Positions 1-64,000 of a DNA stretch of 64,000 nt are shown here, piece by piece. Within the stretch, counting starts at the first letter, position 1; the number at the start of each line of letters is the position of its first letter. Made by a program: the position numbers and the translations under genes. Under the pieces are notes generated by a model that worked only from the letters and a program-made list of their open reading frames with translations, was not told the origin of the DNA and did not search any database. The stretch lies in contig JAFAMD010000021.1 of NCBI GenBank assembly GCA_019233755.1, positions 1 through 64,000 on the forward strand, given 5' to 3'. This stretch comes from Acidobacteriaceae bacterium (GTDB lineage: Bacteria; Acidobacteriota; Terriglobia; Bryobacterales; Bryobacteraceae).

Positions 1-157
1 ATAGCTTTGTCAGAGTCTTCGTCTCGCTGAGAAACGCGTACTCATCTGTCAGAATCTTCATCTCGCTGAGAGACGCCGACTCATCCTTTTTTCGTGACAG
101 CTTTTGCAACTTGTGTTGCCCGTCAATAACTATTCTGTTTTCAAAGAACATCCTCAT
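1..157 (-). CDS. Partial ORF with a 13-residue tandem repeat, cut by the left edge
   Basis: An open frame on the minus strand begins after a stop at 178-176. It has ATG codons at 157 and 151 and runs off the left edge without a stop, giving about 50 residues. From the second ATG the product starts MFFENRIVIDGQ and then holds two adjacent 13-residue units, DESASLSEMKILT and DEYAFLSETKTLT. The repeat period is 39 bp, so it keeps the frame, and most differences between the copies change an amino acid. A purine-rich GAGG abuts the second ATG, too close for a good ribosome binding site. I do not recognise the family. It could equally be a non-coding 39-bp repeat that happens to stay open. Confidence is low because only a fragment is visible. 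Confidence 0.3.
   Translation of the reverse strand, partial: MRMFFENRIVIDGQHKLQKLSRKKDESASLSEMKILTDEYAFLSETKTLTKL
9..86. repeat. Two-copy 39-bp imperfect tandem repeat
   Basis: Positions 9-47 and 48-86 are head-to-tail copies, both of the form gtcaga.tcttc.tctcgctgaga. A related 14-base piece (gacgccaactcatc, 364-377) matches 72-85 (gacgccgactcatc) with one difference, so the repeated material may once have extended further right. The function is unknown. Confidence 0.6.
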
Positions 158-608
158 TACGAGGAGCACCAAAATTCAGCTTTTCAGCCAAACCCCAGAA
201 ATCTGGCACCGGGACAGTTATCCCGATGATTGATTTCTGGCTTTTAGCTTTTCTTGCAGATTAGCTTCGGGTCCGCTGTTTTTGATACATCGAGGAGCCC
301 GAACGATTCACCGCAGTTCGCCTCGCTTCGATCTTTTTTGAGCCTGCGTCTTGTCTTGCTTATGACGCCAACTCATCGATCAAGCTGTATTGGCTTCGCG
401 GTTTGAGGAGGTTACTGCTTCGCTATCACAGCCGAGCTTTCAGAACGTCAACTTCTCTCGTTCTTACCGGCCCGTTGTCCTCGCTTATCGCTGCCCAACG
501 ATTGTTAGGTTAGCAACCGTTTCATCAAATCGTCAAGCATTCGAAGCAGCTTTTACGGATTTTTTTTCGCGGTCTGAAGAACCCTGTTCCCGGGGAACGA
601 CAGACAGG
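158..608. other. Intergenic stretch, no gene recognised
   Basis: About 450 bases lie between the left-edge fragment and the first complete gene. The stretch is relatively AT-rich, with T-runs near 95-102 and 562-569. It contains an exact palindrome GTTCCCCGGGAAC, read on the minus strand, just downstream of the 609-2180 gene. The palindrome has almost no loop, so it is a poor terminator hairpin. I see no tRNA cloverleaf or known RNA motif, and the plus-strand open frame here has no family signature. Confidence 0.4.
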
Positions 609-2180
609 TCAATGCAGAAGCGCTCTCATCTGACTAAAAGGAATGGCACCGTAGAAGTTGGCAAGATCCGGAACGAATGGCTGCAGCCGTACTCTGCTTG
701 CAGCCTCGACTCGACCCACGCGCTCAAGTGAGGCCGCCAACATGGCACGGGCAGCCAGATCCGCACCGCCGGACCTGTTAAGCAATTCTTGCCAGGCCTG
801 AACCGCGTCCGAATAGTAGCCAAACAGAAAATACCCGTAAGCGGCGTGAATCTCGTTACTGTGCATGTCATTGCCTGCAGCGGGCACCCTATTCACGCGC
901 TTCAGCCAGGCCGCAGGAGTTTGCGGTCTCTCGCTGAGCAGCCCCGCCAAGCTCGAGAACTCCGATGTGCCGGCCTGTTGCGCGGCAACCGCGGCGTTGC
1001 GCGCAGTTGGGAAATCGCCGGCGGCCGCTGCCCACAAAGCCGCTTCACTTAGCGCCAAAGATCGGACGCCCCGATTTTGGAACTGGCCTTCCTGCACAGC
1101 GCGGATAGCGTTTCGGGTGTCGCCAGCGTGGGCCAGCCACGATGCATGAAAGAGAGTCCTCAGGTCGGGATTCGGCACAGACGCAAGAAACTGATCGAAG
1201 AGCGAGTTCGCACGAGAACGGTCGCCTTCGAGCAGGACGCAGAACGAGAGCTGGGCCTGAACTCCCGGATTGGCATCAATCTCCAACAGCACCTTCTCGG
1301 CTTCCCGGAAACGACGCGTCTCGATCAGTCCCTGCGCATACTGTTGCCGGACGTGGACGTTTCCTGGGCTAATCCCGAGAGCTCGTTCAATGAGCTGATC
1401 ACCGCCACGGGCATTCCCTTCCAGATAGCGCGCAGATGCCAGCGCGGTGAGTTCGGCCACGTCGTTGGGGGCAACTTCGAGTACCGCTTCGACCACCCGC
1501 ATCTGCTGGGCCATTGGAGCGTGCAAAACGCGAAGGCGGAGCGCTGTGAACCGCGCCCGATCAAGCGGCGTAAACGAGGCTGAGCGGGCTTGGGCCTCTT
1601 CGAGGATAGGGGCAATCGCCTGCTGTCCTGCGGACGCCGTTGCATTCAGAAGAGCGATATAGGCCAATCCAAAATCGGGGTCGGCATTCAGACATTGATG
1701 CAGAAGCTCGACCCGGGTGCGCGCATCCTGCGTTTGCATCGCTTGAGCGAACCACTGAACTGCACGGATGTTTTGCGTCGGAAATACGGTTGCATGCGCG
1801 TCCAGGCGCTTGGCCAGCTCATTCATTAGCGGAACGATAGCGTTGACCGATGGAGCTTCGAGCGTCAGAACGCGCCGGTTCTGCTGGGTGGCGCCGTCCG
1901 TCGACGTCGCAGTAAGTTGGAGCCGGGCCTGATGGACGTGGAGCGTCATGCGAAGCACCTCTGCTGCTCCGCCTTGCAAAGCGGCAGATTCGCTGTCAGC
2001 AAGAAAAGGCACCGCCTCCCTGGCTGGAGAGAGATCCTGCTCGAGGATGATTGGCGCCGCCGCGCCCAGCCATTTTGAAGTGGAATCTTCTATCAGAACG
2101 TTTGCAGGCAAAATCGCCATCCGCCGAACAGAACGCTGCTCACGTTGACTACAGCTCACGAGAAAGCACAGAGATAACAC
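609..2180 (-). CDS. Exported TPR-like lipoprotein, function unknown
   Basis: The 523-residue product begins with a hydrophobic stretch ending LVSC, a lipobox-like site, so it is probably a lipoprotein of the cell envelope. Residues from about 140 onward form a chain of alanine-rich helical pairs, with phrases such as AIRAVQWFAQAMQ and ALASARYLEGNARGGDQLIERAL, typical of degenerate TPR solenoids that mediate protein contacts. The GTG at 2180 leaves the signal peptide without a charged n-region. The frame is open upstream to 2216 and encodes RLRPKSRALI, which would complete an ideal signal. The true start may therefore be an unusual codon (such as CTG at 2207) next to the stop of the upstream gene. 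It lies 36 bp behind another TPR gene and is probably co-transcribed with it. No enzymatic motif is visible. Confidence 0.7.
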   Translation of the reverse strand: MLSLCFLVSCSQREQRSVRRMAILPANVLIEDSTSKWLGAAAPIILEQDLSPAREAVPFLADSESAALQGGAAEVLRMTLHVHQARLQLTATSTDGATQQNRRVLTLEAPSVNAIVPLMNELAKRLDAHATVFPTQNIRAVQWFAQAMQTQDARTRVELLHQCLNADPDFGLAYIALLNATASAGQQAIAPILEEAQARSASFTPLDRARFTALRLRVLHAPMAQQMRVVEAVLEVAPNDVAELTALASARYLEGNARGGDQLIERALGISPGNVHVRQQYAQGLIETRRFREAEKVLLEIDANPGVQAQLSFCVLLEGDRSRANSLFDQFLASVPNPDLRTLFHASWLAHAGDTRNAIRAVQEGQFQNRGVRSLALSEAALWAAAAGDFPTARNAAVAAQQAGTSEFSSLAGLLSERPQTPAAWLKRVNRVPAAGNDMHSNEIHAAYGYFLFGYYSDAVQAWQELLNRSGGADLAARAMLAASLERVGRVEAASRVRLQPFVPDLANFYGAIPFSQMRALLH

Positions 2181-2216
2181 GATGAGAGCACGAGATTTAG
2201 GTCGCAGGCGGATCCT

Positions 2217-3032
2217 CTATAGCGGCTTCGGATTTTCCGCAAGAAGCTGTACGAAAGCCGGATCGGTCTTCATTGCCGCGAACTCCGGAATCTCTGGAAT
2301 TTTGCTGCGGTCCTTCACGCCTTCCTCCAGCGCCTTACGCAAATAGATTAACGCGCGGTCCTTGGCACCCGATTTGGCATATACCTTAGCAAGGTACAGG
2401 TGGAAGGTAGCGAGCTCCTGGACAGTGCGCTCCTGCATGATGGTGCCGAAGGTACCACGGTGCTCGAATACATCGGGATCCAGCTTGAGAGCGTCTTCGT
2501 AATACTCGGACGCACGCTTGTAATCCCGCCGTGCAAAATACGCCGAACCGAGGTTCGAATAGACAGAAGCGTTGTTGTTATTCGAATAGCGCAGGGCACG
2601 CTTGTAGTAACTGATAGCCCGGCGGTAACTCTTCTCGGCGTAGTAGATCGTGCCCAGGTTGTTTATCGCCTCCGCGTACTTCGGATCAAGCTTGATCGAG
2701 TGTTCGTAATTCTTCTTCGCCAGGTCGAACTGGAGAAGCTGGTGGAATGCAATACCGATCTTGTTTGCAACCACCGCTGAATCAGGACACTCGCGATACT
2801 TGTCGATGGCTTCACGATACATTTTGCGAGCCATGTAAATGTCGCCGCGCAACTCCGGAGTAAGGGGAGCCGGTTTCGGCGCCACCACAGAGGGATGCGT
2901 AGCCGACGCGCGGAGCGAAGTGGAGTCAATGGGCGGCGGGGTTTGCGGGCCGGTTTGCTGACCGGGAATCAGCGTCGCAGGCAGCAGAAAAACGGTAGAG
3001 AACGCGAGACGGATGACGGAAAAAGAGACCAT
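2217..3032 (-). CDS. Secreted tetratricopeptide repeat protein
   Basis: This 271-residue protein has an N-terminal signal peptide (hydrophobic core around residues 7-22) followed by a proline-rich linker. At least three clear TPR units lie between about 85 and 190, for example AEAINNLGTIYYAEKSYRRA and SVYSNLGSAYFARRDYKRAS. TPR solenoids bind partner proteins, so this one probably acts as a periplasmic scaffold. The ATG at 3032 is preceded by a good ribosome binding site (AAAGGGGGA, six bases away). It sits 60 bp downstream of the PBP gene and upstream of the lipoprotein gene, all on one strand. A role linked to the cell wall is an inference from this context only. Confidence 0.8.
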   Translation of the reverse strand: MVSFSVIRLAFSTVFLLPATLIPGQQTGPQTPPPIDSTSLRASATHPSVVAPKPAPLTPELRGDIYMARKMYREAIDKYRECPDSAVVANKIGIAFHQLLQFDLAKKNYEHSIKLDPKYAEAINNLGTIYYAEKSYRRAISYYKRALRYSNNNNASVYSNLGSAYFARRDYKRASEYYEDALKLDPDVFEHRGTFGTIMQERTVQELATFHLYLAKVYAKSGAKDRALIYLRKALEEGVKDRSKIPEIPEFAAMKTDPAFVQLLAENPKPL

Positions 3033-3092
3033 GGCGATCCCCCTTTCCTCCCTACTATATACCCGTTAAGGCGAGATGAGCGGAACCAAAAG

Positions 3093-5621
3093 CTAGTGGA
3101 AAATATTCTTCAGTTTGTCGAAGAAGCCCTTCTTCTTTGGCGGATTGGCGTTCGGGGACTGGGTCCCCTGACCAGGCAATCCGTTCGCGGCAGGTGCCGT
3201 AGCTACCTGAGTTGGAATGTTCGGGGCCGGGGGCAGCGCGCGACCGCCATTTCCCGAAGTTGAGGGCGAAGCGTCCCAGCCGGCAATTTCGGTGGAACCA
3301 CCTTGATGCAACGGGCAGAACTGAGTAGGCTGCGTGCCAAGAAGGTAATATTCCGTTTCCGCGTGCGGGCACGCGCTGGTGGCGAGCATTCCACTATCAG
3401 GATCGATCTGAGCACTCACCACCCCTTCGGGAACCGCGAAATCGGTGACGTCACGATACGCGCGGTGCTGGTGCGCGCGCTTCATAAAATCCGTCCAGAT
3501 AGGAAGCGCGGCCTTTGCACCTTCCATCTTGATGTCCTGGTAGTCATCGAGCCCCACCCAAACAATGCAGAGCAGTTTGGAGGTGAATCCGGCGAACCAT
3601 GCATCGTGCGAGGTGCCGGTTTTTCCGGCCGCGGGCAGGGCAAAACCACGAGCGCGTACGCCGGCCCCGGTGCCGCTGCGAAGCACTTCCTCCATCAGGC
3701 TCACCATAAGGAAGTTAATGCGCGGATCCAGAAGCTTCTTGGTTTCAGGCTGCGAGGACCAGAGGTCCGCACCGGACTTATCGACGATATGCGCGATCAG
3801 CCGCGGTTCGACCTCGATACCGTTGTTGGCAAAGATCGTGTAAGCGGCTGCCATTTCCATCGGCGTCACATCGTACGACCCGAGAGCCATCGCAGGCGTG
3901 GCGCGTATGTCTTCCAGTCCGGCCTTGTGGGCAAGTTGAGCAACGGCACCATACCCCGTCTGCTCTGCCACTTCGACGGCGGGGACGTTAAGGGAGCGCG
4001 CAAACGCAGTACGCAGCGTGATATTTCCGGCCCATTCTCCGTGATGGAAATCGACAGGCTCATAGGGCTTCCCATCAAACATGAAAGTCCGCGGTTCGTC
4101 CTCAAACATGGTGGAAGCGGTGATCGGATTCGGCTGGTCAAACAGCCCGGTGTTCAAAGCCGCAGCATAAACAAACGGTTTGAAAATACTGCCCGAGGGG
4201 CGTTTGGCGACTGCGTGATTCAGCTGGCTCAGCCCGTAGTTCTTGCCGCCAATCAGCGCTTTGACCTCGCCGGTGTGAGGATCGAGACAGATAAGTGCAA
4301 CCTGGGGATCTTCGAGCGGCCCGCCCTGCTTTTTGTGGCGTTTGGCGATGATGGCGTCAACCTCTTGCAGGCCGGCGGAAACTGCCTCCATAGCATCGCG
4401 CTGCAGATCGGGATCGATCGTGGTGTAGATCTTCGAACCGGAATCCTGGAAGTTGTGATCCTCGAAATCCTCACTCAGTTGCTCGTTGACGAGATCGACG
4501 AAATAAGGTGCGTCAGCCGACTCAGCGCCCTGCTTAGCGATCACCAGCGGCGCCGCAACCGCAGCTTCGTACTGCGATTGTGAGAGGTAGCCGTTGTCCA
4601 GCATTGCCTTAAGCACAACGTTGCGGCGAGCCTTGGCTCTCTCCGGCCAGCGCACCGGGTTCCGATAGCTGGGTTCCTGAATGAGCCCCGCCAGCGTCGC
4701 TGCTTCGGGAACCGTCAGCTGTCGGATATCCTTGCCGAAGTACGCCTGTGATGCTTCACCGAATCCGCGAATTGCAAACGAGCCGCGGCGCCCAAGATCC
4801 ACCTGATTGGCGTAATATTCAAAAATCTTTTCCTTGGTCAGCTTGCGCTCCAGGTGGATCGTGATCAACACCTCGTCGAACTTTCGGGTGTACGTCTTGC
4901 GGCTATCAAGCCACAGGTTGCGTGCAAGCTGCTGGGTCAGGGTCGAGGCGCCTTGTGCGTTGCGGTGCTCTTTCAGGTCTACAAGCATTGCCTTCACAAC
5001 GCGGATAGGATCGACGCCCGAATGCTGGAAAAACCGTTTGTCCTCAATAGAAATCACCGCCTGAACCAGAACGGGAGGGATATCTTCATAACGGACCAGC
5101 CGCCGCTTCTCGCGATTCTTATCGAAGAGCGCGCTAAGCAATTGCGGCTCGAGCGTGTACTGAGTGCGTGGCGTGTTGTCGCTCAGTGCGATGATCGATG
5201 AAATTTTTCCGTCTTCAAAACGGATAACCCCGGCCTCGGCCTTGCTGTTAGAACGATCGCCGGGAAAGATCTCAATCGCATCAGGCCTGAGGTGGAACCA
5301 GCCGATGGGATTGGTGCGGGCGTCTTCGCCGTAGCCGCTCTCACGCAGCCGTCCGGCGAACTCCAGAGGCGTTCCCGGGTCGCCGACACCAACCACTTGC
5401 GGCGCGGCGTATAAGAGAGAAGACTTCGGGAACGGCCCTTGCGCGAGCTTCTCATCAGTCAGCCGGGCGAACTTCGCGTAGTAGACGGAAAAGATAATCA
5501 CGACAATAGCGATTGCCGCGACCCCGCCGATTAACAGGAAATTGCGAATTTGATGACTGGATAGAGGGAAAGATTTGCCGGCAGAGGCCGACTTCCCCGG
5601 AAGTTTAATGCGTACAGGCAA
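3093..5621 (-). CDS. mrcB: Bifunctional penicillin-binding protein, PBP1b-like (GT51 transglycosylase plus transpeptidase)
   Basis: This 842-residue enzyme polymerises and cross-links peptidoglycan outside the inner membrane. One membrane segment lies at about 28-47. A region of about 65-160 resembles the UB2H regulatory domain of PBP1b-type enzymes. The GT51 domain follows, with catalytic Glu193 in EDKRFF and the QGASTLTQQLARN block near 223-235. The transpeptidase domain has Ser478-x-x-Lys481 (SIFK), Ser543-Leu-Asn545 and Lys667-Thr-Gly. The C-terminus is a Pro/Ala/Asn-rich tail ending in a basic stretch. The start is a TTG at 5621 with AGG about nine bases upstream; no ATG fits the membrane anchor better. 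Two TPR genes follow on the same strand. The domain assignment is firm; the choice of 1b over 1a rests on the UB2H-like segment. Confidence 0.93.
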   Translation of the reverse strand: MPVRIKLPGKSASAGKSFPLSSHQIRNFLLIGGVAAIAIVVIIFSVYYAKFARLTDEKLAQGPFPKSSLLYAAPQVVGVGDPGTPLEFAGRLRESGYGEDARTNPIGWFHLRPDAIEIFPGDRSNSKAEAGVIRFEDGKISSIIALSDNTPRTQYTLEPQLLSALFDKNREKRRLVRYEDIPPVLVQAVISIEDKRFFQHSGVDPIRVVKAMLVDLKEHRNAQGASTLTQQLARNLWLDSRKTYTRKFDEVLITIHLERKLTKEKIFEYYANQVDLGRRGSFAIRGFGEASQAYFGKDIRQLTVPEAATLAGLIQEPSYRNPVRWPERAKARRNVVLKAMLDNGYLSQSQYEAAVAAPLVIAKQGAESADAPYFVDLVNEQLSEDFEDHNFQDSGSKIYTTIDPDLQRDAMEAVSAGLQEVDAIIAKRHKKQGGPLEDPQVALICLDPHTGEVKALIGGKNYGLSQLNHAVAKRPSGSIFKPFVYAAALNTGLFDQPNPITASTMFEDEPRTFMFDGKPYEPVDFHHGEWAGNITLRTAFARSLNVPAVEVAEQTGYGAVAQLAHKAGLEDIRATPAMALGSYDVTPMEMAAAYTIFANNGIEVEPRLIAHIVDKSGADLWSSQPETKKLLDPRINFLMVSLMEEVLRSGTGAGVRARGFALPAAGKTGTSHDAWFAGFTSKLLCIVWVGLDDYQDIKMEGAKAALPIWTDFMKRAHQHRAYRDVTDFAVPEGVVSAQIDPDSGMLATSACPHAETEYYLLGTQPTQFCPLHQGGSTEIAGWDASPSTSGNGGRALPPAPNIPTQVATAPAANGLPGQGTQSPNANPPKKKGFFDKLKNIFH

Positions 5622-5682
5622 ACGAATAGCCTAAAAGATTGGTTTGGCGCTCTACCCCTAGGACGCGAAATACTGCCGCCGG

Positions 5683-6132
5683 TTACTCCCGGGTGCGTTG
5701 ATACGATTCTAACTCTTTCCAGATATTGTCGTCATGCGGCTGCCAGTCATCCGCTTGATGACCCGTAATTTGCAGTGCTTCGATACTGAGCGTGCCATGA
5801 CCGTACGGGCAAATCCATTCGGTCCGCGGCCGGCCCACAACCACGTGTCCCCAGGAGCCACGGTTGATCGGCATAATCAGGCACCTCAGACAGGTGCGGC
5901 AACGACGCCGTTGATCCCAAATGATGGCAAACAACAAGCCAGCACCCACCAGCCAGACACCCATCGTCAGGAATGTGAAAAGCAAGTCGTGGAGGAATAG
6001 CGGAGGCGGAGGCCCGAATCCCGGAAGGAGCGGAGGTGGAGTAGGATACAGAGCGACGAGAGCGGTCTGCAAAGCGAGCACGGCACCGGCGCCGGCCACA
6101 AGCTTGGCGGCGAAGTAGAGCCAGTACCTCAT
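5683..6132 (-). CDS. Small two-helix membrane protein with a cysteine-rich zinc-ribbon-like tail
   Basis: This 149-residue protein has two likely transmembrane segments (about 8-28 and 48-72), separated by a short proline-rich loop, then a cytosolic domain. The domain holds CRTCLRC near residue 80 and a later CPYGHG, a spacing that suggests metal binding, although I do not recognise the family. The ATG at 6132 has AGGATA just upstream. It lies 61 bp from the PBP gene start and could be its operon leader. No function is assigned. Confidence 0.65.
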   Translation of the reverse strand: MRYWLYFAAKLVAGAGAVLALQTALVALYPTPPPLLPGFGPPPPLFLHDLLFTFLTMGVWLVGAGLLFAIIWDQRRRCRTCLRCLIMPINRGSWGHVVVGRPRTEWICPYGHGTLSIEALQITGHQADDWQPHDDNIWKELESYQRTRE

Positions 6133-6200
6133 TATCCTAATTAGACTCTTTTCGAAACGCCCGGGGTTCCGCCACCCGGCTAGTAGCTTTGCAGGTCCGG

Positions 6201-7115
6201 CTAGCTGCGAACCAGGTTTTTGGCCAGGAACAGCAGGTTCGCCGGGCGTTCAGCCAGACGGCGCATAAAGTACGGATACCAGGCGTCACCGTAAGGTACG
6301 TAGAGCCGTAAGCGAAAGTTCCTGGAAACGAGCTCGCGCTGCAGATCGCGCCGGATCCCGAAGAGCATTTGGAATTCGAAACGGTCAGCCCCGACCTTAT
6401 GTTCTTCTACGTGCCGGATCGCTTCGCGAATCATGGTCTCATCGTGGCTCGCAATGGCAGGATAGGTGCCCTCAGAAAGCAGGAACTTCATCAATTTCAG
6501 GTAGTTGGCATCCACCTCTGGCTTTCGTGGAAAGGCAACGCCTGGCGGCTCGTGGTAGGCTCCTTTGCAGAGCCGGACGGGAATTCCTCGTTGCGAGAGC
6601 CTGCGGACATCAGCCTCGCTGCGGTATAGATATGCCTGAATCACGGCGCGCACACGGCCTCCGAAACGCTCATGCATTTCCATGACGATCTCGAGCGTTC
6701 GATCCGTGTACTCGCTTGATTCCATGTCGACTTCCACGCGGCTATTCATTGCCTGCGCACGTTTTGCCAGAGCAAACACATTCGCCCGGCAGACAGCTTC
6801 CGATAGGTCTAGCCCAAACTGCGTGAGCTTGATAGATACCGTTGCCGGCAGCCCGGCATTCTCGATTTCATCCAGCGCGGAGAGGTACGAGTCGCGCGAA
6901 TGAGCCGCATCCTCCAGCGAGTGCACATTTTCGCCAAGAAAGTCCAGGGTGGCCCAAATGTGCTCACCGGAAAGCGCTTTGAGAACCCGAACGCCTTCGG
7001 CCAGACTTTGGCCCGCGACGAAACGCGAAGTGAGATTCCGCGAGACCTTCGAGTTCTCCATCCAGTGTCGAAGCCAGCTTTGTTCGGATAGGTACAGAAG
7101 AGTACGGCGCAGCAT
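6201..7115 (-). CDS. putB: Proline dehydrogenase (FAD-dependent)
   Basis: This enzyme oxidises L-proline to pyrroline-5-carboxylate, passing electrons through FAD to the membrane quinone pool. At 304 residues it matches stand-alone PRODH enzymes rather than bifunctional PutA. Family blocks are visible in order: FLGENV near 60, SIKLTQFGLDL near 97, VEVDMESSEYTD near 128, VIQAYLYRS near 158, VRLCKGAY near 180, EFQMLFGIR near 246 and the C-terminal YVPYGDAWYPYFMRRLAERP. The last holds the Arg-x-x-Glu-Arg that binds the proline carboxylate. The start ATG at 7115 follows GGCGGTGA at nine bases. No P5C dehydrogenase gene is in the window, so the second step must be encoded elsewhere. Confidence 0.93.
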   Translation of the reverse strand: MLRRTLLYLSEQSWLRHWMENSKVSRNLTSRFVAGQSLAEGVRVLKALSGEHIWATLDFLGENVHSLEDAAHSRDSYLSALDEIENAGLPATVSIKLTQFGLDLSEAVCRANVFALAKRAQAMNSRVEVDMESSEYTDRTLEIVMEMHERFGGRVRAVIQAYLYRSEADVRRLSQRGIPVRLCKGAYHEPPGVAFPRKPEVDANYLKLMKFLLSEGTYPAIASHDETMIREAIRHVEEHKVGADRFEFQMLFGIRRDLQRELVSRNFRLRLYVPYGDAWYPYFMRRLAERPANLLFLAKNLVRS

Positions 7116-7268
7116 TTAGTTTGTTCACCGCCGGGCGCCCGACGGTAGTCTTCACTTGGCCGTGGTGTTGCGTTTGGCCTAAACCAATATAGCGGCTGTG
7201 CCATTTGGAACGAGATATCCCTCAGCGTAGACGGCGCGCCAAGCCCGCCGCCAGGCCGTGCAGATCCT

Positions 7269-7805
7269 TCAGGTAAAGACGGCGTGACTGGTGAGCGCCA
7301 GGCCGGTTCCTAACAGGGCCCCGACGAGAACATCGCTCAGGAAGTGCATGCCGAGCAGGATGCGCGAGATGGCAATGCTCAGCGCACAAAAGAGAAGCGC
7401 GGGAAGAATGACGGGATAGAACTCGCTGAGCGAAATGGCAACGGCAAACGCCGTGATCGTATGGCCGGACGGAAAAGAGAACTGGTCAGGGGGCAGCAGC
7501 GTGGCCCAGACATGTGGCTCGATCTCGCACGGCCTCCGGCGCCCCGACAGCTTCTTGAGAGACATAAAGATGCCGATGCCGACCAACGCCGCCGAACCCG
7601 CCGAAGCTATGGCTGTGAGGCGCGCGTCGCCACCAAACAGCAGTACCAGCAGACCGGCGATGTACCAGATCCATCCATCTCCGGCGCGGGTCGCTGCGAT
7701 AGCCCATAACCGGATCCATCGGGGTGCAGGCCACTTGTTGACCTTGTGCATCAGTTTATGGTCGCGGGTGGCAATGAAGTGCAGCATGCTTTGGTGGGCC
7801 GTCAT
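7269..7805 (-). CDS. PAP2-family membrane phosphatase
   Basis: This integral membrane protein (178 residues from the chosen start) carries the three acid phosphatase motifs of the PAP2 superfamily: KKLSGRRRP, FPSGHT and SRILLGMHFLSD. The conserved histidines of motifs two and three form the catalytic pair. Such enzymes dephosphorylate lipid phosphates such as phosphatidic acid or undecaprenyl pyrophosphate; which one cannot be read from the sequence. I chose the ATG at 7805 because a GGGGG stretch lies eight bases before it. The frame is open further, to 8006, but that extension would overlap the divergent glycosyltransferase gene and looks non-coding. Confidence 0.85.
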   Translation of the reverse strand: MTAHQSMLHFIATRDHKLMHKVNKWPAPRWIRLWAIAATRAGDGWIWYIAGLLVLLFGGDARLTAIASAGSAALVGIGIFMSLKKLSGRRRPCEIEPHVWATLLPPDQFSFPSGHTITAFAVAISLSEFYPVILPALLFCALSIAISRILLGMHFLSDVLVGALLGTGLALTSHAVFT

Positions 7806-7995
7806 AGCCGGGCCCCCGTGTGATGACATTTTACGAAATGGAGCATTTGTTTGCGCTGCGCTCTGACTCCTTTCTAAAGTCGCAGGAGTTACAGCACGGT
7901 GACAGGTTTGCGAAACATTGATGAAGTCGTCAGTTTTCAGTGTTTTCCTGCCGGGGTTCGTTTTGCGGGGCCTAGAAGACCAGTAGGATAAAGGA

Positions 7996-9207
7996 TTGAA
8001 AACCAAGCCAACGCAAGCCGGGTCGACGCTGGATTTCGTGTACTTCGACGCAGGCGGCGGTCATCGCAGCGCGGCGATCGCATTACAGTCTGTTATCGCC
8101 TCAGCAGGTTATCCATGGGACATCCGCCTGGTCAACCTGCAAGAGGTTCTCGATTCGCTGGATATTTTCCGCAAGCTGACCGGCTTCCGCCTGCAAGATC
8201 TTTACAATCTTCTTCTGGCGAAGGGATGGACCCTCGGCTCTGCTTCCCTGCTGGCTGGAATGCACGCCGTGATCAGGGTCTTCCACCCGGCGCAGGTGAA
8301 GCTTTTGAGCGCTTTCTGGAAAGAGCGGCAGCCGGATATGGTTGTCTCACTCGTGCCGAACTTTAATCGCGCTTTGTACCAAAGCATCCAACGCGCGATT
8401 CCAGGGGTTCCGCTCGTCACCATCCTGACGGATTTGGCCGATTATCCGCCGCACTTCTGGATAGAGCGGCAACCGCAATATCTGATCTGCGGAACGGAGC
8501 GCGCTGTCGAACAAGCGAAGGCAATGGGCCACGACGAGGCATATATCTTTCGGACCAGCGGCATGATTCTGCGACCTCAATTCTATGAGCCGCTCGAACA
8601 AACCGTCGCCGAGGAACGAAAACAGCTCGGTTTAGACCCCACAAAAGCCACCGGCCTTGTGCTGTTTGGCGGCGAGGGCTCGGATGCGATGTATCCCATC
8701 GCGAAACGGCTTGGAAACGGTCCAATCGATCTGCAGCTAATCCTGATCTGTGGCCGCAATGCCAAGCTCCAAAAGAGATTGGGTGAGTTGAGAACCAGAA
8801 ATAAGCTCCTGGTGGAAGGGTTCACGAAAAGAATTCCTTATTACATGCGCCTGGCCGATTTTTTCATCGGCAAGCCGGGCCCCGGCAGCGTTTCAGAGGC
8901 GCTACAGATGCGGTTGCCCGTAATCGTGGAGCGCAATGCCTGGACCTTACCGCAGGAGCGATACAACGCTGACTGGATCCGCGAAAAACGCGTCGGGATG
9001 GTGCTCGATCACTTCCACGGCATCGAGGACGCTGTTCGGGAACTCTTATCAGGCGGGCGGCTTCCAGCGATGAAGGGCCGAATCGCCGAGATGAACAATC
9101 GCGCCGTCTTCGAAATTCCGAAAATTCTGGACGAGGTGTTCCGGAAAGAGTATCCCAACACTATGCCGGAACTTCCGGCCAGGCATGTTTCGGATATCGC
9201 CGGCTGA
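7996..9207 (+). CDS. MGDG-synthase-like glycosyltransferase (GT28 family)
   Basis: This 403-residue protein has the two-domain layout of processive diacylglycerol glycosyltransferases and MGDG synthases. The N-terminal acceptor domain opens with DAGGGHRSAA, matching the family's GxGH motif. The C-terminal nucleotide-sugar domain has KPGPGSVSEALQMRLPVIV and the PQERYNADWI block. It probably transfers a hexose from a UDP-sugar to a lipid at the membrane surface. The start is a TTG at 7996 with AGGA upstream. It diverges from the PAP2 gene, whose product could supply or recycle the lipid acceptor; that link is inferred. The 3' end overlaps the convergent hrpB gene by 47 bp. Confidence 0.85.
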   Translation: MKTKPTQAGSTLDFVYFDAGGGHRSAAIALQSVIASAGYPWDIRLVNLQEVLDSLDIFRKLTGFRLQDLYNLLLAKGWTLGSASLLAGMHAVIRVFHPAQVKLLSAFWKERQPDMVVSLVPNFNRALYQSIQRAIPGVPLVTILTDLADYPPHFWIERQPQYLICGTERAVEQAKAMGHDEAYIFRTSGMILRPQFYEPLEQTVAEERKQLGLDPTKATGLVLFGGEGSDAMYPIAKRLGNGPIDLQLILICGRNAKLQKRLGELRTRNKLLVEGFTKRIPYYMRLADFFIGKPGPGSVSEALQMRLPVIVERNAWTLPQERYNADWIREKRVGMVLDHFHGIEDAVRELLSGGRLPAMKGRIAEMNNRAVFEIPKILDEVFRKEYPNTMPELPARHVSDIAG

Positions 9208-11545
9208 GCTCGCGCCGCACCTGCGGGTATAGGTTCTTCCAGAAGCTGACGAGGTCCGTCGTTACCTGCACCGGTCGCTGATTCGGTGCCAGGAGGTGGA
9301 CAACCAGCGGCACTGAACCCCGCGCAACCGACGGCGTCTCGCGCATGCCGAAGAAATCCTGCAAACGCGAGGCGACCGACGGCGGGCGATCCTCGTGATA
9401 CTCGATTCTGGCGTGGCGGCCACTCGGAAGTTGGATGAACAGCGGCGCCACTTCATCGATGAGCCGCATCGGCAACCTGGCCCGCAGAAGGCGCAGAAAA
9501 CCTCCATTTGAGGCAGCGGAGCGCAATTCCGCAAAGCTGGCGAGTCCTACTGCCATTTCGGCGACAGTGGATGCCAGCAAATTGTCGGGAACACTCACGC
9601 CCGCCTCACGGGCAGCGAAGTGGACACGGCTTAGGAATCCGTTCAGCTCCTGCCTGCCGACAAAACGCTCTATACCGCTTTCCAGGACTTTCTCGGCAAG
9701 CAACTTCGAAGCGGCTAAAGCGTCTGTGGGTGCGCTTCGCGACTCGTCTATCGTGAGTTGGTCGTACACGATGGAATTGAGTTGTTCGACGCGCTCGCTT
9801 TCGCGGTTCCAGACCATCTCTTCCCGCGCACTGACGCGCTCGGGGAAAAGATCCAGCAGCCAGTCGGGTTCAATTGGCGCCGCCAGCCGAACCAGAGGCG
9901 CGGATTGAGCGCTCCGATCATCGATTTCGATGGCAGCGAGAAAGTTGCCATGAACGTGGCTGGCGCGGTCCAGCTTCGCGGAACCGCCGCTCGCCAGCAG
10001 CAGCGTATCTCCCCGCTTGCGCGCGACGCGATCGGGGAAGGCGGATAACAGAGCCTTCTCGAGGGCACTTGAATCCGCTGCCGTACGTCGCGGCGCTTCG
10101 ACCGCGTCGGACAGTTGACCAGCCAGGCGATTGGTCGTGTATGAAAGATCCGCCCCAAGCAGAGCATCAATGTCGGACGCCGAAGTCAAGCGCGTGCCTT
10201 CGTCAAGGCGGTAGCGGCCTTCGGATAGCTGAGCGGCCAGGCGGCACCCTTCACGTTTTTGCCCCATGCGGGCGACCTCGAACACGAATCGTGCCAAGCG
10301 CGGATGTACCGGCAATCTTGCCATCCGGCTCCCGCTTGCGGTGATCGAGCCGCGTTCGTTAAGGGCACCAAGCCTCCCCAGCAACTCCCGCGCGTTCTGG
10401 TGCATTTCTACGGACGGCTCATCGAGCCACGGGAGGTCGTTCCAGGCAAAGCCGTTTGCGGCGATCAACAAAAGCGCATGACTCAGATCGGATCGTGTGA
10501 TTTCGGGAGCAACCTGCGGAGCCCGGCGCTCGAAATCGGCCCGGGTGTAAAGACGAATCGCCAGACCAGGGCCCGTCCGGCCCGCGCGCCCTGCTCGCTG
10601 GATTGCAGATGACTTGCTGATTTTTTCCACGCGCAAGCGTGACAACCCGCTCCAAGGCGAGTGCGCTAGAACGCGCGCCAAGCCGCTGTCCACCACTGCT
10701 GTAACGCCCTCAATTGTTATGGAACTCTCGGCTACGTTCGTCGAGCAGATGACTTTCCGCTGCGTGCTAGGGGCCACCGCCGCATCCTGCTGCTCGGCCG
10801 AAAGATCGCCATGCAGCGGCAAAAGGTTGGCTCCTAACCGGCGAGCAATGCCCTCACAAGCCTGCAACGCCTTGCGGATCTCCGCAGCGCCAGGCAGAAA
10901 CACGAGAATGTGCCCGGCGGTCTCCTCGAGTGCGACCTTCACCGCAGACTCGACCTGCTCTTCGAGCGGAGACGCGGACACCGGCGTGTACCTCACCTCC
11001 ACCGGGAACGATTGGCCTGGAGAAGTGATGACTTCCGGATGCCCCAACTGCGCGGCAAGCCGACTGGTCCCTAGAGTTGCAGACATGAGAACGATCCGAA
11101 GGTCGGGCCGCTTTTCTTGCGCCTTGCGCAGGAGGGCCAGCGCGAGATCGGTTTCAAGATGGCGCTCATGAAACTCGTCCAGGATCACAACACGCGCCTG
11201 CTTGAGACCGCCTTCGCCCAGCAGTTTGCGCGTGAGCACCCCTTCCGTTAGAAACCAGAGCTTTGTCTGTGCGCTGCTGACCTCCTCAAACCGCACCTGA
11301 TAGCCAATTCTTGCGCCTACGCGCTCGCCCGTCTCTTCGGCCACGCGCCGTGCTGCCATCCGCGCCGCGAGCCTGCGCGGTTCGAGCACGTAAATATCGT
11401 GAAAGCCGGCGCTGAGCAGGGCGGCGGGAACGCGCGTCGTCTTCCCTGCTCCGGGCTCGGCCTCGAGCAAGGTGATCGGGTTCGTTTGAACGGCGTGGAC
11501 GATCTTTGGAAGCAGAGGATCGATCGGCAGCGGGAGTGGATTCAT
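9161..11545 (-). CDS. hrpB: ATP-dependent helicase HrpB
   Basis: This DEAH-type superfamily 2 helicase has 794 residues, the usual size for HrpB. Walker A is at about 29-41 (EAEPGAGKTTR), motif II reads DEFHER, motif III is SAT, and motif VI is QRAGRAGRTGPG. The C-terminal HrpB domain follows, with WLLDLFPERV and the RHARIEYHEDRPPSVASRL-type block. HrpB is a bacterial RNA-helicase-like protein whose cellular role is not well defined. The ATG at 11545 lies 44 bp from the divergent DinB gene. The last 47 bp overlap the convergent glycosyltransferase gene. Confidence 0.93.
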   Translation of the reverse strand: MNPLPLPIDPLLPKIVHAVQTNPITLLEAEPGAGKTTRVPAALLSAGFHDIYVLEPRRLAARMAARRVAEETGERVGARIGYQVRFEEVSSAQTKLWFLTEGVLTRKLLGEGGLKQARVVILDEFHERHLETDLALALLRKAQEKRPDLRIVLMSATLGTSRLAAQLGHPEVITSPGQSFPVEVRYTPVSASPLEEQVESAVKVALEETAGHILVFLPGAAEIRKALQACEGIARRLGANLLPLHGDLSAEQQDAAVAPSTQRKVICSTNVAESSITIEGVTAVVDSGLARVLAHSPWSGLSRLRVEKISKSSAIQRAGRAGRTGPGLAIRLYTRADFERRAPQVAPEITRSDLSHALLLIAANGFAWNDLPWLDEPSVEMHQNARELLGRLGALNERGSITASGSRMARLPVHPRLARFVFEVARMGQKREGCRLAAQLSEGRYRLDEGTRLTSASDIDALLGADLSYTTNRLAGQLSDAVEAPRRTAADSSALEKALLSAFPDRVARKRGDTLLLASGGSAKLDRASHVHGNFLAAIEIDDRSAQSAPLVRLAAPIEPDWLLDLFPERVSAREEMVWNRESERVEQLNSIVYDQLTIDESRSAPTDALAASKLLAEKVLESGIERFVGRQELNGFLSRVHFAAREAGVSVPDNLLASTVAEMAVGLASFAELRSAASNGGFLRLLRARLPMRLIDEVAPLFIQLPSGRHARIEYHEDRPPSVASRLQDFFGMRETPSVARGSVPLVVHLLAPNQRPVQVTTDLVSFWKNLYPQVRRELSRRYPKHAWPEVPA

Positions 11546-11589
11546 GCTCAGTGTGCTACTTACATGATGCGAGATGATGAAAGACGGGT

Positions 11590-12075
11590 ATGAATGAGAT
11601 TCCCGATCTGCTGGTACGATACCTTCGCGGTCCGGACTTGGTAGCCGCCGCGATGACAGGCGCGACAGATCTCGAACTGGATTTCAAACCGGCTCCAAAT
11701 AAATGGAGCGTACGGCAGATCGTCGCACATTTAGCTGACACGGAGGCAATCGCTGTTACACGCCTGCGCGGCGTGATTGCCGAAGACAACCCGGCATTGG
11801 TTCCATTCGACCAAGATGCCTGGGCGGAGAAAACCAACTACAGCAAGCGAAAGCCCGCGCGGGATCTCGAGACTATCCGCCGGTTGCGTGCGGACAATTA
11901 CGAACTGCTGAAGGAATTGCCCGAGGAAGCATTCTCGCGCACGGGCCGGCATGCCAGACGCGGCACGATGACCCTGCTTGATTTGCTGAGATTATTTGCG
12001 GAACATGCCGAAAAGCATGCTGTGCAGATCCACGGCGTGCTCAGCGAATACAAAACTTCGCAGGCGGCGCGGTAG
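11590..12075 (+). CDS. DinB-like four-helix-bundle metalloenzyme
   Basis: This 161-residue protein belongs to the DinB/YfiT-like superfamily. It is an all-helical fold with the early NKWSVRQIVAHLADTE block and a later HAEKHAVQIH. The three histidines are those expected to hold a divalent metal. Members include thiol-dependent transferases, for example bacillithiol- or mycothiol-linked enzymes, and proteins of unknown function, so the reaction here is open. The stop is three bases before the GTG start of prmA, so the two are probably translated from one mRNA. Confidence 0.85.
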   Translation: MNEIPDLLVRYLRGPDLVAAAMTGATDLELDFKPAPNKWSVRQIVAHLADTEAIAVTRLRGVIAEDNPALVPFDQDAWAEKTNYSKRKPARDLETIRRLRADNYELLKELPEEAFSRTGRHARRGTMTLLDLLRLFAEHAEKHAVQIHGVLSEYKTSQAAR

Positions 12076-12078
12076 CGC

Positions 12079-12876
12079 GTGTACTCGCTTTACCTCACTT
12101 GCGAAGCCGGGCAGGCAGACCATCTCTCCGCTGAACTCTGGGAAGCCGGTACCGAAGGCATTCGTGAACTGGATTACGGCGACTCGGTTCGCCTGATTGC
12201 GGGCTTTGCAACGAACGAAAACCGCGCCGCCCTGCTCGCGCAGTTCGCGGCCTACGCGCCTGAATGGGAGCACGAAGACGACATCGACTGGGTCGAGGAA
12301 ACCAAGGCCGCCTGGCCGCCCCGCGAAGTAGGCGCGCGTTTTTTTCTGGCGCCGCCCTGGTCGATCGACCCAACTCCGCCAGGGCGCGAGCGCATCATTC
12401 ATAATCCTGGACTCGCCTGCGGTACAGGCGAACACCCGTGTACTCAACTCGCTCTCATGGCATTAGAGCAGTGTCTTAGCCCCGGATCGACTGTCGCCGA
12501 CATTGGAACTGGTTCCGGCATTTTATCCATCGGAGCGCTGAGGCTTGGCGCTGAGACCGCAATCGGAATTGACATCGATACAGCCGCTCTGCAGGCAGCG
12601 CGCGAGAACTTCGAACTAAACCGCTTGCCCGCAAATCTCGTAGCCGGTTCTGCCGATTGCTTGGCAACTGAGTGCGCCGATGTTGTCGTCGCGAACATTA
12701 ACGCCACCGTTCTGCTCTCCATGCTTGACGAGTTGCTTCGCATTACGTGCACTGGTGGCTGGCTCATTCTCACCGGTTTTACTGAGGCGGAAGTGGAAGC
12801 GATCGCCCTGACGCTTACGGACCCCCAAGTGTTGGCGCTGAACGAATGGCGCTGCGTGGTCGCTAAGATCTTCTAG
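12079..12876 (+). CDS. prmA: Ribosomal protein L11 methyltransferase
   Basis: This 265-residue SAM-dependent enzyme trimethylates lysines and the N-terminus of ribosomal protein L11. The N-terminal substrate-binding domain begins YSLYLTCEAGQADHLSAEL. The catalytic domain shows the PrmA variant of the SAM site, NPGLACGTGEHPCTQL, then VADIGTGSGILSIGALRLG and the VVANINATVL motif IV. Usual PrmA proteins have FGTG; here it is ACGTG, still with the GTGEH core. The start GTG follows the DinB stop directly. The gene ends in a 14-bp convergent overlap with ligD. Confidence 0.92.
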   Translation: MYSLYLTCEAGQADHLSAELWEAGTEGIRELDYGDSVRLIAGFATNENRAALLAQFAAYAPEWEHEDDIDWVEETKAAWPPREVGARFFLAPPWSIDPTPPGRERIIHNPGLACGTGEHPCTQLALMALEQCLSPGSTVADIGTGSGILSIGALRLGAETAIGIDIDTAALQAARENFELNRLPANLVAGSADCLATECADVVVANINATVLLSMLDELLRITCTGGWLILTGFTEAEVEAIALTLTDPQVLALNEWRCVVAKIF

Positions 12877-15442
12877 CTACTTTTTTCGCCGATTTCGTTG
12901 CGGGCTTAGGCGCGCGATCGCCCTGATGCAATTCCTGCACGCGCTCCAGAACATCCTCTAACTTCTGGCCTCCCTGAAGAACCGGCGTGAATAGATCCCC
13001 CACCCGCTCAAAGCGCTCAATCGCATTATCGAGGCGAAAGTCATTGGGCCGCAGCCCACGCCTCACCTCTTTCCAGTCAAGAGGCGTGGACACCGGCGCG
13101 CCATCGTAAGCGCGGACCACATATGGTGCCGCGATCGTTTTGCCGATCCCGATCTGCAGGTAATCGAAATACACCCTTTCCTTTTTCCGTTTCTCGACGC
13201 TTCGCGGCGTTGTGAACAGATTAGGCTCGCGCTCGAGAGCGAGGTACGCGACGAGTTCCGCCAGGCTGCGCACCTGGTCATACGTGTAGACAGGCTCGAC
13301 CGGCACATAGATGTGCATGCCGTCACCGCCCGTGGTTTTCGGATATCCTTTCAGGCCAACATCCTTCAAAACCTCCTGCACCAGCAGCGCTGCGTCGATA
13401 ATCTGATCGAAGCTGGCATCTACCGGGTCGAGGTCAAGCAGCATCCAGTCCGGATGGTCGAGGTTGCCCACCCGGCTCATCCATGGATTCTGGTCGATGC
13501 ATCCCAGGTTCACCAGATACAGCAGACCCGCCCTGTTCTCAGCGATCGGGTAGTGATTCAGCTTTGGCGGATGATGCTCCTGAATGGGCTCGCAGCGCAA
13601 CCAATCAGGGAAATGGGTGGCATTTTTCTGAAAGAAGAATTTCTCGGCGATGCCATTCGGATACCGCTTCATTGACAGCGGACGATCCTTCAAATGCGGC
13701 AGCAGCCATTTTGCCGCCTTGTCGTAAAACGCCAGCAAGTCCCGCTTTTTCCAACCATCCTTAGGGAAAAGGACTTTATCCAGGTTAGTGAACTTCAGCC
13801 GATGCCCGTCCAGTTCGGCGATCGATTCCTGCCCGCTCAAATCGGGCGATTCCGCCTTCGCGCCCGCCGTCTCTGGAGGAGGGTCTTCCACGGGCTCCTC
13901 ACGAACCACCTCTTCGGGTTGCTTGTCTTCCCGCAGACTTACGAAAACCGGCGCCCGCAACATGCCCTCCTTGGTCCATTCGAGGAAACGCACCTGGCAA
14001 ACTAGTTCCGGCTTGACCCAGGTCACGTCCTTTATAACCGGCTTGTCCGGAAAGGGGTTCGTCTTGCTCATAAGCGGCTGCAGACGCGTATAGATTGCCT
14101 TCATCTGCCGCTGGTCGAAACCGGTCCCAACCTGGCCGACATGCCGTAGCTTGCCGTCTTCCTGAACCCCAAGCACCAGCGAGCCAAAATAGTCGCGTTC
14201 CCCTCGCATGAAGCCGGCGATGACGAACTCCTGCTCATTCTGCACTTTTATCTTGAGCCAGCAAGTCGACCGTCTCGATTCATACTTACTCGTACGATCT
14301 TTCGCCAGGATGCCTTCCAGTCCCATCTGGCGGGCAGCCTCAAACATCTCGTGTCCGCCGGTCTTGAATGCTTCCGATAGCCTGATGTGTTCGTCCGGCG
14401 TGACGATCGACTGGAGCACCTTCCGGCGATCCTCCAACGCAACACCCCGCAGATCGTAGCCGTCCACATACAGGATGTCGAAGAGGAACAAAGTCGCCGG
14501 CGCAGTCTCTGCTAGTTGCGAAACCGCATTCGCATTCGCTCCTATTCGTGGCTGAATATTGTGAAAACGGGCGCGGCCCTGCTCGTCGAGCACACAGATT
14601 TCACCGTCGAGCCACGCTGCGCTCGCGTTCACATGTTTGGGAAGATCCTGCAATTCCGGGTACTGCTGTTCTGAACGAAGCCCGCGGCGCGATTGGATAT
14701 TGAGCTCGCCGTGATCGATACGGCACAGGGCGCGCACGCCGTCCCATTTGATTTCGTACAGCCATTTCTGGCCGTCGGGCGGCCTGCTGACCGCCGTGGC
14801 GAGCATCGCTTCAAGGTTCGCGGGCATCGCCGTCCTTCGCGCACCTTTCAAATCGGCAGGCCGGATGGGATCGATTCCGGACGCGATCTCGTCTTGCGTG
14901 CGCTTAGTGGCCACGCTCCAGGCGTATTGATCGATGTCATAGCCGGGTAAGGCATACTCATCCTTTTTCTTGATGAGCAGCCATTCGTTCCCCTTCCCCG
15001 CGTGCTTCATGTGCACAATCGCGAATGCGCCCTTCAGCTTGGTTCCGTGCAGCTCAAACTTGAAATCGCCGCGGTCGAGTTGACCCTGCGCGTCCGGCTC
15101 GCCGATCACCTCATACGTTCCTTTGTCCCAGAGCATCACGCTTCCCGCGCCGTAGTTTCCTTCGGGAATGTTGCCTTCGAACGTTCCGTAATCGAACGGG
15201 TGGTCCTCCACCTTCATCGCCAGCGCCTTGCGCGAGGGATCCAGACTCGGGCCCTTGGGCACCGCCCAGCTCACCAGAACGCCGCCGATCTCCAGCCGGA
15301 AATCATAATGAAGCCGGGTCGCGTCGTGCCTTTGAACGCAGAAGAACCCGCCTCGTCCTCCCGATTTCGCCTGCGGTTCGTCCGGCTCGGGTTCCGGTGT
15401 CTTCTCGAAATTGCGTTTCCGTGCGTACTCTTTCAGGGCCAT
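12863..15442 (-). CDS. ligD: Multifunctional ATP-dependent DNA ligase D (PE-LIG-POL)
   Basis: LigD repairs double-strand breaks by bacterial end joining. The 859-residue product has three modules. A 3'-phosphoesterase spans about 30-150 (RHDATRLHYDFRLEIGG). The ATP-dependent ligase has its adenylated Lys232 in YEIKWDGVRAL, and the OB fold follows to about 510. A C-terminal primase-polymerase module starts near 550 (LTNLDKVLFPKDGW-like block, catalytic LDLDPVD). The order PE-LIG-POL differs from mycobacterial POL-PE-LIG. I chose the ATG at 15442, giving MALKEYARKR, which matches the usual family N-terminus; a TTG 24 bases upstream is possible. No Ku gene, its normal partner, is in the window. 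Confidence 0.93.
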   Translation of the reverse strand: MALKEYARKRNFEKTPEPEPDEPQAKSGGRGGFFCVQRHDATRLHYDFRLEIGGVLVSWAVPKGPSLDPSRKALAMKVEDHPFDYGTFEGNIPEGNYGAGSVMLWDKGTYEVIGEPDAQGQLDRGDFKFELHGTKLKGAFAIVHMKHAGKGNEWLLIKKKDEYALPGYDIDQYAWSVATKRTQDEIASGIDPIRPADLKGARRTAMPANLEAMLATAVSRPPDGQKWLYEIKWDGVRALCRIDHGELNIQSRRGLRSEQQYPELQDLPKHVNASAAWLDGEICVLDEQGRARFHNIQPRIGANANAVSQLAETAPATLFLFDILYVDGYDLRGVALEDRRKVLQSIVTPDEHIRLSEAFKTGGHEMFEAARQMGLEGILAKDRTSKYESRRSTCWLKIKVQNEQEFVIAGFMRGERDYFGSLVLGVQEDGKLRHVGQVGTGFDQRQMKAIYTRLQPLMSKTNPFPDKPVIKDVTWVKPELVCQVRFLEWTKEGMLRAPVFVSLREDKQPEEVVREEPVEDPPPETAGAKAESPDLSGQESIAELDGHRLKFTNLDKVLFPKDGWKKRDLLAFYDKAAKWLLPHLKDRPLSMKRYPNGIAEKFFFQKNATHFPDWLRCEPIQEHHPPKLNHYPIAENRAGLLYLVNLGCIDQNPWMSRVGNLDHPDWMLLDLDPVDASFDQIIDAALLVQEVLKDVGLKGYPKTTGGDGMHIYVPVEPVYTYDQVRSLAELVAYLALEREPNLFTTPRSVEKRKKERVYFDYLQIGIGKTIAAPYVVRAYDGAPVSTPLDWKEVRRGLRPNDFRLDNAIERFERVGDLFTPVLQGGQKLEDVLERVQELHQGDRAPKPATKSAKKVARRS

Positions 15443-15550
15443 ACGCGTCAGCGCAAAGTACTGCAATTATTATGACAACGCCGCTGCCCACCCTGTTACC
15501 CAATTGCTAACCTGAAACTGGTTGCAGATTGAGTCTTTTTGCAGTGTTGA

Positions 15551-17320
15551 ATGAACTTCGCTGAGCACCTCAAAAGCCAGCTCGATATCGTCGAAGTTGT
15601 CGGCCAGTATGTGCGTCTGAAACGCCAAGGTGTAGGTCCGCGCTACGTCGGCCTTTGTCCGTTCCACTCCGAGAAGACCCCTTCCTTTGGGGTTCATAGT
15701 ACCCTGCAGTACTACAAATGCTTCGGCTGCGATGCCGCGGGCGACGTCTACAAGTTCGTGCAGCAGATCGAAAGCCTGACCTTTCCGGAGACGCTGAAGC
15801 TGCTTGCCGAACGCTACGGCATTCCTATGCCGGAACGCGAACGCAGCGGCGACCCTGAGGCGCAGCGGCGCGCGGCGCTGCTGGAGATGCACGAAATTGC
15901 CGCCGAAACCTTCCAGAGCAACTTGCGCGGGCCGAGTGGAGCGGATGCCCGTCGTTACCTGGAATCGCGTGGGGTCTCACGTGTGGCAATAGACGAGTTC
16001 CGCCTGGGCCTCTCGGACCCGTCCGGCCAACAGCTCCTCAACCGTTTACAACGCTTCGGTCCGGCACTGCTTGAAGAATCCGGCCTGGCGATCAAGCGCC
16101 AGGAGAGCGGCGGCTTCTTTGACCGCTTTCGCGCGCGGCTCATGTTTCCCATTCACAACGAGAGCGGCAAGGTGATCGCGTTCGGCGGCCGGGCTCTCCG
16201 GCCAGGTGACGAGCCCAAGTATCTGAATTCGCCCGAGACCAGACTCTATAAGAAGTCCACAATTCTCTACAATCTGCACCGCGCCAAAATCGACGCACGC
16301 AAACACAATCAGATGATTCTGGTCGAAGGATACATGGACGTCATCGGCGTATATTCGGCCGGCATTCATGAAGTCGTGGCGAGCAGCGGCACCTCGCTCG
16401 GCAACGACCAGGTCCGCGCCATGAAACGTCAGATATCACACCAAGCCGGAACGGGACAGATTATTTTGAATTTCGATCCTGACCCGGCGGGTGCCCGCTC
16501 CACCGAGAAATACATCTCTAGTCTGCTGGCCGAGGGCCTGCGCGTAAAGGTGCTCGAAATTCCGGGCGGCCTCGATCCGGACGAGTACATCCAGAAGAAC
16601 GGTGCCGATGCCTATCGTAAACTGCTCGCAAACGCTGGTTCGTATTTTCATTGGCTTGCGGACCGCGCGCGTAGCAAGTTCGACGTTCAATCGGCCGAAG
16701 GACGTGTCGATGCCTTCAAGTTCATCGCGCCTGTAATCGAACAGGTCCACGACCGCATGGAGCGCTCTGCCATCGCAAGCGAAATGGCGGAATATTTGAA
16801 AGTGGACCGCTCCATAGTGGCCGAGACATTCCGGAAGCAGGCCCCCTTAAATCAACCGCGCCCCCAGAAGCCTCGCGATATGAATTCCGCCCTTGCGCCC
16901 AACGAGAAACTGCTGGTCTCGTGCATGCTGGTCAGCCCGGACGCGCGCGCCGCTATTCAGCACTTTTTAGCCGGTTCCAGCCTCCTGCCGTTACTCGAAT
17001 TGAGGCGCATTTTCGAAGCGGCCATCGCTATCGATTCGGAGGGCGATCCTTTCAGCATGGAGGCGCTCACCGCCCGCGTTGACGCCCGCCTGCAGCGTAT
17101 TCTGATGGACATCACGTTTTCAGACTCGGGAGTGCGAGAAGAAATCGCGACCGAGCTGGCTCTGAGTTGCCTGAAAGCCCTCGAGGCGAAGTCCGTCCAG
17201 GCGGTCCGGGAAACGCTGCGTCGACGTATCCGCGACCTCGAACGAGAAGGAAATTTTGAAGAAGCGCTACGGTTAGCCGATGAGCTAAACAATCTCGCTA
17301 GACGGGACACCGGGGTGTGA
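15551..17320 (+). CDS. dnaG: DNA primase
   Basis: DnaG synthesises RNA primers at the replication fork. The 589-residue protein begins with the CHC2 zinc finger (Cys36, His39, Cys57, Cys60). The catalytic core follows, with FGGRAL near 215 and a TOPRIM domain (LVEGYMDVI near 257, then NFDPDPAG). The C-terminal helicase-binding part is less conserved, as usual. It precedes rpoD by 115 bp in the same orientation, the order of the classical macromolecular-synthesis operon; no rpsU lies upstream. The start ATG at 15551 is 84 bp from the ligD TTG/ATG, so the two genes share a divergent promoter region. Confidence 0.96.
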   Translation: MNFAEHLKSQLDIVEVVGQYVRLKRQGVGPRYVGLCPFHSEKTPSFGVHSTLQYYKCFGCDAAGDVYKFVQQIESLTFPETLKLLAERYGIPMPERERSGDPEAQRRAALLEMHEIAAETFQSNLRGPSGADARRYLESRGVSRVAIDEFRLGLSDPSGQQLLNRLQRFGPALLEESGLAIKRQESGGFFDRFRARLMFPIHNESGKVIAFGGRALRPGDEPKYLNSPETRLYKKSTILYNLHRAKIDARKHNQMILVEGYMDVIGVYSAGIHEVVASSGTSLGNDQVRAMKRQISHQAGTGQIILNFDPDPAGARSTEKYISSLLAEGLRVKVLEIPGGLDPDEYIQKNGADAYRKLLANAGSYFHWLADRARSKFDVQSAEGRVDAFKFIAPVIEQVHDRMERSAIASEMAEYLKVDRSIVAETFRKQAPLNQPRPQKPRDMNSALAPNEKLLVSCMLVSPDARAAIQHFLAGSSLLPLLELRRIFEAAIAIDSEGDPFSMEALTARVDARLQRILMDITFSDSGVREEIATELALSCLKALEAKSVQAVRETLRRRIRDLEREGNFEEALRLADELNNLARRDTGV

Positions 17321-17435
17321 ATCGTGTTGTACTATGAGGAGTCAAGGGATCACTAGTCTGCCCTCATTGGGATATAGTATCTGAGAAACCGGGCTTCTTA
17401 GTGTCGGTTCGTCGTGTCATAAACAAAGGCAGTTG

Positions 17436-19085
17436 ATGCAAGACAGCAACGACAAGGGCTTCACTGTATACGACGACGTCAGTAGCGTGGTGAACGAAGA
17501 CCTCTCGGCCGGGAATGACCTGAGTGACTTCTTCACCGACCTCGACGGTGGGCCCGTTGACCTTTTAGAGGAACCGAAAGAGTTCAAGAAAGACGAAGAG
17601 GTAGAGGATCTTTCCGATCTCGATCTTTCACCGGGCGCGTTAGACAAAAGCAACGATTCTGTTCGCGTTTATCTTCGCGAAATGGGTATGGTCCCCCTCC
17701 TGACCCGCGAAGGAGAAATCGAGCTTGCCAAGCGCATTGAACGGGGTGAAAATGCCGTCCGCAAAGCGCTTTCCCGATCGCGTCTCGTCATCCAAACGCT
17801 GTTCGCGACAAAGTACTCCCTCGAACGTGGAACGATAGATATCCTCGATATCCTTCAGCCGCCCGATCCGCAACCGGAGCAGGAGGAAGACGACACATTC
17901 TGCACCCTCAAGCAGCACTTCATCGAATCCACGGAAGAACTCGAGAAGCTCTATCGCAAGATCCAGCAGACCGAGCACAAATTGATCAGTACACCGCGGA
18001 ACATGAAGCCCAAGCTGCATCGCAAGCTTCGCTTCGAGTACGCACGGCAGCTGATCTCCATCTCCCGTAAAATTCGCGCGCTATCCTTTTCCACCCGCTA
18101 CCAGCGTTCGCTCAGCCAGACGCTGCGCCGCGTGGTGGATCAGTTGAAGCCGATCGAACAGGAGATCGCCCGCCTGCAGCGCAAACTGGAACAACCGGCG
18201 GTCGCCGAAGGCAGTTCGGCAGCCGCGGTTCGCAAAGAATTGAAGTCGCTTTCAGCACAGTTGCAGGCCATCGAGGACAAATCCGGCACTACTGCCACCG
18301 ATCTGCGCCGTACCTTGCAGATTGTCGAACGCGGTGAAACCGAAACCGAGTCTGCAAAAAAGCGGCTCATAGAAGCTAATCTGCGCCTGGTGGTCTCCGT
18401 TGCCAAAAGGTACACGAATCGGGGCATGCAGTTTCTCGATCTGATTCAGGAAGGCAACATCGGCCTGATGCGGGCGGTGGACAAGTTCGATTACAAGCGC
18501 GGATATAAGTTTTCGACCTACGCGACCTGGTGGGTCCGGCAAGCGGTCACTCGCGCCATTGCCGACCAGGCTCGGACTATTCGCATCCCCGTGCACATGA
18601 TCGAAACGATCAATAAACTGGTCCGGCTGCAGCGTGTGATGCAGCAGGAACTGGGACGTGAACCCACCACAGAAGAGCTTGCGGTCCGCATGGATTTGAC
18701 ACCCAGCAAGATCCGTCGCGTGTTGCGCATCGCGCAGGAGCCGATCTCTCTGCAGACCCCGGTGGGCGAGGAAGAAGAATCCAACTTGGGTGATTTTCTT
18801 GTTGATAGCCGAATGGTCTCGCCGTCCGACGCAGTCATCAATCTCAACCTGCGCGAGCAGACCGCGGAAGTATTGAAGACTCTCAGCCCGCGTGAGGAAA
18901 AAATTGTCAAGATGCGGTTTGGCCTGCAGGATGGCAGCGAACACACGCTGGAAGAGGTAGGCCAGAACTTCGCTGTTACCCGCGAGCGCATCCGCCAGAT
19001 TGAAGCAAAAGCGCTGCGGAAACTACGCCACCCCAGCCGCAGTCACCGCCTGCGCAACTTCCTCGAGCACGGCGCTCCTTCCTAA
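17436..19085 (+). CDS. rpoD: Primary RNA polymerase sigma factor (sigma-70)
   Basis: This housekeeping sigma factor directs RNA polymerase to -35/-10 promoters. Region 1.2 is near 70-100 ([21 protein letters not shown]). A non-conserved insert with charged helices covers about 130-300. Region 2 has [20 protein letters not shown] and [13 protein letters not shown], and region 4 is the helix-turn-helix [20 protein letters not shown]. The N-terminal region 1.1 is short and acidic. The product is 549 residues from the ATG at 17436; a TTG lies one codon upstream, but AAAGG is better spaced for the ATG. The gene is followed by nth. Confidence 0.96.
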
Positions 19086-19203
19086 AACCATCGCAAACGT
19101 CTCCAGCACGGAGCATTCTGCCAGGATTTCGTACGTCAGCGTAACAGCCGGAGAGAGTCGGAATCTTTCCACGGAACGCCTGCGCTATCTTGGTCGTTTC
19201 TGC

Positions 19204-19926
19204 ATGCCCGGAACAGAAACGTCCGCTGAACCAGCCGCTCATCCCATTACACCTTCGCGAAAAGTACCTAAGCCGAAGACTGCCGTGGAGCGAAAAGCGC
19301 GGCTCGAACGGATCCTCGCCGAACTCGACCATCTCTTCCCGCAGGCTACCTGCGCTTTGCATCACCGGAACGCCTGGGAATTGCTCGTCGCCACGATCCT
19401 ATCTGCCCAGTGCACCGATGAGCGCGTTAACAAGGTAACTCCTGAGCTCTTCAAAAAATATCGGACCATTAAAGACTTGGCCAACGCTTCGCAGGACGAA
19501 CTCGCGAACGATATTCGTTCCACCGGCTTCTTTAACAATAAATCGCGCTCGCTGATCGGAGCGGCACGCAAAATCCTCGAGGCATACGATGGCCGCGTGC
19601 CGCAAACAATGGAAGAGCTGCTGACCGTCCCGGGCGCGGCCCGCAAAACTGCGAATGTAGTCCTCGGAACCGCTTACGGCATCGCCTCCGGAATTGTGGT
19701 TGATACGCACGTACAGCGTGTGTCGCAGCGGCTCGATCTCACGAAACATTCTGACCCGGCGAAAATCGAGCAGGACCTCATGAAGACTCTTCCGCAGGAC
19801 AGGTGGATCCTGTTCTCGCATCAGGTGATCCACTTCGGCAGGCAGATCTGCATCGCGCGCAAGCCCCGGTGTGGCTCCTGCCCGCTTGATCCCCTGTGCT
19901 ACGCCAAGGACAAATCGCTCGCCTGA
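19204..19926 (+). CDS. nth: Endonuclease III (DNA glycosylase/AP lyase)
   Basis: Nth removes oxidised pyrimidines and cleaves the abasic site in base excision repair. From the ATG at 19204 the product has 240 residues, close to the family length. The helix-hairpin-helix reads TVPGAARKTANVV, with catalytic Lys148; Asp167 lies in VVDTHVQRV. Cys216, Cys223, Cys226 and Cys232 give the C-x6-C-x2-C-x5-C pattern of the 4Fe-4S cluster. The frame is open to 19000, but that would overlap the rpoD end; no strong ribosome binding site precedes 19204. The stop overlaps the next start in TGATG, so translation is probably coupled to the kinase gene. Confidence 0.93.
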   Translation: MPGTETSAEPAAHPITPSRKVPKPKTAVERKARLERILAELDHLFPQATCALHHRNAWELLVATILSAQCTDERVNKVTPELFKKYRTIKDLANASQDELANDIRSTGFFNNKSRSLIGAARKILEAYDGRVPQTMEELLTVPGAARKTANVVLGTAYGIASGIVVDTHVQRVSQRLDLTKHSDPAKIEQDLMKTLPQDRWILFSHQVIHFGRQICIARKPRCGSCPLDPLCYAKDKSLA

Positions 19927-20873
19927 TGCCAAGCCTATATCTTGGAATCGACGGGGGCCAGTCCAGCACAACGGCCCTCATCGCAGACGAAACGGGCCGC
20001 GTTCTGGGATGCGGCACAGGTGGTCCTTGCAATCACGTCACCGGCGCCGAAGCCCGCGCAAAATTTCTCAGGGCCGTCGGCGACTGTATCGCACAGGCCT
20101 GCCAGGAAGCGCAACTGGATGCCGCGACAGTTCACTTCGCCGCCGTCTGCTGCGGTTTTAGCGGCGGGGCGGAAGATAAGGACGCCTTTGTGCGAGAGCT
20201 GATTCGCAGCGGGCGCTATAAGGTCACTCACGACGCCGAAATTGCACTGACCGGAGCCACCGCGGGCGCACCGGGGATCATCGTCATCGCGGGCACCGGA
20301 TCCATGGCCTTTGGCCGTAACGCAGAAGGCAAGACGGCGCGTGCAGGCGGTTGGGGATACGTGTTCGGCGATGAAGGCGGCGCCTTCGACCTCGTCCGCC
20401 GCGGTCTTCGGGCGGCTCTGCGATGGGAGGAAGGATGGGGCCCGGCAACCGTTCTTCACGCACTCCTGCTTGAATCCGCCGGGGCCGAGACGGCCAATGC
20501 GCTCCTGCATCGGTTTTATGTAACGCCACGTTCGGAAATCGCGCGGCTCGCGCCTTTGGTGACGGAGGCGGCGGAAGCCGGGGACGCGATCGCCGGAGCT
20601 GTTATAAACTATGCAGCGTCAGCACTCGTGGGATATGTCGAGGGCGTTTACCGGCACCTGTTCCCTTCGGGCGGCCAGGTGCCAGTCGCCTATATCGGCG
20701 GCGTATTCCGCAGCATGCCGGCGCTCGTCGCTTTCAGAGACAAACTGCAGGCTTCCATAAACTGCGAAGCGGTCCCGCCGCGGCTCAGCCCAGCCGCAGG
20801 TGCAGTGCTGGACGCATTGCGTCTGGACGGCAATGCTGCGAACTTGTCCGGCGCGAACTTGAAGGCGGACTAG
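19926..20873 (+). CDS. BadF/BadG-type ATPase, probable N-acetylglucosamine kinase
   Basis: This 315-residue protein has the actin-like ATPase fold of the BadF/BadG/BcrA/BcrD family. The phosphate-1 loop is GIDGGQSSTTALIADETG at the N-terminus, the second phosphate motif IVIAGTGSMAFG is near 118, and the GGWGYVFGDEGGAFDLV block is near 140, as in GlcNAc kinases. It probably phosphorylates an amino sugar salvaged from cell wall turnover, but sugar specificity cannot be read with certainty. The ATG at 19926 overlaps the nth stop by one base. It converges on the mscS gene 22 bp downstream. Confidence 0.85.
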   Translation: MPSLYLGIDGGQSSTTALIADETGRVLGCGTGGPCNHVTGAEARAKFLRAVGDCIAQACQEAQLDAATVHFAAVCCGFSGGAEDKDAFVRELIRSGRYKVTHDAEIALTGATAGAPGIIVIAGTGSMAFGRNAEGKTARAGGWGYVFGDEGGAFDLVRRGLRAALRWEEGWGPATVLHALLLESAGAETANALLHRFYVTPRSEIARLAPLVTEAAEAGDAIAGAVINYAASALVGYVEGVYRHLFPSGGQVPVAYIGGVFRSMPALVAFRDKLQASINCEAVPPRLSPAAGAVLDALRLDGNAANLSGANLKAD

Positions 20874-20895
20874 CAGGCACAGACAGGCTCTCTTT

Positions 20896-22602
20896 TCAGC
20901 TATTGTTACGGCCGGCGCTCACGCCGCTGCCGTCTCCTGTGCCGCCCGGCAATGCGACCGGCGGATGTTCGCGCGTTGCCATTGCCACGTCCCACGGTAT
21001 GGTGATCGATTCCGCGAACGGCACGGCGAAACCAATTTCCCGCTCCGCCGCGATGTCCATGATTTTCAGCAGCAGCTCCGATTGCACGATCAGAAACTGG
21101 TTATAGTCCAGAGTCAGCACATAGGCGAAAATATCGAGTTGCAGTGATTGCGGCGTAATTTTCGTAAACCGCAACGGCACCCCGGATGCATCCACCATCG
21201 GATGCTCCTCAAGGAGCTTCGTCACCGCCTCCATCATCTCCCGAACTTGCGCCGGCGATGTCTCCGGCCGGAGTTGCAGCGAGGGATGGAACCACATCTT
21301 TTCCCGTTTCGAAAAATTCTCGAGCGTCATCGTCGAGAACTGCGAGTTCGGAACGGTCACCAGCGTCCGGTCTGGCGTTCGGATGCGCGTGGACCGCAGC
21401 CCTATGTCTTCTACGGTTCCCGTTTGGCCGCCGAACTGGCACACATCGCCCACCAGCACGGCGCGATCGCTAATCAGCGAGAAGCCGCCAAACAGGTTTT
21501 CAATCGTCTTCTGAGCCGCCAGGGCGAGTGCGAGTCCGCCGACTCCGAGGCCCGCCAGGATCGCGTTCGTATTGTAGCCCCACTCGGAAAGGGTAATCAG
21601 CGCAGCGAGAATGAAGATGCAAATCTTCACGATCCGCAGACCGAGCGGCACCACTGAGTAGGAGAGCGCTCGCTCACGCGGATTCATTCGCGAGATCACG
21701 TGATCCGAAACAACGTCAAGAATGCGCGTCACCAACGCCGCGGACCCGAACACAAACAGAAGCGCCATCAGCTTCAGCAGGTATTCGCGCAGCAACGCTG
21801 ACGGCGCAAGGAATTCCATTGCCGCCCTAAAGACAAGAACGCTAAGAATCAGCCGCAGCGGCCCGGAGAACATATGAAAGCGATGCGCGGCATCGAATGA
21901 CTTCGCGTAGCGCTTCGCCAGTACCTTGGCCGCAGCCAGAAAAATCGCAGAAAGCCACTCTGATAGGAGCGCCAGAAGCAGCGCCAGCAGCGCCATCGCG
22001 ATCCACACCCATAGCGGGGTGCCGATGAACATGACCTTGACCAACAGTTCGGGCAATCGTGACTCGATCGCCGAGTTTGGTGTAATGCGGCTGCTCAGTT
22101 CGCGAATCCGTGCCACGCTGGACGCCGAAACGAGCCACACTTGTATTCCCTGCTGATTAACGCGTTCCAGTTGCAGTGTGACCGCTTCTCCGTTGACGTC
22201 GAACGTCGCAAGGCTGTCGAAACCCGGCGCCAGACCGTCTTCGGTATCACCCTCGGGCGCGTTGCTCAAGTCGTTAACCTCGAATCGCGGATTGCGATTG
22301 AGCAGAACGCAGAGGGCTCTCGCCAGTTCAGCACCCTGGGTTGGACGTTGCGAGGCGGCGACGCTTTGCAAATCCAGGTACTGCGCAGCCGCCGAGAACC
22401 GATTGCCGTGGCACGCTTCGAGCAAATAGTGGATCGAACTGCGCGGCGTCTCCCTTTTGAGGGGATCTGAGGGAGTCGGCGTATTGCTGGCCGGCTTCGC
22501 CCCTGTCAGTAGACTGCCGAGCGACTGGGAGGAGGCCACTGCCGGCGCCAGCAGCGCCCACAGCAGGGCAGCGCATGTTGCAGCTCTCGAAAACAAAACC
22601 AT
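20896..22602 (-). CDS. MscS-family mechanosensitive channel with exported N-terminal domain
   Basis: This 568-residue protein opens in response to membrane tension and releases solutes during hypo-osmotic shock. A signal peptide (about 1-24) is followed by an extracytoplasmic region of about 160 residues, then several membrane helices. The pore-lining helix is AGLGVGGLALALAAQKTIEN. The cytosolic MscS beta domain follows, with GGQTGTVEDIGLRSTRIRT and VPNSQF. A strong AGGAG lies only one base before the ATG at 22602, but six bases before a TTG two codons later, so initiation may really be at 22596. It diverges from the sedolisin gene. Confidence 0.9.
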   Translation of the reverse strand: MVLFSRAATCAALLWALLAPAVASSQSLGSLLTGAKPASNTPTPSDPLKRETPRSSIHYLLEACHGNRFSAAAQYLDLQSVAASQRPTQGAELARALCVLLNRNPRFEVNDLSNAPEGDTEDGLAPGFDSLATFDVNGEAVTLQLERVNQQGIQVWLVSASSVARIRELSSRITPNSAIESRLPELLVKVMFIGTPLWVWIAMALLALLLALLSEWLSAIFLAAAKVLAKRYAKSFDAAHRFHMFSGPLRLILSVLVFRAAMEFLAPSALLREYLLKLMALLFVFGSAALVTRILDVVSDHVISRMNPRERALSYSVVPLGLRIVKICIFILAALITLSEWGYNTNAILAGLGVGGLALALAAQKTIENLFGGFSLISDRAVLVGDVCQFGGQTGTVEDIGLRSTRIRTPDRTLVTVPNSQFSTMTLENFSKREKMWFHPSLQLRPETSPAQVREMMEAVTKLLEEHPMVDASGVPLRFTKITPQSLQLDIFAYVLTLDYNQFLIVQSELLLKIMDIAAEREIGFAVPFAESITIPWDVAMATREHPPVALPGGTGDGSGVSAGRNNS

Positions 22603-22647
22603 GCTCCTAACTAGCCTACAAGTTTCTCCATCGAGGATCTCCTGGCG

Positions 22648-22682
22648 AAACCCGAAAGCTGGTCACAGCTTCTTCCGGGTTT
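22648..22682. repeat. Interrupted inverted repeat between mscS and the sedolisin gene
   Basis: AAACCCG at 22648-22654 pairs with CGGGTTT at 22676-22682. Inside it, AAGCT at 22656-22660 pairs with AGCTT at 22667-22671, leaving a six-base loop. It sits in the 194-bp divergent intergenic region and is followed rightward by an AT-rich tract (about 22690-22745) that could hold the sedolisin promoter. It may be an operator or a leader hairpin; which is not decided. Confidence 0.5.
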
Positions 22683-22796
22683 CATGGCTTCGTTTCAACT
22701 TATTTATCTTCTTATAGTTACATCTTTTTATTCAAGGTTCACATTGTACTTCTCCGGCTAGCCATCGCTAGGCTTTACGCAGGAGCAAGAACATTC

Positions 22797-24326
22797 ATGT
22801 CTTCTCATGTCACCCTCTGCGGTAGTCGCCTGAACCACCCTCGTCACTCAGAACCTGCTGGCGAAGCCGCCCCCGATGAAGTTATCCATGTGAATCTCGT
22901 GGTGCGCCGTCGCAATCCGGTGCCCGATGTCGCCCTTCATCAGCAGCTTTCGCGTGACCGGTTCGCACTCGCTCACGGGGCGGACCCGGCCGACATCCAG
23001 GTCGTGGAGGATTTTGCCTCCGCACATCGTCTCGCTATCCGCCGCATCCACCCGGCATCGCGCGTCATTACGCTTACCGGCCGCTTATCTGAACTAATTG
23101 CCATCTTCGGGGCATCGGTCGAGATGCGCCGAATGGGCGCCAATACTTTCCGTTCGTGTCAGGGCGAGTTGATCCTTCCTGCCGAGTTAGCAGAACGAGT
23201 CGTCGCCGTCTTCGGATTTGATCAGCGGCCCCTCGCCCGGACGCATCACATTCACCAGCGCACCAGCGGTGTCTCCTACACACCGACAGAAGTGGCGAAA
23301 CTCTATCATTTTCCTGCTGCTACTGGCAAGAATCAGACCATCGCGCTGATCGAACTCGGCGGCGGATATCGCAACTCGGATCTTCAGGCGTATTGGCGGC
23401 AGGTCGGCGTGGGCAATGTCTCAGTTGCTGCCGTCTCGGTCGACGGTGGCAACAACAGCCCTGTCGGCGACCCCAACAGTGCTGACGGTGAAGTAGTCCT
23501 TGATATCGAAGTCGCCGGAGCAGTGGCGCCTGATGCGCGTATCGCGGTGTATTTCGCAGGCAATACCGATCAGGGATTTCTCGACGCCATCAACGCTGCC
23601 ATTCACGACACCGTTCGCAGGCCATCAGTAATCTCAATCAGTTGGGGCGCGCCGGAGAAAGAATGGACGCCGCAGGCATTGAACGCATTCAACGCAGCCT
23701 TCCACGATGCGGCGTTGCTCGGCATCACGGTCTGTGCCGCCGCCGGAGACAATGGCTCTTCCGATGGCGAGGAGGACGGCCTGAATCACGCGGACTTTCC
23801 CGCCTCCAGCCCCTGGGTCCTGGGGTGCGGCGGAACTCGTCTGATCAGCGAGAACGGCAGCATTCAATCCGAAACCGTATGGAATGACGGCACAAACGGC
23901 GGCGCCACAGGCGGCGGTGTTAGTTCGCACTTCGCCAAGCCCGAATATCAGGCGCACATCAACGTGCCTGTCTCGAGGGAAACGAAAAGAACGGGGCGCG
24001 GTGTGCCGGACGTGGCGGCGGTGGCGGATCCCGAGACCGGCTATCAAATCCTGGTCGACGGTCAGATGGGCGTGGTTGGGGGCACCAGTGCGGTCGCTCC
24101 GCTTTGGGCTGGCCTCATTGCGCTGTTCAACGAAGAGCTCGACAAACATCTCGGCTGGCTCAACCCGACCCTCTATGGCGCCATTTCGCAGCATGGGGCG
24201 CTGCATGATATTACGTCCGGAACGAACGGCGCCTACCGCGCTCAATCCGGTTGGGATGCATGCACGGGCCTGGGTTCGCCCAACGGCCAAGCCATCCTGG
24301 ATGTTTTGAAACAATCTGCCAAGTAG
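22797..24326 (+). CDS. Sedolisin-type serine-carboxyl protease (S53, kumamolisin-like)
   Basis: Sedolisins are acid-active endopeptidases made as self-cleaving proenzymes. The 509-residue product has a pro-domain at about 30-150 and a catalytic domain. The catalytic Glu232 and Asp236 lie in DGEVVLDIEVAG, oxyanion Asp318 in AAAGDNGSSDG, and Ser431 in VGGTSAVAPLWAGL. The usual SGTS is GGTS here, with the Thr-Ser retained. A C-terminal calcium-site region (DITSGTNGAY, GWDACTGLGSP) is present. There is no obvious signal peptide at the ATG at 22797, although the family is normally secreted. The gene ends in a hairpin shared with pyrF. Confidence 0.92.
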   Translation: MSSHVTLCGSRLNHPRHSEPAGEAAPDEVIHVNLVVRRRNPVPDVALHQQLSRDRFALAHGADPADIQVVEDFASAHRLAIRRIHPASRVITLTGRLSELIAIFGASVEMRRMGANTFRSCQGELILPAELAERVVAVFGFDQRPLARTHHIHQRTSGVSYTPTEVAKLYHFPAATGKNQTIALIELGGGYRNSDLQAYWRQVGVGNVSVAAVSVDGGNNSPVGDPNSADGEVVLDIEVAGAVAPDARIAVYFAGNTDQGFLDAINAAIHDTVRRPSVISISWGAPEKEWTPQALNAFNAAFHDAALLGITVCAAAGDNGSSDGEEDGLNHADFPASSPWVLGCGGTRLISENGSIQSETVWNDGTNGGATGGGVSSHFAKPEYQAHINVPVSRETKRTGRGVPDVAAVADPETGYQILVDGQMGVVGGTSAVAPLWAGLIALFNEELDKHLGWLNPTLYGAISQHGALHDITSGTNGAYRAQSGWDACTGLGSPNGQAILDVLKQSAK

Positions 24327-24327
24327 C

Positions 24328-24369
24328 GTTTGAAACGGGGCACGAGCGATCAGTGCCCGTGAATCAAAC
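24328..24369. terminator. Bidirectional hairpin between the sedolisin gene and pyrF
   Basis: GTTTGA (24328-24333) pairs with TCAAAC (24364-24369). ACGGGGCAC pairs with GTGCCCGT (24353-24360) with one bulged G. The structure begins right after the protease stop and includes the pyrF stop. A long U-tract is missing, so termination is inferred from position. Confidence 0.5.
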
Positions 24370-25062
24370 TGGTTGTCGAATCTCAGCGAGGATCTGCTCA
24401 CAAGCCGCACGAGGATCAGCCGCCCGAGTCACCTGCCGTCCGATTACAAGGTAATCGGCGCCATCGCGAATTGCTTCCGCTGGCGTGGCCACACGCTTCT
24501 GGTCGCCTTTCGCAGCACCCGCCGAGCGCACACCGGGCGTTACCAGCTTCAACTTCGGGCCGCCCACCAGCCGCACGCGCGCCACCTCGAGAGGAGAGCA
24601 CACGATCCCGTCGATGCCGCTCTCTGCGGCCTTCTTCACTCGCAGCTCGACGAGATCCGAAACCGGTACGAGATAGCCCAGATCCGCGAGATCCTCCTGA
24701 TCGAAGCTGGTCAGAACTGTGACGGCGAGCAACTTCGTTGCACTGCGTTGACGCCCTTCCACCGCCGCTTTCATGATCGTGCGGCTGCCGTGCACGGTCA
24801 GGAACGTCACTTTACCGGTGTCGCAGATTCGCTGCGTCGCTCTCTTCACCGTCTCGCCGATGTCGTACAGCTTTAAATCGAGAAAGACTTTCTTGCCCAG
24901 CGAGCTCAACTGCGAAACGAAATCCATTCCAGCTACGGCATATAACTCCATGCCGACCTTGTAAAAATCGGCTCCGTCGCCGATGCTGTCGACCAGGCGC
25001 AGTGCCTCGGCTGTGCTCTCGACGTCAAGCGCAATGATCAGCGGGTTCTCACTCTTGCTCAT
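24364..25062 (-). CDS. pyrF: Orotidine 5'-phosphate decarboxylase
   Basis: This enzyme catalyses the last step of UMP synthesis, decarboxylating OMP. The 232-residue TIM barrel has the catalytic DLKLYDIGET block (Asp62, Lys64, Asp67). Other family blocks are IIALDVES at the N-terminus, VTPGVRSAGAAKGDQKRVATP and DYLVIGRQVT at the phosphate-binding end. The ATG overlaps the selD stop by four bases (ATGA), so the two are translationally coupled. This is an uncommon pairing, since pyrF usually sits with other pyrimidine genes or alone. Confidence 0.95.
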   Translation of the reverse strand: MSKSENPLIIALDVESTAEALRLVDSIGDGADFYKVGMELYAVAGMDFVSQLSSLGKKVFLDLKLYDIGETVKRATQRICDTGKVTFLTVHGSRTIMKAAVEGRQRSATKLLAVTVLTSFDQEDLADLGYLVPVSDLVELRVKKAAESGIDGIVCSPLEVARVRLVGGPKLKLVTPGVRSAGAAKGDQKRVATPAEAIRDGADYLVIGRQVTRAADPRAACEQILAEIRQPV

Positions 25063-26093
25063 GCCCTCACCTCGATCGGTTTGATGCCGCGTTGGCTTAC
25101 TCGCCCGATAACGTATGCATCAGGGTATTTGCTAAGCAACTGCTCCGCCTCTCCTGCCGGTAGCGAGATCAGCAGTCCGCCCGACGTTTGCGGATCGTAC
25201 AGCAGCGATTGAATCTCGTCCGGAATCTCCGGCGCCATCCTCACACAGCTCTCCACAAAGTCTCGATTATTATTCAAACCACCCGCATGCGCGCCGGCCT
25301 TTGAATATTCGATGGCTCCTGGGAGGAAGCGAACACTGCTTGCGGTAATTTCGAGCGTCACATTGCTTCCTAACGCCATTTCGCGCGCATGGCCGAGAAG
25401 TCCGAAACCCGTGACATCCGTGCAGGCATTCGCCTGCACACTCAGCATCGCCTCGCATGCGGACCGGTTCAGGGTGAGCATCTGCCCAATGGAAGCATCC
25501 ATGTGGTCCTGCTCTACAATTCCCTTCTTTAGCGCTGTCGAGATAACGCCCGTGCCGATTCGCTTCGTGAACAGCAGTACGTCTCCAGGCCTGGCGTTCG
25601 CATTCGTCAGCACACGGCGCGGATCCACTAAGCCTGTGACCGCGTACCCGAATTTCACTTCTTCTTCCGAGATACTGTGGCCGCCGAGAATCACGCAGTC
25701 TGCTTCATGGATCTTGTCCGCCCCACCCCGCAGAATCGCCTCCAGATCGTTGATCTCGCCCTTTGCAGGAAACACTACGAGCGAGAGGGCCGTCACCGGC
25801 TTCCCGCCCATCGCATAAACATCACTCAGGGCATTCGCCGCTGCGATACCGCCGAAGGTATACGGGTCGTCGACGATGGGTGTGAAAAAATCCACCGTCT
25901 GCACCATCGCGAGCGGCCTGCCGCCCGCTTCGGTCAGGTCGTACACGCCCGCATCATCCGCGGTGTTATATCCGACAAGCACCTTCTCGTTGGATACATG
26001 CGGCACGCTTTTCAGCGCACGATCTAAGATTTTTGGGCTGAGCTTTGAGGCACAGCCGCCGGCCTTTACATTCGCGGTGAGTTTGGTCGCCAT
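25059..26093 (-). CDS. selD: Selenide, water dikinase (selenophosphate synthetase)
   Basis: SelD makes selenophosphate from selenide and ATP, the selenium donor for selenocysteine tRNA and 2-selenouridine tRNA. The 344-residue product has the glycine-rich N-terminal segment GGCASKLSP with the conserved Cys14 and Lys17; the site is cysteine, not a TGA codon. Later blocks include YDLTEAGGRPLAMVQTVDFF, GGHSISEEEVKFGYAVTG and TDVTGFGLLGH. I prefer the ATG at 26093 over the TTG one codon upstream. No selA, selB, selU or tRNA-Sec gene is in the window, so which selenium pathway it serves is unknown. It follows the addA-like gene by 12 bp. Confidence 0.94.
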   Translation of the reverse strand: MATKLTANVKAGGCASKLSPKILDRALKSVPHVSNEKVLVGYNTADDAGVYDLTEAGGRPLAMVQTVDFFTPIVDDPYTFGGIAAANALSDVYAMGGKPVTALSLVVFPAKGEINDLEAILRGGADKIHEADCVILGGHSISEEEVKFGYAVTGLVDPRRVLTNANARPGDVLLFTKRIGTGVISTALKKGIVEQDHMDASIGQMLTLNRSACEAMLSVQANACTDVTGFGLLGHAREMALGSNVTLEITASSVRFLPGAIEYSKAGAHAGGLNNNRDFVESCVRMAPEIPDEIQSLLYDPQTSGGLLISLPAGEAEQLLSKYPDAYVIGRVSQRGIKPIEVRA

Positions 26094-26105
26094 CAATATC
26101 AGTAT

Positions 26106-29033
26106 CTAAGACGCAAACAAAGCGCCTTGCCGCTCGAACTCCCACTCGCGCCAGGCATCCAGCAGCGGGAAATAGAGTCCGAGCGAGACCGGACCACCCG
26201 CCAACCTGGATACCAGGGTTGCGTAGCTCTCGAGCTGCGGCCGGTATCGCCGCTGCTCTTCATTGAGAAAGACCGCGGTCTCCGCGCCCTCATGTTCGCT
26301 CGTTTTGAAATCGATAATCCACAACCGGCCGCGCTCATCCCGAAAAAACCGGTCTACCGTTCCACTGATCAGCACATTCCCGATCTTTCCGCCAATAGCC
26401 CACTCGGAACGCGCCTCCGCGTGCGGTGCGAGAATCCATCGGCCACGCTCGCTTTTCAACGTGTTCGTCAACGCGCGCACAACCTGCGCTGAACCTACGC
26501 CTGCCTCAGACCGCCGCACTCCCAGCCGCCGCAGCTCGGATTCAATGGCAGGCAGCAATGCCGCAAGACGGTCAGCCGTCCACCCGCTGTTTCCCGCGCT
26601 GATCCGGTGCAACAGTGCATGCACCACCGTTCCCACATGCCTGCTCGTATGGCTCACCCATTCGTAGGTAACCCTGCGATCCGAGGCAGTCACGCGCTCA
26701 ATAACGGGAGCCCACTGCACAGAGGGATCCAATCGCGGCGCCTTCCAGGTTGCCGGAACACGCCGCAAAATCGTCTTTGCCGGCTGCGCTTCGGCGGCCA
26801 CATTTTGAACCAGCGCCCGGCTGCGGCGCATTGCCTCGAACGCGGGCTGAACGCTGTCCCAGATCAGGCGAAGAAACGTGCCCGACCTCGGAGTGGCAAG
26901 ATCTCCGTCTTTTTTGAGCTTTCCACTGCCGAGCAAATACAGCTTGTTCTCCGCACGCGTGCACGCCACGTAGAAGACGCGCTTGATCTCATGCATGCTT
27001 CGCGCATCATCTTCCTGCACAATCGAACTGTATGTTTCGTCCTCTCCGCCTTTCTGCGGTTTGGCTGCGATATGCAACGTGACGTTTCCGTCTTCGGCAA
27101 CCTCCTCGCTCCAGGCAAGCAGTTCGCGGCCGTTTCCCTGCGTGGGCTTATGCAGTTTCGGCAGAATTACTGTCCCGAACTCCAGCCCCTTGGCCTTGAA
27201 AATCGTCATCACCTGCACCCTGGCGTCGCCACTACCCGGCTTTGCGAACAGCCCGTCGAGCATCTGGTCCAGCCGGGCGAAATCACGAATGACACCACCT
27301 TCTTCGACCGCTTCGATCAGGTCCAAACACGTCGCAAAATCTTCCAAGTGGTTCGACTGGCTCAGCAAGGCGGGGCCGCCGAGCGCCAGCCATGTATGTT
27401 CGATCAGTTCGCGCATTCGAATGCGGCCCACGCTCGCAACCGCGGCCGATAGGATTTCCTGCACCCTGACTGCCCGGCTTCGGCCCGCCGCGGATAACTG
27501 CGCGATCTTCTCCGGATCCGACAGCAGGTCGAGAATCGTACGCTCCGGCTCGTTTTCGGCAAGCGCGGCCAGATCCGCGAGTTCGAGCCCGCACCAGGGA
27601 GCCCGTAAACAAGCAAGCCAGGAGATTCGATCGCCCACATGCGAGATCGCGCGCGTCAGAGAGACCAGATCCAATACGTGCTGCTCCTCAGCGAGCGCCG
27701 CAATCTCTACAGCCTCGTATGCAATGCCTGCGCGGCGGAGCAGCGGAAGAATGTCCGCCACGTGCGATCTGCTGCGTAGCAGAATCGCGACCGTCCCGTT
27801 ATTGATTTCGCGCTGCACGATCTGCAGCACCGCGCTGGCTTCCTCATTGCCCGAATCTTCCAGAAGCGCGATGAGTTCCGGCTCGCACCCGCCTGCCTCG
27901 CGCGCCGCTTGCGAATGGCGGAACACCACGTCGCCGCCGCTATCGGCCAACATTACCGGGCTGAACTTTTCCTCCACCCAGCGCAGAATCGCGGGAGTGC
28001 AGCGAAAATTCGTCGTGAGGCTGAGCGGAGTCAGCCGTACGGAGCCGAGTTGCTGCTGTTTCCAGCAGCGTAGGAACAGCGATACCTCTGCACCCCGAAA
28101 GCGATAGATACTCTGCATAGGGTCGCCGACCACGAACAGAGTGTGTCCATCTCCGTCAGACCATTGCGCCGTCAACGCCGTGATCAGATCGTATTGTGCG
28201 ACCGACGTATCCTGGAACTCGTCTACCAGCAGGTGCTCGATCTGGTAATCGAGCCAGTACAGAAGATCGCTCGGCCGGTCCGGCGTCCCCAATGCCTTGA
28301 TGGCTGCACGGGTCACTTCGGTAAAGTCCACCGCACCCCAATCGCGAAACACATGCGACAGCGTCTCGCGAGCCCGGCTTAGTAGACGGCAAAAATGAGC
28401 GATCTCCGATGGATGATCTTCTTCACCGATAAAGGTCCACTGGTCTCGCTGCTCCAGCATGCTGACCATCTGCCGTTCCAGGCGGCCCAGGTCATTGTCG
28501 AAGTAAGCCGCCAGTGTGAGCAGTAACAGTTTTTCGTCCGGATCGCCTTCCGCCAGCTCGCGCAGCGTCCGCTGCGCGGCCACCCGGTACAAGTCGTTCG
28601 CGTCCTCTACAACCTTGCCGACGACACCAAATTCGGATACCACCGGCATCCGCCGCACGAGCATCGCGCATAATGAATCGATGGTCTGTATCTGCAGACG
28701 TCCCGTGTCTTCGATCAGATTCCATCCATGCCGCTGGTCGTTTGCCAGCGCTGCTTTTGCAAGAGCACGGGTTTTCCGATCAAAATCCGCCTCGACCGGC
28801 TGATCTTCGCGGGCGGCCAGCAGCGCGTCATGAATCCGCTCCCGCATCTCGGCCGCGGCCTTAATCGTGAACGTCATCGCGACGATCGATTCCGGCCGCT
28901 CCACCGCGCCCAGCAGCCGCAGATACCGTTGCACCAGCAACCCGGTTTTGCCCGAGCCCGCCGGCGCCTGCACAATAAACGATCGCGATGGATCGAGAGC
29001 CGTGTCACGCTGTGCCTGATCGGAGACCGTCAT
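26106..29033 (-). CDS. addA: AddA-like UvrD-family helicase-nuclease
   Basis: This 975-residue protein is the helicase-nuclease subunit of an AddAB/RecBCD-type break-processing complex. Walker A is APAGSGKT (Lys29-Thr30). Motif Ia is MTFTIKAAAEMRERI, motif II is LLVDEFQDTS, and motif VI falls in FYVACTRAENKLYL. The C-terminal PD-(D/E)XK nuclease shows a conserved His in HVGTVVHALLH, an Asp in GTVDRFF, IIDFKTSEH and the following QLESYATL. Its start overlaps the stop of the addB-like gene by four bases. It is somewhat shorter than Bacillus AddA, which fits the proteobacterial and acidobacterial versions. Confidence 0.9.
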   Translation of the reverse strand: MTVSDQAQRDTALDPSRSFIVQAPAGSGKTGLLVQRYLRLLGAVERPESIVAMTFTIKAAAEMRERIHDALLAAREDQPVEADFDRKTRALAKAALANDQRHGWNLIEDTGRLQIQTIDSLCAMLVRRMPVVSEFGVVGKVVEDANDLYRVAAQRTLRELAEGDPDEKLLLLTLAAYFDNDLGRLERQMVSMLEQRDQWTFIGEEDHPSEIAHFCRLLSRARETLSHVFRDWGAVDFTEVTRAAIKALGTPDRPSDLLYWLDYQIEHLLVDEFQDTSVAQYDLITALTAQWSDGDGHTLFVVGDPMQSIYRFRGAEVSLFLRCWKQQQLGSVRLTPLSLTTNFRCTPAILRWVEEKFSPVMLADSGGDVVFRHSQAAREAGGCEPELIALLEDSGNEEASAVLQIVQREINNGTVAILLRSRSHVADILPLLRRAGIAYEAVEIAALAEEQHVLDLVSLTRAISHVGDRISWLACLRAPWCGLELADLAALAENEPERTILDLLSDPEKIAQLSAAGRSRAVRVQEILSAAVASVGRIRMRELIEHTWLALGGPALLSQSNHLEDFATCLDLIEAVEEGGVIRDFARLDQMLDGLFAKPGSGDARVQVMTIFKAKGLEFGTVILPKLHKPTQGNGRELLAWSEEVAEDGNVTLHIAAKPQKGGEDETYSSIVQEDDARSMHEIKRVFYVACTRAENKLYLLGSGKLKKDGDLATPRSGTFLRLIWDSVQPAFEAMRRSRALVQNVAAEAQPAKTILRRVPATWKAPRLDPSVQWAPVIERVTASDRRVTYEWVSHTSRHVGTVVHALLHRISAGNSGWTADRLAALLPAIESELRRLGVRRSEAGVGSAQVVRALTNTLKSERGRWILAPHAEARSEWAIGGKIGNVLISGTVDRFFRDERGRLWIIDFKTSEHEGAETAVFLNEEQRRYRPQLESYATLVSRLAGGPVSLGLYFPLLDAWREWEFERQGALFAS

Positions 29034-31645
29034 TCCGTCTCCTGCTCTTCACGCGCGTTCTCGTTGACCCGGCAGAAGGGCTTGTTGCCGCAGAAATCGC
29101 AGGCGCCCTTGGCAGGATCAACCGCCGCCCAGCCACCTGCGAACTGTTTCGCCAGCCGCGAGACTTCCGCATCCGCTTCGGCCAGGTAGTCCTCCCAATC
29201 GTCCTTCCTTACGGTGATAGTCCCGGTCTTGAAGTGCTTTTCCCGTGCAACTCCTACTACTTTCGGATCACGCGGCTTCAGCTCCGCAAGATAAACGCCG
29301 TCCACTTCGCTCCCGACCGCCGATGCATACACCAGCAACTGCGGTTCCTGCGGCCGCGGACAATCCAGCTTGCCTTTCGATTGCGCGCCGCTTTTATAGT
29401 CGATCAGCAGAATGCTGCCGTCCGGCAGCCGGTCCATTCGGTCTACACGCAGGCGCAGCGGCAGCCCCGCCAGCTCGAAGATCCGTTCCTGCTCTGTCAA
29501 TTCCACGGTGAACGGCTTTTTCCGCTGCCGCTCTACGTCGAGCCAGTCCAGAATCAATGCTTGCAGGCGCCAGCGCTCCACCTCGCTGACCGCCTCATGC
29601 AGCGGACTCGCCTCGTTTATGCTAACCGCGTTTTCCACTGATTGCTTCACCAGGCATTCGAGATCTTTTGCAAGAATGCTCTGCAAGCGCTGCGACGTTT
29701 TCAATTCCTGCCAAACGAACTCCAGGGCTCTGTGCAGAAATCCGCCACGCTCCCGACTGTCAAGCCCGAGCGAGGCATCTTCGAGAGACCGAGCGCTCAA
29801 TCGGTATTCGGCGAACGCCCGAAACGGACACAGCGACTGCGCCTTGATGATTCCCGTTCCGCCCTTAGCCAAACCGTTCACGAGATAGGCCGGCGCCAGC
29901 GAATCCTCCAACTCCTCCAGCGCGACCGGCTGGAAGGACTCCCATGGCCGCTTGCCGACCCAAATTCCTTCCGTCTGCGCTCCCGGCTCGACAACGCGCT
30001 GCACCGCCGGAGACACGCGGCCCGAATAAGTCGCCCGCAGAACCGGCGCGGCGGCGAAAACCGCACTGCTCATGCGCTCCCGCTCGGCCCAGACCATTTG
30101 CGGCGAACTGCCGGGAACGCCATGTGCCCGCTGCACCTTTAGCGGAATTAGAGGCGAGGCACGATCCACTCCGGGCGGCCATCTCTCATCGGAAAGCCCG
30201 CATATCATCGCTGCGTCGAACTCGAGACCCGCTGCCTCGTTCGCATCCAGCACTTGCACCGGCGAATCCCAGTCCCCGGTCTCCATAGAAATCGCAAGAA
30301 GGCTGCACAGATGCGAGGTGGCTTCATCGAGAGTTACCGGCTTCGACACCAGTCCGAGCGCCGCCAAATCGGCAAGCGAATTCTCCCAGGCATCGAGGGC
30401 CTTCTGCTCACGATCGCTCAGCTCTTCGCTGCCGGGCCAGCCGGCTGCCTTGAGAAGCGTTCCAATGAACTCGCTCCAGTCGGATAGTTCAGCGACGCCT
30501 TTCCTCCGACGCAGCACCGCGCGAACACTGGGCCAGATGCGCGTCAGCAAAGGGCAGTTTCCCGTCACTCGCTCCAAATCACGCAGCGCGACATCCGGTT
30601 CGCGCTTTTCCCTCAGCCGCACATCGGCCAATGCTCGCACGCTTCGCTCGAGCGCAGCACCTGCAATAAAGGGCGAGCGCAGAATGGATCCTGCCGATTC
30701 CAGCCGGAAGCGCGGCCGAGCCAGGTCAAGCAGCAGCAATGCGCTTGCAATCAGCGGATGCTGCGATAATGGCTCCCCCGTACCGACATGGAACGCCGGC
30801 TGAACCCGATCTGCGGGCGTCTCCCGCCGCAGGAAGCGAAACGTAGCCGCCGGGTAGAAAACCTGCTCGAATATGCGTCGGGCGAGCGAACGGCTTTGCT
30901 CCAGATCGGGCACAAAAACCGCGATGGATTGCGAAGGGTTCCGTTCGAACTCCGCGCGCGCCCACCTCGCCGCGTGGTCGATCTCCTGTTCGAAGTCCTC
31001 GCACTGTTTTGCGGGAATGATGACTTGCTGCTGGCGCCTGTCGAGCGGGATTACAGCGTACGACTTTGGCTGGGCTTCTACTAAAGCGCGAAGCGCCGGC
31101 GTGATGGTCTCGAAGCCCGCAAACACGGTATCGGGTGGCTTGCACAGCCCGTGGGCCATCCAGCCAGGCAGCAGCCGCCAGACATCCACCCTTGTAATCC
31201 AGTTGTTTTGGCGGCAAATGCTCCGGAATGATTCCAGCCAGCGCTGGAAGTGCAGGGCATCCTCGTTATCTTTCCAGGCTTCGCCATCGGGAAGAATCTG
31301 CCATTCCGTCAGAATCCGCAGCGCATGAGCGGCAAGCCTTGCCGTTCCGCTCACATCGAAAAGATCCGGATGCTCGCGCTGGATGATTTGCTGCCACAGC
31401 ACCTGCTCTTGCGCGCCAGATAGCAACAGGGGAACGTCCTCTTCGCCGAATCGTGCCTCCTGCCAGCAGTTTGCGAGCCATGCATTAACCGAATAAACGG
31501 CAGGGCGCTCCCAACTCCTCCGCTCATTCTCAAGTTGAGTTCTGGCAAATCCCCGTGTTGCGACGGAGGCCAATAGAGGGGTTGGAGTAACTACAACCGC
31601 CTTCCTCTCCGCGCAGGAGAGGAGGCCGGGAAAGGCAAAACGCAT
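29030..31645 (-). CDS. addB: AddB-like PD-(D/E)XK nuclease with iron-sulfur cysteines
   Basis: This 871-residue partner of the AddA-like protein probably recognises and resects double-strand ends. I see no Walker A motif at its N-terminus, so the helicase-like part is likely inactive, as in many AddB proteins. The C-terminal nuclease has GGFLHRALEFVW, LRVDRMD, LLIDYKSG and QLLVYA. Four cysteines typical of the AddB iron-sulfur staple are present: one before the nuclease (LCPFRAF) and three at the end (CDFCGNKPFC). Its general layout matches the family often labelled probable DNA repair protein. The ATGA overlap with addA indicates coupled translation. Confidence 0.87.
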   Translation of the reverse strand: MRFAFPGLLSCAERKAVVVTPTPLLASVATRGFARTQLENERRSWERPAVYSVNAWLANCWQEARFGEEDVPLLLSGAQEQVLWQQIIQREHPDLFDVSGTARLAAHALRILTEWQILPDGEAWKDNEDALHFQRWLESFRSICRQNNWITRVDVWRLLPGWMAHGLCKPPDTVFAGFETITPALRALVEAQPKSYAVIPLDRRQQQVIIPAKQCEDFEQEIDHAARWARAEFERNPSQSIAVFVPDLEQSRSLARRIFEQVFYPAATFRFLRRETPADRVQPAFHVGTGEPLSQHPLIASALLLLDLARPRFRLESAGSILRSPFIAGAALERSVRALADVRLREKREPDVALRDLERVTGNCPLLTRIWPSVRAVLRRRKGVAELSDWSEFIGTLLKAAGWPGSEELSDREQKALDAWENSLADLAALGLVSKPVTLDEATSHLCSLLAISMETGDWDSPVQVLDANEAAGLEFDAAMICGLSDERWPPGVDRASPLIPLKVQRAHGVPGSSPQMVWAERERMSSAVFAAAPVLRATYSGRVSPAVQRVVEPGAQTEGIWVGKRPWESFQPVALEELEDSLAPAYLVNGLAKGGTGIIKAQSLCPFRAFAEYRLSARSLEDASLGLDSRERGGFLHRALEFVWQELKTSQRLQSILAKDLECLVKQSVENAVSINEASPLHEAVSEVERWRLQALILDWLDVERQRKKPFTVELTEQERIFELAGLPLRLRVDRMDRLPDGSILLIDYKSGAQSKGKLDCPRPQEPQLLVYASAVGSEVDGVYLAELKPRDPKVVGVAREKHFKTGTITVRKDDWEDYLAEADAEVSRLAKQFAGGWAAVDPAKGACDFCGNKPFCRVNENAREEQETE

Positions 31646-31693
31646 GAGGTTGGTAGACCTATTATCGCGGGCGCGTCATCCGGCGGGCTCAGC

Positions 31694-32704
31694 CTACTCC
31701 TCGGCCACTTTTAAGATGAGCTTCCCGTTGTTCTCGCCGGTGAACAGCTTCAGGAAAACTTCAGGAAACGTTTCCAAGCCAGAAAAGATGTCCTCCCGCC
31801 CTTTGAGCTTTCCCTGTGCCATCCAGCCAGTCATCTCGTGCGCTGCTTCCCGGTACCTGCTGATGAAGTCCGTCACGAGCATTCCTTCCATCCGCGCCCG
31901 TCGGATCAGTAGCAACAGATAATTCGCCGGTCCTTTGACCGGAGCAGTATTGTTGTATTGCGAAATCGCCCCACAGATCACTATCCGCGCATGCAGGTTG
32001 ATCTGTAGCAGAACCTCGTCAAGTAACTCCCCGCCAACGTTATCGAAGTAGACATCGATGCCGTCCGGACATTGCTGCGCGAGGGCCTGTCCTACCTTTC
32101 CCTGCTTGTAATCGATCGCCGCGTCAAAGCCAAGCTCTTCCGTGATATATCTGCATTTGCCGGATCCGCCCGCGATCCCCACCACCCGGCATCGTTTGAT
32201 CTTTGCGATTTGGCCCGCTACAGATCCAACGGCACCTGCCGCACCTGAAACTACAACCGTTTCACCCGGCTTCGGTTGTCCCACTTCGAGCAATCCGAAA
32301 TACGCTGTCATGCCGGTCATGCCGAGGGTGGAAAGATAGACCGGGAGCGATGCGCGAGAGGGCTCTACTTTGGTCGCGCGCTCGCCGTTTGAAATCGCGT
32401 ACTCCTGTACGCCGAATACTCCCGTCACGTAATCGCCTGGTTGGAAATTCGGATGCTTCGAGGCGACCACACGGCCGGCTCCCAGCGCGCGCATCACTTC
32501 TCCAATCTGCACCGGAGGAACGTACGATTCCACATCGTTCATCCACGGGCGCATCGCGGGATCGAGTGAGATATAGAGAATCTTGACGAGAAATTCCTCT
32601 TCTGCAGGCTCGCAAAGCGTCTCTTCCGTAAAGTTCCAATCCGCGCGCCTGGGTATGCCAACCGGCCGTGCAGCCAGCCGGAATTGCCGGTTTCGTGGCG
32701 CCAT
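31694..32704 (-). CDS. Zinc-independent NADP-dependent alkene reductase (MDR family)
   Basis: This 336-residue medium-chain dehydrogenase/reductase resembles leukotriene-B4/prostaglandin reductases and bacterial CurA/YncB. It likely reduces alpha,beta-unsaturated ketones or aldehydes with NADPH in the cytosol. The N-terminal GroES-like domain has ISLDPAMRPWMND, the Rossmann fold shows VVSGAAGAVGSVAGQIAK, and the product lacks the zinc-ligand cysteines of alcohol dehydrogenases. It is 48 bp upstream of the addB-like gene and on the same strand, but a functional link is not evident. It diverges from proS. Confidence 0.88.
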   Translation of the reverse strand: MAPRNRQFRLAARPVGIPRRADWNFTEETLCEPAEEEFLVKILYISLDPAMRPWMNDVESYVPPVQIGEVMRALGAGRVVASKHPNFQPGDYVTGVFGVQEYAISNGERATKVEPSRASLPVYLSTLGMTGMTAYFGLLEVGQPKPGETVVVSGAAGAVGSVAGQIAKIKRCRVVGIAGGSGKCRYITEELGFDAAIDYKQGKVGQALAQQCPDGIDVYFDNVGGELLDEVLLQINLHARIVICGAISQYNNTAPVKGPANYLLLLIRRARMEGMLVTDFISRYREAAHEMTGWMAQGKLKGREDIFSGLETFPEVFLKLFTGENNGKLILKVAEE

Positions 32705-32793
32705 TTATCATTAGAATTCTACATTTCGCGTTCGCCCGGCGGTCGAGAAGACACAGGCTCGCATGCGGCGACAGCGACAATTGAAAGATACGA

Positions 32794-34236
32794 ATGGCAG
32801 AATCGCGAATCACACCTCGAAATCAGGATTTCGCCGCCTGGTACCAGGACGTCGTCCTCCAGGGCGATATGGCCGAACCGGCAGAAATCGTTAAAGGCTG
32901 CATGGTCATTAAGCCGAATGGCTATGCGATTTGGGAGCGGCTGCAGCAGGAACTCGACAGCCGCTTTAAAGCGGCCGGCCACCAAAACGTCTATTTCCCC
33001 CTGCTCATCCCGCAGAGTTTCCTCAAGAAAGAGGCGGAACACGTCGAAGGGTTCTCTCCCGAACTGGCGGTTGTGACGATTGCCGGCGGTAAGGAACTGG
33101 AAGAGCCTTACGTTATCCGGCCGACTTCGGAAACCATCATCGGCCACTTTTTCGCGCGCTGGATTCAAAGCTGGCGTGATCTCCCGGTTCTGATCAACCA
33201 GTGGGCAAACGTCGTGCGGTGGGAGCTGCGCACACGCATGTTCCTGCGCACCACGGAGTTCCTGTGGCAGGAAGGCCATACCGCGCACGCATCCCACGAG
33301 GAGGCGCTTGAAGAGGTTCTCAAGATTCTCGATGTCTATGCGGATGTGGCGGAGAACGTTATGGCGATGCCAGTGATCAAAGGCATCAAGACAAGCGGCG
33401 AAAAATTTGCCGGAGCGTTGCGCAGCTACTCCATCGAAAGCATGATGCAAAACGGTCTCGCGCTGCAGTCAGGTACAAGCCATGACCTGGGTCAGAACTT
33501 CGGCAAGGCATTCGACGTGAAGTTCCAAACCCGCGAAGGGACGCTCGATTATGTATGGCAGACAAGCTGGGGTGTCAGCACGCGCTTGATCGGCGGTTTG
33601 ATAATGACGCACTCGGACGACAAGGGCCTGGTGCTGCCGCCGAAACTGGCTCCAAACGCGGCTGTGTTGGTGCCGATTTACCGCAAGGATGACGAACGTA
33701 GTGCGGTACTCGAAACCGCCGGCAAAATCGCCGCGGACCTGAACATTAAAATCGATGACCGCGAAGGCCAGACGCCCGGAGCGAAATTCTTCCATTGGGA
33801 GCGGCGTGGTGTACCTGTAGTGATGGAGTTGGGGCCGCGCGACCTCGCTTCCGGCAATGTCGTCTTAAAGCGGCGCGATACGGGCGGCAAGGAAACCGTT
33901 GCCCAAGCCGACGTATCGCATGCGCTGAAAGAAACCCTCACCGCCATCCAGACTAGTCTTCTCGCTGCTGCGAAAACGCGTCAAAAAGAGAACACCGTAT
34001 TAGCGAATTCGATAGAAGACGTCGAAGACATCCTGCGCGATGTGACCGCGGAGAAGGGCGGCGGCAAGTTCGTGATGGCGCATCTCAAGGACGACCCGCA
34101 GTGCGATGTGCGGCTCAAAGAATTTAAGGCGACCATCCGGAACATTCCGTTAATTGACGAATACGACGGGCCAGGCAAATGCATTGTGACAGGCGAACCC
34201 GTTAGCCAGCGCGTCGTCGTTGCCAAAGCGTATTAG
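32794..34236 (+). CDS. proS: Prolyl-tRNA synthetase, archaeal/eukaryotic-type
   Basis: ProS charges tRNA-Pro. The 480-residue length, the lack of an inserted editing domain and the blocks [18 protein letters not shown] and VRGCMVIKP-like text (here [16 protein letters not shown]) mark the shorter ProS type shared with archaea and eukaryotes. Class II motif 2 is [16 protein letters not shown]; motif 3 is near [17 protein letters not shown]. The anticodon-binding domain follows, then the C-terminal domain typical of this type, with CIVTGEP near the end. The start ATG at 32794 lies 89 bp from the divergent reductase gene. A two-copy direct repeat follows the stop. Confidence 0.95.
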
Positions 34237-34249
34237 CCGGAGGCCTCCG

Positions 34250-34320
34250 GATGAGCTGGCGCTTTTCAGCCAGGCGAAGACCCAAGCACGATGAGCCGGC
34301 GCTTTTCAGCCAGGCGAAGA
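34250..34320. repeat. Two 31-bp direct repeats, period 40
   Basis: Copies lie at 34250-34280 and 34290-34320, both gatgagcYggcgctttt followed by cagccaggcgaaga, with one difference (T at 34257, C at 34297). Nine bases separate them. Each copy includes a near-palindromic TTCaGCCaGGCGAA core. They fill the gap between the convergent proS and dksA-like genes almost completely. They may be a regulatory, terminator or mobile-repeat (REP-like) element; only two copies are in this window. Confidence 0.8.
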
Positions 34321-34321
34321 T

Positions 34322-34663
34322 TCAACCGACCCCCTTGTGTTTCTGCTGATCCTCAAGGCAGTATGGCGTCCACGGTACGGCTTCCAGCCGCGCAAGGCCA
34401 ATCTGACGGCCGCACTGCACACAGCGGCCGTACTCTCCACGGTCCAGCCGCTGCAATGCGGCCCGCACCTGAACGAGCGTTTCGTTGGCCAGAGACGTCT
34501 CTTCGAAAGCGGTGAACTTCGCCTCCGAATCGGTCGCCTCATCGGCGCGATCCTCCACCTCCGCACCGCGAGCTTCCCGCGCCTGCCCGGCAAGCCGCGG
34601 GATCTCGTCCAACAACTCCTGCTCTTTCTCGACGAGCAACTTCCTGAAGTGTTCCGCGTCCAT
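34322..34663 (-). CDS. DksA/TraR-family regulator with an incomplete zinc finger
   Basis: DksA-type proteins enter the RNA polymerase secondary channel and alter initiation, often with ppGpp. From the ATG at 34663 (GGGAGGAG upstream) the product has 113 residues. A coiled coil carries the tip motif Asp38-x-x-Asp41-x-Ala43 expected for DksA activity. The zinc finger reads Cys81-x2-Cys84-x17-Cys102-x2-Asp105, so the fourth cysteine is replaced by aspartate. Either Asp completes the site or the protein is partly zinc-independent, as described for some DksA paralogues. The frame is open upstream to 34771, but that part has no homology signal. Confidence 0.87.
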   Translation of the reverse strand: MDAEHFRKLLVEKEQELLDEIPRLAGQAREARGAEVEDRADEATDSEAKFTAFEETSLANETLVQVRAALQRLDRGEYGRCVQCGRQIGLARLEAVPWTPYCLEDQQKHKGVG

Positions 34664-34742
34664 CAGGCCTATCGACTCCTCCCGGGCCGAATCGTTACCA
34701 TCAGACGAAAGAGTAAAAAGCGTCACTAAAATAGTTTCGGTC

Positions 34743-35864
34743 TCAGTGAGCGGTGGCTGGCCGGGTCTCATCGCCGGAGGAACGAGTCTCCTCGCCTGCG
34801 GGACGTAGCTGATCAGCCCGCATCCGGTGCTCTATGTCTTCGAACTCCTGCTTGCGGTGCAAGTAATAGTAGACAAACAGCAGCGTGAGCATGAAAAGTG
34901 CGAGGATCACCATCGCCAGAGCGAAGCGTTCAAGCCCGCGGACCGGCGCAGCCGCGATATGCTCATCCTGGCTGACAAGAACCACCCAGCCCAGGTTGGA
35001 GAAGTGCTGCTTGAGTCCGGTGCCGGAATAAGCGACGAGGTGCGGTCCGTTTTGCAGATTGGCTCTCAGCCAGCCGCTCTGGGTCCCATGCAATCCGCCG
35101 CCGAGTGAATCCCGGAGTGCATCGAAATGCGGCGACTTCAGGTGTGAGAACGCATCGGCATTCGGACCACTAACGATGGTGCCGTCATCGCTTACCAGTT
35201 CCGCGCGTGCACCGTTGCCGATCTGCGCCTCGCGGAATGGCGAAAGTATGTCATTGATATTTACCGCGCCGTTTACCACGCCAATCGTAGCCGCCGAACC
35301 GGGATCTTTCACCGGCACGCCGATATTGACATAGGAAGACTTCGTGAACTCGTCGTCCAGAATATCGCTGACCTTCGATACACCCTGCCCATTGTTGTAG
35401 ACCGCCTGCCACCCTGCATCCTGTGCGTAGGAAGCCTTCGGCGGCTGCTGCGTAGCTGCGATCACATTCCCGTTCTGGTCCGTTACCACCAGCGATAGGA
35501 ACTCTGGATTGAGCGTTTTTCGCTCGCGGAGGAGCTGGGAAAGACTCGAGCCAAGCATCCCGCCTCCTTCTTTCTTCCCGGCGCCAGCAGTGGCGTTTCC
35601 AGCTTTAGCTTCGGCTGAGACAGCGCTTACAACCGCGGGATCCACCGCGATAGCATTCACGGCGGCTACCCGGTTGCGCATCCCCTGCGACACCTGATTG
35701 CCGAGCTGTTGCGCGATCACCTTAAAGTCTGTTCCGACAGAATTATCAAGCGCCTTGTCGCTGCGCTCGGTCAGGAGCAGGCCAATCACACTCAGCGGAA
35801 CGATGACTACGATGAGCCCTAAGAGTAGCTTGGTTATCGAAACGCGGACTTCCAATCGATCCAT
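34743..35864 (-). CDS. Membrane-anchored Cache-type sensor without an output domain
   Basis: This 373-residue protein has an N-terminal membrane helix (about 8-32), a periplasmic region that looks like a double Cache ligand-binding domain (FLSLVVTDQNGNVIAAT, VNIGVPVKD, GNGARAELVSDDGTIVSGP), and a second membrane helix near 325-345. A short charged cytosolic tail follows. There is no HAMP, kinase, GGDEF or methyl-accepting domain, so signalling must go through another protein. I start at the ATG at 35864, with AGGAGG eight bases upstream. It is 79 bp from the dksA-like gene on the same strand. Confidence 0.8.
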   Translation of the reverse strand: MDRLEVRVSITKLLLGLIVVIVPLSVIGLLLTERSDKALDNSVGTDFKVIAQQLGNQVSQGMRNRVAAVNAIAVDPAVVSAVSAEAKAGNATAGAGKKEGGGMLGSSLSQLLRERKTLNPEFLSLVVTDQNGNVIAATQQPPKASYAQDAGWQAVYNNGQGVSKVSDILDDEFTKSSYVNIGVPVKDPGSAATIGVVNGAVNINDILSPFREAQIGNGARAELVSDDGTIVSGPNADAFSHLKSPHFDALRDSLGGGLHGTQSGWLRANLQNGPHLVAYSGTGLKQHFSNLGWVVLVSQDEHIAAAPVRGLERFALAMVILALFMLTLLFVYYYLHRKQEFEDIEHRMRADQLRPAGEETRSSGDETRPATAH

Positions 35865-36021
35865 GGCAAGACCTCCTCGTCCCTCCACTCGGAGAAGTGC
35901 CTGGGCCCGGGAGCGGCACGGCTTCCTCGCCGGTCTGCACGGGCTTTAGCCGCTTCCCCGGTTCGATAATACTCCAAATTCGCTGTATCCGGAAGTTCGG
36001 AACCGAGGCGCCGTTTGCAGG

Positions 36022-38658
36022 CTAGTTCACATTGGCGAGGGGCGTGACCGCAGTCGTCCTAGGAACGATTATGATAAGCGGCTTACCCTGTACAGCATCC
36101 GCGGCAGTACTCGATCCAGATCCGGGTGAATTGACGGCGGTACCGGGTATCTGAGAATTCGGCGTAGCCTTTCCCGGGGAGGGAGCCGGGATATTTGTAG
36201 GCCGCCCCGCTGAATCACCGCGCAGCCACACAAATAACATGGCACGCGGCGCCGGAGGGTCCGGGAGCTTGATTGAAAGAGACTGCTCCTGGCCCTGCCC
36301 CGGAACTGGAACAGGCAGTTCCGTGCTATCAACACCTTCCGTCTGATCCCAGCCGGCCTTCTGGATCATTTCGAGATTGCGGCCTGTAACCATGTACACA
36401 TTTGCGGATCCGTCCGGTGCCTTACCCGCGGCGGCAAACGAGTCAATGAACGGAATCCGCACAACGTGCGCAAGCGTATAGGGTTCCGACCTGCCATCGC
36501 GCCCGTTGCTGATAACAGCCTGCAAGGAACAGCCGGCCGGCAGCTCACTGGTGTCGTACGACAGAAACATCTGATCCTGCGAAAGCTGCTGCAGACTGGA
36601 GCTCTTTGTCTGCTCGCCGTTGTGCAGGGTGACGGAAGCACTCTCATCGGAACATTGGAGCTGCAGCACGCTCTTCGGCTCAATGTTTTTCACATCAAGC
36701 ATCGCCGTTAGCGTGTAGCCTGCAGGAAATTCGTCGGGATGCAGCGTGATTTCCATCGCTGCCGGGACGGAAAGTTTTGAACTCGCAATGACCGGGAGAG
36801 GTCCCGTAATCTGCACCGCATCGTCAAGCTTCAAGGGTTCGGTGCGATCGCTCAGATATTCCTCGACGGGCAGCGTGGCACCGGCCTTCAGATCGGATTT
36901 GAGCTGTACCGTTACATTTCGCTCGGTTCCGGCAGAATTCGAGGCGCCTAAATCGAGGCTGACTCCCGGCGCTGAGAGCTTCGAAAGAAGGCTCAGCCGC
37001 TCGCCTTTCAGAACGTAGTGCTGCTGGGCGACACCTGTGTTCGCGAGGATTGGAAAATTATCGATCCTGGGCGGATTGGGAAGAACCTTGAACTCGATTG
37101 GATGGCTCTTGTTGTCCTGCTGCGAGACCAGTAGCGCATATTTGCCCGGATCAAGATTCGTAGTGTCGATCTGGACGTCCATGTAATCCTGCGGGCCTTC
37201 ACGAAGCCCCGCAGGCAGAATAAAGCGCGCCGGCTCGGCAGTCGCAAACTCGTCGCCCAACTTTTTCAATTCCACCTTGCTGGTGAACTCGAAGTCCGAA
37301 CCGGTCAAGGTGACGGCGACTTTGCCGCATTTCGCAAGCAATGTGTCCTGCGAGGAAGAGCGCAGCTTTGCACCCTGAAACGTGCTGAGCGGCCGAACGT
37401 GAATCAGACCTTTAGCTTCAAAGGAAGTCCAGTCCCAATAACCTGTAAGCTTGTAATCGCCTGGTGCAACAGATTTGCCCAGATCCATCTCGATCGCCTT
37501 TTGATTGCCGAGCTTCAGGACTTTTATCGGCGTTTTTTGCCCTTTGTCACTCAGCAAAGTCCATTGGCGAGCGCGCTCCAGGTATTTCCACTCTGCGTCA
37601 GGAACGTCAACGGGAACCGGAGTCTTTTGGTCCGGGGGAATAAAGTTCGCCTTGCCTATCTGGACCGAGGGGACTCTTGTGTTGGGAATGCGAACAGCCC
37701 ATATGTACGCGACGCGCGTGTGCGGTGGCGCCGGCCCTCGCTGGCCGCACAGATTCAGCGCGGTTTTATTTGGAATCGGTTGAGTGAACGACGAACGGAA
37801 CTGCGTTCCGGGAAACGCGATCGACCGAAGGTCCAGCAGCATCGCAGTTCCGCCGGCGGCCAGGCCGATCGGGCTGCCGAAGAAAAGCGTAGCGACGGCA
37901 GTGGCGACGCTGGCCGTCTGCCCTACCCGTTCCGAAGCGGAGCTCGCCAGCGGATTGTAGGTTGCAAGCTGCGGGTTCATCGCTGAGAAGAGTGTTTGGG
38001 CTTGTACGGCGGTGGGCGCCGTCTTGTCAATCTGAACCGAGACGCCATATTGGGAGGCGAAGCCGCTGAGCGCGGCATTCACGCTGGCCGCAGAACTGCC
38101 GCTGTTCTCGAGAGCTTCGATCAGAGCTTCCGTCTGTGCCGTTTTCGCTGCATAATCCGCCAGTTGCGCGATGAGCAGGTCGTCTTGCGAGAGAAATCCT
38201 TCCACCTTCTTTTTATTGAGGCCCTGCGCACTGTAGACGAGTGCCGCGAGCGAGATGGTCTGCGGAATCTCCCACTGCTGCGGCTTGTCCGCTGCCTTGG
38301 GCTCAGTGACGATGATTCCAGCCTGATTCGGCTCATGTTTTTCCGGCACCATCACGATTGCTACCTCGCCCGGCCGTTTCTCATGTGAGCGAAGCACCGG
38401 AGTGTAAAGCAGAGTGTCGCCCTCGCTCAGGTGAATGATCGACTGAAAGGGAAGCGGTTCCCCACCTTGCGGTGAGCGCACACGAAGATCGACAGGGCCC
38501 AGCGGCGCGCCCGCCGGACATGTAAGCGGTGGCGGCGCTTGCGTCGCGTCGGCAGATGATGCAGGTGCGGACTGATCCGGCTCAGGACCAGGAGAACTGC
38601 TCTGCGCAGCGAGCAGAGTCAGGGTTGCGAGCGCAAGGCTCACCAGTCGCAAAACCAT
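36022..38658 (-). CDS. Large exported protein with repeated beta-type domains, unknown function
   Basis: This 878-residue protein starts with a signal peptide (hydrophobic core about 5-18) and a low-complexity Pro/Ser/Ala stretch. A membrane-like GSPIGLAAGGTAMLLDL segment lies near 270. From about 400 on, the sequence looks like successive beta-sandwich modules, for example KVAVTLTGSDFEFTSKVELK and PGKYALLVSQQD, reminiscent of IPT/TIG or PEGA-like surface domains. Two Cys residues in QLQCSDES and PAGCSLQ could pair. I do not recognise a family. It is probably a cell-envelope or secreted protein of the type abundant in Acidobacteria. Confidence 0.75.
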   Translation of the reverse strand: MVLRLVSLALATLTLLAAQSSSPGPEPDQSAPASSADATQAPPPLTCPAGAPLGPVDLRVRSPQGGEPLPFQSIIHLSEGDTLLYTPVLRSHEKRPGEVAIVMVPEKHEPNQAGIIVTEPKAADKPQQWEIPQTISLAALVYSAQGLNKKKVEGFLSQDDLLIAQLADYAAKTAQTEALIEALENSGSSAASVNAALSGFASQYGVSVQIDKTAPTAVQAQTLFSAMNPQLATYNPLASSASERVGQTASVATAVATLFFGSPIGLAAGGTAMLLDLRSIAFPGTQFRSSFTQPIPNKTALNLCGQRGPAPPHTRVAYIWAVRIPNTRVPSVQIGKANFIPPDQKTPVPVDVPDAEWKYLERARQWTLLSDKGQKTPIKVLKLGNQKAIEMDLGKSVAPGDYKLTGYWDWTSFEAKGLIHVRPLSTFQGAKLRSSSQDTLLAKCGKVAVTLTGSDFEFTSKVELKKLGDEFATAEPARFILPAGLREGPQDYMDVQIDTTNLDPGKYALLVSQQDNKSHPIEFKVLPNPPRIDNFPILANTGVAQQHYVLKGERLSLLSKLSAPGVSLDLGASNSAGTERNVTVQLKSDLKAGATLPVEEYLSDRTEPLKLDDAVQITGPLPVIASSKLSVPAAMEITLHPDEFPAGYTLTAMLDVKNIEPKSVLQLQCSDESASVTLHNGEQTKSSSLQQLSQDQMFLSYDTSELPAGCSLQAVISNGRDGRSEPYTLAHVVRIPFIDSFAAAGKAPDGSANVYMVTGRNLEMIQKAGWDQTEGVDSTELPVPVPGQGQEQSLSIKLPDPPAPRAMLFVWLRGDSAGRPTNIPAPSPGKATPNSQIPGTAVNSPGSGSSTAADAVQGKPLIIIVPRTTAVTPLANVN

Positions 38659-38915
38659 TCTATGGTTCAGGATAACGTGTGAGTTACTCGTGTCGTTTCA
38701 GGTTGTATCGAATAAACGCGATTGAAATCAGCAGCCGCCTGAGCGAGGCCAATTATTTTATGCCAGTACTTGAAGGCTGCGCCCCCGAAACACTTCAGCA
38801 ATGAAATGTGTACGTGGTTACGGCGCGTGCAGGAAAGCCAGCCCGTACGGAACGGGAACAAAAGGGGCGAAGTAATAACCTGAAAGAGCGACAAGTCAAT
38901 TGAGGAGAAAAGAAC

Positions 38916-41048
38916 TTGCCAACGACCGAAACGCAAACAACATTAGAAGAATTGGCCATCAATACAATTCGCTTCCTATCTGTAGATGCAGTGCAGAAGG
39001 CGAACTCCGGCCATCCCGGGTTGCCCATGGGCGCCGCGGCCATGGCCTATACGCTATGGACAAAGTTTTTGAAGTTCAATCCGAAGGATCCCCAATGGTT
39101 TGACCGCGATCGCTTCGTTCTTTCCGCCGGGCACGGGTCTATGCTGCTGTACAGCCTGCTGCATCTGACAGGGTACGATCTTCCGCTCGAGGAACTGAAA
39201 CGGTTCCGGCAGTGGGGCAGCAAGACCCCCGGACATCCCGAGCGCGGGCACACGCCAGGAGTGGAAGTGGCGACTGGGCCACTGGGGCAGGGCTTCGGAA
39301 ATGCGGTTGGCCTTGCGATCGCTGAGGCATGGTTCAGTGCACGTTATAACCGCCCGGGCCACAAGATTGTCGACCACTATACCTATGGCATCTGCGGCGA
39401 TGGGGACCTGATGGAAGGCATCTCCCAGGAAGCTGCATCGCTCGCCGGGCATCTGCAATTGGGCAAGCTGATCTTCCTCTACGACGACAACCTGATCTCG
39501 CTGGCGGGAACGACGAACCTCACCTTTACCGAGGACGTGGCGAAGCGGTTCGATGCCTACGGCTGGCACACGCGGCACGTAAAGAACGGCAACGATGTAG
39601 ACGATATCGAGAAGGCGATTGAGGAGGCGCAAGGGGAAACCGAGCGGCCGTCGCTAATCTTGGTGCACACACACATCGGGTACGGCAGCCCGAAGCAGGA
39701 TACGTTCAAAGCGCACGGCGAGCCTTTGGGCGAGGAAGCGCTGGCGGAGGCAAAGAAAAAGCTCGGCTGGCCCACGACGGACAAGTTCTATCTTCCGGAC
39801 GACGCGGTGAAGTTCTTCCGCGAGATCGGCAACAAAGGCCTGAAGAGACAACAGGACTGGCAACAGCGCTTCGATGCCTATAAAAAAGCGTTCCCGCAGG
39901 AAGCGGCTGAGTTGGAGATGCTGCTCGCCGGCAAGCTGCCGGAGGGTTTCAAGGCGGACCTGCCCAAGTGGACGCCTCAAGATAAGCCCATCGCCACGCG
40001 AGCCGCGGGTGGACAGGCCCTGAATGCGCTGGCCAAGCACATCCCCAACATCGTTGGCGGTTCAGCAGACCTAAATCCCTCTACAAACACAGCGATCAAA
40101 GATGGCGGCGATTTCCAACCGCCGGACCTGGCCGGTGAAAAGGTGCAGGGCGCCGTCGGCGGCTCCTGGGGTCATGCGGGGCGCAATATGGCGTTCGGGG
40201 TGCGCGAACACGCCATGGGTGCGGCCGTAAACGGCTTGGCGGCGCATGGTGGATTGCTGCCCTTCAGTGCAACATTCATGGTGTTTTCGGATTACATGAA
40301 GCCAAGCATCCGGCTCGGCGCGTTGAGCCAGCTCAAGGCCTTCTATGTATTCACCCACGATAGCGTCGGGGTGGGCGAAGACGGTCCGACACATGAGCCG
40401 GTGGAACAGCTTGCCGGGCTGCGGTCGATTCCCGGGTTGAACGTCATGCGGCCGGCGGATGCCAACGAGACCGCTGAATGCTGGGCGTACGCTGTCCAGC
40501 ACAACGGGCCGACGCTCTTTTCGCTCACTCGCCAGAATGTTCCGCACCTTGACCGGAGCAAGGCAAGAAATGCCGATGTCTCTAAGGGTGCATACATTCT
40601 CCGCGAGGCAGATGGCGGCAAGCCGGATGTGATCCTGATCGGGACCGGTTCGGAAGTAGCGCTTTGCGCCAAAGCCGCGGAGAAACTCGAGGGCTATGGG
40701 GTGAAAGCGCGTGTGGTTAGCATGCCCAGCTGGAACCTTTTTGAGTCGCAGGATGAGGCATATCGGGAAAGCGTAATCCCGAAATCCAGTAAAAAGCGCG
40801 TAACGGTGGAAGCGGGGACGCCATACGGCTGGCATCGCTGGGCTGGCGATGAAGGTATCATTATCGGCATCGATCATTTCGGCGCCTCCGCGCCCGGCGC
40901 CGAGATTATGAAGCATTTCGGGTTCACGGCGGAGCATGTGACATGCGCTGCGCTTCAACTCCTGGGGCGGTTAGACGAGGCTGCCAAAGAGTGCAACGGT
41001 GACACAGCGGGCTTCGCTCCCACTGCCGGGCACGAGGGGCACTCGTAA
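38916..41048 (+). CDS. tkt: Transketolase
   Basis: This ThDP-dependent enzyme moves two-carbon units between pentose-phosphate sugars. The 710-residue protein shows the transketolase blocks [17 protein letters not shown] near 27-43, [50 protein letters not shown] (the ThDP/Mg motif) and [20 protein letters not shown] in the pyrimidine domain. It is about 40 residues longer than typical, mostly from small insertions and a glycine/histidine-containing C-terminus. Translation starts at a TTG at 38916, nine bases after GAGGAG. The preceding 257 bp hold no gene and probably contain the promoter. It is followed closely by the CHAD gene. Confidence 0.95.
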
Positions 41049-41125
41049 AATAGATGGACAAGGAGGGTGCAAGCCCTCCCCTCCCTAGCATTGACTCTGA
41101 TGCTGACCGGGCAGCGAAGCGGCAC

Positions 41126-42121
41126 ATGGCGTATCGTCTCAAGGCAAGCGAGTCTGTTCCCGAGGCAGTGCAGCGAATTGCCATCGAGGAAATCGAATCG
41201 GCGGTCGACGGGCTCACGAAGTCTGACACCGATCGCGATGAGGCAATCCACGAAGCCCGGAAGAGTGTGAAAAAAATCCGCGGCCTGCTGCGTCTGATGC
41301 GGCCGGAGCTGGGAGAGACCTATGAGGCGGAAAATCAGCGCTTTCGCGATGTAGGGCACCAGCTATCCGAGGTTCGCGATGCCGCAGCGCTTCTCGAGAC
41401 TCTCGATGTCATCGCGGAAAAGTACAAAAATTCGCTTCGGAAAGGCGCTCTCAGCGGGATTCGTACCGGGCTGGAACAGGCGAAGTCCGAGACGGAACAG
41501 GCCGTCAACATCGGCAAGGTCGTGAATGACGCTGTTCGAGCCTTTCGAGCAGCAGCGAAAAACGTGAAAATCTGGCCTCTGAAGAATGATGGCTTCCGAG
41601 CGATCGCTCCGGGCTTGGAACTCACATACCGGGCCGGCAGGAAGGCGCTTCAGAAGGTGCAGGAAGACCCGACGCCCGAGAACTATCATTACCTCCGCAG
41701 GCGGGCCAAAGATCACTGGTATCACGTACGCCTGCTCGAGAGTCTCTGGACGGAAGTTCAGCAGGCCCACGAAAGCAGCCTGGATACGCTGCAGGACTGG
41801 CTCGGAGACGAGCATAACCTGGTCGTTCTGCGCCAGAAAATCGAGGCCGACCCCGCCAAATTTGGCGGCGAGGAGCAGGTTCGGTTTTTCGACTTCCTGG
41901 CGGACCAGCATCAGAAGGAGCTTAGGGAAAATGCGCTGTCCCTGGCTCAGCGCATCTATGAGCAGAAGCGAAAGCAGTTCACCGCCAGCATGCAAAGACT
42001 CTGGGACGCCTGGCAGCAACAACCGGCCGGCATAAGCGAACTGCAGAAGCAGGAACGCCAGGCAGCCAAAAAGCACCCGCGCATGGTGCATCGCAGCGGA
42101 TCGCAAAACGCGGTCGCGTAG
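41126..42121 (+). CDS. CHAD-domain protein (polyphosphate-associated helical domain)
   Basis: CHAD domains are all-helical, rich in conserved histidines and basic residues, and bind polyphosphate. The 331-residue product begins MAYRLKASESVPEAVQR, a typical CHAD start, and carries the HEARKSVKKIRGLLRLMRP block and a later RRRAKDHWYHVRLLESL, with the expected charged histidine helices. The frame is open back to an ATG at 41054; I prefer 41126 because the domain begins there, although neither has a strong ribosome binding site. It follows tkt directly and precedes the RMD1 gene by seven bases. No CYTH domain is attached. Confidence 0.85.
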   Translation: MAYRLKASESVPEAVQRIAIEEIESAVDGLTKSDTDRDEAIHEARKSVKKIRGLLRLMRPELGETYEAENQRFRDVGHQLSEVRDAAALLETLDVIAEKYKNSLRKGALSGIRTGLEQAKSETEQAVNIGKVVNDAVRAFRAAAKNVKIWPLKNDGFRAIAPGLELTYRAGRKALQKVQEDPTPENYHYLRRRAKDHWYHVRLLESLWTEVQQAHESSLDTLQDWLGDEHNLVVLRQKIEADPAKFGGEEQVRFFDFLADQHQKELRENALSLAQRIYEQKRKQFTASMQRLWDAWQQQPAGISELQKQERQAAKKHPRMVHRSGSQNAVA

Positions 42122-42128
42122 CACCTTT

Positions 42129-43229
42129 ATGGCCGACGGCAACGCGCTCACTGGCACGGTCCGTGCTCTGCTGCTCTTCGACATAGCCGAAGAGCTTGAC
42201 TTAGGGCACCTGAATCGTTTGCTGGGAACAAGTCCCAGCAAACGGGAGCCGGCCTTCCGCCATCCCGCACCGGAATACGTGAGATATGAACGTCCCCCGG
42301 TTGGAGATGTCATTGGCCCATGCGGCACATACGAGGGTCAACCGCTGACCGCACGCATTCGTTACTTCGATTACGGCGTCGCGAGTGTTGAGATGCAAAT
42401 GGGCGTCAATTCCGGTTGGGAGGATCTGCTACGCTTGGGAACCCGTTGGGTTTCCTCGCCGGAGTTGGAGCGCAGAGCGGGCGAATTGCTTCGAGAACGG
42501 CTTGCTCTGCTGCGCCCGGCACTAAAGAAGCCCACCGACGGATGGATCACGGAAGATTACTACGTCATCCAGATCAACCCCATTACCGCTAATGGCGCTG
42601 TACTAACGGCCGAACAACTGTTGGCTTCCCACGGCTCCGGTATTGCGCAAATTGTTCGCGGGGAAGAGGCGCCGCTTTCGGCGGCAGAGCAGCAGGAAGT
42701 TCTGCGCTCCAACATGTCGTACTACCCGACGGACTTACTCGTAGTCGCTTGGGCGGCGGCGTTTGTCTACGACACGGAATTCGGAGCGTCCCCGACCATT
42801 GACCTGCTCGAGTATGCGAATACGCAATTGCTGGAGTTCCGCTACTACGACGAGGTCCTGACCCGTGTGCTGGCGGATGTGTATAGACGGCTGGAGAACA
42901 AACGAACCCTTTGGCCACAGTGGCGGCTGGCGCGGCATGCCGAGGAGCTGAATACAATCCGCCTGGATTATCGCGAACTGGCGGAGCGGACCGATAACGC
43001 CATCAAGTTCATCAGCGACATGTTTTACGCACGGGCATACCGGCTGGCGGCCGCGCGCATCGGCGTGAATGACTACCGCAACCTGGTGACAGACAAACTG
43101 GCAACTGCACGGGACCTTTACGACTCGATGATGAACGAATTCCACCAGGGTCGGGCGTTCGTGCTCGAGCTGATGGTAGTAATTATTCTCATGATCGAGA
43201 TCGTTTTTCTGTTTCGCGGCAAAGTTTGA
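42129..43229 (+). CDS. RMD1/YagE family (DUF155) membrane-tail protein
   Basis: This 366-residue protein matches the DUF155 family of fungal Rmd1 and bacterial YagE. The conserved C-terminal half has LLEFRYYDEVLTRVLADVY, LARHAEELNTIRLDYREL and RLAAARIGVNDYRNLVTDKL, then a single hydrophobic tail helix near 345-362 ending in RGKV. Mitochondrial Rmd1 anchors translation machinery; bacterial members have no settled role. The ATG is seven bases after the CHAD stop, so the two are probably co-translated. An imperfect hairpin (43233-43267) follows. Confidence 0.85.
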   Translation: MADGNALTGTVRALLLFDIAEELDLGHLNRLLGTSPSKREPAFRHPAPEYVRYERPPVGDVIGPCGTYEGQPLTARIRYFDYGVASVEMQMGVNSGWEDLLRLGTRWVSSPELERRAGELLRERLALLRPALKKPTDGWITEDYYVIQINPITANGAVLTAEQLLASHGSGIAQIVRGEEAPLSAAEQQEVLRSNMSYYPTDLLVVAWAAAFVYDTEFGASPTIDLLEYANTQLLEFRYYDEVLTRVLADVYRRLENKRTLWPQWRLARHAEELNTIRLDYRELAERTDNAIKFISDMFYARAYRLAAARIGVNDYRNLVTDKLATARDLYDSMMNEFHQGRAFVLELMVVIILMIEIVFLFRGKV

Positions 43230-43412
43230 ATTTCTTCCGGTTCGCGAAAAATATTCCGGGCAAGAATGCCAGAGTCACTCCGCATTCCATTCGCGTTTCA
43301 TTCTCTAAATTGGGTAGTTTCAATGTGTTAGTAACAAGCCGCACGGAGCATGCTGAACCCGCTTTATAACTGGCCACCAATTTGCACAGCTAAGGACGGA
43401 GGTGATATATCG

Positions 43413-43577
43413 ATGCTCTGGTACGCTTGGGTATTTTTGGTGATTGCGATCCTAGCCGCCATTCTTGGCTTTGGGGGAATCGCAGCGGCCGCTGCCGGTA
43501 TCGCCAAAATCTGCTTCGTCGTTTTCCTCGTGCTTTTCCTGATCAGCCTGCTTGCCGGCCGCCGCAGCGCAGTATAA
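43413..43577 (+). CDS. DUF1328/YtjA-type small membrane protein
   Basis: This 54-residue protein, [19 protein letters not shown] onward, is two hydrophobic helices with a [12 protein letters not shown] turn. It matches the short DUF1328 family seen in many bacteria, often stress-induced. A strong GGAGGTGA lies seven bases before the ATG at 43413; an upstream ATG at 43350 lacks such a site. The function is unknown. Confidence 0.85.
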
Positions 43578-43619
43578 CTTGGGGCGAAGCTTCTCACGCC
43601 TTCGTCTTGGGGAAAGATT

Positions 43620-43649
43620 CTCTGGGACGGGATTACTCCCATCCCAGAG
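43620..43649. terminator. Bidirectional terminator-like hairpin
   Basis: CTCTGGGACGGG (43620-43631) pairs with CCCATCCCAGAG (43638-43649) over twelve base pairs with one wobble or mismatch and a six-base loop. It lies between the convergent DUF1328 and 43658-43924 genes. There is no clear U-tract on either side. Confidence 0.6.
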
Positions 43650-43657
43650 CTTCATCC

Positions 43658-43924
43658 TTAACGGCAGAAATCACCGCGTTCGATGACCGTGCGCGTCTCG
43701 CGCCTATCCCGATCTCGTCCGCGGTCACTAGCCCAGCGGTCGTGACCGCGAACCTCGCGGCGGGCGACAGGTTCGCGATCTTCACGTACAAAGCGCGCGT
43801 CCGTTTTCTGTTGCTCTACCGCACGTCGGCCATGATCGAAATCAGCGGCGGAGACGTTTGCCGGGTGGAAAAGCAGACCAACGGCAGTCAACATCAAAGC
43901 AAGAACTCCAACTTTCTTCAACAT
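43658..43924 (-). CDS. Small exported, highly charged protein
   Basis: This 88-residue product begins with a clear signal peptide (MLKKVGVLALMLTAVGLL, likely cleavage after NVSA). The rest is dominated by Arg, Asp and Glu (RGHDRWASDRGRDRDRRE). A near-perfect AAGGAGG sits before the ATG at 43924, which supports it being real. No family is recognised; it could be a stress-related periplasmic protein. Confidence 0.65.
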   Translation of the reverse strand: MLKKVGVLALMLTAVGLLFHPANVSAADFDHGRRAVEQQKTDARFVREDREPVARREVRGHDRWASDRGRDRDRRETRTVIERGDFCR

Positions 43925-44247
43925 GGGGAACCTCCTTTTAGTTCCTTCTGATCGTTTGATGTACAGTCGCGGGCTTCGGTCCACACGAGAAAGAGTGGCC
44001 TCGCGTGAAAACCCGTTAATCACTCGCCGGATCTATAGTGTCCGGTGCAAAGTACTACGATTGAGGCCCCATGTGACAGAGGCGAGGGTCCGGCGCACCG
44101 GCGGATCGCGGTGGGTTGCTGAAAGACTGCGGTCCGTGCGACAGCTATTCCGACGACAGGCCGAGCCGCCCCACGATCCCTACGCTTACGTGATGGCGCC
44201 TAAAAAGCCGGGGCCGCCGCCCCACCGAAGCGGCCGTCGCCGAAAAA
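43925..44247. other. Intergenic stretch upstream of the small exported gene
   Basis: This 323-bp gap lies between two minus-strand genes. Its right part holds the terminator of the sigma/anti-sigma unit (44202-44223). A TATAGA-like hexamer (read on the minus strand near 44035) could be the -10 of the exported gene, but its -35 is poor. A plus-strand open frame here is Arg/Pro-rich and looks like chance. Confidence 0.4.
44202..44223 (-). terminator. Rho-independent terminator after the anti-sigma gene
   Basis: On the minus strand GGGGC-GGCG-GCCCC is followed by GGC and TTTTT. The hairpin is at 44210-44223, with its U-tract at 44202-44206. It lies 25 bp downstream of the anti-sigma stop. Confidence 0.6.
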
Positions 44248-44988
44248 TTACCGCGAGACTAGCTGGTCTTGTGCAAATGCCTTCAACTCCTGAGCATTCA
44301 GATCGGAGACCGCCCAATAAGTCATCTGTCCCCGGGTCCAATGAACCAGGTTGTAGCCTCTGATAGTGAAAGCGCGAGGCGCGGAATCAGCATTCCCGGA
44401 AGGCCAAAGAAAGAGATTAATTGTATGTTGCCGCCGGCTGTAAACCAGAGCGGCGACCGGACGACTACTTAAGTAATCCAACCGGCCGCCCTCCAATGTA
44501 AACCCTTCCGCGCCGAGATCTTTTACGGCTGGTGCGAAGTCCACTTTGCCACTGAACCAGGGCTTCACAGTGTGCTGATCGGACGAGAGGACGTCCGTCA
44601 GGTGGTTGGCCATCAAAGAACGGATGTGGCAGGAAACGATTTCCTGAGCTACGAGTTGCGTCGAGTTTAGACCACGGAGGACAAAAACACCAATCCCCGC
44701 GAGGAGAGCCAGAGCGGCCAGACTCGCGGCGAGAGCAGGCACACGGTATCCCCAAGCCGGCTTAGAAGCGGTACGAAGGCGCGCACGAAGCCTGTTTTCG
44801 AGGCCCTGTGGCGCCTCGAAGAGGAATCCTCGAGCCTGCAACTTTTGTCGCAGCGCTTCGTATTCGCCTCGCTGTATTCGGCACGCTTGGCAGTCATCCA
44901 GGTGCCGCTCGAGTTCCAGCGTCGCAACAATGTCCAGCTCGCCATCAACGTATGCATCGAGGAGCCGCATTGTCTCTTGACACCTCAT
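44248..44988 (-). CDS. Anti-sigma factor with a zinc-finger N-terminus and one membrane helix
   Basis: This 246-residue protein is the probable anti-sigma partner of the gene just upstream. Its N-terminal zinc anti-sigma motif is His29-x3-Cys33-x2-Cys36 (HLDDCQAC), with an extra Cys3. A single transmembrane helix lies near 82-102, followed by a C-terminal extracytoplasmic domain. The ATG at 44988 overlaps the sigma stop in ATGA, so the two proteins are made together in matched amounts. It would hold the sigma factor inactive at the membrane until an envelope or redox signal releases it; the signal itself is not visible. Confidence 0.88.
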   Translation of the reverse strand: MRCQETMRLLDAYVDGELDIVATLELERHLDDCQACRIQRGEYEALRQKLQARGFLFEAPQGLENRLRARLRTASKPAWGYRVPALAASLAALALLAGIGVFVLRGLNSTQLVAQEIVSCHIRSLMANHLTDVLSSDQHTVKPWFSGKVDFAPAVKDLGAEGFTLEGGRLDYLSSRPVAALVYSRRQHTINLFLWPSGNADSAPRAFTIRGYNLVHWTRGQMTYWAVSDLNAQELKAFAQDQLVSR

Positions 44989-45554
44989 CCTCTTACCCCC
45001 CGCATGGCTTGACTCAAACGGGCGCACAAGTCTCTTCGGGCCCGAAACAAGCGTGACATGACGGTTCCGACAGGGGCGCTGGTAATATCAGAGATTTCAC
45101 GGTAAGATAGCCCTTCCAATTCCCGCAGGATCAGCGCTTCCCGGTACTCGGCCGGCATTTCGCCGAGCGCCTCTCGCAGGAGTTTGAAGTCCGATTTTTC
45201 CAACAGGGCGCTTTCAGGGTCCAAACAGTTAGCGATCTGCTCCCCGGCATTTTCTCTTGCATTGGCCATCATTTCTTTGGGCCGGTTACGGCGAAGCCAC
45301 GTGTAGCCGGTGTTTCGAACGATCTTGAGCAACCACGCACGGGCATCACAATCGGGATTGAACGTTGCGAATGCGCGTAAGGCACGAAGATATGCTTCCT
45401 GCACGATATCTTCCGCGTCGTGTTCGTTACGTGTAAGCCAGCGCGCCAGGTTATAAGCCGCATTCAGGTGCGGTAAAGCGATTTGCTCGAACCCCGGGAG
45501 GTCGCCGTCCGGTGCTGCTTGTGCCGTCCGATTTTTCCAAAACCATGGAGCCAT
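44985..45554 (-). CDS. ECF-type RNA polymerase sigma factor
   Basis: This 189-residue alternative sigma factor has region 2 with NLARWLTRNEHDAEDIVQEAYLR-type text near 40-62, WLLKIVRNTGYTWLRRN, and region 4 with EMPAEYREALILRELEGLSY followed by the helix-turn-helix VGTVMSRLFRARR. I set the start at the ATG at 45554; the frame is open far upstream, but that part is not sigma-like. It is followed by its anti-sigma gene with a four-base overlap. It diverges from the sulfatase gene, whose promoter it might control; that is inference only. Confidence 0.9.
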   Translation of the reverse strand: MAPWFWKNRTAQAAPDGDLPGFEQIALPHLNAAYNLARWLTRNEHDAEDIVQEAYLRALRAFATFNPDCDARAWLLKIVRNTGYTWLRRNRPKEMMANARENAGEQIANCLDPESALLEKSDFKLLREALGEMPAEYREALILRELEGLSYREISDITSAPVGTVMSRLFRARRDLCARLSQAMRGVRG

Positions 45555-45750
45555 GGCGGGCTGTGGTGCCAGTTTCGCAGCACCAACACTTTTAGCACAA
45601 TAACGTGCCTGAATTTTTGCAAATTTGTTACGCGATATGGTTAGCATCAATAAAACATTTGCATTGCCTGTGATTGACGCCCGACAGCTTCCGAAAAATA
45701 AAACCAACGCGTCGTCCGGAATGTCTAACGCTCGGCTCAAAGGAGAACGC

Positions 45751-47310
45751 ATGCCACCCAAAACGGACGCAGGGCATAAGCCCAATATCCTGGTGATCTG
45801 GGGCGATGATATCGGCATCACCAATCTGAGTTGCTACAGCAACGGTTTGATGGGCTACCGTACGCCCAACATTGACCGCCTTGCCAAAGAAGGTGTCATG
45901 TTTACCGACTCCTATGGCGAGCAGAGCTGCACAGCTGGCCGTGCCTCCTTCATCACCGGGCAGAGCGGTTACCGAACCGGGCTCACCAAGGTCGGTGTCC
46001 CAGCCGCGCCGGTAGGTTTGCAACCCGAGGACCCGACCATTGCCGAACTACTGAAAAACCACGGATATGCAACGGCAGAGTTCGGCAAGAACCACTTGGG
46101 CGACCGCAATGAATTTTTGCCGACAGTTCATGGCTTCGATGAGTTCTTCGGTAATCTCTACCATTTGAACGCCGAGGAGGAGCCGGAACTCCCTGACTAC
46201 CCCAATCCGAAAGACTTTCCGGAATTCCACAAACGCTTTGGCCCGCGCGGAGTTCTGCGCTGTCATGCGACCGATAAAGACGATTCGACGGTAGATCCCC
46301 GTTACGGCAAAGTTGGCAAGCAAAAGATAGAGGACACGGGTCCCCTTACCAAGAAGCGCATGGTGACCTGCGATGACGACTTCGCCGCCTCTGCCAAAGA
46401 CTTCATTAAGCGCCAACACGCGGCAGCCAAACCATGGTTCTGCTGGTTGAACACCACCCACATGCATCTTCGGACCCACCCGAAACCCGAGAGCATCGGG
46501 CAAGCCGGCCGCTGGCAATCGCCCTACCACGACACGATGATCGATCACGATAAGGTCGTGGGCGACGTACTGAATCTGCTGGACGAACTGAAGATCGCAG
46601 ACAACACAATCGTCATGTACAGCACGGACAACGGGCCTCATATGAACACCTGGCCAGACGGCGGCATGACTCCCTTCCGCAGCGAGAAAAACACCAACTG
46701 GGAAGGCGCTTTCCGAATTCCGCTGCTGGTGCGCTGGCCCGGAAAAATCCCGGCCGGGATGGTTTCGAACGAGATCGTCCAGCACCATGACTGGCTGCCG
46801 ACCTTCCTGGCGGCGGCGGGCGAGCCGGACGTCAAAGAGAAGTTGTTAAAGGGCCACGAAGCGCATGGAAAGAGGTTCAAGGTCCACATCGACGGCTGGA
46901 ACCTCTTGCCGTACCTGACCGGCAAGGAGAAAAAGAGCCCGCGGCAAGGCTTCATCTACTTTGACGACGATGGCAATCTTGTCGCGTTGCGGTACGACAA
47001 CTGGAAGGTCGTTTTTATGGAGCAGCGCGTCGAGGGAACGTTGCGCCTCTGGGCGGAGCCGTTTGTGCCGCTGCGGCTTCCGAAGCTGTATAACGTACGG
47101 ACTGATCCGTTTGAGCGCGCCGACATTACCTCGAATACTTACTATGACTGGTTTATAGATCATGATTATCTGGTGCTGGCCGCACAGGCTATCGTGACGC
47201 CCTTCGTGGAGACCTTCAAGGATTTTCCGCCACGGCAGAAGGCCGCTTCCTTCACCATCGACCAGGCACTCGCGAAGATGAGTGAAGTCGCCAGCGGCGC
47301 TCTGCACTGA
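45751..47310 (+). CDS. Sulfatase-family hydrolase (arylsulfatase-like)
   Basis: This 519-residue enzyme belongs to the alkaline-phosphatase superfamily and hydrolyses sulfate esters. The metal site begins with Asp19-Asp20 in ILVIWGDDIG. The active-site cysteine that is oxidised to formylglycine lies in Cys60-Thr-Ala-Gly-Arg64, followed by ASFITGQ. GKNHLGDRN and the C-terminal STDNGPHMN complete the motifs. The ATG at 45751 follows AAAGGAG. No signal peptide is visible, unusual because most bacterial sulfatases are exported. No formylglycine-generating enzyme gene is nearby, so maturation relies on one elsewhere. Confidence 0.9.
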   Translation: MPPKTDAGHKPNILVIWGDDIGITNLSCYSNGLMGYRTPNIDRLAKEGVMFTDSYGEQSCTAGRASFITGQSGYRTGLTKVGVPAAPVGLQPEDPTIAELLKNHGYATAEFGKNHLGDRNEFLPTVHGFDEFFGNLYHLNAEEEPELPDYPNPKDFPEFHKRFGPRGVLRCHATDKDDSTVDPRYGKVGKQKIEDTGPLTKKRMVTCDDDFAASAKDFIKRQHAAAKPWFCWLNTTHMHLRTHPKPESIGQAGRWQSPYHDTMIDHDKVVGDVLNLLDELKIADNTIVMYSTDNGPHMNTWPDGGMTPFRSEKNTNWEGAFRIPLLVRWPGKIPAGMVSNEIVQHHDWLPTFLAAAGEPDVKEKLLKGHEAHGKRFKVHIDGWNLLPYLTGKEKKSPRQGFIYFDDDGNLVALRYDNWKVVFMEQRVEGTLRLWAEPFVPLRLPKLYNVRTDPFERADITSNTYYDWFIDHDYLVLAAQAIVTPFVETFKDFPPRQKAASFTIDQALAKMSEVASGALH

Positions 47311-47325
47311 GACAGTGCGACGTTC

Positions 47326-47574
47326 TTATCTCAAATTGGTGATTGAGGCGGATTGATCAAGATTCTTCTCCGCTGCCGGCGTCTCTTCGGCGGGCGGCTG
47401 CGGAAGCGGGCGTTTTTTTCTCTTAGCCGCCGCTCCAAGGAAGGCGCCGCAAAACCCCGCGACCTGGGAAGCGACGGGTCCGACGTTTGCCCTGTCCATG
47501 CCGATTGACACGGCACAAAAGCCAAGAAGACTCAGACCGGCGACCTTGTAGATTTTAGAATTCTTTACTGCCAC
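47326..47574 (-). CDS. Small hypothetical protein with one hydrophobic segment
   Basis: An 82-residue open frame starts at a GTG at 47574. It has a hydrophobic stretch AGLSLLGFCAVSIG, a Gly/Ala-rich segment, then a basic and Pro/Glu-rich tail. It converges on the sulfatase gene with 15 bp between the stops. The start signal is weak and no family is recognised, so it may be real or chance. Confidence 0.45.
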   Translation of the reverse strand: MAVKNSKIYKVAGLSLLGFCAVSIGMDRANVGPVASQVAGFCGAFLGAAAKRKKRPLPQPPAEETPAAEKNLDQSASITNLR

Positions 47575-47662
47575 TTCTCAGATTGTAAACAGCGGATAAC
47601 GCATGTCTTAGGCACGAACGCAAGATATAAGATTAGGGCGTGGACTGTCGGGGAGAACAACG

Positions 47663-48253
47663 ATGCGAATAAAACCCGTAACGCGTGTTGTCGGTTTCCT
47701 TTTTGCTCCGATACTGACTCTGTCGGCGATCGATAGCCGATGGAATCCGATGCTTGCCGGAGCAAGTTCTGTCGCCGTTCCGGCGGGTACCCAGATCACG
47801 GTCCGCACGATTGACAAGATCAAACCGAAAGAAACCAAGGCTGGCGATACGTTTCAAGCTTCCGTAGACGAACCGGTCATCGTGAATGGAAGAGAAATCA
47901 TCCCACGCGGAACGCCGGCTCAAATCAGGCTCTATAAGGAAGAGGGCAAGACGGACGACTTGGGTTTGCGGCTCTACAGTCTGAATGTGCGAGGCAGGAC
48001 CGCACTTGTGAACAGCGACTGGGCCAGAGTGACTCCGCAGAAGAAAGGTATGGGCACTGGCGCAAAGACGGCCATTGGAGCTGGAGTCGGCGCGGCCGTG
48101 GGCGCCATAGCCGGTGGAGGCAAAGGCGCTGCAATCGGAGCCGGGGCCGGCGCTGGGACCGGGCTGATTATCTCCAAGGTAAAGGGACGAGACACCGAAG
48201 TTCCGCCGGAGACTCGGCTCACCTTTACGATTCGCAATACAATCCGAATTTAG
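47663..48253 (+). CDS. Exported glycine-zipper protein
   Basis: This 196-residue protein has a signal-like hydrophobic start, then a beta-rich domain (AGTQITVRTIDKIKPKETKAGD and GREIIPRGTPAQIRL), and a C-terminal glycine zipper (about 130-165, GAGVGAAVGAIAGGGKGAA). Glycine zippers insert into or oligomerise on membranes. The ATG at 47663 lies in a 90-bp gap after the hypothetical gene. It is probably an envelope protein; the family is common in Acidobacteria but undefined. Confidence 0.75.
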   Translation: MRIKPVTRVVGFLFAPILTLSAIDSRWNPMLAGASSVAVPAGTQITVRTIDKIKPKETKAGDTFQASVDEPVIVNGREIIPRGTPAQIRLYKEEGKTDDLGLRLYSLNVRGRTALVNSDWARVTPQKKGMGTGAKTAIGAGVGAAVGAIAGGGKGAAIGAGAGAGTGLIISKVKGRDTEVPPETRLTFTIRNTIRI

Positions 48254-48334
48254 GAAGTCGTCGCAAACCCGCATTGTCCTGCAGCAATGCGCCTCCATTT
48301 TTCCGAGGACAGGTTGGGTTAGAATGACGGCGCC

Positions 48335-49678
48335 ATGTCTTACAAAAGCCACAGGGTCCAATTGTGGACCTGGCTTATTCCTGTTCTGTATTCAGCACTC
48401 GCGATCGCAGCCGGCTTGAGTTTTCCAAGGCTTGAGCAGCACTTTTTGCCGCGCCTCCTGTCCTCGATAAGTGTTCCCGCCGCGATGGCGATCTACTCCT
48501 CTATTGCCTCGGGCATGATTGCTCTGACCGGCATCGTGTTTTCCTTGGCGTTTGTGATGGTCCAGTTCAGCGCAACCGCCTACTCGCCTCGTCTGGTGCT
48601 GTGGGTAGCGCGCGATCCGGTAATGTCCCACGCCCTAGGGGTTTTTACAGCGACCTTTCTTTACGCGCTCGCCGCGCTCGCATGGATAGATCGGGGCGGT
48701 TCCGGGAAGGTTCCACTTATTAGCGTTTGGGTATCTGTGGCTCTCGTTTTTGCAAGCGTGGCCATGTTCATTGCGCTGATTCGCGAAATCGGGTTACTTC
48801 AGATCAACCAGATGTTAATTTTTACTGGTAACCAAGGGCGGGGCATCATAAAGTCCATGTATCCCTCAATAGAAGCCACCGGTACGAATAGTTCGTATGA
48901 GTTTCGTAGGTTGCCTCGTACCCAGACGTTGAGACATAACGGCCCACCGCGGATCATACAGGCTGTTGACGTGAACGCCTTGGTGGATCTGGCCAAGGCA
49001 TCAGGCGGAGTCATTGAAATGGTTGCAGCGGTTGGCGACACCGCCATGGAGTTGACTCCCATTCTGCACGTTTTTGGTGCTCGTCGTGCCGTTGATGAAC
49101 GAGCTTTGAGTAAAGCGATTGAGGTCGGGGGAGAACGCACCTTCGAACAAGATCCTAAGTATGCAATCAGGCTGCTTGTTGATATTGCCATCAAGGCATT
49201 GTCGCCGGCTGTTAACGATCCTACAACGGCCGTTCAAGCGCTGGACCAAATCGAAGACCTGCTGCTCCGCCTCGGCCTCTGCCGATTGGAAATCGGCGCG
49301 TTTCGCGATGGCGATGGCGAACTAAGATTGATACTTCCCTTCCCCGCCTGGGAGGATTTCCTTCGGCTGGGCCTCGACGAAATTCGCTTCTGTGGCGCCG
49401 GCAGCATTCAAGTTATGCGGCGCATGAACGCGGTCGTCAGTGAACTCATCTCAGTGCTCCCTGAAGAACGTCATGCGGCGTTGAAGTGCTGGGAACAGCG
49501 GCTGCACGCTACAATCGGCAAATCTTTCACAGATCCGGAAGACAGGCGAGAGGCATTAGTGGAAGACCGGCAGGGGCTTGGCATACCGCGCCGTAGTTCT
49601 CCTACCGCCGCAGCAGAACATACAACGATGCCGCTGAACGAAAACCAGATCCGCCGCGCCATTCAACCGGATTCCTGA
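48335..49678 (+). CDS. DUF2254 polytopic membrane protein
   Basis: This 447-residue protein has about four membrane helices in the first 160 residues, including ALTGIVFSLAFVMVQFSATAYSPR, the most conserved DUF2254 block. A soluble C-terminal half follows (QAVDVNALVDLAKASGGVIEM, PKYAIRLLVDIAIKALSPAVNDPTTA). The function of the family is not established. It ends 77 bp inside the convergent P450 gene; the stop at 49678 is clear. Confidence 0.87.
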   Translation: MSYKSHRVQLWTWLIPVLYSALAIAAGLSFPRLEQHFLPRLLSSISVPAAMAIYSSIASGMIALTGIVFSLAFVMVQFSATAYSPRLVLWVARDPVMSHALGVFTATFLYALAALAWIDRGGSGKVPLISVWVSVALVFASVAMFIALIREIGLLQINQMLIFTGNQGRGIIKSMYPSIEATGTNSSYEFRRLPRTQTLRHNGPPRIIQAVDVNALVDLAKASGGVIEMVAAVGDTAMELTPILHVFGARRAVDERALSKAIEVGGERTFEQDPKYAIRLLVDIAIKALSPAVNDPTTAVQALDQIEDLLLRLGLCRLEIGAFRDGDGELRLILPFPAWEDFLRLGLDEIRFCGAGSIQVMRRMNAVVSELISVLPEERHAALKCWEQRLHATIGKSFTDPEDRREALVEDRQGLGIPRRSSPTAAAEHTTMPLNENQIRRAIQPDS

Positions 49679-50621
49679 TGTCTGCTGCCGCAATGTTCTC
49701 GACGAAGACACCGGTCGCCACTCCGGCGGCCATGCGGACCAGCGCTCCGCCCGCGCACGAATGCATGCCTGCCCCAAGCCCGACATGACCAGCAGCATTG
49801 CGCGTCAGATCGAGTCTATTGGGTTCCGGAAATTGCGTGGGGTCACGATTCGCCGAAGCCAACATCAGTCTGAGTCGTTCGCCTTCCGGAATGCGAATAC
49901 CGGCCAGCTCAATATCGACACCTGCCTGGCGGGAGAGTTTTTGCGCTACACCGGCGTACCGCAGCAACTCCTCAATGGCTTTCGGCAACAAATTCGCATC
50001 GGTGTCCAACCTTGCTAGTTCGGCAGGGTGGCGAAGTAAAGCGAGCCAGGCATTTGCCAGGAAACGGGGTAGCGTTTGCGAGAGCGCTACAAATGCGGGT
50101 CCGCTCATTGGTATGGGAGCGTTTTGAAAATATTGCGCTAGTTCAGCATTCGCGGCCTTTGCGTCGGATGTGCCGGCAGACACTTTGCGAGCAAGATCGC
50201 CAAGATGCTGTGCCTTTAGAGGATCGGCTCCAGTTACAAGTACGGCAATGGCCAGGCAGCCTGGTTCGGCAAGCTCATGAACGATGTCAACTGGTCGGTC
50301 GCGAGGGAGCTCGTCAACCAGCACGCACAGCAGGCGTCTGACTTCTGCCTGCCATGCCGACAGTTTCGCAGGCGAAAGTGCCGCAAGCGTCTCGGCGCGC
50401 ACACGCGCCTGAATGATCGGGTCCTCCCCGTGCGATCGTTTGTCGCTCCGCGGACCGGTGGGGCGCAGTCGCGGCTCTCTTAAAGCGGTACTTACGTCTG
50501 CATGCCGGCTGAGTACCCACGTATCCATCGCCGAATCGTAATAGGGGGCGCCCGGCGGCGGCGGCAATAGCGGGTCACCCTTCGTGCTTGATCTGGCTTG
50601 CATACATTTTGGGGAACTCAT
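49602..50621 (-). CDS. Cytochrome P450, last gene of the radical SAM operon
   Basis: This 339-residue haem monooxygenase is on the short side for a P450. The haem loop is GLGAGMHSCAGGALVRMA with axial Cys289; the usual Phe before GxG is Leu. The K-helix ExxR is IEELLRY. In the I helix the usual AG-acid-T reads ALSQT, so Thr is kept but the acid is Gln and the Gly is Leu. That may change proton delivery or mean a non-oxygenase role. The ATG at 50621 is four bases after the radical SAM stop, with GAGGGGGA upstream, so it belongs to that operon. Electron-transfer partners are not in the window. Confidence 0.87.
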   Translation of the reverse strand: MSSPKCMQARSSTKGDPLLPPPPGAPYYDSAMDTWVLSRHADVSTALREPRLRPTGPRSDKRSHGEDPIIQARVRAETLAALSPAKLSAWQAEVRRLLCVLVDELPRDRPVDIVHELAEPGCLAIAVLVTGADPLKAQHLGDLARKVSAGTSDAKAANAELAQYFQNAPIPMSGPAFVALSQTLPRFLANAWLALLRHPAELARLDTDANLLPKAIEELLRYAGVAQKLSRQAGVDIELAGIRIPEGERLRLMLASANRDPTQFPEPNRLDLTRNAAGHVGLGAGMHSCAGGALVRMAAGVATGVFVENIAAADIRNPVEWRGGSGFRSAASLYVLLRR

Positions 50622-50625
50622 GCGA

Positions 50626-51651
50626 TCAGTCCCCCTCAACAAGGGCATTCGCAAGTGACGTCCGCTCGCCTGTGGTCTTCTGACTCCAATTGAGCGAGCA
50701 AACACAGCGCTGACACACAGGATTGCTCGCGACATCCAGCATGCTGCGGAATTGCACCGCCTCGGGGCCGTTTAACACTTGCAGCAGACTATTTCTCTTG
50801 ACGGAGCCAATGGGGCGGTGAAAGAAACAGGGACGAAGCGTTCCGTCGGCTTCCACCACTGCCGATACCCAAGGTGCGTTGCAGCGAGGTGCGATGGGTC
50901 TCGAAATACCAAGATGTGCACGGTAATGATGCACAATCCGCTGGAGCTTTTCCCAGTTCTCGAGAATGAAAGCGCTGCCACTCCATTCGGCGACCAAAGC
51001 GTCGAACTCGTGTTCGAGAACGGCCGCCTGCGGCTCGCTCAGAGCGACTTGAGCCTGACGGTCCGGACCCCATCCCCCTGGTCTGTTGAATGCTTCAGAA
51101 GTGACGTCGGCAGCAAGAAAGGAGATTGATTTCAGACCCAACCGCCGCGCGGCCCTTGCAGTCTCCCTGACGCAGAAATAATTCTCCCGCTGTATCGTGC
51201 AGCGGGCTGAAATGGCAAAGCTGGGGTCAAGCTCGTATACAGCTCGAATGCCTCGCTCGAGCAGTGCAAAAGCTCCGGGAATGCGCCGAATCCGGTCGTG
51301 TACAGGTGGTGGGCCGTCGAGGGAAACAATCACGTCACTGACGTGACGAACAATCTGTTCAGCATTTCGCTCCAGCAGAAGGCCGGTACTGAGGATCGTG
51401 GTCCGAATCGAGCGAGAGCGAAGCAGTGAACAGAAACGAAACAGATCGGAGTGCATAAGCGGCTCTCCGCCTGACAGAACCACCCATTGGACCGACAGCT
51501 TTTCAATGTCGTCGAGGTATCTCTCCAGATCGCGCGTGCTGATTTCGCTTTTGTCGCTGTTCTTCCAGATGTCGCACATCAAGCAGCGGCAGTTGCACCG
51601 GCTATGCGGATAGAGGATAAGAATCGGCAATGAGTGAATAGTGGGATTCAC
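50626..51651 (-). CDS. Radical SAM protein with SPASM/twitch-like C-terminal cysteines
   Basis: This 341-residue radical SAM enzyme carries the cluster motif Cys19-x3-Cys23-x2-Cys26 (with an extra Cys21) near its N-terminus, then VVLSGGEPL and SLDGPP blocks. The C-terminal quarter has further cysteines (RCNAPWVS, RPCFFH, and CQRCVC near the end) that look like an auxiliary iron-sulfur site of the SPASM or twitch type. Such enzymes often modify peptides or small molecules. Unlike its operon neighbours it has no B12 domain. Its ATG overlaps the amidohydrolase stop by four bases. Confidence 0.88.
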   Translation of the reverse strand: MNPTIHSLPILILYPHSRCNCRCLMCDIWKNSDKSEISTRDLERYLDDIEKLSVQWVVLSGGEPLMHSDLFRFCSLLRSRSIRTTILSTGLLLERNAEQIVRHVSDVIVSLDGPPPVHDRIRRIPGAFALLERGIRAVYELDPSFAISARCTIQRENYFCVRETARAARRLGLKSISFLAADVTSEAFNRPGGWGPDRQAQVALSEPQAAVLEHEFDALVAEWSGSAFILENWEKLQRIVHHYRAHLGISRPIAPRCNAPWVSAVVEADGTLRPCFFHRPIGSVKRNSLLQVLNGPEAVQFRSMLDVASNPVCQRCVCSLNWSQKTTGERTSLANALVEGD

Positions 51652-52829
51652 GAAATTACCGCCTTTCCGGCCAGCCGCAAGTCGCCATCGAGTGCTTGCC
51701 TCGCCTGATCGATCAGGCCGGAGATATTGAACGGAGTCAGCCAGCGCCCGCGATCCTCAACCTCGATGACTTGATACGCGGAAAAGCTTGCAGCACGCAT
51801 GCGCTCCGTAATTGTTTCGGAAATCAGATCGATATGCCCGTTCACAATGACAAGCTGAGGCCGCAGGTCAAGTAGAGCTTCGGCTGGGGCTTGTCCGCGA
51901 TCGGGAACAACGAGCAAGTCCGCCGCGCCGCCGTTTCGGATACAACCCGCTGCCGATCCCAGGCACAATACGCGCGCTGCACCTGACGTGACCATGCCGT
52001 ACAGGCGAACGGGATCTATGACTTGACTTGCTCTCCGAAGTTCATCAGTGAGATCTCCTTCTGCAGTAAGAGCAGAGTCTGTCCCGAGCGCGATCGGCAC
52101 TCCCGAGGAAAAGGCTGCCTCCGACAACGTGCGCCCGAGCGTAAAATCGTTCGAACTTGGGCACCAGATCAAAGATGCTCCTCGCTTGCGAACGAGCATC
52201 AACTCCTCCCTCCGAAGCGCCACGCCGTGAACTACGACCGTTGAGCGCCCCAGCGCGGAAGCTGCATCGAGTTGATAAATTTCCCGTCTCGCATCCTCAT
52301 CCAGCCCTTCCGCTGCGTGAATGATGAACGGCGCGCCTGCTGGCCTTTGCCGATATCGATATTGCCAGTCATTGGAGAATCGCAGCGAGTGCGCCCAGGA
52401 ATAGTGCTTTACTACGCGGATGGGAAAGCCCTCATCGAATACGTCCGGATGGTAAGGGTTGTGCTGCGCGACTGTCGTGACGCCGGAAAGCAGGTTCTTC
52501 ATACCGCCCCAAAACAGCCGGACTCGCTTAGGAACCCCGAGGTGCTGCTTCACGGGCGCCTCGTCAGGCCGGTAGATGTCGTCTGCCCATGCGGTTGCGT
52601 TCGGATACGGTCCGCGGCCGAGCCGGGGAAACAGATTCAGCTCGAGGTGATCATGGGCATTGATGAGGCCGGGAAGAATCAGGAACCCACTCAGATCAAT
52701 CTCGCCCTCCGGGGATATCTCATGACGTGAAAAAAACACCTGGCCCTGGCGGACCAAGAGGTCCAGACGCGAAGTCCGGGTCGCGCTGGTCGCGACTCGT
52801 GCACCAGCCAGGATCACGGCTTGCTCCAT
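51648..52829 (-). CDS. Amidohydrolase-superfamily metal-dependent enzyme
   Basis: This 393-residue enzyme has the amidohydrolase TIM barrel. The first metal site is HDH (His59, Asp60, His61 in INAHDHLELN). Later ligands are the His in FIIHAAEG and VVVHGVAL and the Asp in ALGTDSALT. The layout is closest to deaminase/chlorohydrolase-like members, which act on C-N or C-Cl bonds of ring compounds. The ATG at 52829 overlaps the upstream methyltransferase stop by 16 bp; a TTG at 52841 is possible. In this operon it probably tailors or activates the pathway substrate. Confidence 0.87.
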   Translation of the reverse strand: MEQAVILAGARVATSATRTSRLDLLVRQGQVFFSRHEISPEGEIDLSGFLILPGLINAHDHLELNLFPRLGRGPYPNATAWADDIYRPDEAPVKQHLGVPKRVRLFWGGMKNLLSGVTTVAQHNPYHPDVFDEGFPIRVVKHYSWAHSLRFSNDWQYRYRQRPAGAPFIIHAAEGLDEDARREIYQLDAASALGRSTVVVHGVALRREELMLVRKRGASLIWCPSSNDFTLGRTLSEAAFSSGVPIALGTDSALTAEGDLTDELRRASQVIDPVRLYGMVTSGAARVLCLGSAAGCIRNGGAADLLVVPDRGQAPAEALLDLRPQLVIVNGHIDLISETITERMRAASFSAYQVIEVEDRGRWLTPFNISGLIDQARQALDGDLRLAGKAVIS

Positions 52830-53488
52830 AAACCAACCCAAATTGCGGGCACGGTGCTTAGATCCGAAATCAGATGCTGTTTACCGGCTCGTTCGAAGAT
52901 TGGCCGTTCCGCTTCACCAAAGTAGGCTTCCGACTGTGTCTGAAATTGAAGGCCGGCCGATGCGGCCGCCTCGCGAATCTGCGCGGCGGAATACACAAAG
53001 TGCTCCAGTTCGTACGCCGATGCGCCTACCTTGAAAGAGCGGTTCCAGCCCGCCGCTGCCGCCGATGGATGCAAGTCGCTGACAAGGACGCGTCCTCCAC
53101 GTGCGCAAACTCTGGCCATTTCGGCGAAGACACGGGGCAAATCGGGCATATATGCTGCGCCAAACGAGCAGAGTGTCAGGTCGGCAGCGTTATCCGGAAA
53201 AGGAAGGCTCTGAGCATCTCCAAGTACCAGCCGGCCGCGTAACTCCGGATGCTTTTCCGCTTTCGACAGCATCTCTGCGCACAGATCCAGGCCAAACACC
53301 GATGTGCCGCGCCTTCGAAAATGAAGCATCCAGCGCCCCGTGCCGCAGCCAACGTCAATGACTCCCAATGGTTCGGTTGAATCGAGCAGGCGACCTACTA
53401 CGCCGGCTTCCAGTGCAAGAAGAGGATTAGGCATCGTGTCGTAAACAGATGCCCAGAGGCGTTGCCCCGCTTCCCCGGAGACGCGCAT
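52814..53488 (-). CDS. Class I SAM methyltransferase (operon copy 3)
   Basis: This 224-residue methyltransferase has the Rossmann SAM motif VIDVGCGTGRWMLHF, then GLDLCAEML, ADLTLCSFGAAY and GGRVLVSDLHP, in the order expected for class I. The ATG at 53488 overlaps the stop of the preceding gene by one base (TGATG). It is the third methyltransferase of the operon in transcription order; its substrate is unknown. Confidence 0.87.
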   Translation of the reverse strand: MRVSGEAGQRLWASVYDTMPNPLLALEAGVVGRLLDSTEPLGVIDVGCGTGRWMLHFRRRGTSVFGLDLCAEMLSKAEKHPELRGRLVLGDAQSLPFPDNAADLTLCSFGAAYMPDLPRVFAEMARVCARGGRVLVSDLHPSAAAAGWNRSFKVGASAYELEHFVYSAAQIREAAASAGLQFQTQSEAYFGEAERPIFERAGKQHLISDLSTVPAIWVGLWSKP

Positions 53489-54954
53489 CACAGGCTCTCG
53501 AGGCGCGGCTTGCGCAACGCAACAAATCGCTGTGCGCATTTCAGTTCGAAGGGCGCACTGTAGAACCCCAGCGAGTAACGCCAACTGCTGAGCACGGTAA
53601 GCATGTGCCGGCCCCAGCGCGGAAGGTGAACATCCTGGATGGTAGGCCAGCGTGAGTTAATTACTAACTCGAAGTTATCGATGTGCCGTTTCAATCTTCT
53701 CGGCAACCAGGCAACGTTTGGGTCGCGACGTGTCGTGAAGTTATACCAACGGTCGGTGGCCCATTCTTCCGGCGTCCGCGGGAACTCGATCTTTCCTTCC
53801 ACTTTGCCGTACATCCCATCTGGATGAGGGGTTGGGATATAGTGCTGAACTATGATCTCAGCGTCGGGATTGATACGTTTGAGGCGCCGAATAAAGCGGA
53901 TGGTATCGCGTGTATCTTTCTCCGGGTTTTGCGGATTCCCGATGACGAACGAGAACTCTGGAATAATTCCGAAGCGGCGTATCTTCGCAGCAAGATCGAG
54001 CGTTTGCCCGGTCGTAACGTGCTTATTCATTTCTTCTAGCACCCAGTCGGACCCAGATTCGGCGCCGAAGAAGATCATCGCCGCGCCAGCCCGCCGCAAC
54101 AGCCGGAACGTCTCGTCAGAGTATCGAAGGGCCGAATCGATGCGTCCCTCAGCCCACCAGCGCAGATTCAACGGCGTCATCCGCTCTGCAAGATCCGCCG
54201 TGTGACTTTCATTCAAGAAGAAATTGTTGTCATAGAACTGCACCGCGTCTATTTGAAACCTCTGCTTCAGATAGCACAATACGGCGGCTGTCCGTTCCGC
54301 TGTTTCCGTCCGTTGCCGCCCCTGATAAATCGGGACGACACCGCAAAATTTGCAGCGAAACGGGCATCCGATGCTGGCCTGATGAACTGCCGTCCTGCGC
54401 CCAAGGAACGTTGGAAGAATGTACTTCTCCGCGTTGGGCAAACGATCATAGGGAAGCCACGGAAAGTCGTTCGGTGATCGGAGCGGCCGTTCTGCATTAT
54501 GCACGTGAAGGCCGAAATCGTCTTTATATGACAGCCCTCGGATGCCATTAAACTTGCGATTCCCGCGCAACGCCTCAATCAGTTCCAGGAACGTGTCTTC
54601 ACCCTGGCCGCGCACAACGAAATCGACGTAACGTGCGTTCAGCGCAGCATCGGTGTAGAGCGATGGGAAGTAACCGCCCCAAACGATCGGAATGGAAGGA
54701 TGCTTCGCACGGAACTCTCGACACAACGGTATTGCCGCCCTCATCTGGGGCCCAGGCATGACTGAGACGGCCAGCAACGTTGTTTCGCTCTCGCGAACGA
54801 TGCGATCGATGGTCATGGCCGGTTGCGGATCGGCGTTGCCGTCTACAATAGCGTACTCTTCCTTGCCGTCCAGGACGGCAGCCATTGATAGAACTGCGAG
54901 CGGGAAACGACGGTTCTTCGGCTTGGTGGATTGCGGATGAAGGAGAATGATCAT
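53488..54954 (-). CDS. B12-binding radical SAM protein (third type)
   Basis: This 488-residue protein has an N-terminal cobalamin-binding-like domain (about 1-135, with IVDGNADPQ and IVWGGYFPSLYTDAAL). The radical SAM domain has Cys197-x3-Cys201-x2-Cys204 (GCPFRCKFC), then YDNNFFLNE and FFGAESGSDWVLEEMNK. The C-terminal part has RWYNFTTRRD and FYSAPFELKC. It differs clearly from the two other pairs in the operon. The ATG at 54954 overlaps the upstream stop by four bases. Enzymes of this type catalyse methylations or rearrangements at unactivated carbons. Confidence 0.9.
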   Translation of the reverse strand: MIILLHPQSTKPKNRRFPLAVLSMAAVLDGKEEYAIVDGNADPQPAMTIDRIVRESETTLLAVSVMPGPQMRAAIPLCREFRAKHPSIPIVWGGYFPSLYTDAALNARYVDFVVRGQGEDTFLELIEALRGNRKFNGIRGLSYKDDFGLHVHNAERPLRSPNDFPWLPYDRLPNAEKYILPTFLGRRTAVHQASIGCPFRCKFCGVVPIYQGRQRTETAERTAAVLCYLKQRFQIDAVQFYDNNFFLNESHTADLAERMTPLNLRWWAEGRIDSALRYSDETFRLLRRAGAAMIFFGAESGSDWVLEEMNKHVTTGQTLDLAAKIRRFGIIPEFSFVIGNPQNPEKDTRDTIRFIRRLKRINPDAEIIVQHYIPTPHPDGMYGKVEGKIEFPRTPEEWATDRWYNFTTRRDPNVAWLPRRLKRHIDNFELVINSRWPTIQDVHLPRWGRHMLTVLSSWRYSLGFYSAPFELKCAQRFVALRKPRLESL

Positions 54955-55751
54955 CGATCTTGAAACTTCCCTACGAGAATCCAGAACCGCGAAGGCGGCC
55001 TGTTTCCTGAGAGCCAGGCCTTGTAAGGGCGAATGTGCCAGCGCAATCCATACCACGGACGATAGATCTGCCAATTCAAGCCTAGATTTCTGCTCAGTGT
55101 CCTGAGCGTCGGCTCATCGAGAAATTCAATGCTGGGAACTGCATCTGAGCGGAATCCATACCGCTTGAGAAAGTCAGCATGCCGTTCCTCTACCATTCGC
55201 TCCCCATGTTGTCTGCACTTATATACGGGAGAGTCCAGCACCACCAAGGCGCCACCAGGCCGAATGCAGCGCCGGGCTTCGAGCAGAGTCCGGTGATAAT
55301 CGGTTGAGTAGTGGAGCGACGAGTTATAGACCGCTAAATCGAAAATGCCGTCCGGAAAAGGCAGATGATCAAATTCCGCCTCCACCAGGGGAAATGTATT
55401 CGGGTAGTGACGAGCGGCGCGCAAGCCATCCCTCTCGTCATTGAATATGTCGAGAGCCACCGGCTGGTGACAACGCAGGGAAAGCCGGTAAGACATCCAG
55501 CAATTCCCGGCGCCAAGGTCAAGGATGTCCAGTGGCTTTTGCGTGCGCTGCTCGAAGCGTCGCAGTATTCTCCGTTCAAAATATCGATAGGTTCTTGCCC
55601 GCATCGCCCACATTGCAGCGTTGCGGCGCGACAGATCGAAATAGGGCAGTGCTCGATAAAAGGCCGTGTCGTCCGAACCGCGGCCCTCTGCGTAACGTAT
55701 GTGGCGGTACTCTTCCAGAAACTGCTGGCGCGCACTGCTTTCAACGGTCAT
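54951..55751 (-). CDS. Class I SAM methyltransferase (operon copy 2)
   Basis: This 266-residue methyltransferase has the SAM motif ILDLGAGNCWMSYRL (AGN in place of CGT), then ALDIFNDERDG, DLAVYNSSLHYS and PGGALVVLDSP. A cysteine pair in VYKCRQHG is not part of the core. The ATG at 55751 overlaps the preceding stop in ATGA. Its unusual loop I suggests a substrate distinct from its operon neighbours. Confidence 0.87.
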   Translation of the reverse strand: MTVESSARQQFLEEYRHIRYAEGRGSDDTAFYRALPYFDLSRRNAAMWAMRARTYRYFERRILRRFEQRTQKPLDILDLGAGNCWMSYRLSLRCHQPVALDIFNDERDGLRAARHYPNTFPLVEAEFDHLPFPDGIFDLAVYNSSLHYSTDYHRTLLEARRCIRPGGALVVLDSPVYKCRQHGERMVEERHADFLKRYGFRSDAVPSIEFLDEPTLRTLSRNLGLNWQIYRPWYGLRWHIRPYKAWLSGNRPPSRFWILVGKFQDR

Positions 55752-56494
55752 AAATGCCTGAAGATAAACAGACGGTGATCCGCAAGTGCTCGCAGAACCG
55801 GCCAATGCGCTATGCATGCATCCACTGCCGAAAACCCGCGAATCGTCCCGTCGTTGAATTCATTTATGTATGAAGGCGGCACACAGAGCCCGATACCAGA
55901 CCAGCCAATAAGTTTGAAATGGCACCCGAAAGCCTGCTCCACTTGCCTGCGGGATGGGTAACGCACATCGGCGCCTATGGACGAGCGAGTCTTGCCGCGC
56001 GTGAAGCGGCGAAATGCCTTTCTAGGATTCCCGCGAATGGCGAAATAGAACATTTCCCAGATGCAAGCTCGACCCAGTAAGCAGATTCCAACGCATCCCC
56101 CAAGTCGAACGCGCTGTGCCAATGCCGAAGCGACATCTTCCAGCCGCGCAACGCAGTTCAAAGCGCCGAAGTTTGATATAGCTCCATCAAATTCCTCTCT
56201 CAGGTCCGCGATGGATTCGATTGCGAGTCGATGCGCATTCACTCCACGGTTCCGCGCGACTCCGACCATCGCGGCAGACGCATCGATGCCGTAGACTTCA
56301 ACGCCTCGCGACTTAAAGTGGAGCGCGTCCTCGCCCGTTCCACAACCCAGATCGAGCATCCGGTCGCCCGGTCTGAACATCGCATCCAGTCGCCGCCATA
56401 CTGCCAGCCGCTGGCTGATACCGATGGGGGTTCTTGTCCAGAGCGCATCGTATTGTGCCGCGAGTTTGTCGAATGGGCTGCCCGCAATGGTCAT
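55748..56494 (-). CDS. Class I SAM methyltransferase (operon copy 1)
   Basis: This 248-residue methyltransferase opens FDKLAAQYDALW and has the canonical MLDLGCGTGEDALHFKSRG, YGIDASAAMVGVAR and later ALAQRVRLGGCVGICLLGR. The ATG at 56494 follows the radical SAM stop by eight bases. Its substrate is unknown. Confidence 0.88.
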   Translation of the reverse strand: MTIAGSPFDKLAAQYDALWTRTPIGISQRLAVWRRLDAMFRPGDRMLDLGCGTGEDALHFKSRGVEVYGIDASAAMVGVARNRGVNAHRLAIESIADLREEFDGAISNFGALNCVARLEDVASALAQRVRLGGCVGICLLGRACIWEMFYFAIRGNPRKAFRRFTRGKTRSSIGADVRYPSRRQVEQAFGCHFKLIGWSGIGLCVPPSYINEFNDGTIRGFSAVDACIAHWPVLRALADHRLFIFRHL

Positions 56495-56502
56495 GGTTAA
56501 CC

Positions 56503-57849
56503 TCAGGCTTCCACCTCATGGCTGCTGGCTTGAAGACCCGCGCGCGCGGCAAGAATTCTTGCGCGATCAGGGTGTGGCGACGTTTCACTTCGCAAAAGCT
56601 CATCCGCGTACTGATAGAAGCGCCTTGAATGCCTCCCTTTGATGCGCAGGTCCCGGTCGGTGCTATTACTCCAGCCGGCAATAGTTACCAGTCGCGACGC
56701 GACCCGATCAAAGTAGGGGGTGCCCTTAATGGGGTATGAAACGGTTGTAAAGCAGACGTCGGGCCGGCACCGTTTAACATGATCCACGGTTGCTTCGATA
56801 TCTTCAATCTCTTCGCCTTCGTAACCCCACATCAGAAACATGCCGCTTTCTATGCCGCTTTTCTTGCACAGATGCACGGCGTTGCGAACCTGCTCTACGG
56901 TTACCCCTCTTTGCATGGCATCGAGCACGCGCTGTGATCCACTCTCCGATCCAATCCATACGCGGAAGCACCGAAGCTCAGCCAGCGTCTGTACCACCCG
57001 CTCATTCACGCGATCCGCGCGCGTGATGCACTCAAATGGGGTTTGAAGACCTCGGCGTTTCATCTCGGCTGCGAAGTCGAACAGCCATCCATGGTGGATT
57101 GTGAATACGTCGTCCGCCAGCCACAGCATCTCCGGGCTATAGCGCTGCAAGATCCATTCGATCTCGTCCACCACCGCGGTCGGTGACCGCCGGCGATGAG
57201 TTGTTCCGAACACCGCGTGACTGCACCAGTTACAGCGATACGGGCAGCCGCGCGCGGTGATGAGCGACACGGAGCCCCGGCTGTGGTTCCGGCGCCAGAC
57301 GTCGAGGTATCGGTGAATGTCGACCCGCTCGCGGTCCGGCCAAGGCTGGCCATCCAAGTCCTTAATGAGCGGCGCGGCTGCCGTTCGCACGAAGGATCCG
57401 TCTTCCGCACGGAAAGCGATGCCGGCAGTCTCCGGCCATTTCCCAGGATCCAGTTTCGTACCGAGCAGAGTTTCGAGCGTAAGCTCGCCCTCTCCCGCAA
57501 CAACTATGGCTGCGCCTGAATCGAGATACTGCTCCGCATAGTTGGCCGGCTCAGGTCCCCCGACGATTACTGTCCATCCTGCCTCGCGTGCCCACTGGAT
57601 AATTTCCAGAACGTTGAGACGCGTCATCAAATTGCCGTAGATGCCGATAGCTCCAGGAGGGCCATTCTGCAAGAGGGAAAGCAATTCCTGTTTCGATCCG
57701 AATGTAGAGTCATAAATGTCTACCTCGAATCCCTTCTTCCTCAGATGCGACGAGAGATAAAGAACTCCCAGCGGAACGTAGGGCTTCATGATCTGCTGTT
57801 CTTTGGCATCCTCGAACAGGAAATAGCCATGTGTTAACAGCAGTCTCAT
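56503..57849 (-). CDS. B12-binding radical SAM protein (pair B, second copy)
   Basis: This 448-residue protein begins MRLLLTHGYFLFEDAKEQQ, with a B12-binding-like domain up to about 130 and a radical SAM motif Cys202-x3-Cys206-x2-Cys209 (GCPYRCNWCS). WLADDVFTIHHGWLF and RVWIGSESGSQRVLDAMQRG match the adjacent gene closely. The start is the ATG at 57849, overlapping the upstream stop by one base (TGATG). It is a tandem paralogue of the 57849-59237 gene. Confidence 0.92.
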   Translation of the reverse strand: MRLLLTHGYFLFEDAKEQQIMKPYVPLGVLYLSSHLRKKGFEVDIYDSTFGSKQELLSLLQNGPPGAIGIYGNLMTRLNVLEIIQWAREAGWTVIVGGPEPANYAEQYLDSGAAIVVAGEGELTLETLLGTKLDPGKWPETAGIAFRAEDGSFVRTAAAPLIKDLDGQPWPDRERVDIHRYLDVWRRNHSRGSVSLITARGCPYRCNWCSHAVFGTTHRRRSPTAVVDEIEWILQRYSPEMLWLADDVFTIHHGWLFDFAAEMKRRGLQTPFECITRADRVNERVVQTLAELRCFRVWIGSESGSQRVLDAMQRGVTVEQVRNAVHLCKKSGIESGMFLMWGYEGEEIEDIEATVDHVKRCRPDVCFTTVSYPIKGTPYFDRVASRLVTIAGWSNSTDRDLRIKGRHSRRFYQYADELLRSETSPHPDRARILAARAGLQASSHEVEA

Positions 57850-59237
57850 CAGGCCACTCCAATCGCAGAAACCGCACCGTTCCTGAGCTCATACACTCTG
57901 CTCCAGGCGTTCTGGATTGCTGTTTTCTTCTCAGGCTCGCGGACCTCCAGATGCAAAGCGTCAGCGAGCGCGCGGTACATGTCGCTCGAGTATGCTCCCC
58001 CGAACATCATGGCCAGATCACCGCTATCCGACCAGTTGGTCTTCTTACCCATTTGCGATGAAACAAGCTGGTAAAACTTGGTTCCTGGCAACGGATACGA
58101 GACCGAAATGCCGATATCATGCGGCTTTGTTTCACGGACCATGCGAACGGTCGCCTCTATGTCTTCCCACGCTTCGCTCGGGTATCCGAACTGCAGGAAC
58201 CATCCGGCCCGAATGCCGTGCCGGGCAAGGTTGGCCCGCGCCTGGTAGATGTGCTCCACGCGGGTGCCTTTGTCCATGGCGTCCAGCACGCGTTGTGAAC
58301 CGGATTCTGCACCCATCCATATCTCGCAACATCCAGCTCGTTTGAGCGCGGCTACGGTATCTCGTGTCATCAGGTCGCAGCGCGATTGCATCTTGAATGG
58401 GATCTGTGCTCCAAGCGTTTCGACGGCAGTTGAGAATTCAGCGGTCCAGCGTCCCGACAATGCAAAAATATCGTCAGCGAACCAGATATGGTCCGGGCGA
58501 TACGTTCGCTTCAGATGGAGCATCTCCTCGGCTACTCGCCGCGGCGAACGTACATGATAGTTGTTTCCGTAGATAGGCTTTGCGCACCAGTTACACCTGT
58601 AGGGGCAACCGCGGCTGGAAACCATATTCAGAGAGAAGAAACCATGTTGAGCCAGCCATTTTTCCCGGTACGGATGCATATCGATCAAGTCCCAGGCGGG
58701 CAACGGAAGCACGTCCAGGTCGCTCCGCACCTTACGGCGGGCGTTGTATTGGACATGACCCGTTCCTGGACATCGATATGCGAGCCCCGCGATGCTCTCT
58801 GGCGGGTGCTGTGCTGACAGCTCGCGAAGCGTGTCCTCCACTTCTCCTACGAGGACACAATCGAAACCGGCGTCCAGATATTCCTTAACGTGATCAGATG
58901 CGTCAGATCCGTGCGCCGCGGTTCGGCATCCAAGCCTCTTCGCCAATTGTGCCGTCCAGAACGCCAATTCCCGGTTGCGGACAAGACACATCTTTGTCAA
59001 AAAATTAAAGTCGTCTTCGCAAACTACAACAAGACGTGGAGCAAGCACCTGAAGATATCTTTCCAGCTTTTGCTCGGGATCATTAAGGGTGACATCACAT
59101 ACCGAAACGCTAAACGCTGATTCACGAAGTACTGCCGCGCCAAGCAGTGTTTGCAGCGGCGGATACGGCTGCATCTTCTGCGCCTGTTTGCGGTCATAGA
59201 ACAGATGATTGCTGTGGGTGAGCAGTACGTCGATCAT
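57849..59237 (-). CDS. B12-binding radical SAM protein (pair B, first copy)
   Basis: This 462-residue paralogue of the next gene begins MIDVLLTHSNHLFYDRKQ. It has the radical SAM motif Cys211-x3-Cys215-x2-Cys218 (GCPYRCNWCAK) and IWMGAESGSQRVLDAMDKG. The N-terminal B12-binding-like domain carries extra cysteines (near 47, 73, 84 and 104). The ATG at 59237 lies nine bases from the upstream stop. Similarity to its neighbour is clear in both domains, so a tandem duplication is likely. Confidence 0.92.
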   Translation of the reverse strand: MIDVLLTHSNHLFYDRKQAQKMQPYPPLQTLLGAAVLRESAFSVSVCDVTLNDPEQKLERYLQVLAPRLVVVCEDDFNFLTKMCLVRNRELAFWTAQLAKRLGCRTAAHGSDASDHVKEYLDAGFDCVLVGEVEDTLRELSAQHPPESIAGLAYRCPGTGHVQYNARRKVRSDLDVLPLPAWDLIDMHPYREKWLAQHGFFSLNMVSSRGCPYRCNWCAKPIYGNNYHVRSPRRVAEEMLHLKRTYRPDHIWFADDIFALSGRWTAEFSTAVETLGAQIPFKMQSRCDLMTRDTVAALKRAGCCEIWMGAESGSQRVLDAMDKGTRVEHIYQARANLARHGIRAGWFLQFGYPSEAWEDIEATVRMVRETKPHDIGISVSYPLPGTKFYQLVSSQMGKKTNWSDSGDLAMMFGGAYSSDMYRALADALHLEVREPEKKTAIQNAWSRVYELRNGAVSAIGVA

Positions 59238-59246
59238 CGCCGCTTT

Positions 59247-60758
59247 CTAAACTTCCTTGAGTTGACGGCCGAGAGGTTCTCCGGTCAAGAGCGAACGGCG
59301 CATCACGAGCCATTGTTGAGCCATGGAGAGCCACAGCTCGAACGGTAGATTGAAAAAGTAATGCTTCAGCCGCCAATTCAGCGGCCTTCGCAGCAGCCGA
59401 ATCCCCATTCTTACCGTATTCGAGCCTGACCTCTTTGATTTCTTCGTCAGCTGATTGGAAAGCAGGAAGTAAGACATGCTGCGCTGCAGAACTCTGCCCG
59501 ATTCAGCACTCAACCATGGCAACTCCACTTGTCCCAGGCCGACCGATGCCCATTCTTCGAGCGACTGCGGCTCCCGCAGCCCCGCCTCGCGCAGTTCTTG
59601 CCATATTGGGATTCCCGGATACGGAGTGAACAGATTGGGCGAGAACGTCACATTGTCATATAAGTCTGCAAGTTCGCCCATAACGCGAAGTGTCTGTTTC
59701 CGATCCGCCTCCTCTTCACCTGGATAGCCAAAAATCAGGTTGTAAGTGATCCGTATCCCCGCCTTGGCGCATTTCCGTGCCGCTTCGAACATATCTTCGA
59801 TGTGCTGATGACGCTTGTTCATTTTGCGCAAGACCTCCGGAGACGCGGATTCGGTGCCGAAGCCGATATGACTCACGCCGCTTGCCGCAAGAAGACAAGC
59901 GTCCTCATCACTGAGCCGGCATAGAAGGTCTGTCGAGGCCTGGAACGTCCAGCGGAAACGTACACCGCTTTCGAGGAAACCGAGCGCGATGGCAACGGCG
60001 CGGCGCGTGTCCACCAGAAAATTTGAATCAACAAGCGCCACTTCTTCCAACTGAAGGCGCTTCACCAGTCCTACGACATCCTCCACTACGCCCTTCACCT
60101 CCAGAGGATTGAACCTTCGGTTGTAGAAGACCATGTCTGTGCAGTAATTGCACGCATAGGGACAGCCAATGCTCGTCGCATAGGGCAGTTTTCTGCCTCC
60201 GGTCAGGCGTCGATACGCCTCGAAGTCTACGAGGTCGTACGCCGGAGCAGGAAGTGTATTCAGTGGAGATGCCGGCCGGTCCTGATTGGAGAAGATCCTC
60301 CCGTCCCGCTTGAACCAACAACCGGCGACCATGTCCAGACCGGCTCCTGCTTCCTGGCGCTGAAGAATCTCGGTTAATGTCTTCTCCCCCTGGTGGCGCA
60401 CCACAATATCGACGAAGCCTTCGCGAAGAGTCTCGCCTGTGAGGAGTGTTGGATGCCATCCGCCGTAGATGATCGGAAGCTCCGGCCTGATTTGCCGAGC
60501 CACCTGACTGGCGGCAATCGCATCGCGGATCATCGGCCCAGTCAGGAGCGAAATCCCAAACGCGAAACAGTCCGCAATTTCGCAAGCGACTGCATTCAGG
60601 AACTTCGGGTCTATCGCTCCATCTACGATCACCGGACGGAATCCGGCAGCCCGCAGCGACGAGGCAAGGCTCAGCAGCCCAAGCGGCGGACCGAAGACTT
60701 TTCCTTCGTAGGGTGGTGAAAACAGCACTACCTTGCGATCTGCCGAACCAGTCAGCAC
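59247..60758 (-). CDS. B12-binding radical SAM protein (pair A, second copy)
   Basis: From a GTG at 60758 the product has 503 residues (VLTGSADRKVVLFSPPYEG). The start is chosen because AGAGG precedes it and it overlaps the upstream stop as GTGCTGA; the longer open frame has no plausible ATG. The B12-binding domain has VDGAIDPKF, SLLTGPMIRD and YGGWHPTLLTGETL. The radical SAM motif is Cys199-x3-Cys203-x2-Cys206 (GCPYACNYC), then FGTESASPEVL and FTPYPGIPIW. A basic C-terminal extension with LRRPLNWRLKHYFF may bind membrane or nucleic acid. It is a clear paralogue of 60752-62254. Confidence 0.92.
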   Translation of the reverse strand: MLTGSADRKVVLFSPPYEGKVFGPPLGLLSLASSLRAAGFRPVIVDGAIDPKFLNAVACEIADCFAFGISLLTGPMIRDAIAASQVARQIRPELPIIYGGWHPTLLTGETLREGFVDIVVRHQGEKTLTEILQRQEAGAGLDMVAGCWFKRDGRIFSNQDRPASPLNTLPAPAYDLVDFEAYRRLTGGRKLPYATSIGCPYACNYCTDMVFYNRRFNPLEVKGVVEDVVGLVKRLQLEEVALVDSNFLVDTRRAVAIALGFLESGVRFRWTFQASTDLLCRLSDEDACLLAASGVSHIGFGTESASPEVLRKMNKRHQHIEDMFEAARKCAKAGIRITYNLIFGYPGEEEADRKQTLRVMGELADLYDNVTFSPNLFTPYPGIPIWQELREAGLREPQSLEEWASVGLGQVELPWLSAESGRVLQRSMSYFLLSNQLTKKSKRSGSNTVRMGIRLLRRPLNWRLKHYFFNLPFELWLSMAQQWLVMRRSLLTGEPLGRQLKEV

Positions 60759-62254
60759 GAGACAACCTCTGCTGAGAGTTTTTGCGCATCGACCTTGGGC
60801 TTCAAAGGCGGAAACCACTTGTTCGCTTTGTTCTTGAGCCACAACTCGACGGGCGCGGCATACACGTCATGATCGAGCCTCCATCGCGCGGGAATGCTGA
60901 TAGCCCGATGGACTAGCCGGTTTAATGGATGCTTTCGCTGTACGCCTATCGGAACCCGGTTGAAAGCAACGCGCATGTACTCACGCATGGTTTGAACGCG
61001 CTTGTGCTTTTTTTCCTTGAGCCATGGAAGAACCGTATAGCGCGGGAAGAAATCAGCCCATCCTTCGAACGTCTTTGGCACATCAATTCCAAGCTCGAAG
61101 GCACGCTTCATGATCGGCGCGCCGGGGTATGGCGTGAAGATGTTCGTCCAGAATTCCGCCAGCGGATAACGGCGGCAAACATTCATGACGAGTCTTATGG
61201 ACTCGCGCCTCTCCTTCTCCGACTCCCCCGGAAATCCGAAAATGATGTTGAAGGACGGTCGAATGCCCGCCTGGCTCAGCATGTCCGCGGCCTGATAGAT
61301 GGTCTCGAGCTTTTGAAAATCCTTGTTCATCAGGTGCAGTACTTTCGGCGATCCTGAGTCCGCACCTTGTGCAACCTGGGATAGTCCCGCCCGTCGCAAC
61401 AGCTTTAGCTCTTCTATAGTCAGCCGCGTGACGAGATTGGTTGACGCCTGAATGCTCCAGTCGAACTCCACCCCGCGGCGCACCAGGCCCTCCGCTATCG
61501 CCACCGCGCGATCACGATCCACCAGAAAGTTGTCATCTACAACCCAAAGGAGCTTCAGGCGATACCTGGTGACCAGATCGGTAACTTCTTCCACTACCTG
61601 ATCAGCTTCGAGCGCGTTCCATTTGCGCCCGTAGAGCCCGTCGTTGGTGCAGTAAGCGCAGTTGAACGGGCACGCAAGGCTTGACGTGTACATGGCCCAG
61701 CGCCGGCCACATATGCGTTCGTAGGCGTCGAAGTCGGCCAGATGATACGCCTTAGGCGGCAGCTCACGAATCGGCTTGAGTGGCCGGATAGCATTGAAAA
61801 CTAGGCGTCCGTCTTCCTTGTACCCAACACCTGCGATTCCCTTCAGGGGCTCGCCCGCTTCGATGTGTTGAACAATTTCGAGCAGCGCATCTTCCCCTTG
61901 TCCCTTGACAACAACGTCAACGTTGGGACAAGCGAGGGTCTGGTCCGGAAGCAGAGAAGGATGCCATCCACCAAGGATGACCGGCTTTTCAGGATAGAGT
62001 TCTTTCGCAGCTTTCGCTATCTGTGCGGTCTCGCGAATCATCGGCCCGGTCACCAGAGAGACTGCGACACACAATGAATCCCTCAACTCTTCGAGTACTC
62101 GCTCTTGAAAGCGAGGCGTAATCGTCGAATCGACGATAGTCACTTGATATCCAGCCCTCAATAGGGGCGTCGAAACGGCCAGAATGCCCAGTGGGGCCGT
62201 GGCTTCCTGGCTTGAGAATGCGGGAAAGAAAAAGAGAACCTTTTTGGATGACAT
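60752..62254 (-). CDS. B12-binding radical SAM protein (pair A, first copy, operon leader)
   Basis: This 500-residue protein is first in the operon. The N-terminal B12-binding-like domain has IVDSTITPRF, SLVTGPMIRET and LGGWHPSLLPDQTL, nearly matching the next gene. The radical SAM motif is Cys195-x3-Cys199-x2-Cys202 (ACPFNCAYC), then VDDNFLVDRDRAVAIAEGLV and FTPYPGAPIM. The C-terminus is basic (KEKKHKRVQTMREYMR, RVPIGVQRKHPLNRL) and may bind a polyanion or membrane. The start is the ATG at 62254; the 475 bp upstream hold the operon promoter. Confidence 0.92.
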   Translation of the reverse strand: MSSKKVLFFFPAFSSQEATAPLGILAVSTPLLRAGYQVTIVDSTITPRFQERVLEELRDSLCVAVSLVTGPMIRETAQIAKAAKELYPEKPVILGGWHPSLLPDQTLACPNVDVVVKGQGEDALLEIVQHIEAGEPLKGIAGVGYKEDGRLVFNAIRPLKPIRELPPKAYHLADFDAYERICGRRWAMYTSSLACPFNCAYCTNDGLYGRKWNALEADQVVEEVTDLVTRYRLKLLWVVDDNFLVDRDRAVAIAEGLVRRGVEFDWSIQASTNLVTRLTIEELKLLRRAGLSQVAQGADSGSPKVLHLMNKDFQKLETIYQAADMLSQAGIRPSFNIIFGFPGESEKERRESIRLVMNVCRRYPLAEFWTNIFTPYPGAPIMKRAFELGIDVPKTFEGWADFFPRYTVLPWLKEKKHKRVQTMREYMRVAFNRVPIGVQRKHPLNRLVHRAISIPARWRLDHDVYAAPVELWLKNKANKWFPPLKPKVDAQKLSAEVVSC

Positions 62255-62729
62255 CCAATCTTCTCAACCCTGCTCATCTAGCACTGAAGAACAACTAGCG
62301 TCGCCGCACCGCGATTTCTTTGCAGCCACCACCCGGCCGGCTCATAGCCGAAGTATATGGTCGGAATCACGCTTAGTTGTTCGAAGATCGTAAACAAAAC
62401 GTAACGTGCGTGCGGTTATCTTGAAGCCCCCAGGGTGATGAGGATTGCGTTTCCTTTGTCTGCGAATGGATATGAAATTGCCCGTCAACTATCGGTATGG
62501 GATTCGTTTCCTCGTTGTGAAAGATTTGTAAATAGGAGGCCGGAAACCGCTCGGCAAGTCCGTCCACTCTTGATCGCACAAAAACTCTAGAGTGTTCAGC
62601 GGGTCCGCGTGTTGGGAAAATGTAAACAAGGGGTAAAAGCGTTCCCGCACTCCGTGATTTTCACGTAAAACGTGGTAAAAGCATAACAGCTATCGCCTGC
62701 CTCACCGCACCGAGTACTCCCTCAACACT
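62255..62729. other. Divergent regulatory region between the radical SAM operon and the FkbM gene
   Basis: This 475-bp gap separates two divergent units. Leftward, a TATACT hexamer (minus strand, 62357-62352) could be the -10 of the operon, about 98 bp before its ATG; its -35 is weak. The gap also has palindromes ACTCTAGAGT (62585-62594) and CACGT-AAA-ACGTG (62662-62674). A GTG-started 68-codon open frame (62579-62373, minus) is the only candidate for a small leader or precursor peptide, but it has no ribosome binding site or repeat and is probably chance. I see no cobalamin riboswitch B12-box. Confidence 0.45.
62662..62674. promoter_or_regulatory. Operator-like palindrome upstream of the FkbM gene
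   Basis: CACGT, three A, ACGTG form a perfect inverted repeat, flanked by TTTT and GTAAAA. It is 55 bp before the FkbM start, a fair position for a repressor or activator site. There is no direct evidence of binding. Confidence 0.4.
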
Positions 62730-63578
62730 ATGACAGTTCGGCGCGCACTTATTCGCTTTCTGGACAGACCAGGTGGACGAGGGCTCCTTGGGGTTGCTAT
62801 AGCCCACATCGCTCGGCGATACGCTCTCGGCGTGCGTGTCTACTTCCATCGAGGAATGTGGATGCATCAGATCGGAAACTACGTCTTTGTTGATTCTCCT
62901 ACCTTGGACTATCACCCCTCGACTTTCCGCTGGTGGCAGAACGAAATCGATCGCTGCAACCTGCGGGCGAAAGAGAACTGGTTTTACGTGTATAACCCGC
63001 GATCCGGCGATCTCATCGTCGACATCGGCGCCGGAAAAGGGGAAGATACAATTGCCTTTTCATCTGCCGTAGGACCTGCCGGAAGGGTGATCTCAATGGA
63101 AGCGTATCCCCTGACATTCCATTGTCTTCGTCTCTTCTGTGAAATTAATGCGCTCGATAATGTGACCCCGGTTCATTATGCAGTAATGGATAAGTCCGGG
63201 CCAGTAACCATGAAAACCTCCGAAGGATGGCAGGGCAATAGCATCGAAATGAGTAATAAGCCAGGTTTGGCTACAATCTCTGGCATTACTTTAGACGACT
63301 TCATTGCCCAAGAGAATATTCACCACATTGACTTTCTGAAGGTGAACATTGAAGGCGCCGAAGGAATTGCGATTGGGCGAATGCAAGAGACTCTGAGAAT
63401 CACCCGAACGCTTTGCATCTCCTGTCATGACTTCCTTGCGAATGAGGGTGCTGGCGAACACTTCAGAACAAAAGCGCTTGTGCAGGATGCCGTTAAGCGC
63501 GCTGGATTTACCTTGGTCTCGCGCGATATGGATCCGCGCCCTTATATTGCAGATCAGGTCAACGCATTTCGAGAGTGA
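62730..63578 (+). CDS. FkbM-family methyltransferase
   Basis: This 282-residue SAM-dependent methyltransferase has the FkbM-type order: IVDIGAGKGEDTIAFSSAVG, VISMEAYPLTFHCLRLF, then the domain core ISGITLDDFIAQEN and IDFLKVNIEGAEGIAIGRM. Such enzymes often O-methylate sugars in polysaccharide or glycan pathways. It is followed 12 bp later by a glycosyltransferase, which fits that role. The start ATG at 62730 lies 475 bp from the radical SAM operon and on the other strand. Confidence 0.9.
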   Translation: MTVRRALIRFLDRPGGRGLLGVAIAHIARRYALGVRVYFHRGMWMHQIGNYVFVDSPTLDYHPSTFRWWQNEIDRCNLRAKENWFYVYNPRSGDLIVDIGAGKGEDTIAFSSAVGPAGRVISMEAYPLTFHCLRLFCEINALDNVTPVHYAVMDKSGPVTMKTSEGWQGNSIEMSNKPGLATISGITLDDFIAQENIHHIDFLKVNIEGAEGIAIGRMQETLRITRTLCISCHDFLANEGAGEHFRTKALVQDAVKRAGFTLVSRDMDPRPYIADQVNAFRE

Positions 63579-63590
63579 GAGCAAAAAACT

Positions 63591-64000
63591 TTGCTGAATT
63601 CCCGTTCCGTCGTGCTGAGCCTGAGCGGAATATTGGCTCATCATAGATATCTCGCTGAAGCTCTCGCCCAATTACACTTGTTACGGCGTGCGGTCCTGTT
63701 TGGAACTCATCTCGAAGTGTTTGAAGCCGATTCCGGCGGTCACTTGAGAATGCTCCGCAGATTTTCCTCTTACCGGTTTTTTAATCGCGCCATTTGGGGG
63801 CTGTCGCGACGCGTGCCATTGCTCATGCGGGGACCACAGCCCTCGGTGGCTCTGTCTCTTTTTGCCGAACGGGCAGTCTCAACATCAATCCCACCCTGCA
63901 CCGTTTTCCACGGCATGATGGGTGTCTGTCTCTCAGGGTTGCGGAAAGCGAAAGGGCTTGGCGCTATAACATTTGTCGATACTGCGACTTTGCATCCAAT
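63591..64000 (+). CDS. Glycosyltransferase, partial, cut by the right edge
   Basis: The last 410 bases hold an open frame that starts at a TTG (63591), with GAGAG about ten bases upstream, and runs off the end. The visible 136 codons read LNSRSVVLSLSGILAHHRYL onward, including RFFNRAIWGLS and TVFHGMMGVCLSGLRKAKGL. This is the N-terminal half of a GT-B glycosyltransferase, most like family GT4. The TGA of the FkbM gene is in the same frame, so the two are adjacent in one phase with only 12 bases between. The C-terminal nucleotide-sugar domain is missing from the window. Confidence 0.7.
   Translation, partial: MLNSRSVVLSLSGILAHHRYLAEALAQLHLLRRAVLFGTHLEVFEADSGGHLRMLRRFSSYRFFNRAIWGLSRRVPLLMRGPQPSVALSLFAERAVSTSIPPCTVFHGMMGVCLSGLRKAKGLGAITFVDTATLHP

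Follow-up and report, generated by a model that had tools for sequence, protein, structure and literature searches.

Eleven tightly spaced genes, here named A to K, appear to form an undescribed pathway of Acidobacteriota, and the explanation that we prefer, at a probability of about 0.4, is that their products tailor a building block, linked to a sugar or a lipid, that goes into a surface glycan or glycolipid.

Organization of the operon

The genes lie on the minus strand of the window (the whole stretch of 64,000 nucleotides that was analysed), where an ORF check placed them from 62254 down to 49602:

Gene A, 60752..62254, minus strand, B12-binding radical SAM protein, 500 aa (Pfam B12-binding 64.8 bits, Radical_SAM 85.8 bits)
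Gene B, 59247..60758, minus strand, B12-binding radical SAM protein, 503 aa, GTG start (B12-binding 56.2 bits, Radical_SAM 67.5 bits)
Gene C, 57849..59237, minus strand, radical SAM protein, 462 aa (Radical_SAM 63.6 bits; B12-binding 24.7 bits, below the cut-off of 32.1)
Gene D, 56503..57849, minus strand, B12-binding radical SAM protein, 448 aa (B12-binding 52.4 bits, Radical_SAM 80.3 bits)
Gene E, 55748..56494, minus strand, SAM-dependent methyltransferase, 248 aa (Methyltransf_25 44.7 bits)
Gene F, 54951..55751, minus strand, SAM-dependent methyltransferase, 266 aa (Methyltransf_11 56.9 bits)
Gene G, 53488..54954, minus strand, B12-binding radical SAM protein, 488 aa (B12-binding 50.4 bits, Radical_SAM 49.3 bits)
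Gene H, 52814..53488, minus strand, SAM-dependent methyltransferase, 224 aa (Methyltransf_11 79.4 bits)
Gene I, 51648..52829, minus strand, amidohydrolase, 393 aa (Amidohydro_1 60.9 bits)
Gene J, 50626..51651, minus strand, radical SAM/SPASM protein, 341 aa, GTG start (Radical_SAM 53.5 bits, SPASM 45.2 bits)
Gene K, 49602..50621, minus strand, short cytochrome P450, 339 aa (p450 45.1 bits, cut-off 22.8)

The strand, span and tight spacing agree with the original prediction, which had spoken of ten genes; eleven are present, as follows from its own tally of 5+3+1+1+1 = 11 proteins with ten junctions between them. Its descriptions of nine of these are also correct (A/B GTGCTGA, B/C 9 bp, C/D TGATG, D/E 8 bp, E/F ATGA, F/G ATGA, G/H TGATG, H/I a 16-bp overlap, J/K 4 bp), while I/J reads GTGA and not ATGA. 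From the spacing and the gene order we infer that A to K are co-transcribed as one transcription unit, which is part of the tentative explanation given above as a whole. A scan of the operon for consensus promoters gave 2 promoter-like matches against 6.3 from shuffled sequences, which weighs neither way on separate promoters.

Conservation and spread among Acidobacteriota

After loci of the same genome had been merged, the census held 57 non-redundant Acidobacteriota loci, and at least four operon genes were present in 50 of them; the other seven were excluded from the order count. The A-to-J order on one strand was kept in 43/50 loci, and thus the claim that the genes form one conserved unit, which would have failed if they were unlinked in relatives, withstood the census of gene order. 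The A-J arrangement is more than chance. The break in order at one of the seven deviating loci (L022) rests on the call of J, which is probably a different radical SAM gene there, and some relatives have A with no B next to it. Over 40 loci, A, C, D and G show correlated pairwise identities (r 0.74-0.91). The distribution is patchy, with a match at E<=1e-120 in 37/250 genomes of the order, and A was found in 27/396 genomes of the phylum.

Radical SAM proteins and the P450

Five B12-binding radical SAM proteins had been proposed, and four of them (A, B, D and G) exceed the Pfam cut-off for the B12-binding domain, leaving C doubtful. The CxxxCxxC motif is kept in A (57 members), B (39), C (51), D (50) and G (47), and in family alignments of 32 to 57 members all three Fe-S cysteines are at least 97% conserved in each of A, B, C, D, G and J; those of A are C195, C199 and C202, conserved in 57 members. 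In the tree, A and B (40% identical) fall into the same clade, as do C and D (34% identical), and G has a separate clade of its own. The profile of A matched TokK most closely in the PDB, AprD4 next, and also OxsB, CysS and TsrM. The model of C (pLDDT 83.0) has a Rossmann-like N-terminal part, and its first Foldseek match was AprD4 (E 2.2e-20, TMq 0.70; about 20% identity), in a structure that contains paromamine, with MgmA nearly tied (E 2.7e-20, TMq 0.60).

The sequence closest to J among solved structures is a sugar-nucleoside enzyme, cytosylglucuronate decarboxylase (E about 1e-15); in NCBIfam, J scores highest against ScmE of the SynChlorMet cassette (76 bits, cut-off 400). For K, the Pfam p450 alignment is confined to residues 211-308; Cys289 (heme) and E218/R221 (ExxR) are kept in three aligned members, and residues 135-338 align to residues 200-412 of TamI, the N-terminal part being about 65 residues shorter. 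Among NCBIfam models, K scores highest against the P450-derived glycosyltransferase activator (98.8 bits, under the cut-off of 343). The P450, which had been counted as a core member, is instead accessory, as K was found near the operon in only 3/57 loci (the E<=1e-40 line for K was chosen after the matches had been seen; with the search threshold of 1e-25 itself they number 10/26 and 4/46). The similarities to AprD4 (C), to the decarboxylase (J) and to TIGR04515 are all remote.

None of the eleven proteins reached a curated NCBIfam cut-off (the named equivalogs included BchE, HpnJ, HpnR, TIGR04072, AprD4 and ScmE), the best scores being 138 bits against 481 for A (BchE) and 121 against 578 for C (HpnJ), in keeping with the original view that the pathway is undescribed. 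No paper about the A-K operon was among the literature matches listed.

One of these scores, the 112 bits of A against the lipid model TIGR04072 (cut-off 360), would fit an operon that modifies membrane lipids, for example by adding methyl groups to, or bridges between, branched GDGT or related chains, and so would the presence of the operon in Edaphobacter aggregans (locus L103), which is reported in excerpts of PMC8941075 and PMC10087280 to make brGDGTs at low oxygen. However, Solibacter usitatus, which makes a range of brGDGTs according to an excerpt of PMC10087280, had no locus among the 78 returned by a pattern-based scan of named genomes (best 80 of 142 relatives), and sugar enzymes are both the closest solved sequence of J and the first fold match of C, leaving this membrane-lipid explanation unlikely. 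Hopanoid methylation was considered separately and rejected, because E. aggregans, a carrier of the operon, showed only tetrafunctionalised BHPs in the excerpt of PMC5462960, in which methylated BHPs and hpnP/hpnR were confined to Koribacter among the acidobacteria examined there.

Amidohydrolase I and its fusion to methyltransferase H

H and I, whose genes overlap by 16 bp in the window, are a single fused protein in 23 sequences of relatives. In an alignment of 36 of the 39 sequences of I that were found (omitting L114 and the partial sequences L021 and L125, and keeping only the last 400 codons of long ORFs), residues H59, H61, H171, E174, H201 and D251 are invariant, which we take to be the metal and catalytic positions HxH, HxxE, H and D of aminohydrolases. 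By profile and by fold, adenosine/MTA/SAH deaminases are closest to I: its model (pLDDT 93.9) gave 4dyk, 4gbd, 3lnp and 4dzh as the first Foldseek ranks, and three of the first four distinct fold matches carry the PDB title adenosine deaminase. Triazine hydrolases and isocytosine deaminase matched nearly as well as the nucleoside deaminases in Foldseek, and I scored below the curated cut-offs for PRK09045 (62.8/540), 5'-deoxyadenosine deaminase (37.7/522) and MTA/SAH deaminase (27.3/779).

Search for a precursor peptide

No precursor-like small ORF recurred when ORFs of 22-150 aa that do not lie within larger ones were compared by BLAST (E<=1e-4), limits that very short peptides could escape. 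The search yielded nine families of 3 to 5 loci each; the biggest (5) is antisense to E, others are cupredoxin-like (4), cytochrome c and, as judged by eye, DksA/TraR-like, and the remaining ones are a 140-aa protein adjoining the HprK-like kinase described below and matches among close relatives. YcaO, lasso B/C and PqqD-like proteins were absent from the eleven genes and from the annotated neighbour examples. These results argue against a ribosomal peptide pathway whose precursor has escaped recognition, in which J, as a SPASM protein, and the HprK-like kinase and NTP_transf_5 protein would modify a peptide in the way known from phosphoglycosylated lasso peptides. Such a pathway would accord with the match of J to ScmE, with a weak match of the kinase to ScmC (NCBIfam), with the near-tie of C with MgmA, a methylase of protein glutamine, and with the tailoring of lasso peptides by an HprK-like kinase and a nucleotidyltransferase reported in the excerpt of PMC8498205; we nevertheless regard it as improbable.

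Gene neighbourhood

The neighbours of the operon were counted in 41 loci of at least 15 kb total length and in 18 control stretches of 20 kb each; the comparison is biased in that the reference neighbours were picked for recurring and the controls came solely from Acidobacteriaceae-type genomes. With this bias, an HprK-like kinase or an NTP_transf_5 protein lay no more than 10 kb from an operon gene in 19/41 loci and in 0/18 controls, GT87 genes were near the operon in 12/41 loci and capsule genes likewise in 12/41, and at least one of HprK-like kinase, NTP_transf_5, GT87, capsule or GT4 was found in 30/41 loci and in 1/18 controls. In G057, of a further family, a GT87 gene adjoins A and Wzy_C and GT4 genes adjoin G and D, and in G247 Wzy_C and GT4 genes lie upstream of A (loci L028, L029 and L076 in these two genomes). 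The neighbourhood thus points more to surface glycan or glycolipid genes than to the lipid or natural product that had originally been proposed. Such genes could not be seen in the stretch first read, because contig C55 of the window genome carries the HprK, NTP_transf_5 and capsule genes, and the operon is on C10 with none of these glycan genes flanking it.

The association is not uniform. Eleven of the 41 loci are without any such glycan-type neighbour, and G016, with 0 matches to A, has HprK and capsule genes (locus L050), so that the HprK/capsule module is separable from the operon. In the flanks of Acidobacteriaceae-type loci, the top families among 107 flank proteins included Hpr_kinase_C (8), NTP_transf_5 (4) and GT87 (4), and no capsule family was among the 25 flank families listed; 110 of the 136 eligible flank ORFs from 23 loci were drawn at random and 107 used (three ORFs starting at base 3 were omitted), and 110 of 270 control ORFs were drawn and 107 used (the last three drawn were omitted). 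A capsule glycosyltransferase, GT_a, was rejected as operon-specific, as it occurs in 142/396 phylum genomes (E<=1e-70) against 27/396 for A.

The 11 loci free of glycan-type neighbours, together with the patchy distribution, could also be explained if the operon converted a primary metabolite into a diffusible small-molecule natural product, the glycan genes being mere neighbours in a genomic island. The composition of the operon would suit this, since B12 radical SAM enzymes, methyltransferases, an amidohydrolase and a P450 are a typical tailoring set. In contrast, no scaffold enzyme, carrier protein or small-molecule exporter was among the 32 annotated of the 45 most recurrent neighbour families (six of the 32 are without a Pfam match), no precursor-like small ORF recurred, and the kinase, NTP_transf_5 and GT87 neighbours recur above the control, making this explanation somewhat unlikely. 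The original statement that no backbone-making enzyme is present holds for the operon and for these 32 annotated families.

Proposed function

Under the preferred explanation, the tailoring of a building block of a surface glycan or glycolipid, we infer the reactions, the substrate and its destination as follows. A, B, D and G would methylate or rearrange unreactive carbons, C could be a sugar dehydratase like AprD4 or a methylase, J may contribute another radical reaction, and E, F and H would place methyl groups at additional positions. I would serve as a deaminase of adenine nucleosides, either clearing the SAH and 5'-deoxyadenosine made by the nine SAM-using enzymes or deaminating an intermediate that bears adenine. 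Activation and transfer of the product would follow as the task of the HprK-like kinase, the NTP_transf_5 protein and the glycosyltransferases. A bolder version, which we consider unlikely in its full form, is a radical SAM assembly line yielding a multiply C-methylated or deoxygenated capsule or glycolipid monomer, in which the methyltransferase-deaminase fusion would destroy the pathway's own SAH and 5'-deoxyadenosine waste.

We counted for the glycan explanation the gene order, the correlation of identities, the neighbours, the matches to AprD4, cytosylglucuronate decarboxylase and the glycosyltransferase activator, the deaminase likeness of I and the H-I fusion. Counted against it were the split between C55 and C10, the 11/41 loci, the Acidobacteriaceae-type flanks, G016, the bias of the comparison, the near-tie with MgmA, the triazine hydrolases and the remoteness of the similarities.

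This pathway, with its four or five B12-type radical enzymes, is retained by many soil Acidobacteria, cultured Edaphobacter, Terriglobus and Granulicella among them, and pure cultures and complete genomes exist. If the glycan explanation is true, radical C-methylation would enter the chemistry of surface polysaccharides, and should the H-I fusion remove SAM by-products, radical SAM pathways would be seen to carry their own remedy for product inhibition.

Comparison with known systems

A, B, D and G share both domains and the CxxxCxxC motif with the cobalamin-dependent radical SAM enzymes TokK, CysS, TsrM, OxsB and BchE, but the operon differs in having four or five paralogues together and NCBIfam scores far under the cut-offs. 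C shares the Rossmann-like domain and the radical SAM core with AprD4, a cobalamin-independent radical SAM 1,2-diol dehydratase acting on paromamine, although the low identity and the rank of MgmA set it apart. I keeps the HxH, HxxE, H and D positions of adenosine/MTA/SAH deaminases (4dyk, 4gbd, 4dzh, 4f0r), but is only 16-20% identical to them and, in the 23 relatives, is fused to a methyltransferase. Bottromycin-type clusters combine several B12 radical SAM methylases with an amidohydrolase, a P450 and an O-methyltransferase, a mix of tailoring enzymes similar to that of the operon, which differs from such RiPP clusters in being without YcaO and a recurring precursor-like ORF. Wzx/Wzy capsule loci with an HprK-related kinase and NTP_transf_5 adjoin the operon in several Bryobacteraceae, whereas such loci also occur without it, as at L050, or on a separate contig, as in the window genome.

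Make-up of the operon

In the window, the operon comprises eleven minus-strand genes, lettered A to K in the direction of transcription and running from 62254 to 49602. The original prediction spoke of ten genes, although its own list held eleven proteins and ten junctions; nine of the ten junctions match its description, the exception being that between I and J, which reads GTGA rather than ATGA. By Pfam, A, B, C, D, G, and J have a radical SAM domain, joined in J by SPASM; E, F, and H carry methyltransferase domains, I matches Amidohydro_1, and K matches p450. None of the eleven proteins reached a curated NCBIfam cut-off. Conservation of the CxxxCxxC cysteines of the six radical SAM proteins, and of five additional cysteines of J, is 97% or higher in alignments holding 32 to 57 members. 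The operon is flanked by genes for an FkbM methyltransferase and a DUF2254 protein, the latter as follows:

48335-49678, plus strand, DUF2254 membrane protein gene, overlapping the 3' end of K by 77 bp

Five B12-binding radical SAM proteins had been proposed. In A, B, D, and G the B12-binding domain clears the Pfam cut-off; the match of C, at 24.7 bits, lies below the 32.1-bit cut-off. The predicted model of C (mean pLDDT 83.0) matched AprD4 with paromamine first (E 2.2e-20, TMq 0.70), with MgmA almost level (E 2.7e-20, TMq 0.60), followed by TsrM, OxsB, TokK, and CysS. By these fold matches, C is therefore built like the B12-type radical SAM enzymes, with putative cobalamin binding. Roles of B12 radical SAM enzymes other than methylation have been reviewed (PMC13331322).

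Distribution and history

Close orthologues of A (75-87% identity) were found in 11 other genomes among 60 relatives, in two cases on a cut contig; one more of the 60 has a match at 49%. Counting the window genome, A was matched in 37 of 250 genomes of the order at E<=1e-120 and in 27 of 396 genomes of the phylum at E<=1e-70, 17 of the latter reaching at least 61% identity. A pattern-based scan across named genomes yielded, as the best of 142 relatives, 78 loci; 46 of them (L084-L128, L130) bear Acidobacteriota titles, and the carriers by title include Edaphobacter aggregans, E. modestus, E. lichenicola, Terriglobus albidus, Granulicella sp. dw_53, and the KBS 83 and KBS 96 strains. Loci with other titles had at most 30% identity to A among the matches listed. 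One contig titled only as bacterium (L129) carries a run of several genes for distant B12-type radical SAM proteins, 26-29% identical to A or D.

Our census comprised 57 loci with A at 55% identity or more, loci from one genome being merged, and gene order was counted in 50 after leaving out seven with fewer than four genes. Conservation of order across Acidobacteriota, to which the original prediction had pointed as a check, was borne out, since A to J follow one another on one strand in 43 of the 50 loci. All ten genes are present in 17 of these 43; B is the commonest absentee from otherwise complete runs, 11 of which lack B alone, and I is absent between H and J in three loci (L024, L031, L098). 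Across 40 loci, A, C, D, and G show correlated pairwise identities (r 0.74 to 0.91), as would be expected for a jointly inherited unit. More distant Acidobacteriota have partial sets and rearranged ones (L080, L082, L029). The multi-radical-SAM operon of Acidobacteriota is thus real and conserved, and it is apparently new to the literature: our searches, which miss most subscription journals, found no publication on it.

In a maximum-likelihood tree of 67 sequences, A and B form one clade, C and D another, and G its own. A well-supported branch separates each of B, C, D, and G from the rest; A requires two changes because one distant sequence (L080, 37%) groups near G. The divergence of A/B, C, D, and G from one another predates the operon-carrying families. 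Locus L080 (L080:3007-5715, genome G443) has a single 902-aa open frame over the G region and most of an A region, which may be a fusion, a frameshift, or a chance open frame. Genome G004, with 7% contamination, has a main operon without C-F and, on a separate contig (L033), a second, divergent C-D-F-E set at 50-57% identity to the window.

The amidohydrolase and its fusion to a methyltransferase

The residues H59, H61, H171, E174, H201, and D251 of I are kept in all 36 aligned sequences. The predicted model of I (mean pLDDT 93.9) matched 4dyk, 4gbd, 3lnp, and 4dzh first, three of the four titled adenosine deaminase, then 4f0s and 4f0r, titled adenosine deaminase homologues, with triazine hydrolases and isocytosine deaminase close behind; a profile search put 4dyk, 4gbd, 3lnp, 4dzh, and 4f0r on top, the last named MTA/SAH deaminase. 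In view of its fold and the number of SAM users in the operon, I would clear the by-products SAH or 5'-deoxyadenosine. H and I are separate genes in the window, overlapping by 16 bp. Among 25 I-bearing open reading frames longer than 560 aa, 23 (626-734 aa) matched both H and I, and two (L088, L097) matched I only. One of the 23 fused sequences is:

L103:19041-21041, H-I fused open reading frame

Where named to genus, the hosts of the fusion are Edaphobacter, Terriglobus, and Granulicella. Their fusion is an argument for joint action by H and I.

Genomic neighbourhood and possible role

In several Bryobacteraceae relatives the operon has as neighbours an HprK-like kinase with an NTP_transf_5 protein and a capsule locus of Wzx/Wzy type (Wzi, Wza, Wzz, Wzx, a sugar transferase, and two GT4). 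Across 41 loci of at least 15 kb in total, the kinase lay within 10 kb of an operon gene in 17, NTP_transf_5 in 13, either in 19, a GT87/beta-propeller protein in 12, and capsule genes in 12. At least one of the kinase, NTP_transf_5, GT87, capsule, or GT4 genes was near the operon in 30 of the 41, a figure that leans upward because these families were chosen for their recurrence. In 18 control stretches of 20 kb, placed at round coordinates clear of the operon in 11 operon-bearing Acidobacteriaceae-type genomes, the kinase, NTP_transf_5, and GT87 did not occur and Wzi occurred once. Among 107 flank proteins of this group, Pfam found Hpr_kinase_C eight times and NTP_transf_5 and GT87 four times each, against at most one of each among 107 control proteins, since every control family with at least two members was shown and these three were absent. 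None of the 25 flank families listed for the group is a capsule family, so the link there is with the kinase, NTP_transf_5, and GT87 rather than with capsule. In G057, a GT87 gene adjoins A, and Wzy_C and GT4 genes adjoin G and D; in G247, Wzy_C and GT4 genes lie upstream of A (loci L028, L029, and L076 for the two). A conserved protein of about 140 aa is encoded directly beside the kinase (L073:18886-19311, L074:19471-19872, L109:355-798), and at several loci (L071, L072, L124, L014) the operon has small cytochrome c, cupredoxin-like, and two-component genes in its vicinity.

The most likely reading, to which we assign a probability of about 0.4, is that the operon tailors a building block for a surface glycan or glycolipid. 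The window genome carries its kinase, NTP_transf_5, and capsule genes on contig C55 (L046, L047), which lacks the operon, and the operon itself on C10; in G016, kinase and capsule genes occur with no match to A. The operon and the capsule/kinase modules are therefore separable. A diffusible product of the operon is a less likely alternative. Modification of a membrane lipid seems unlikely. brGDGTs are reported from the carrier E. aggregans at low oxygen (PMC8941075) and, in diverse forms, from S. usitatus (PMC10087280); for methylated hopanoids and hpnP/hpnR, Koribacter is reportedly the sole source among the acidobacteria studied in PMC5462960. Lasso peptides are tailored by an HprK-like kinase and a nucleotidyltransferase (PMC8498205), families that also recur here; action of the operon on a peptide is nevertheless improbable.

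Comparison with known systems

The P450 had been counted as an operon member, which seldom extends to relatives: K lies near A in only 3 of 57 loci; in L083 a K-like gene adjoins a displaced B. K-like genes, often unlinked, were found at E<=1e-40 in 9 of 26 operon-bearing genomes versus 1 of 46 without a close A (at E<=1e-25, 10 of 26 versus 4 of 46). This co-occurrence is only suggestive because the counts ignore kinship. K is a short P450 that retains the heme cysteine and ExxR, and its nearest NCBIfam model is that of the P450-derived glycosyltransferase activators (98.8 bits, below the cut-off of 343). The nearest PDB entry to J, the radical SAM/SPASM protein, is cytosylglucuronate decarboxylase (E about 1e-15).
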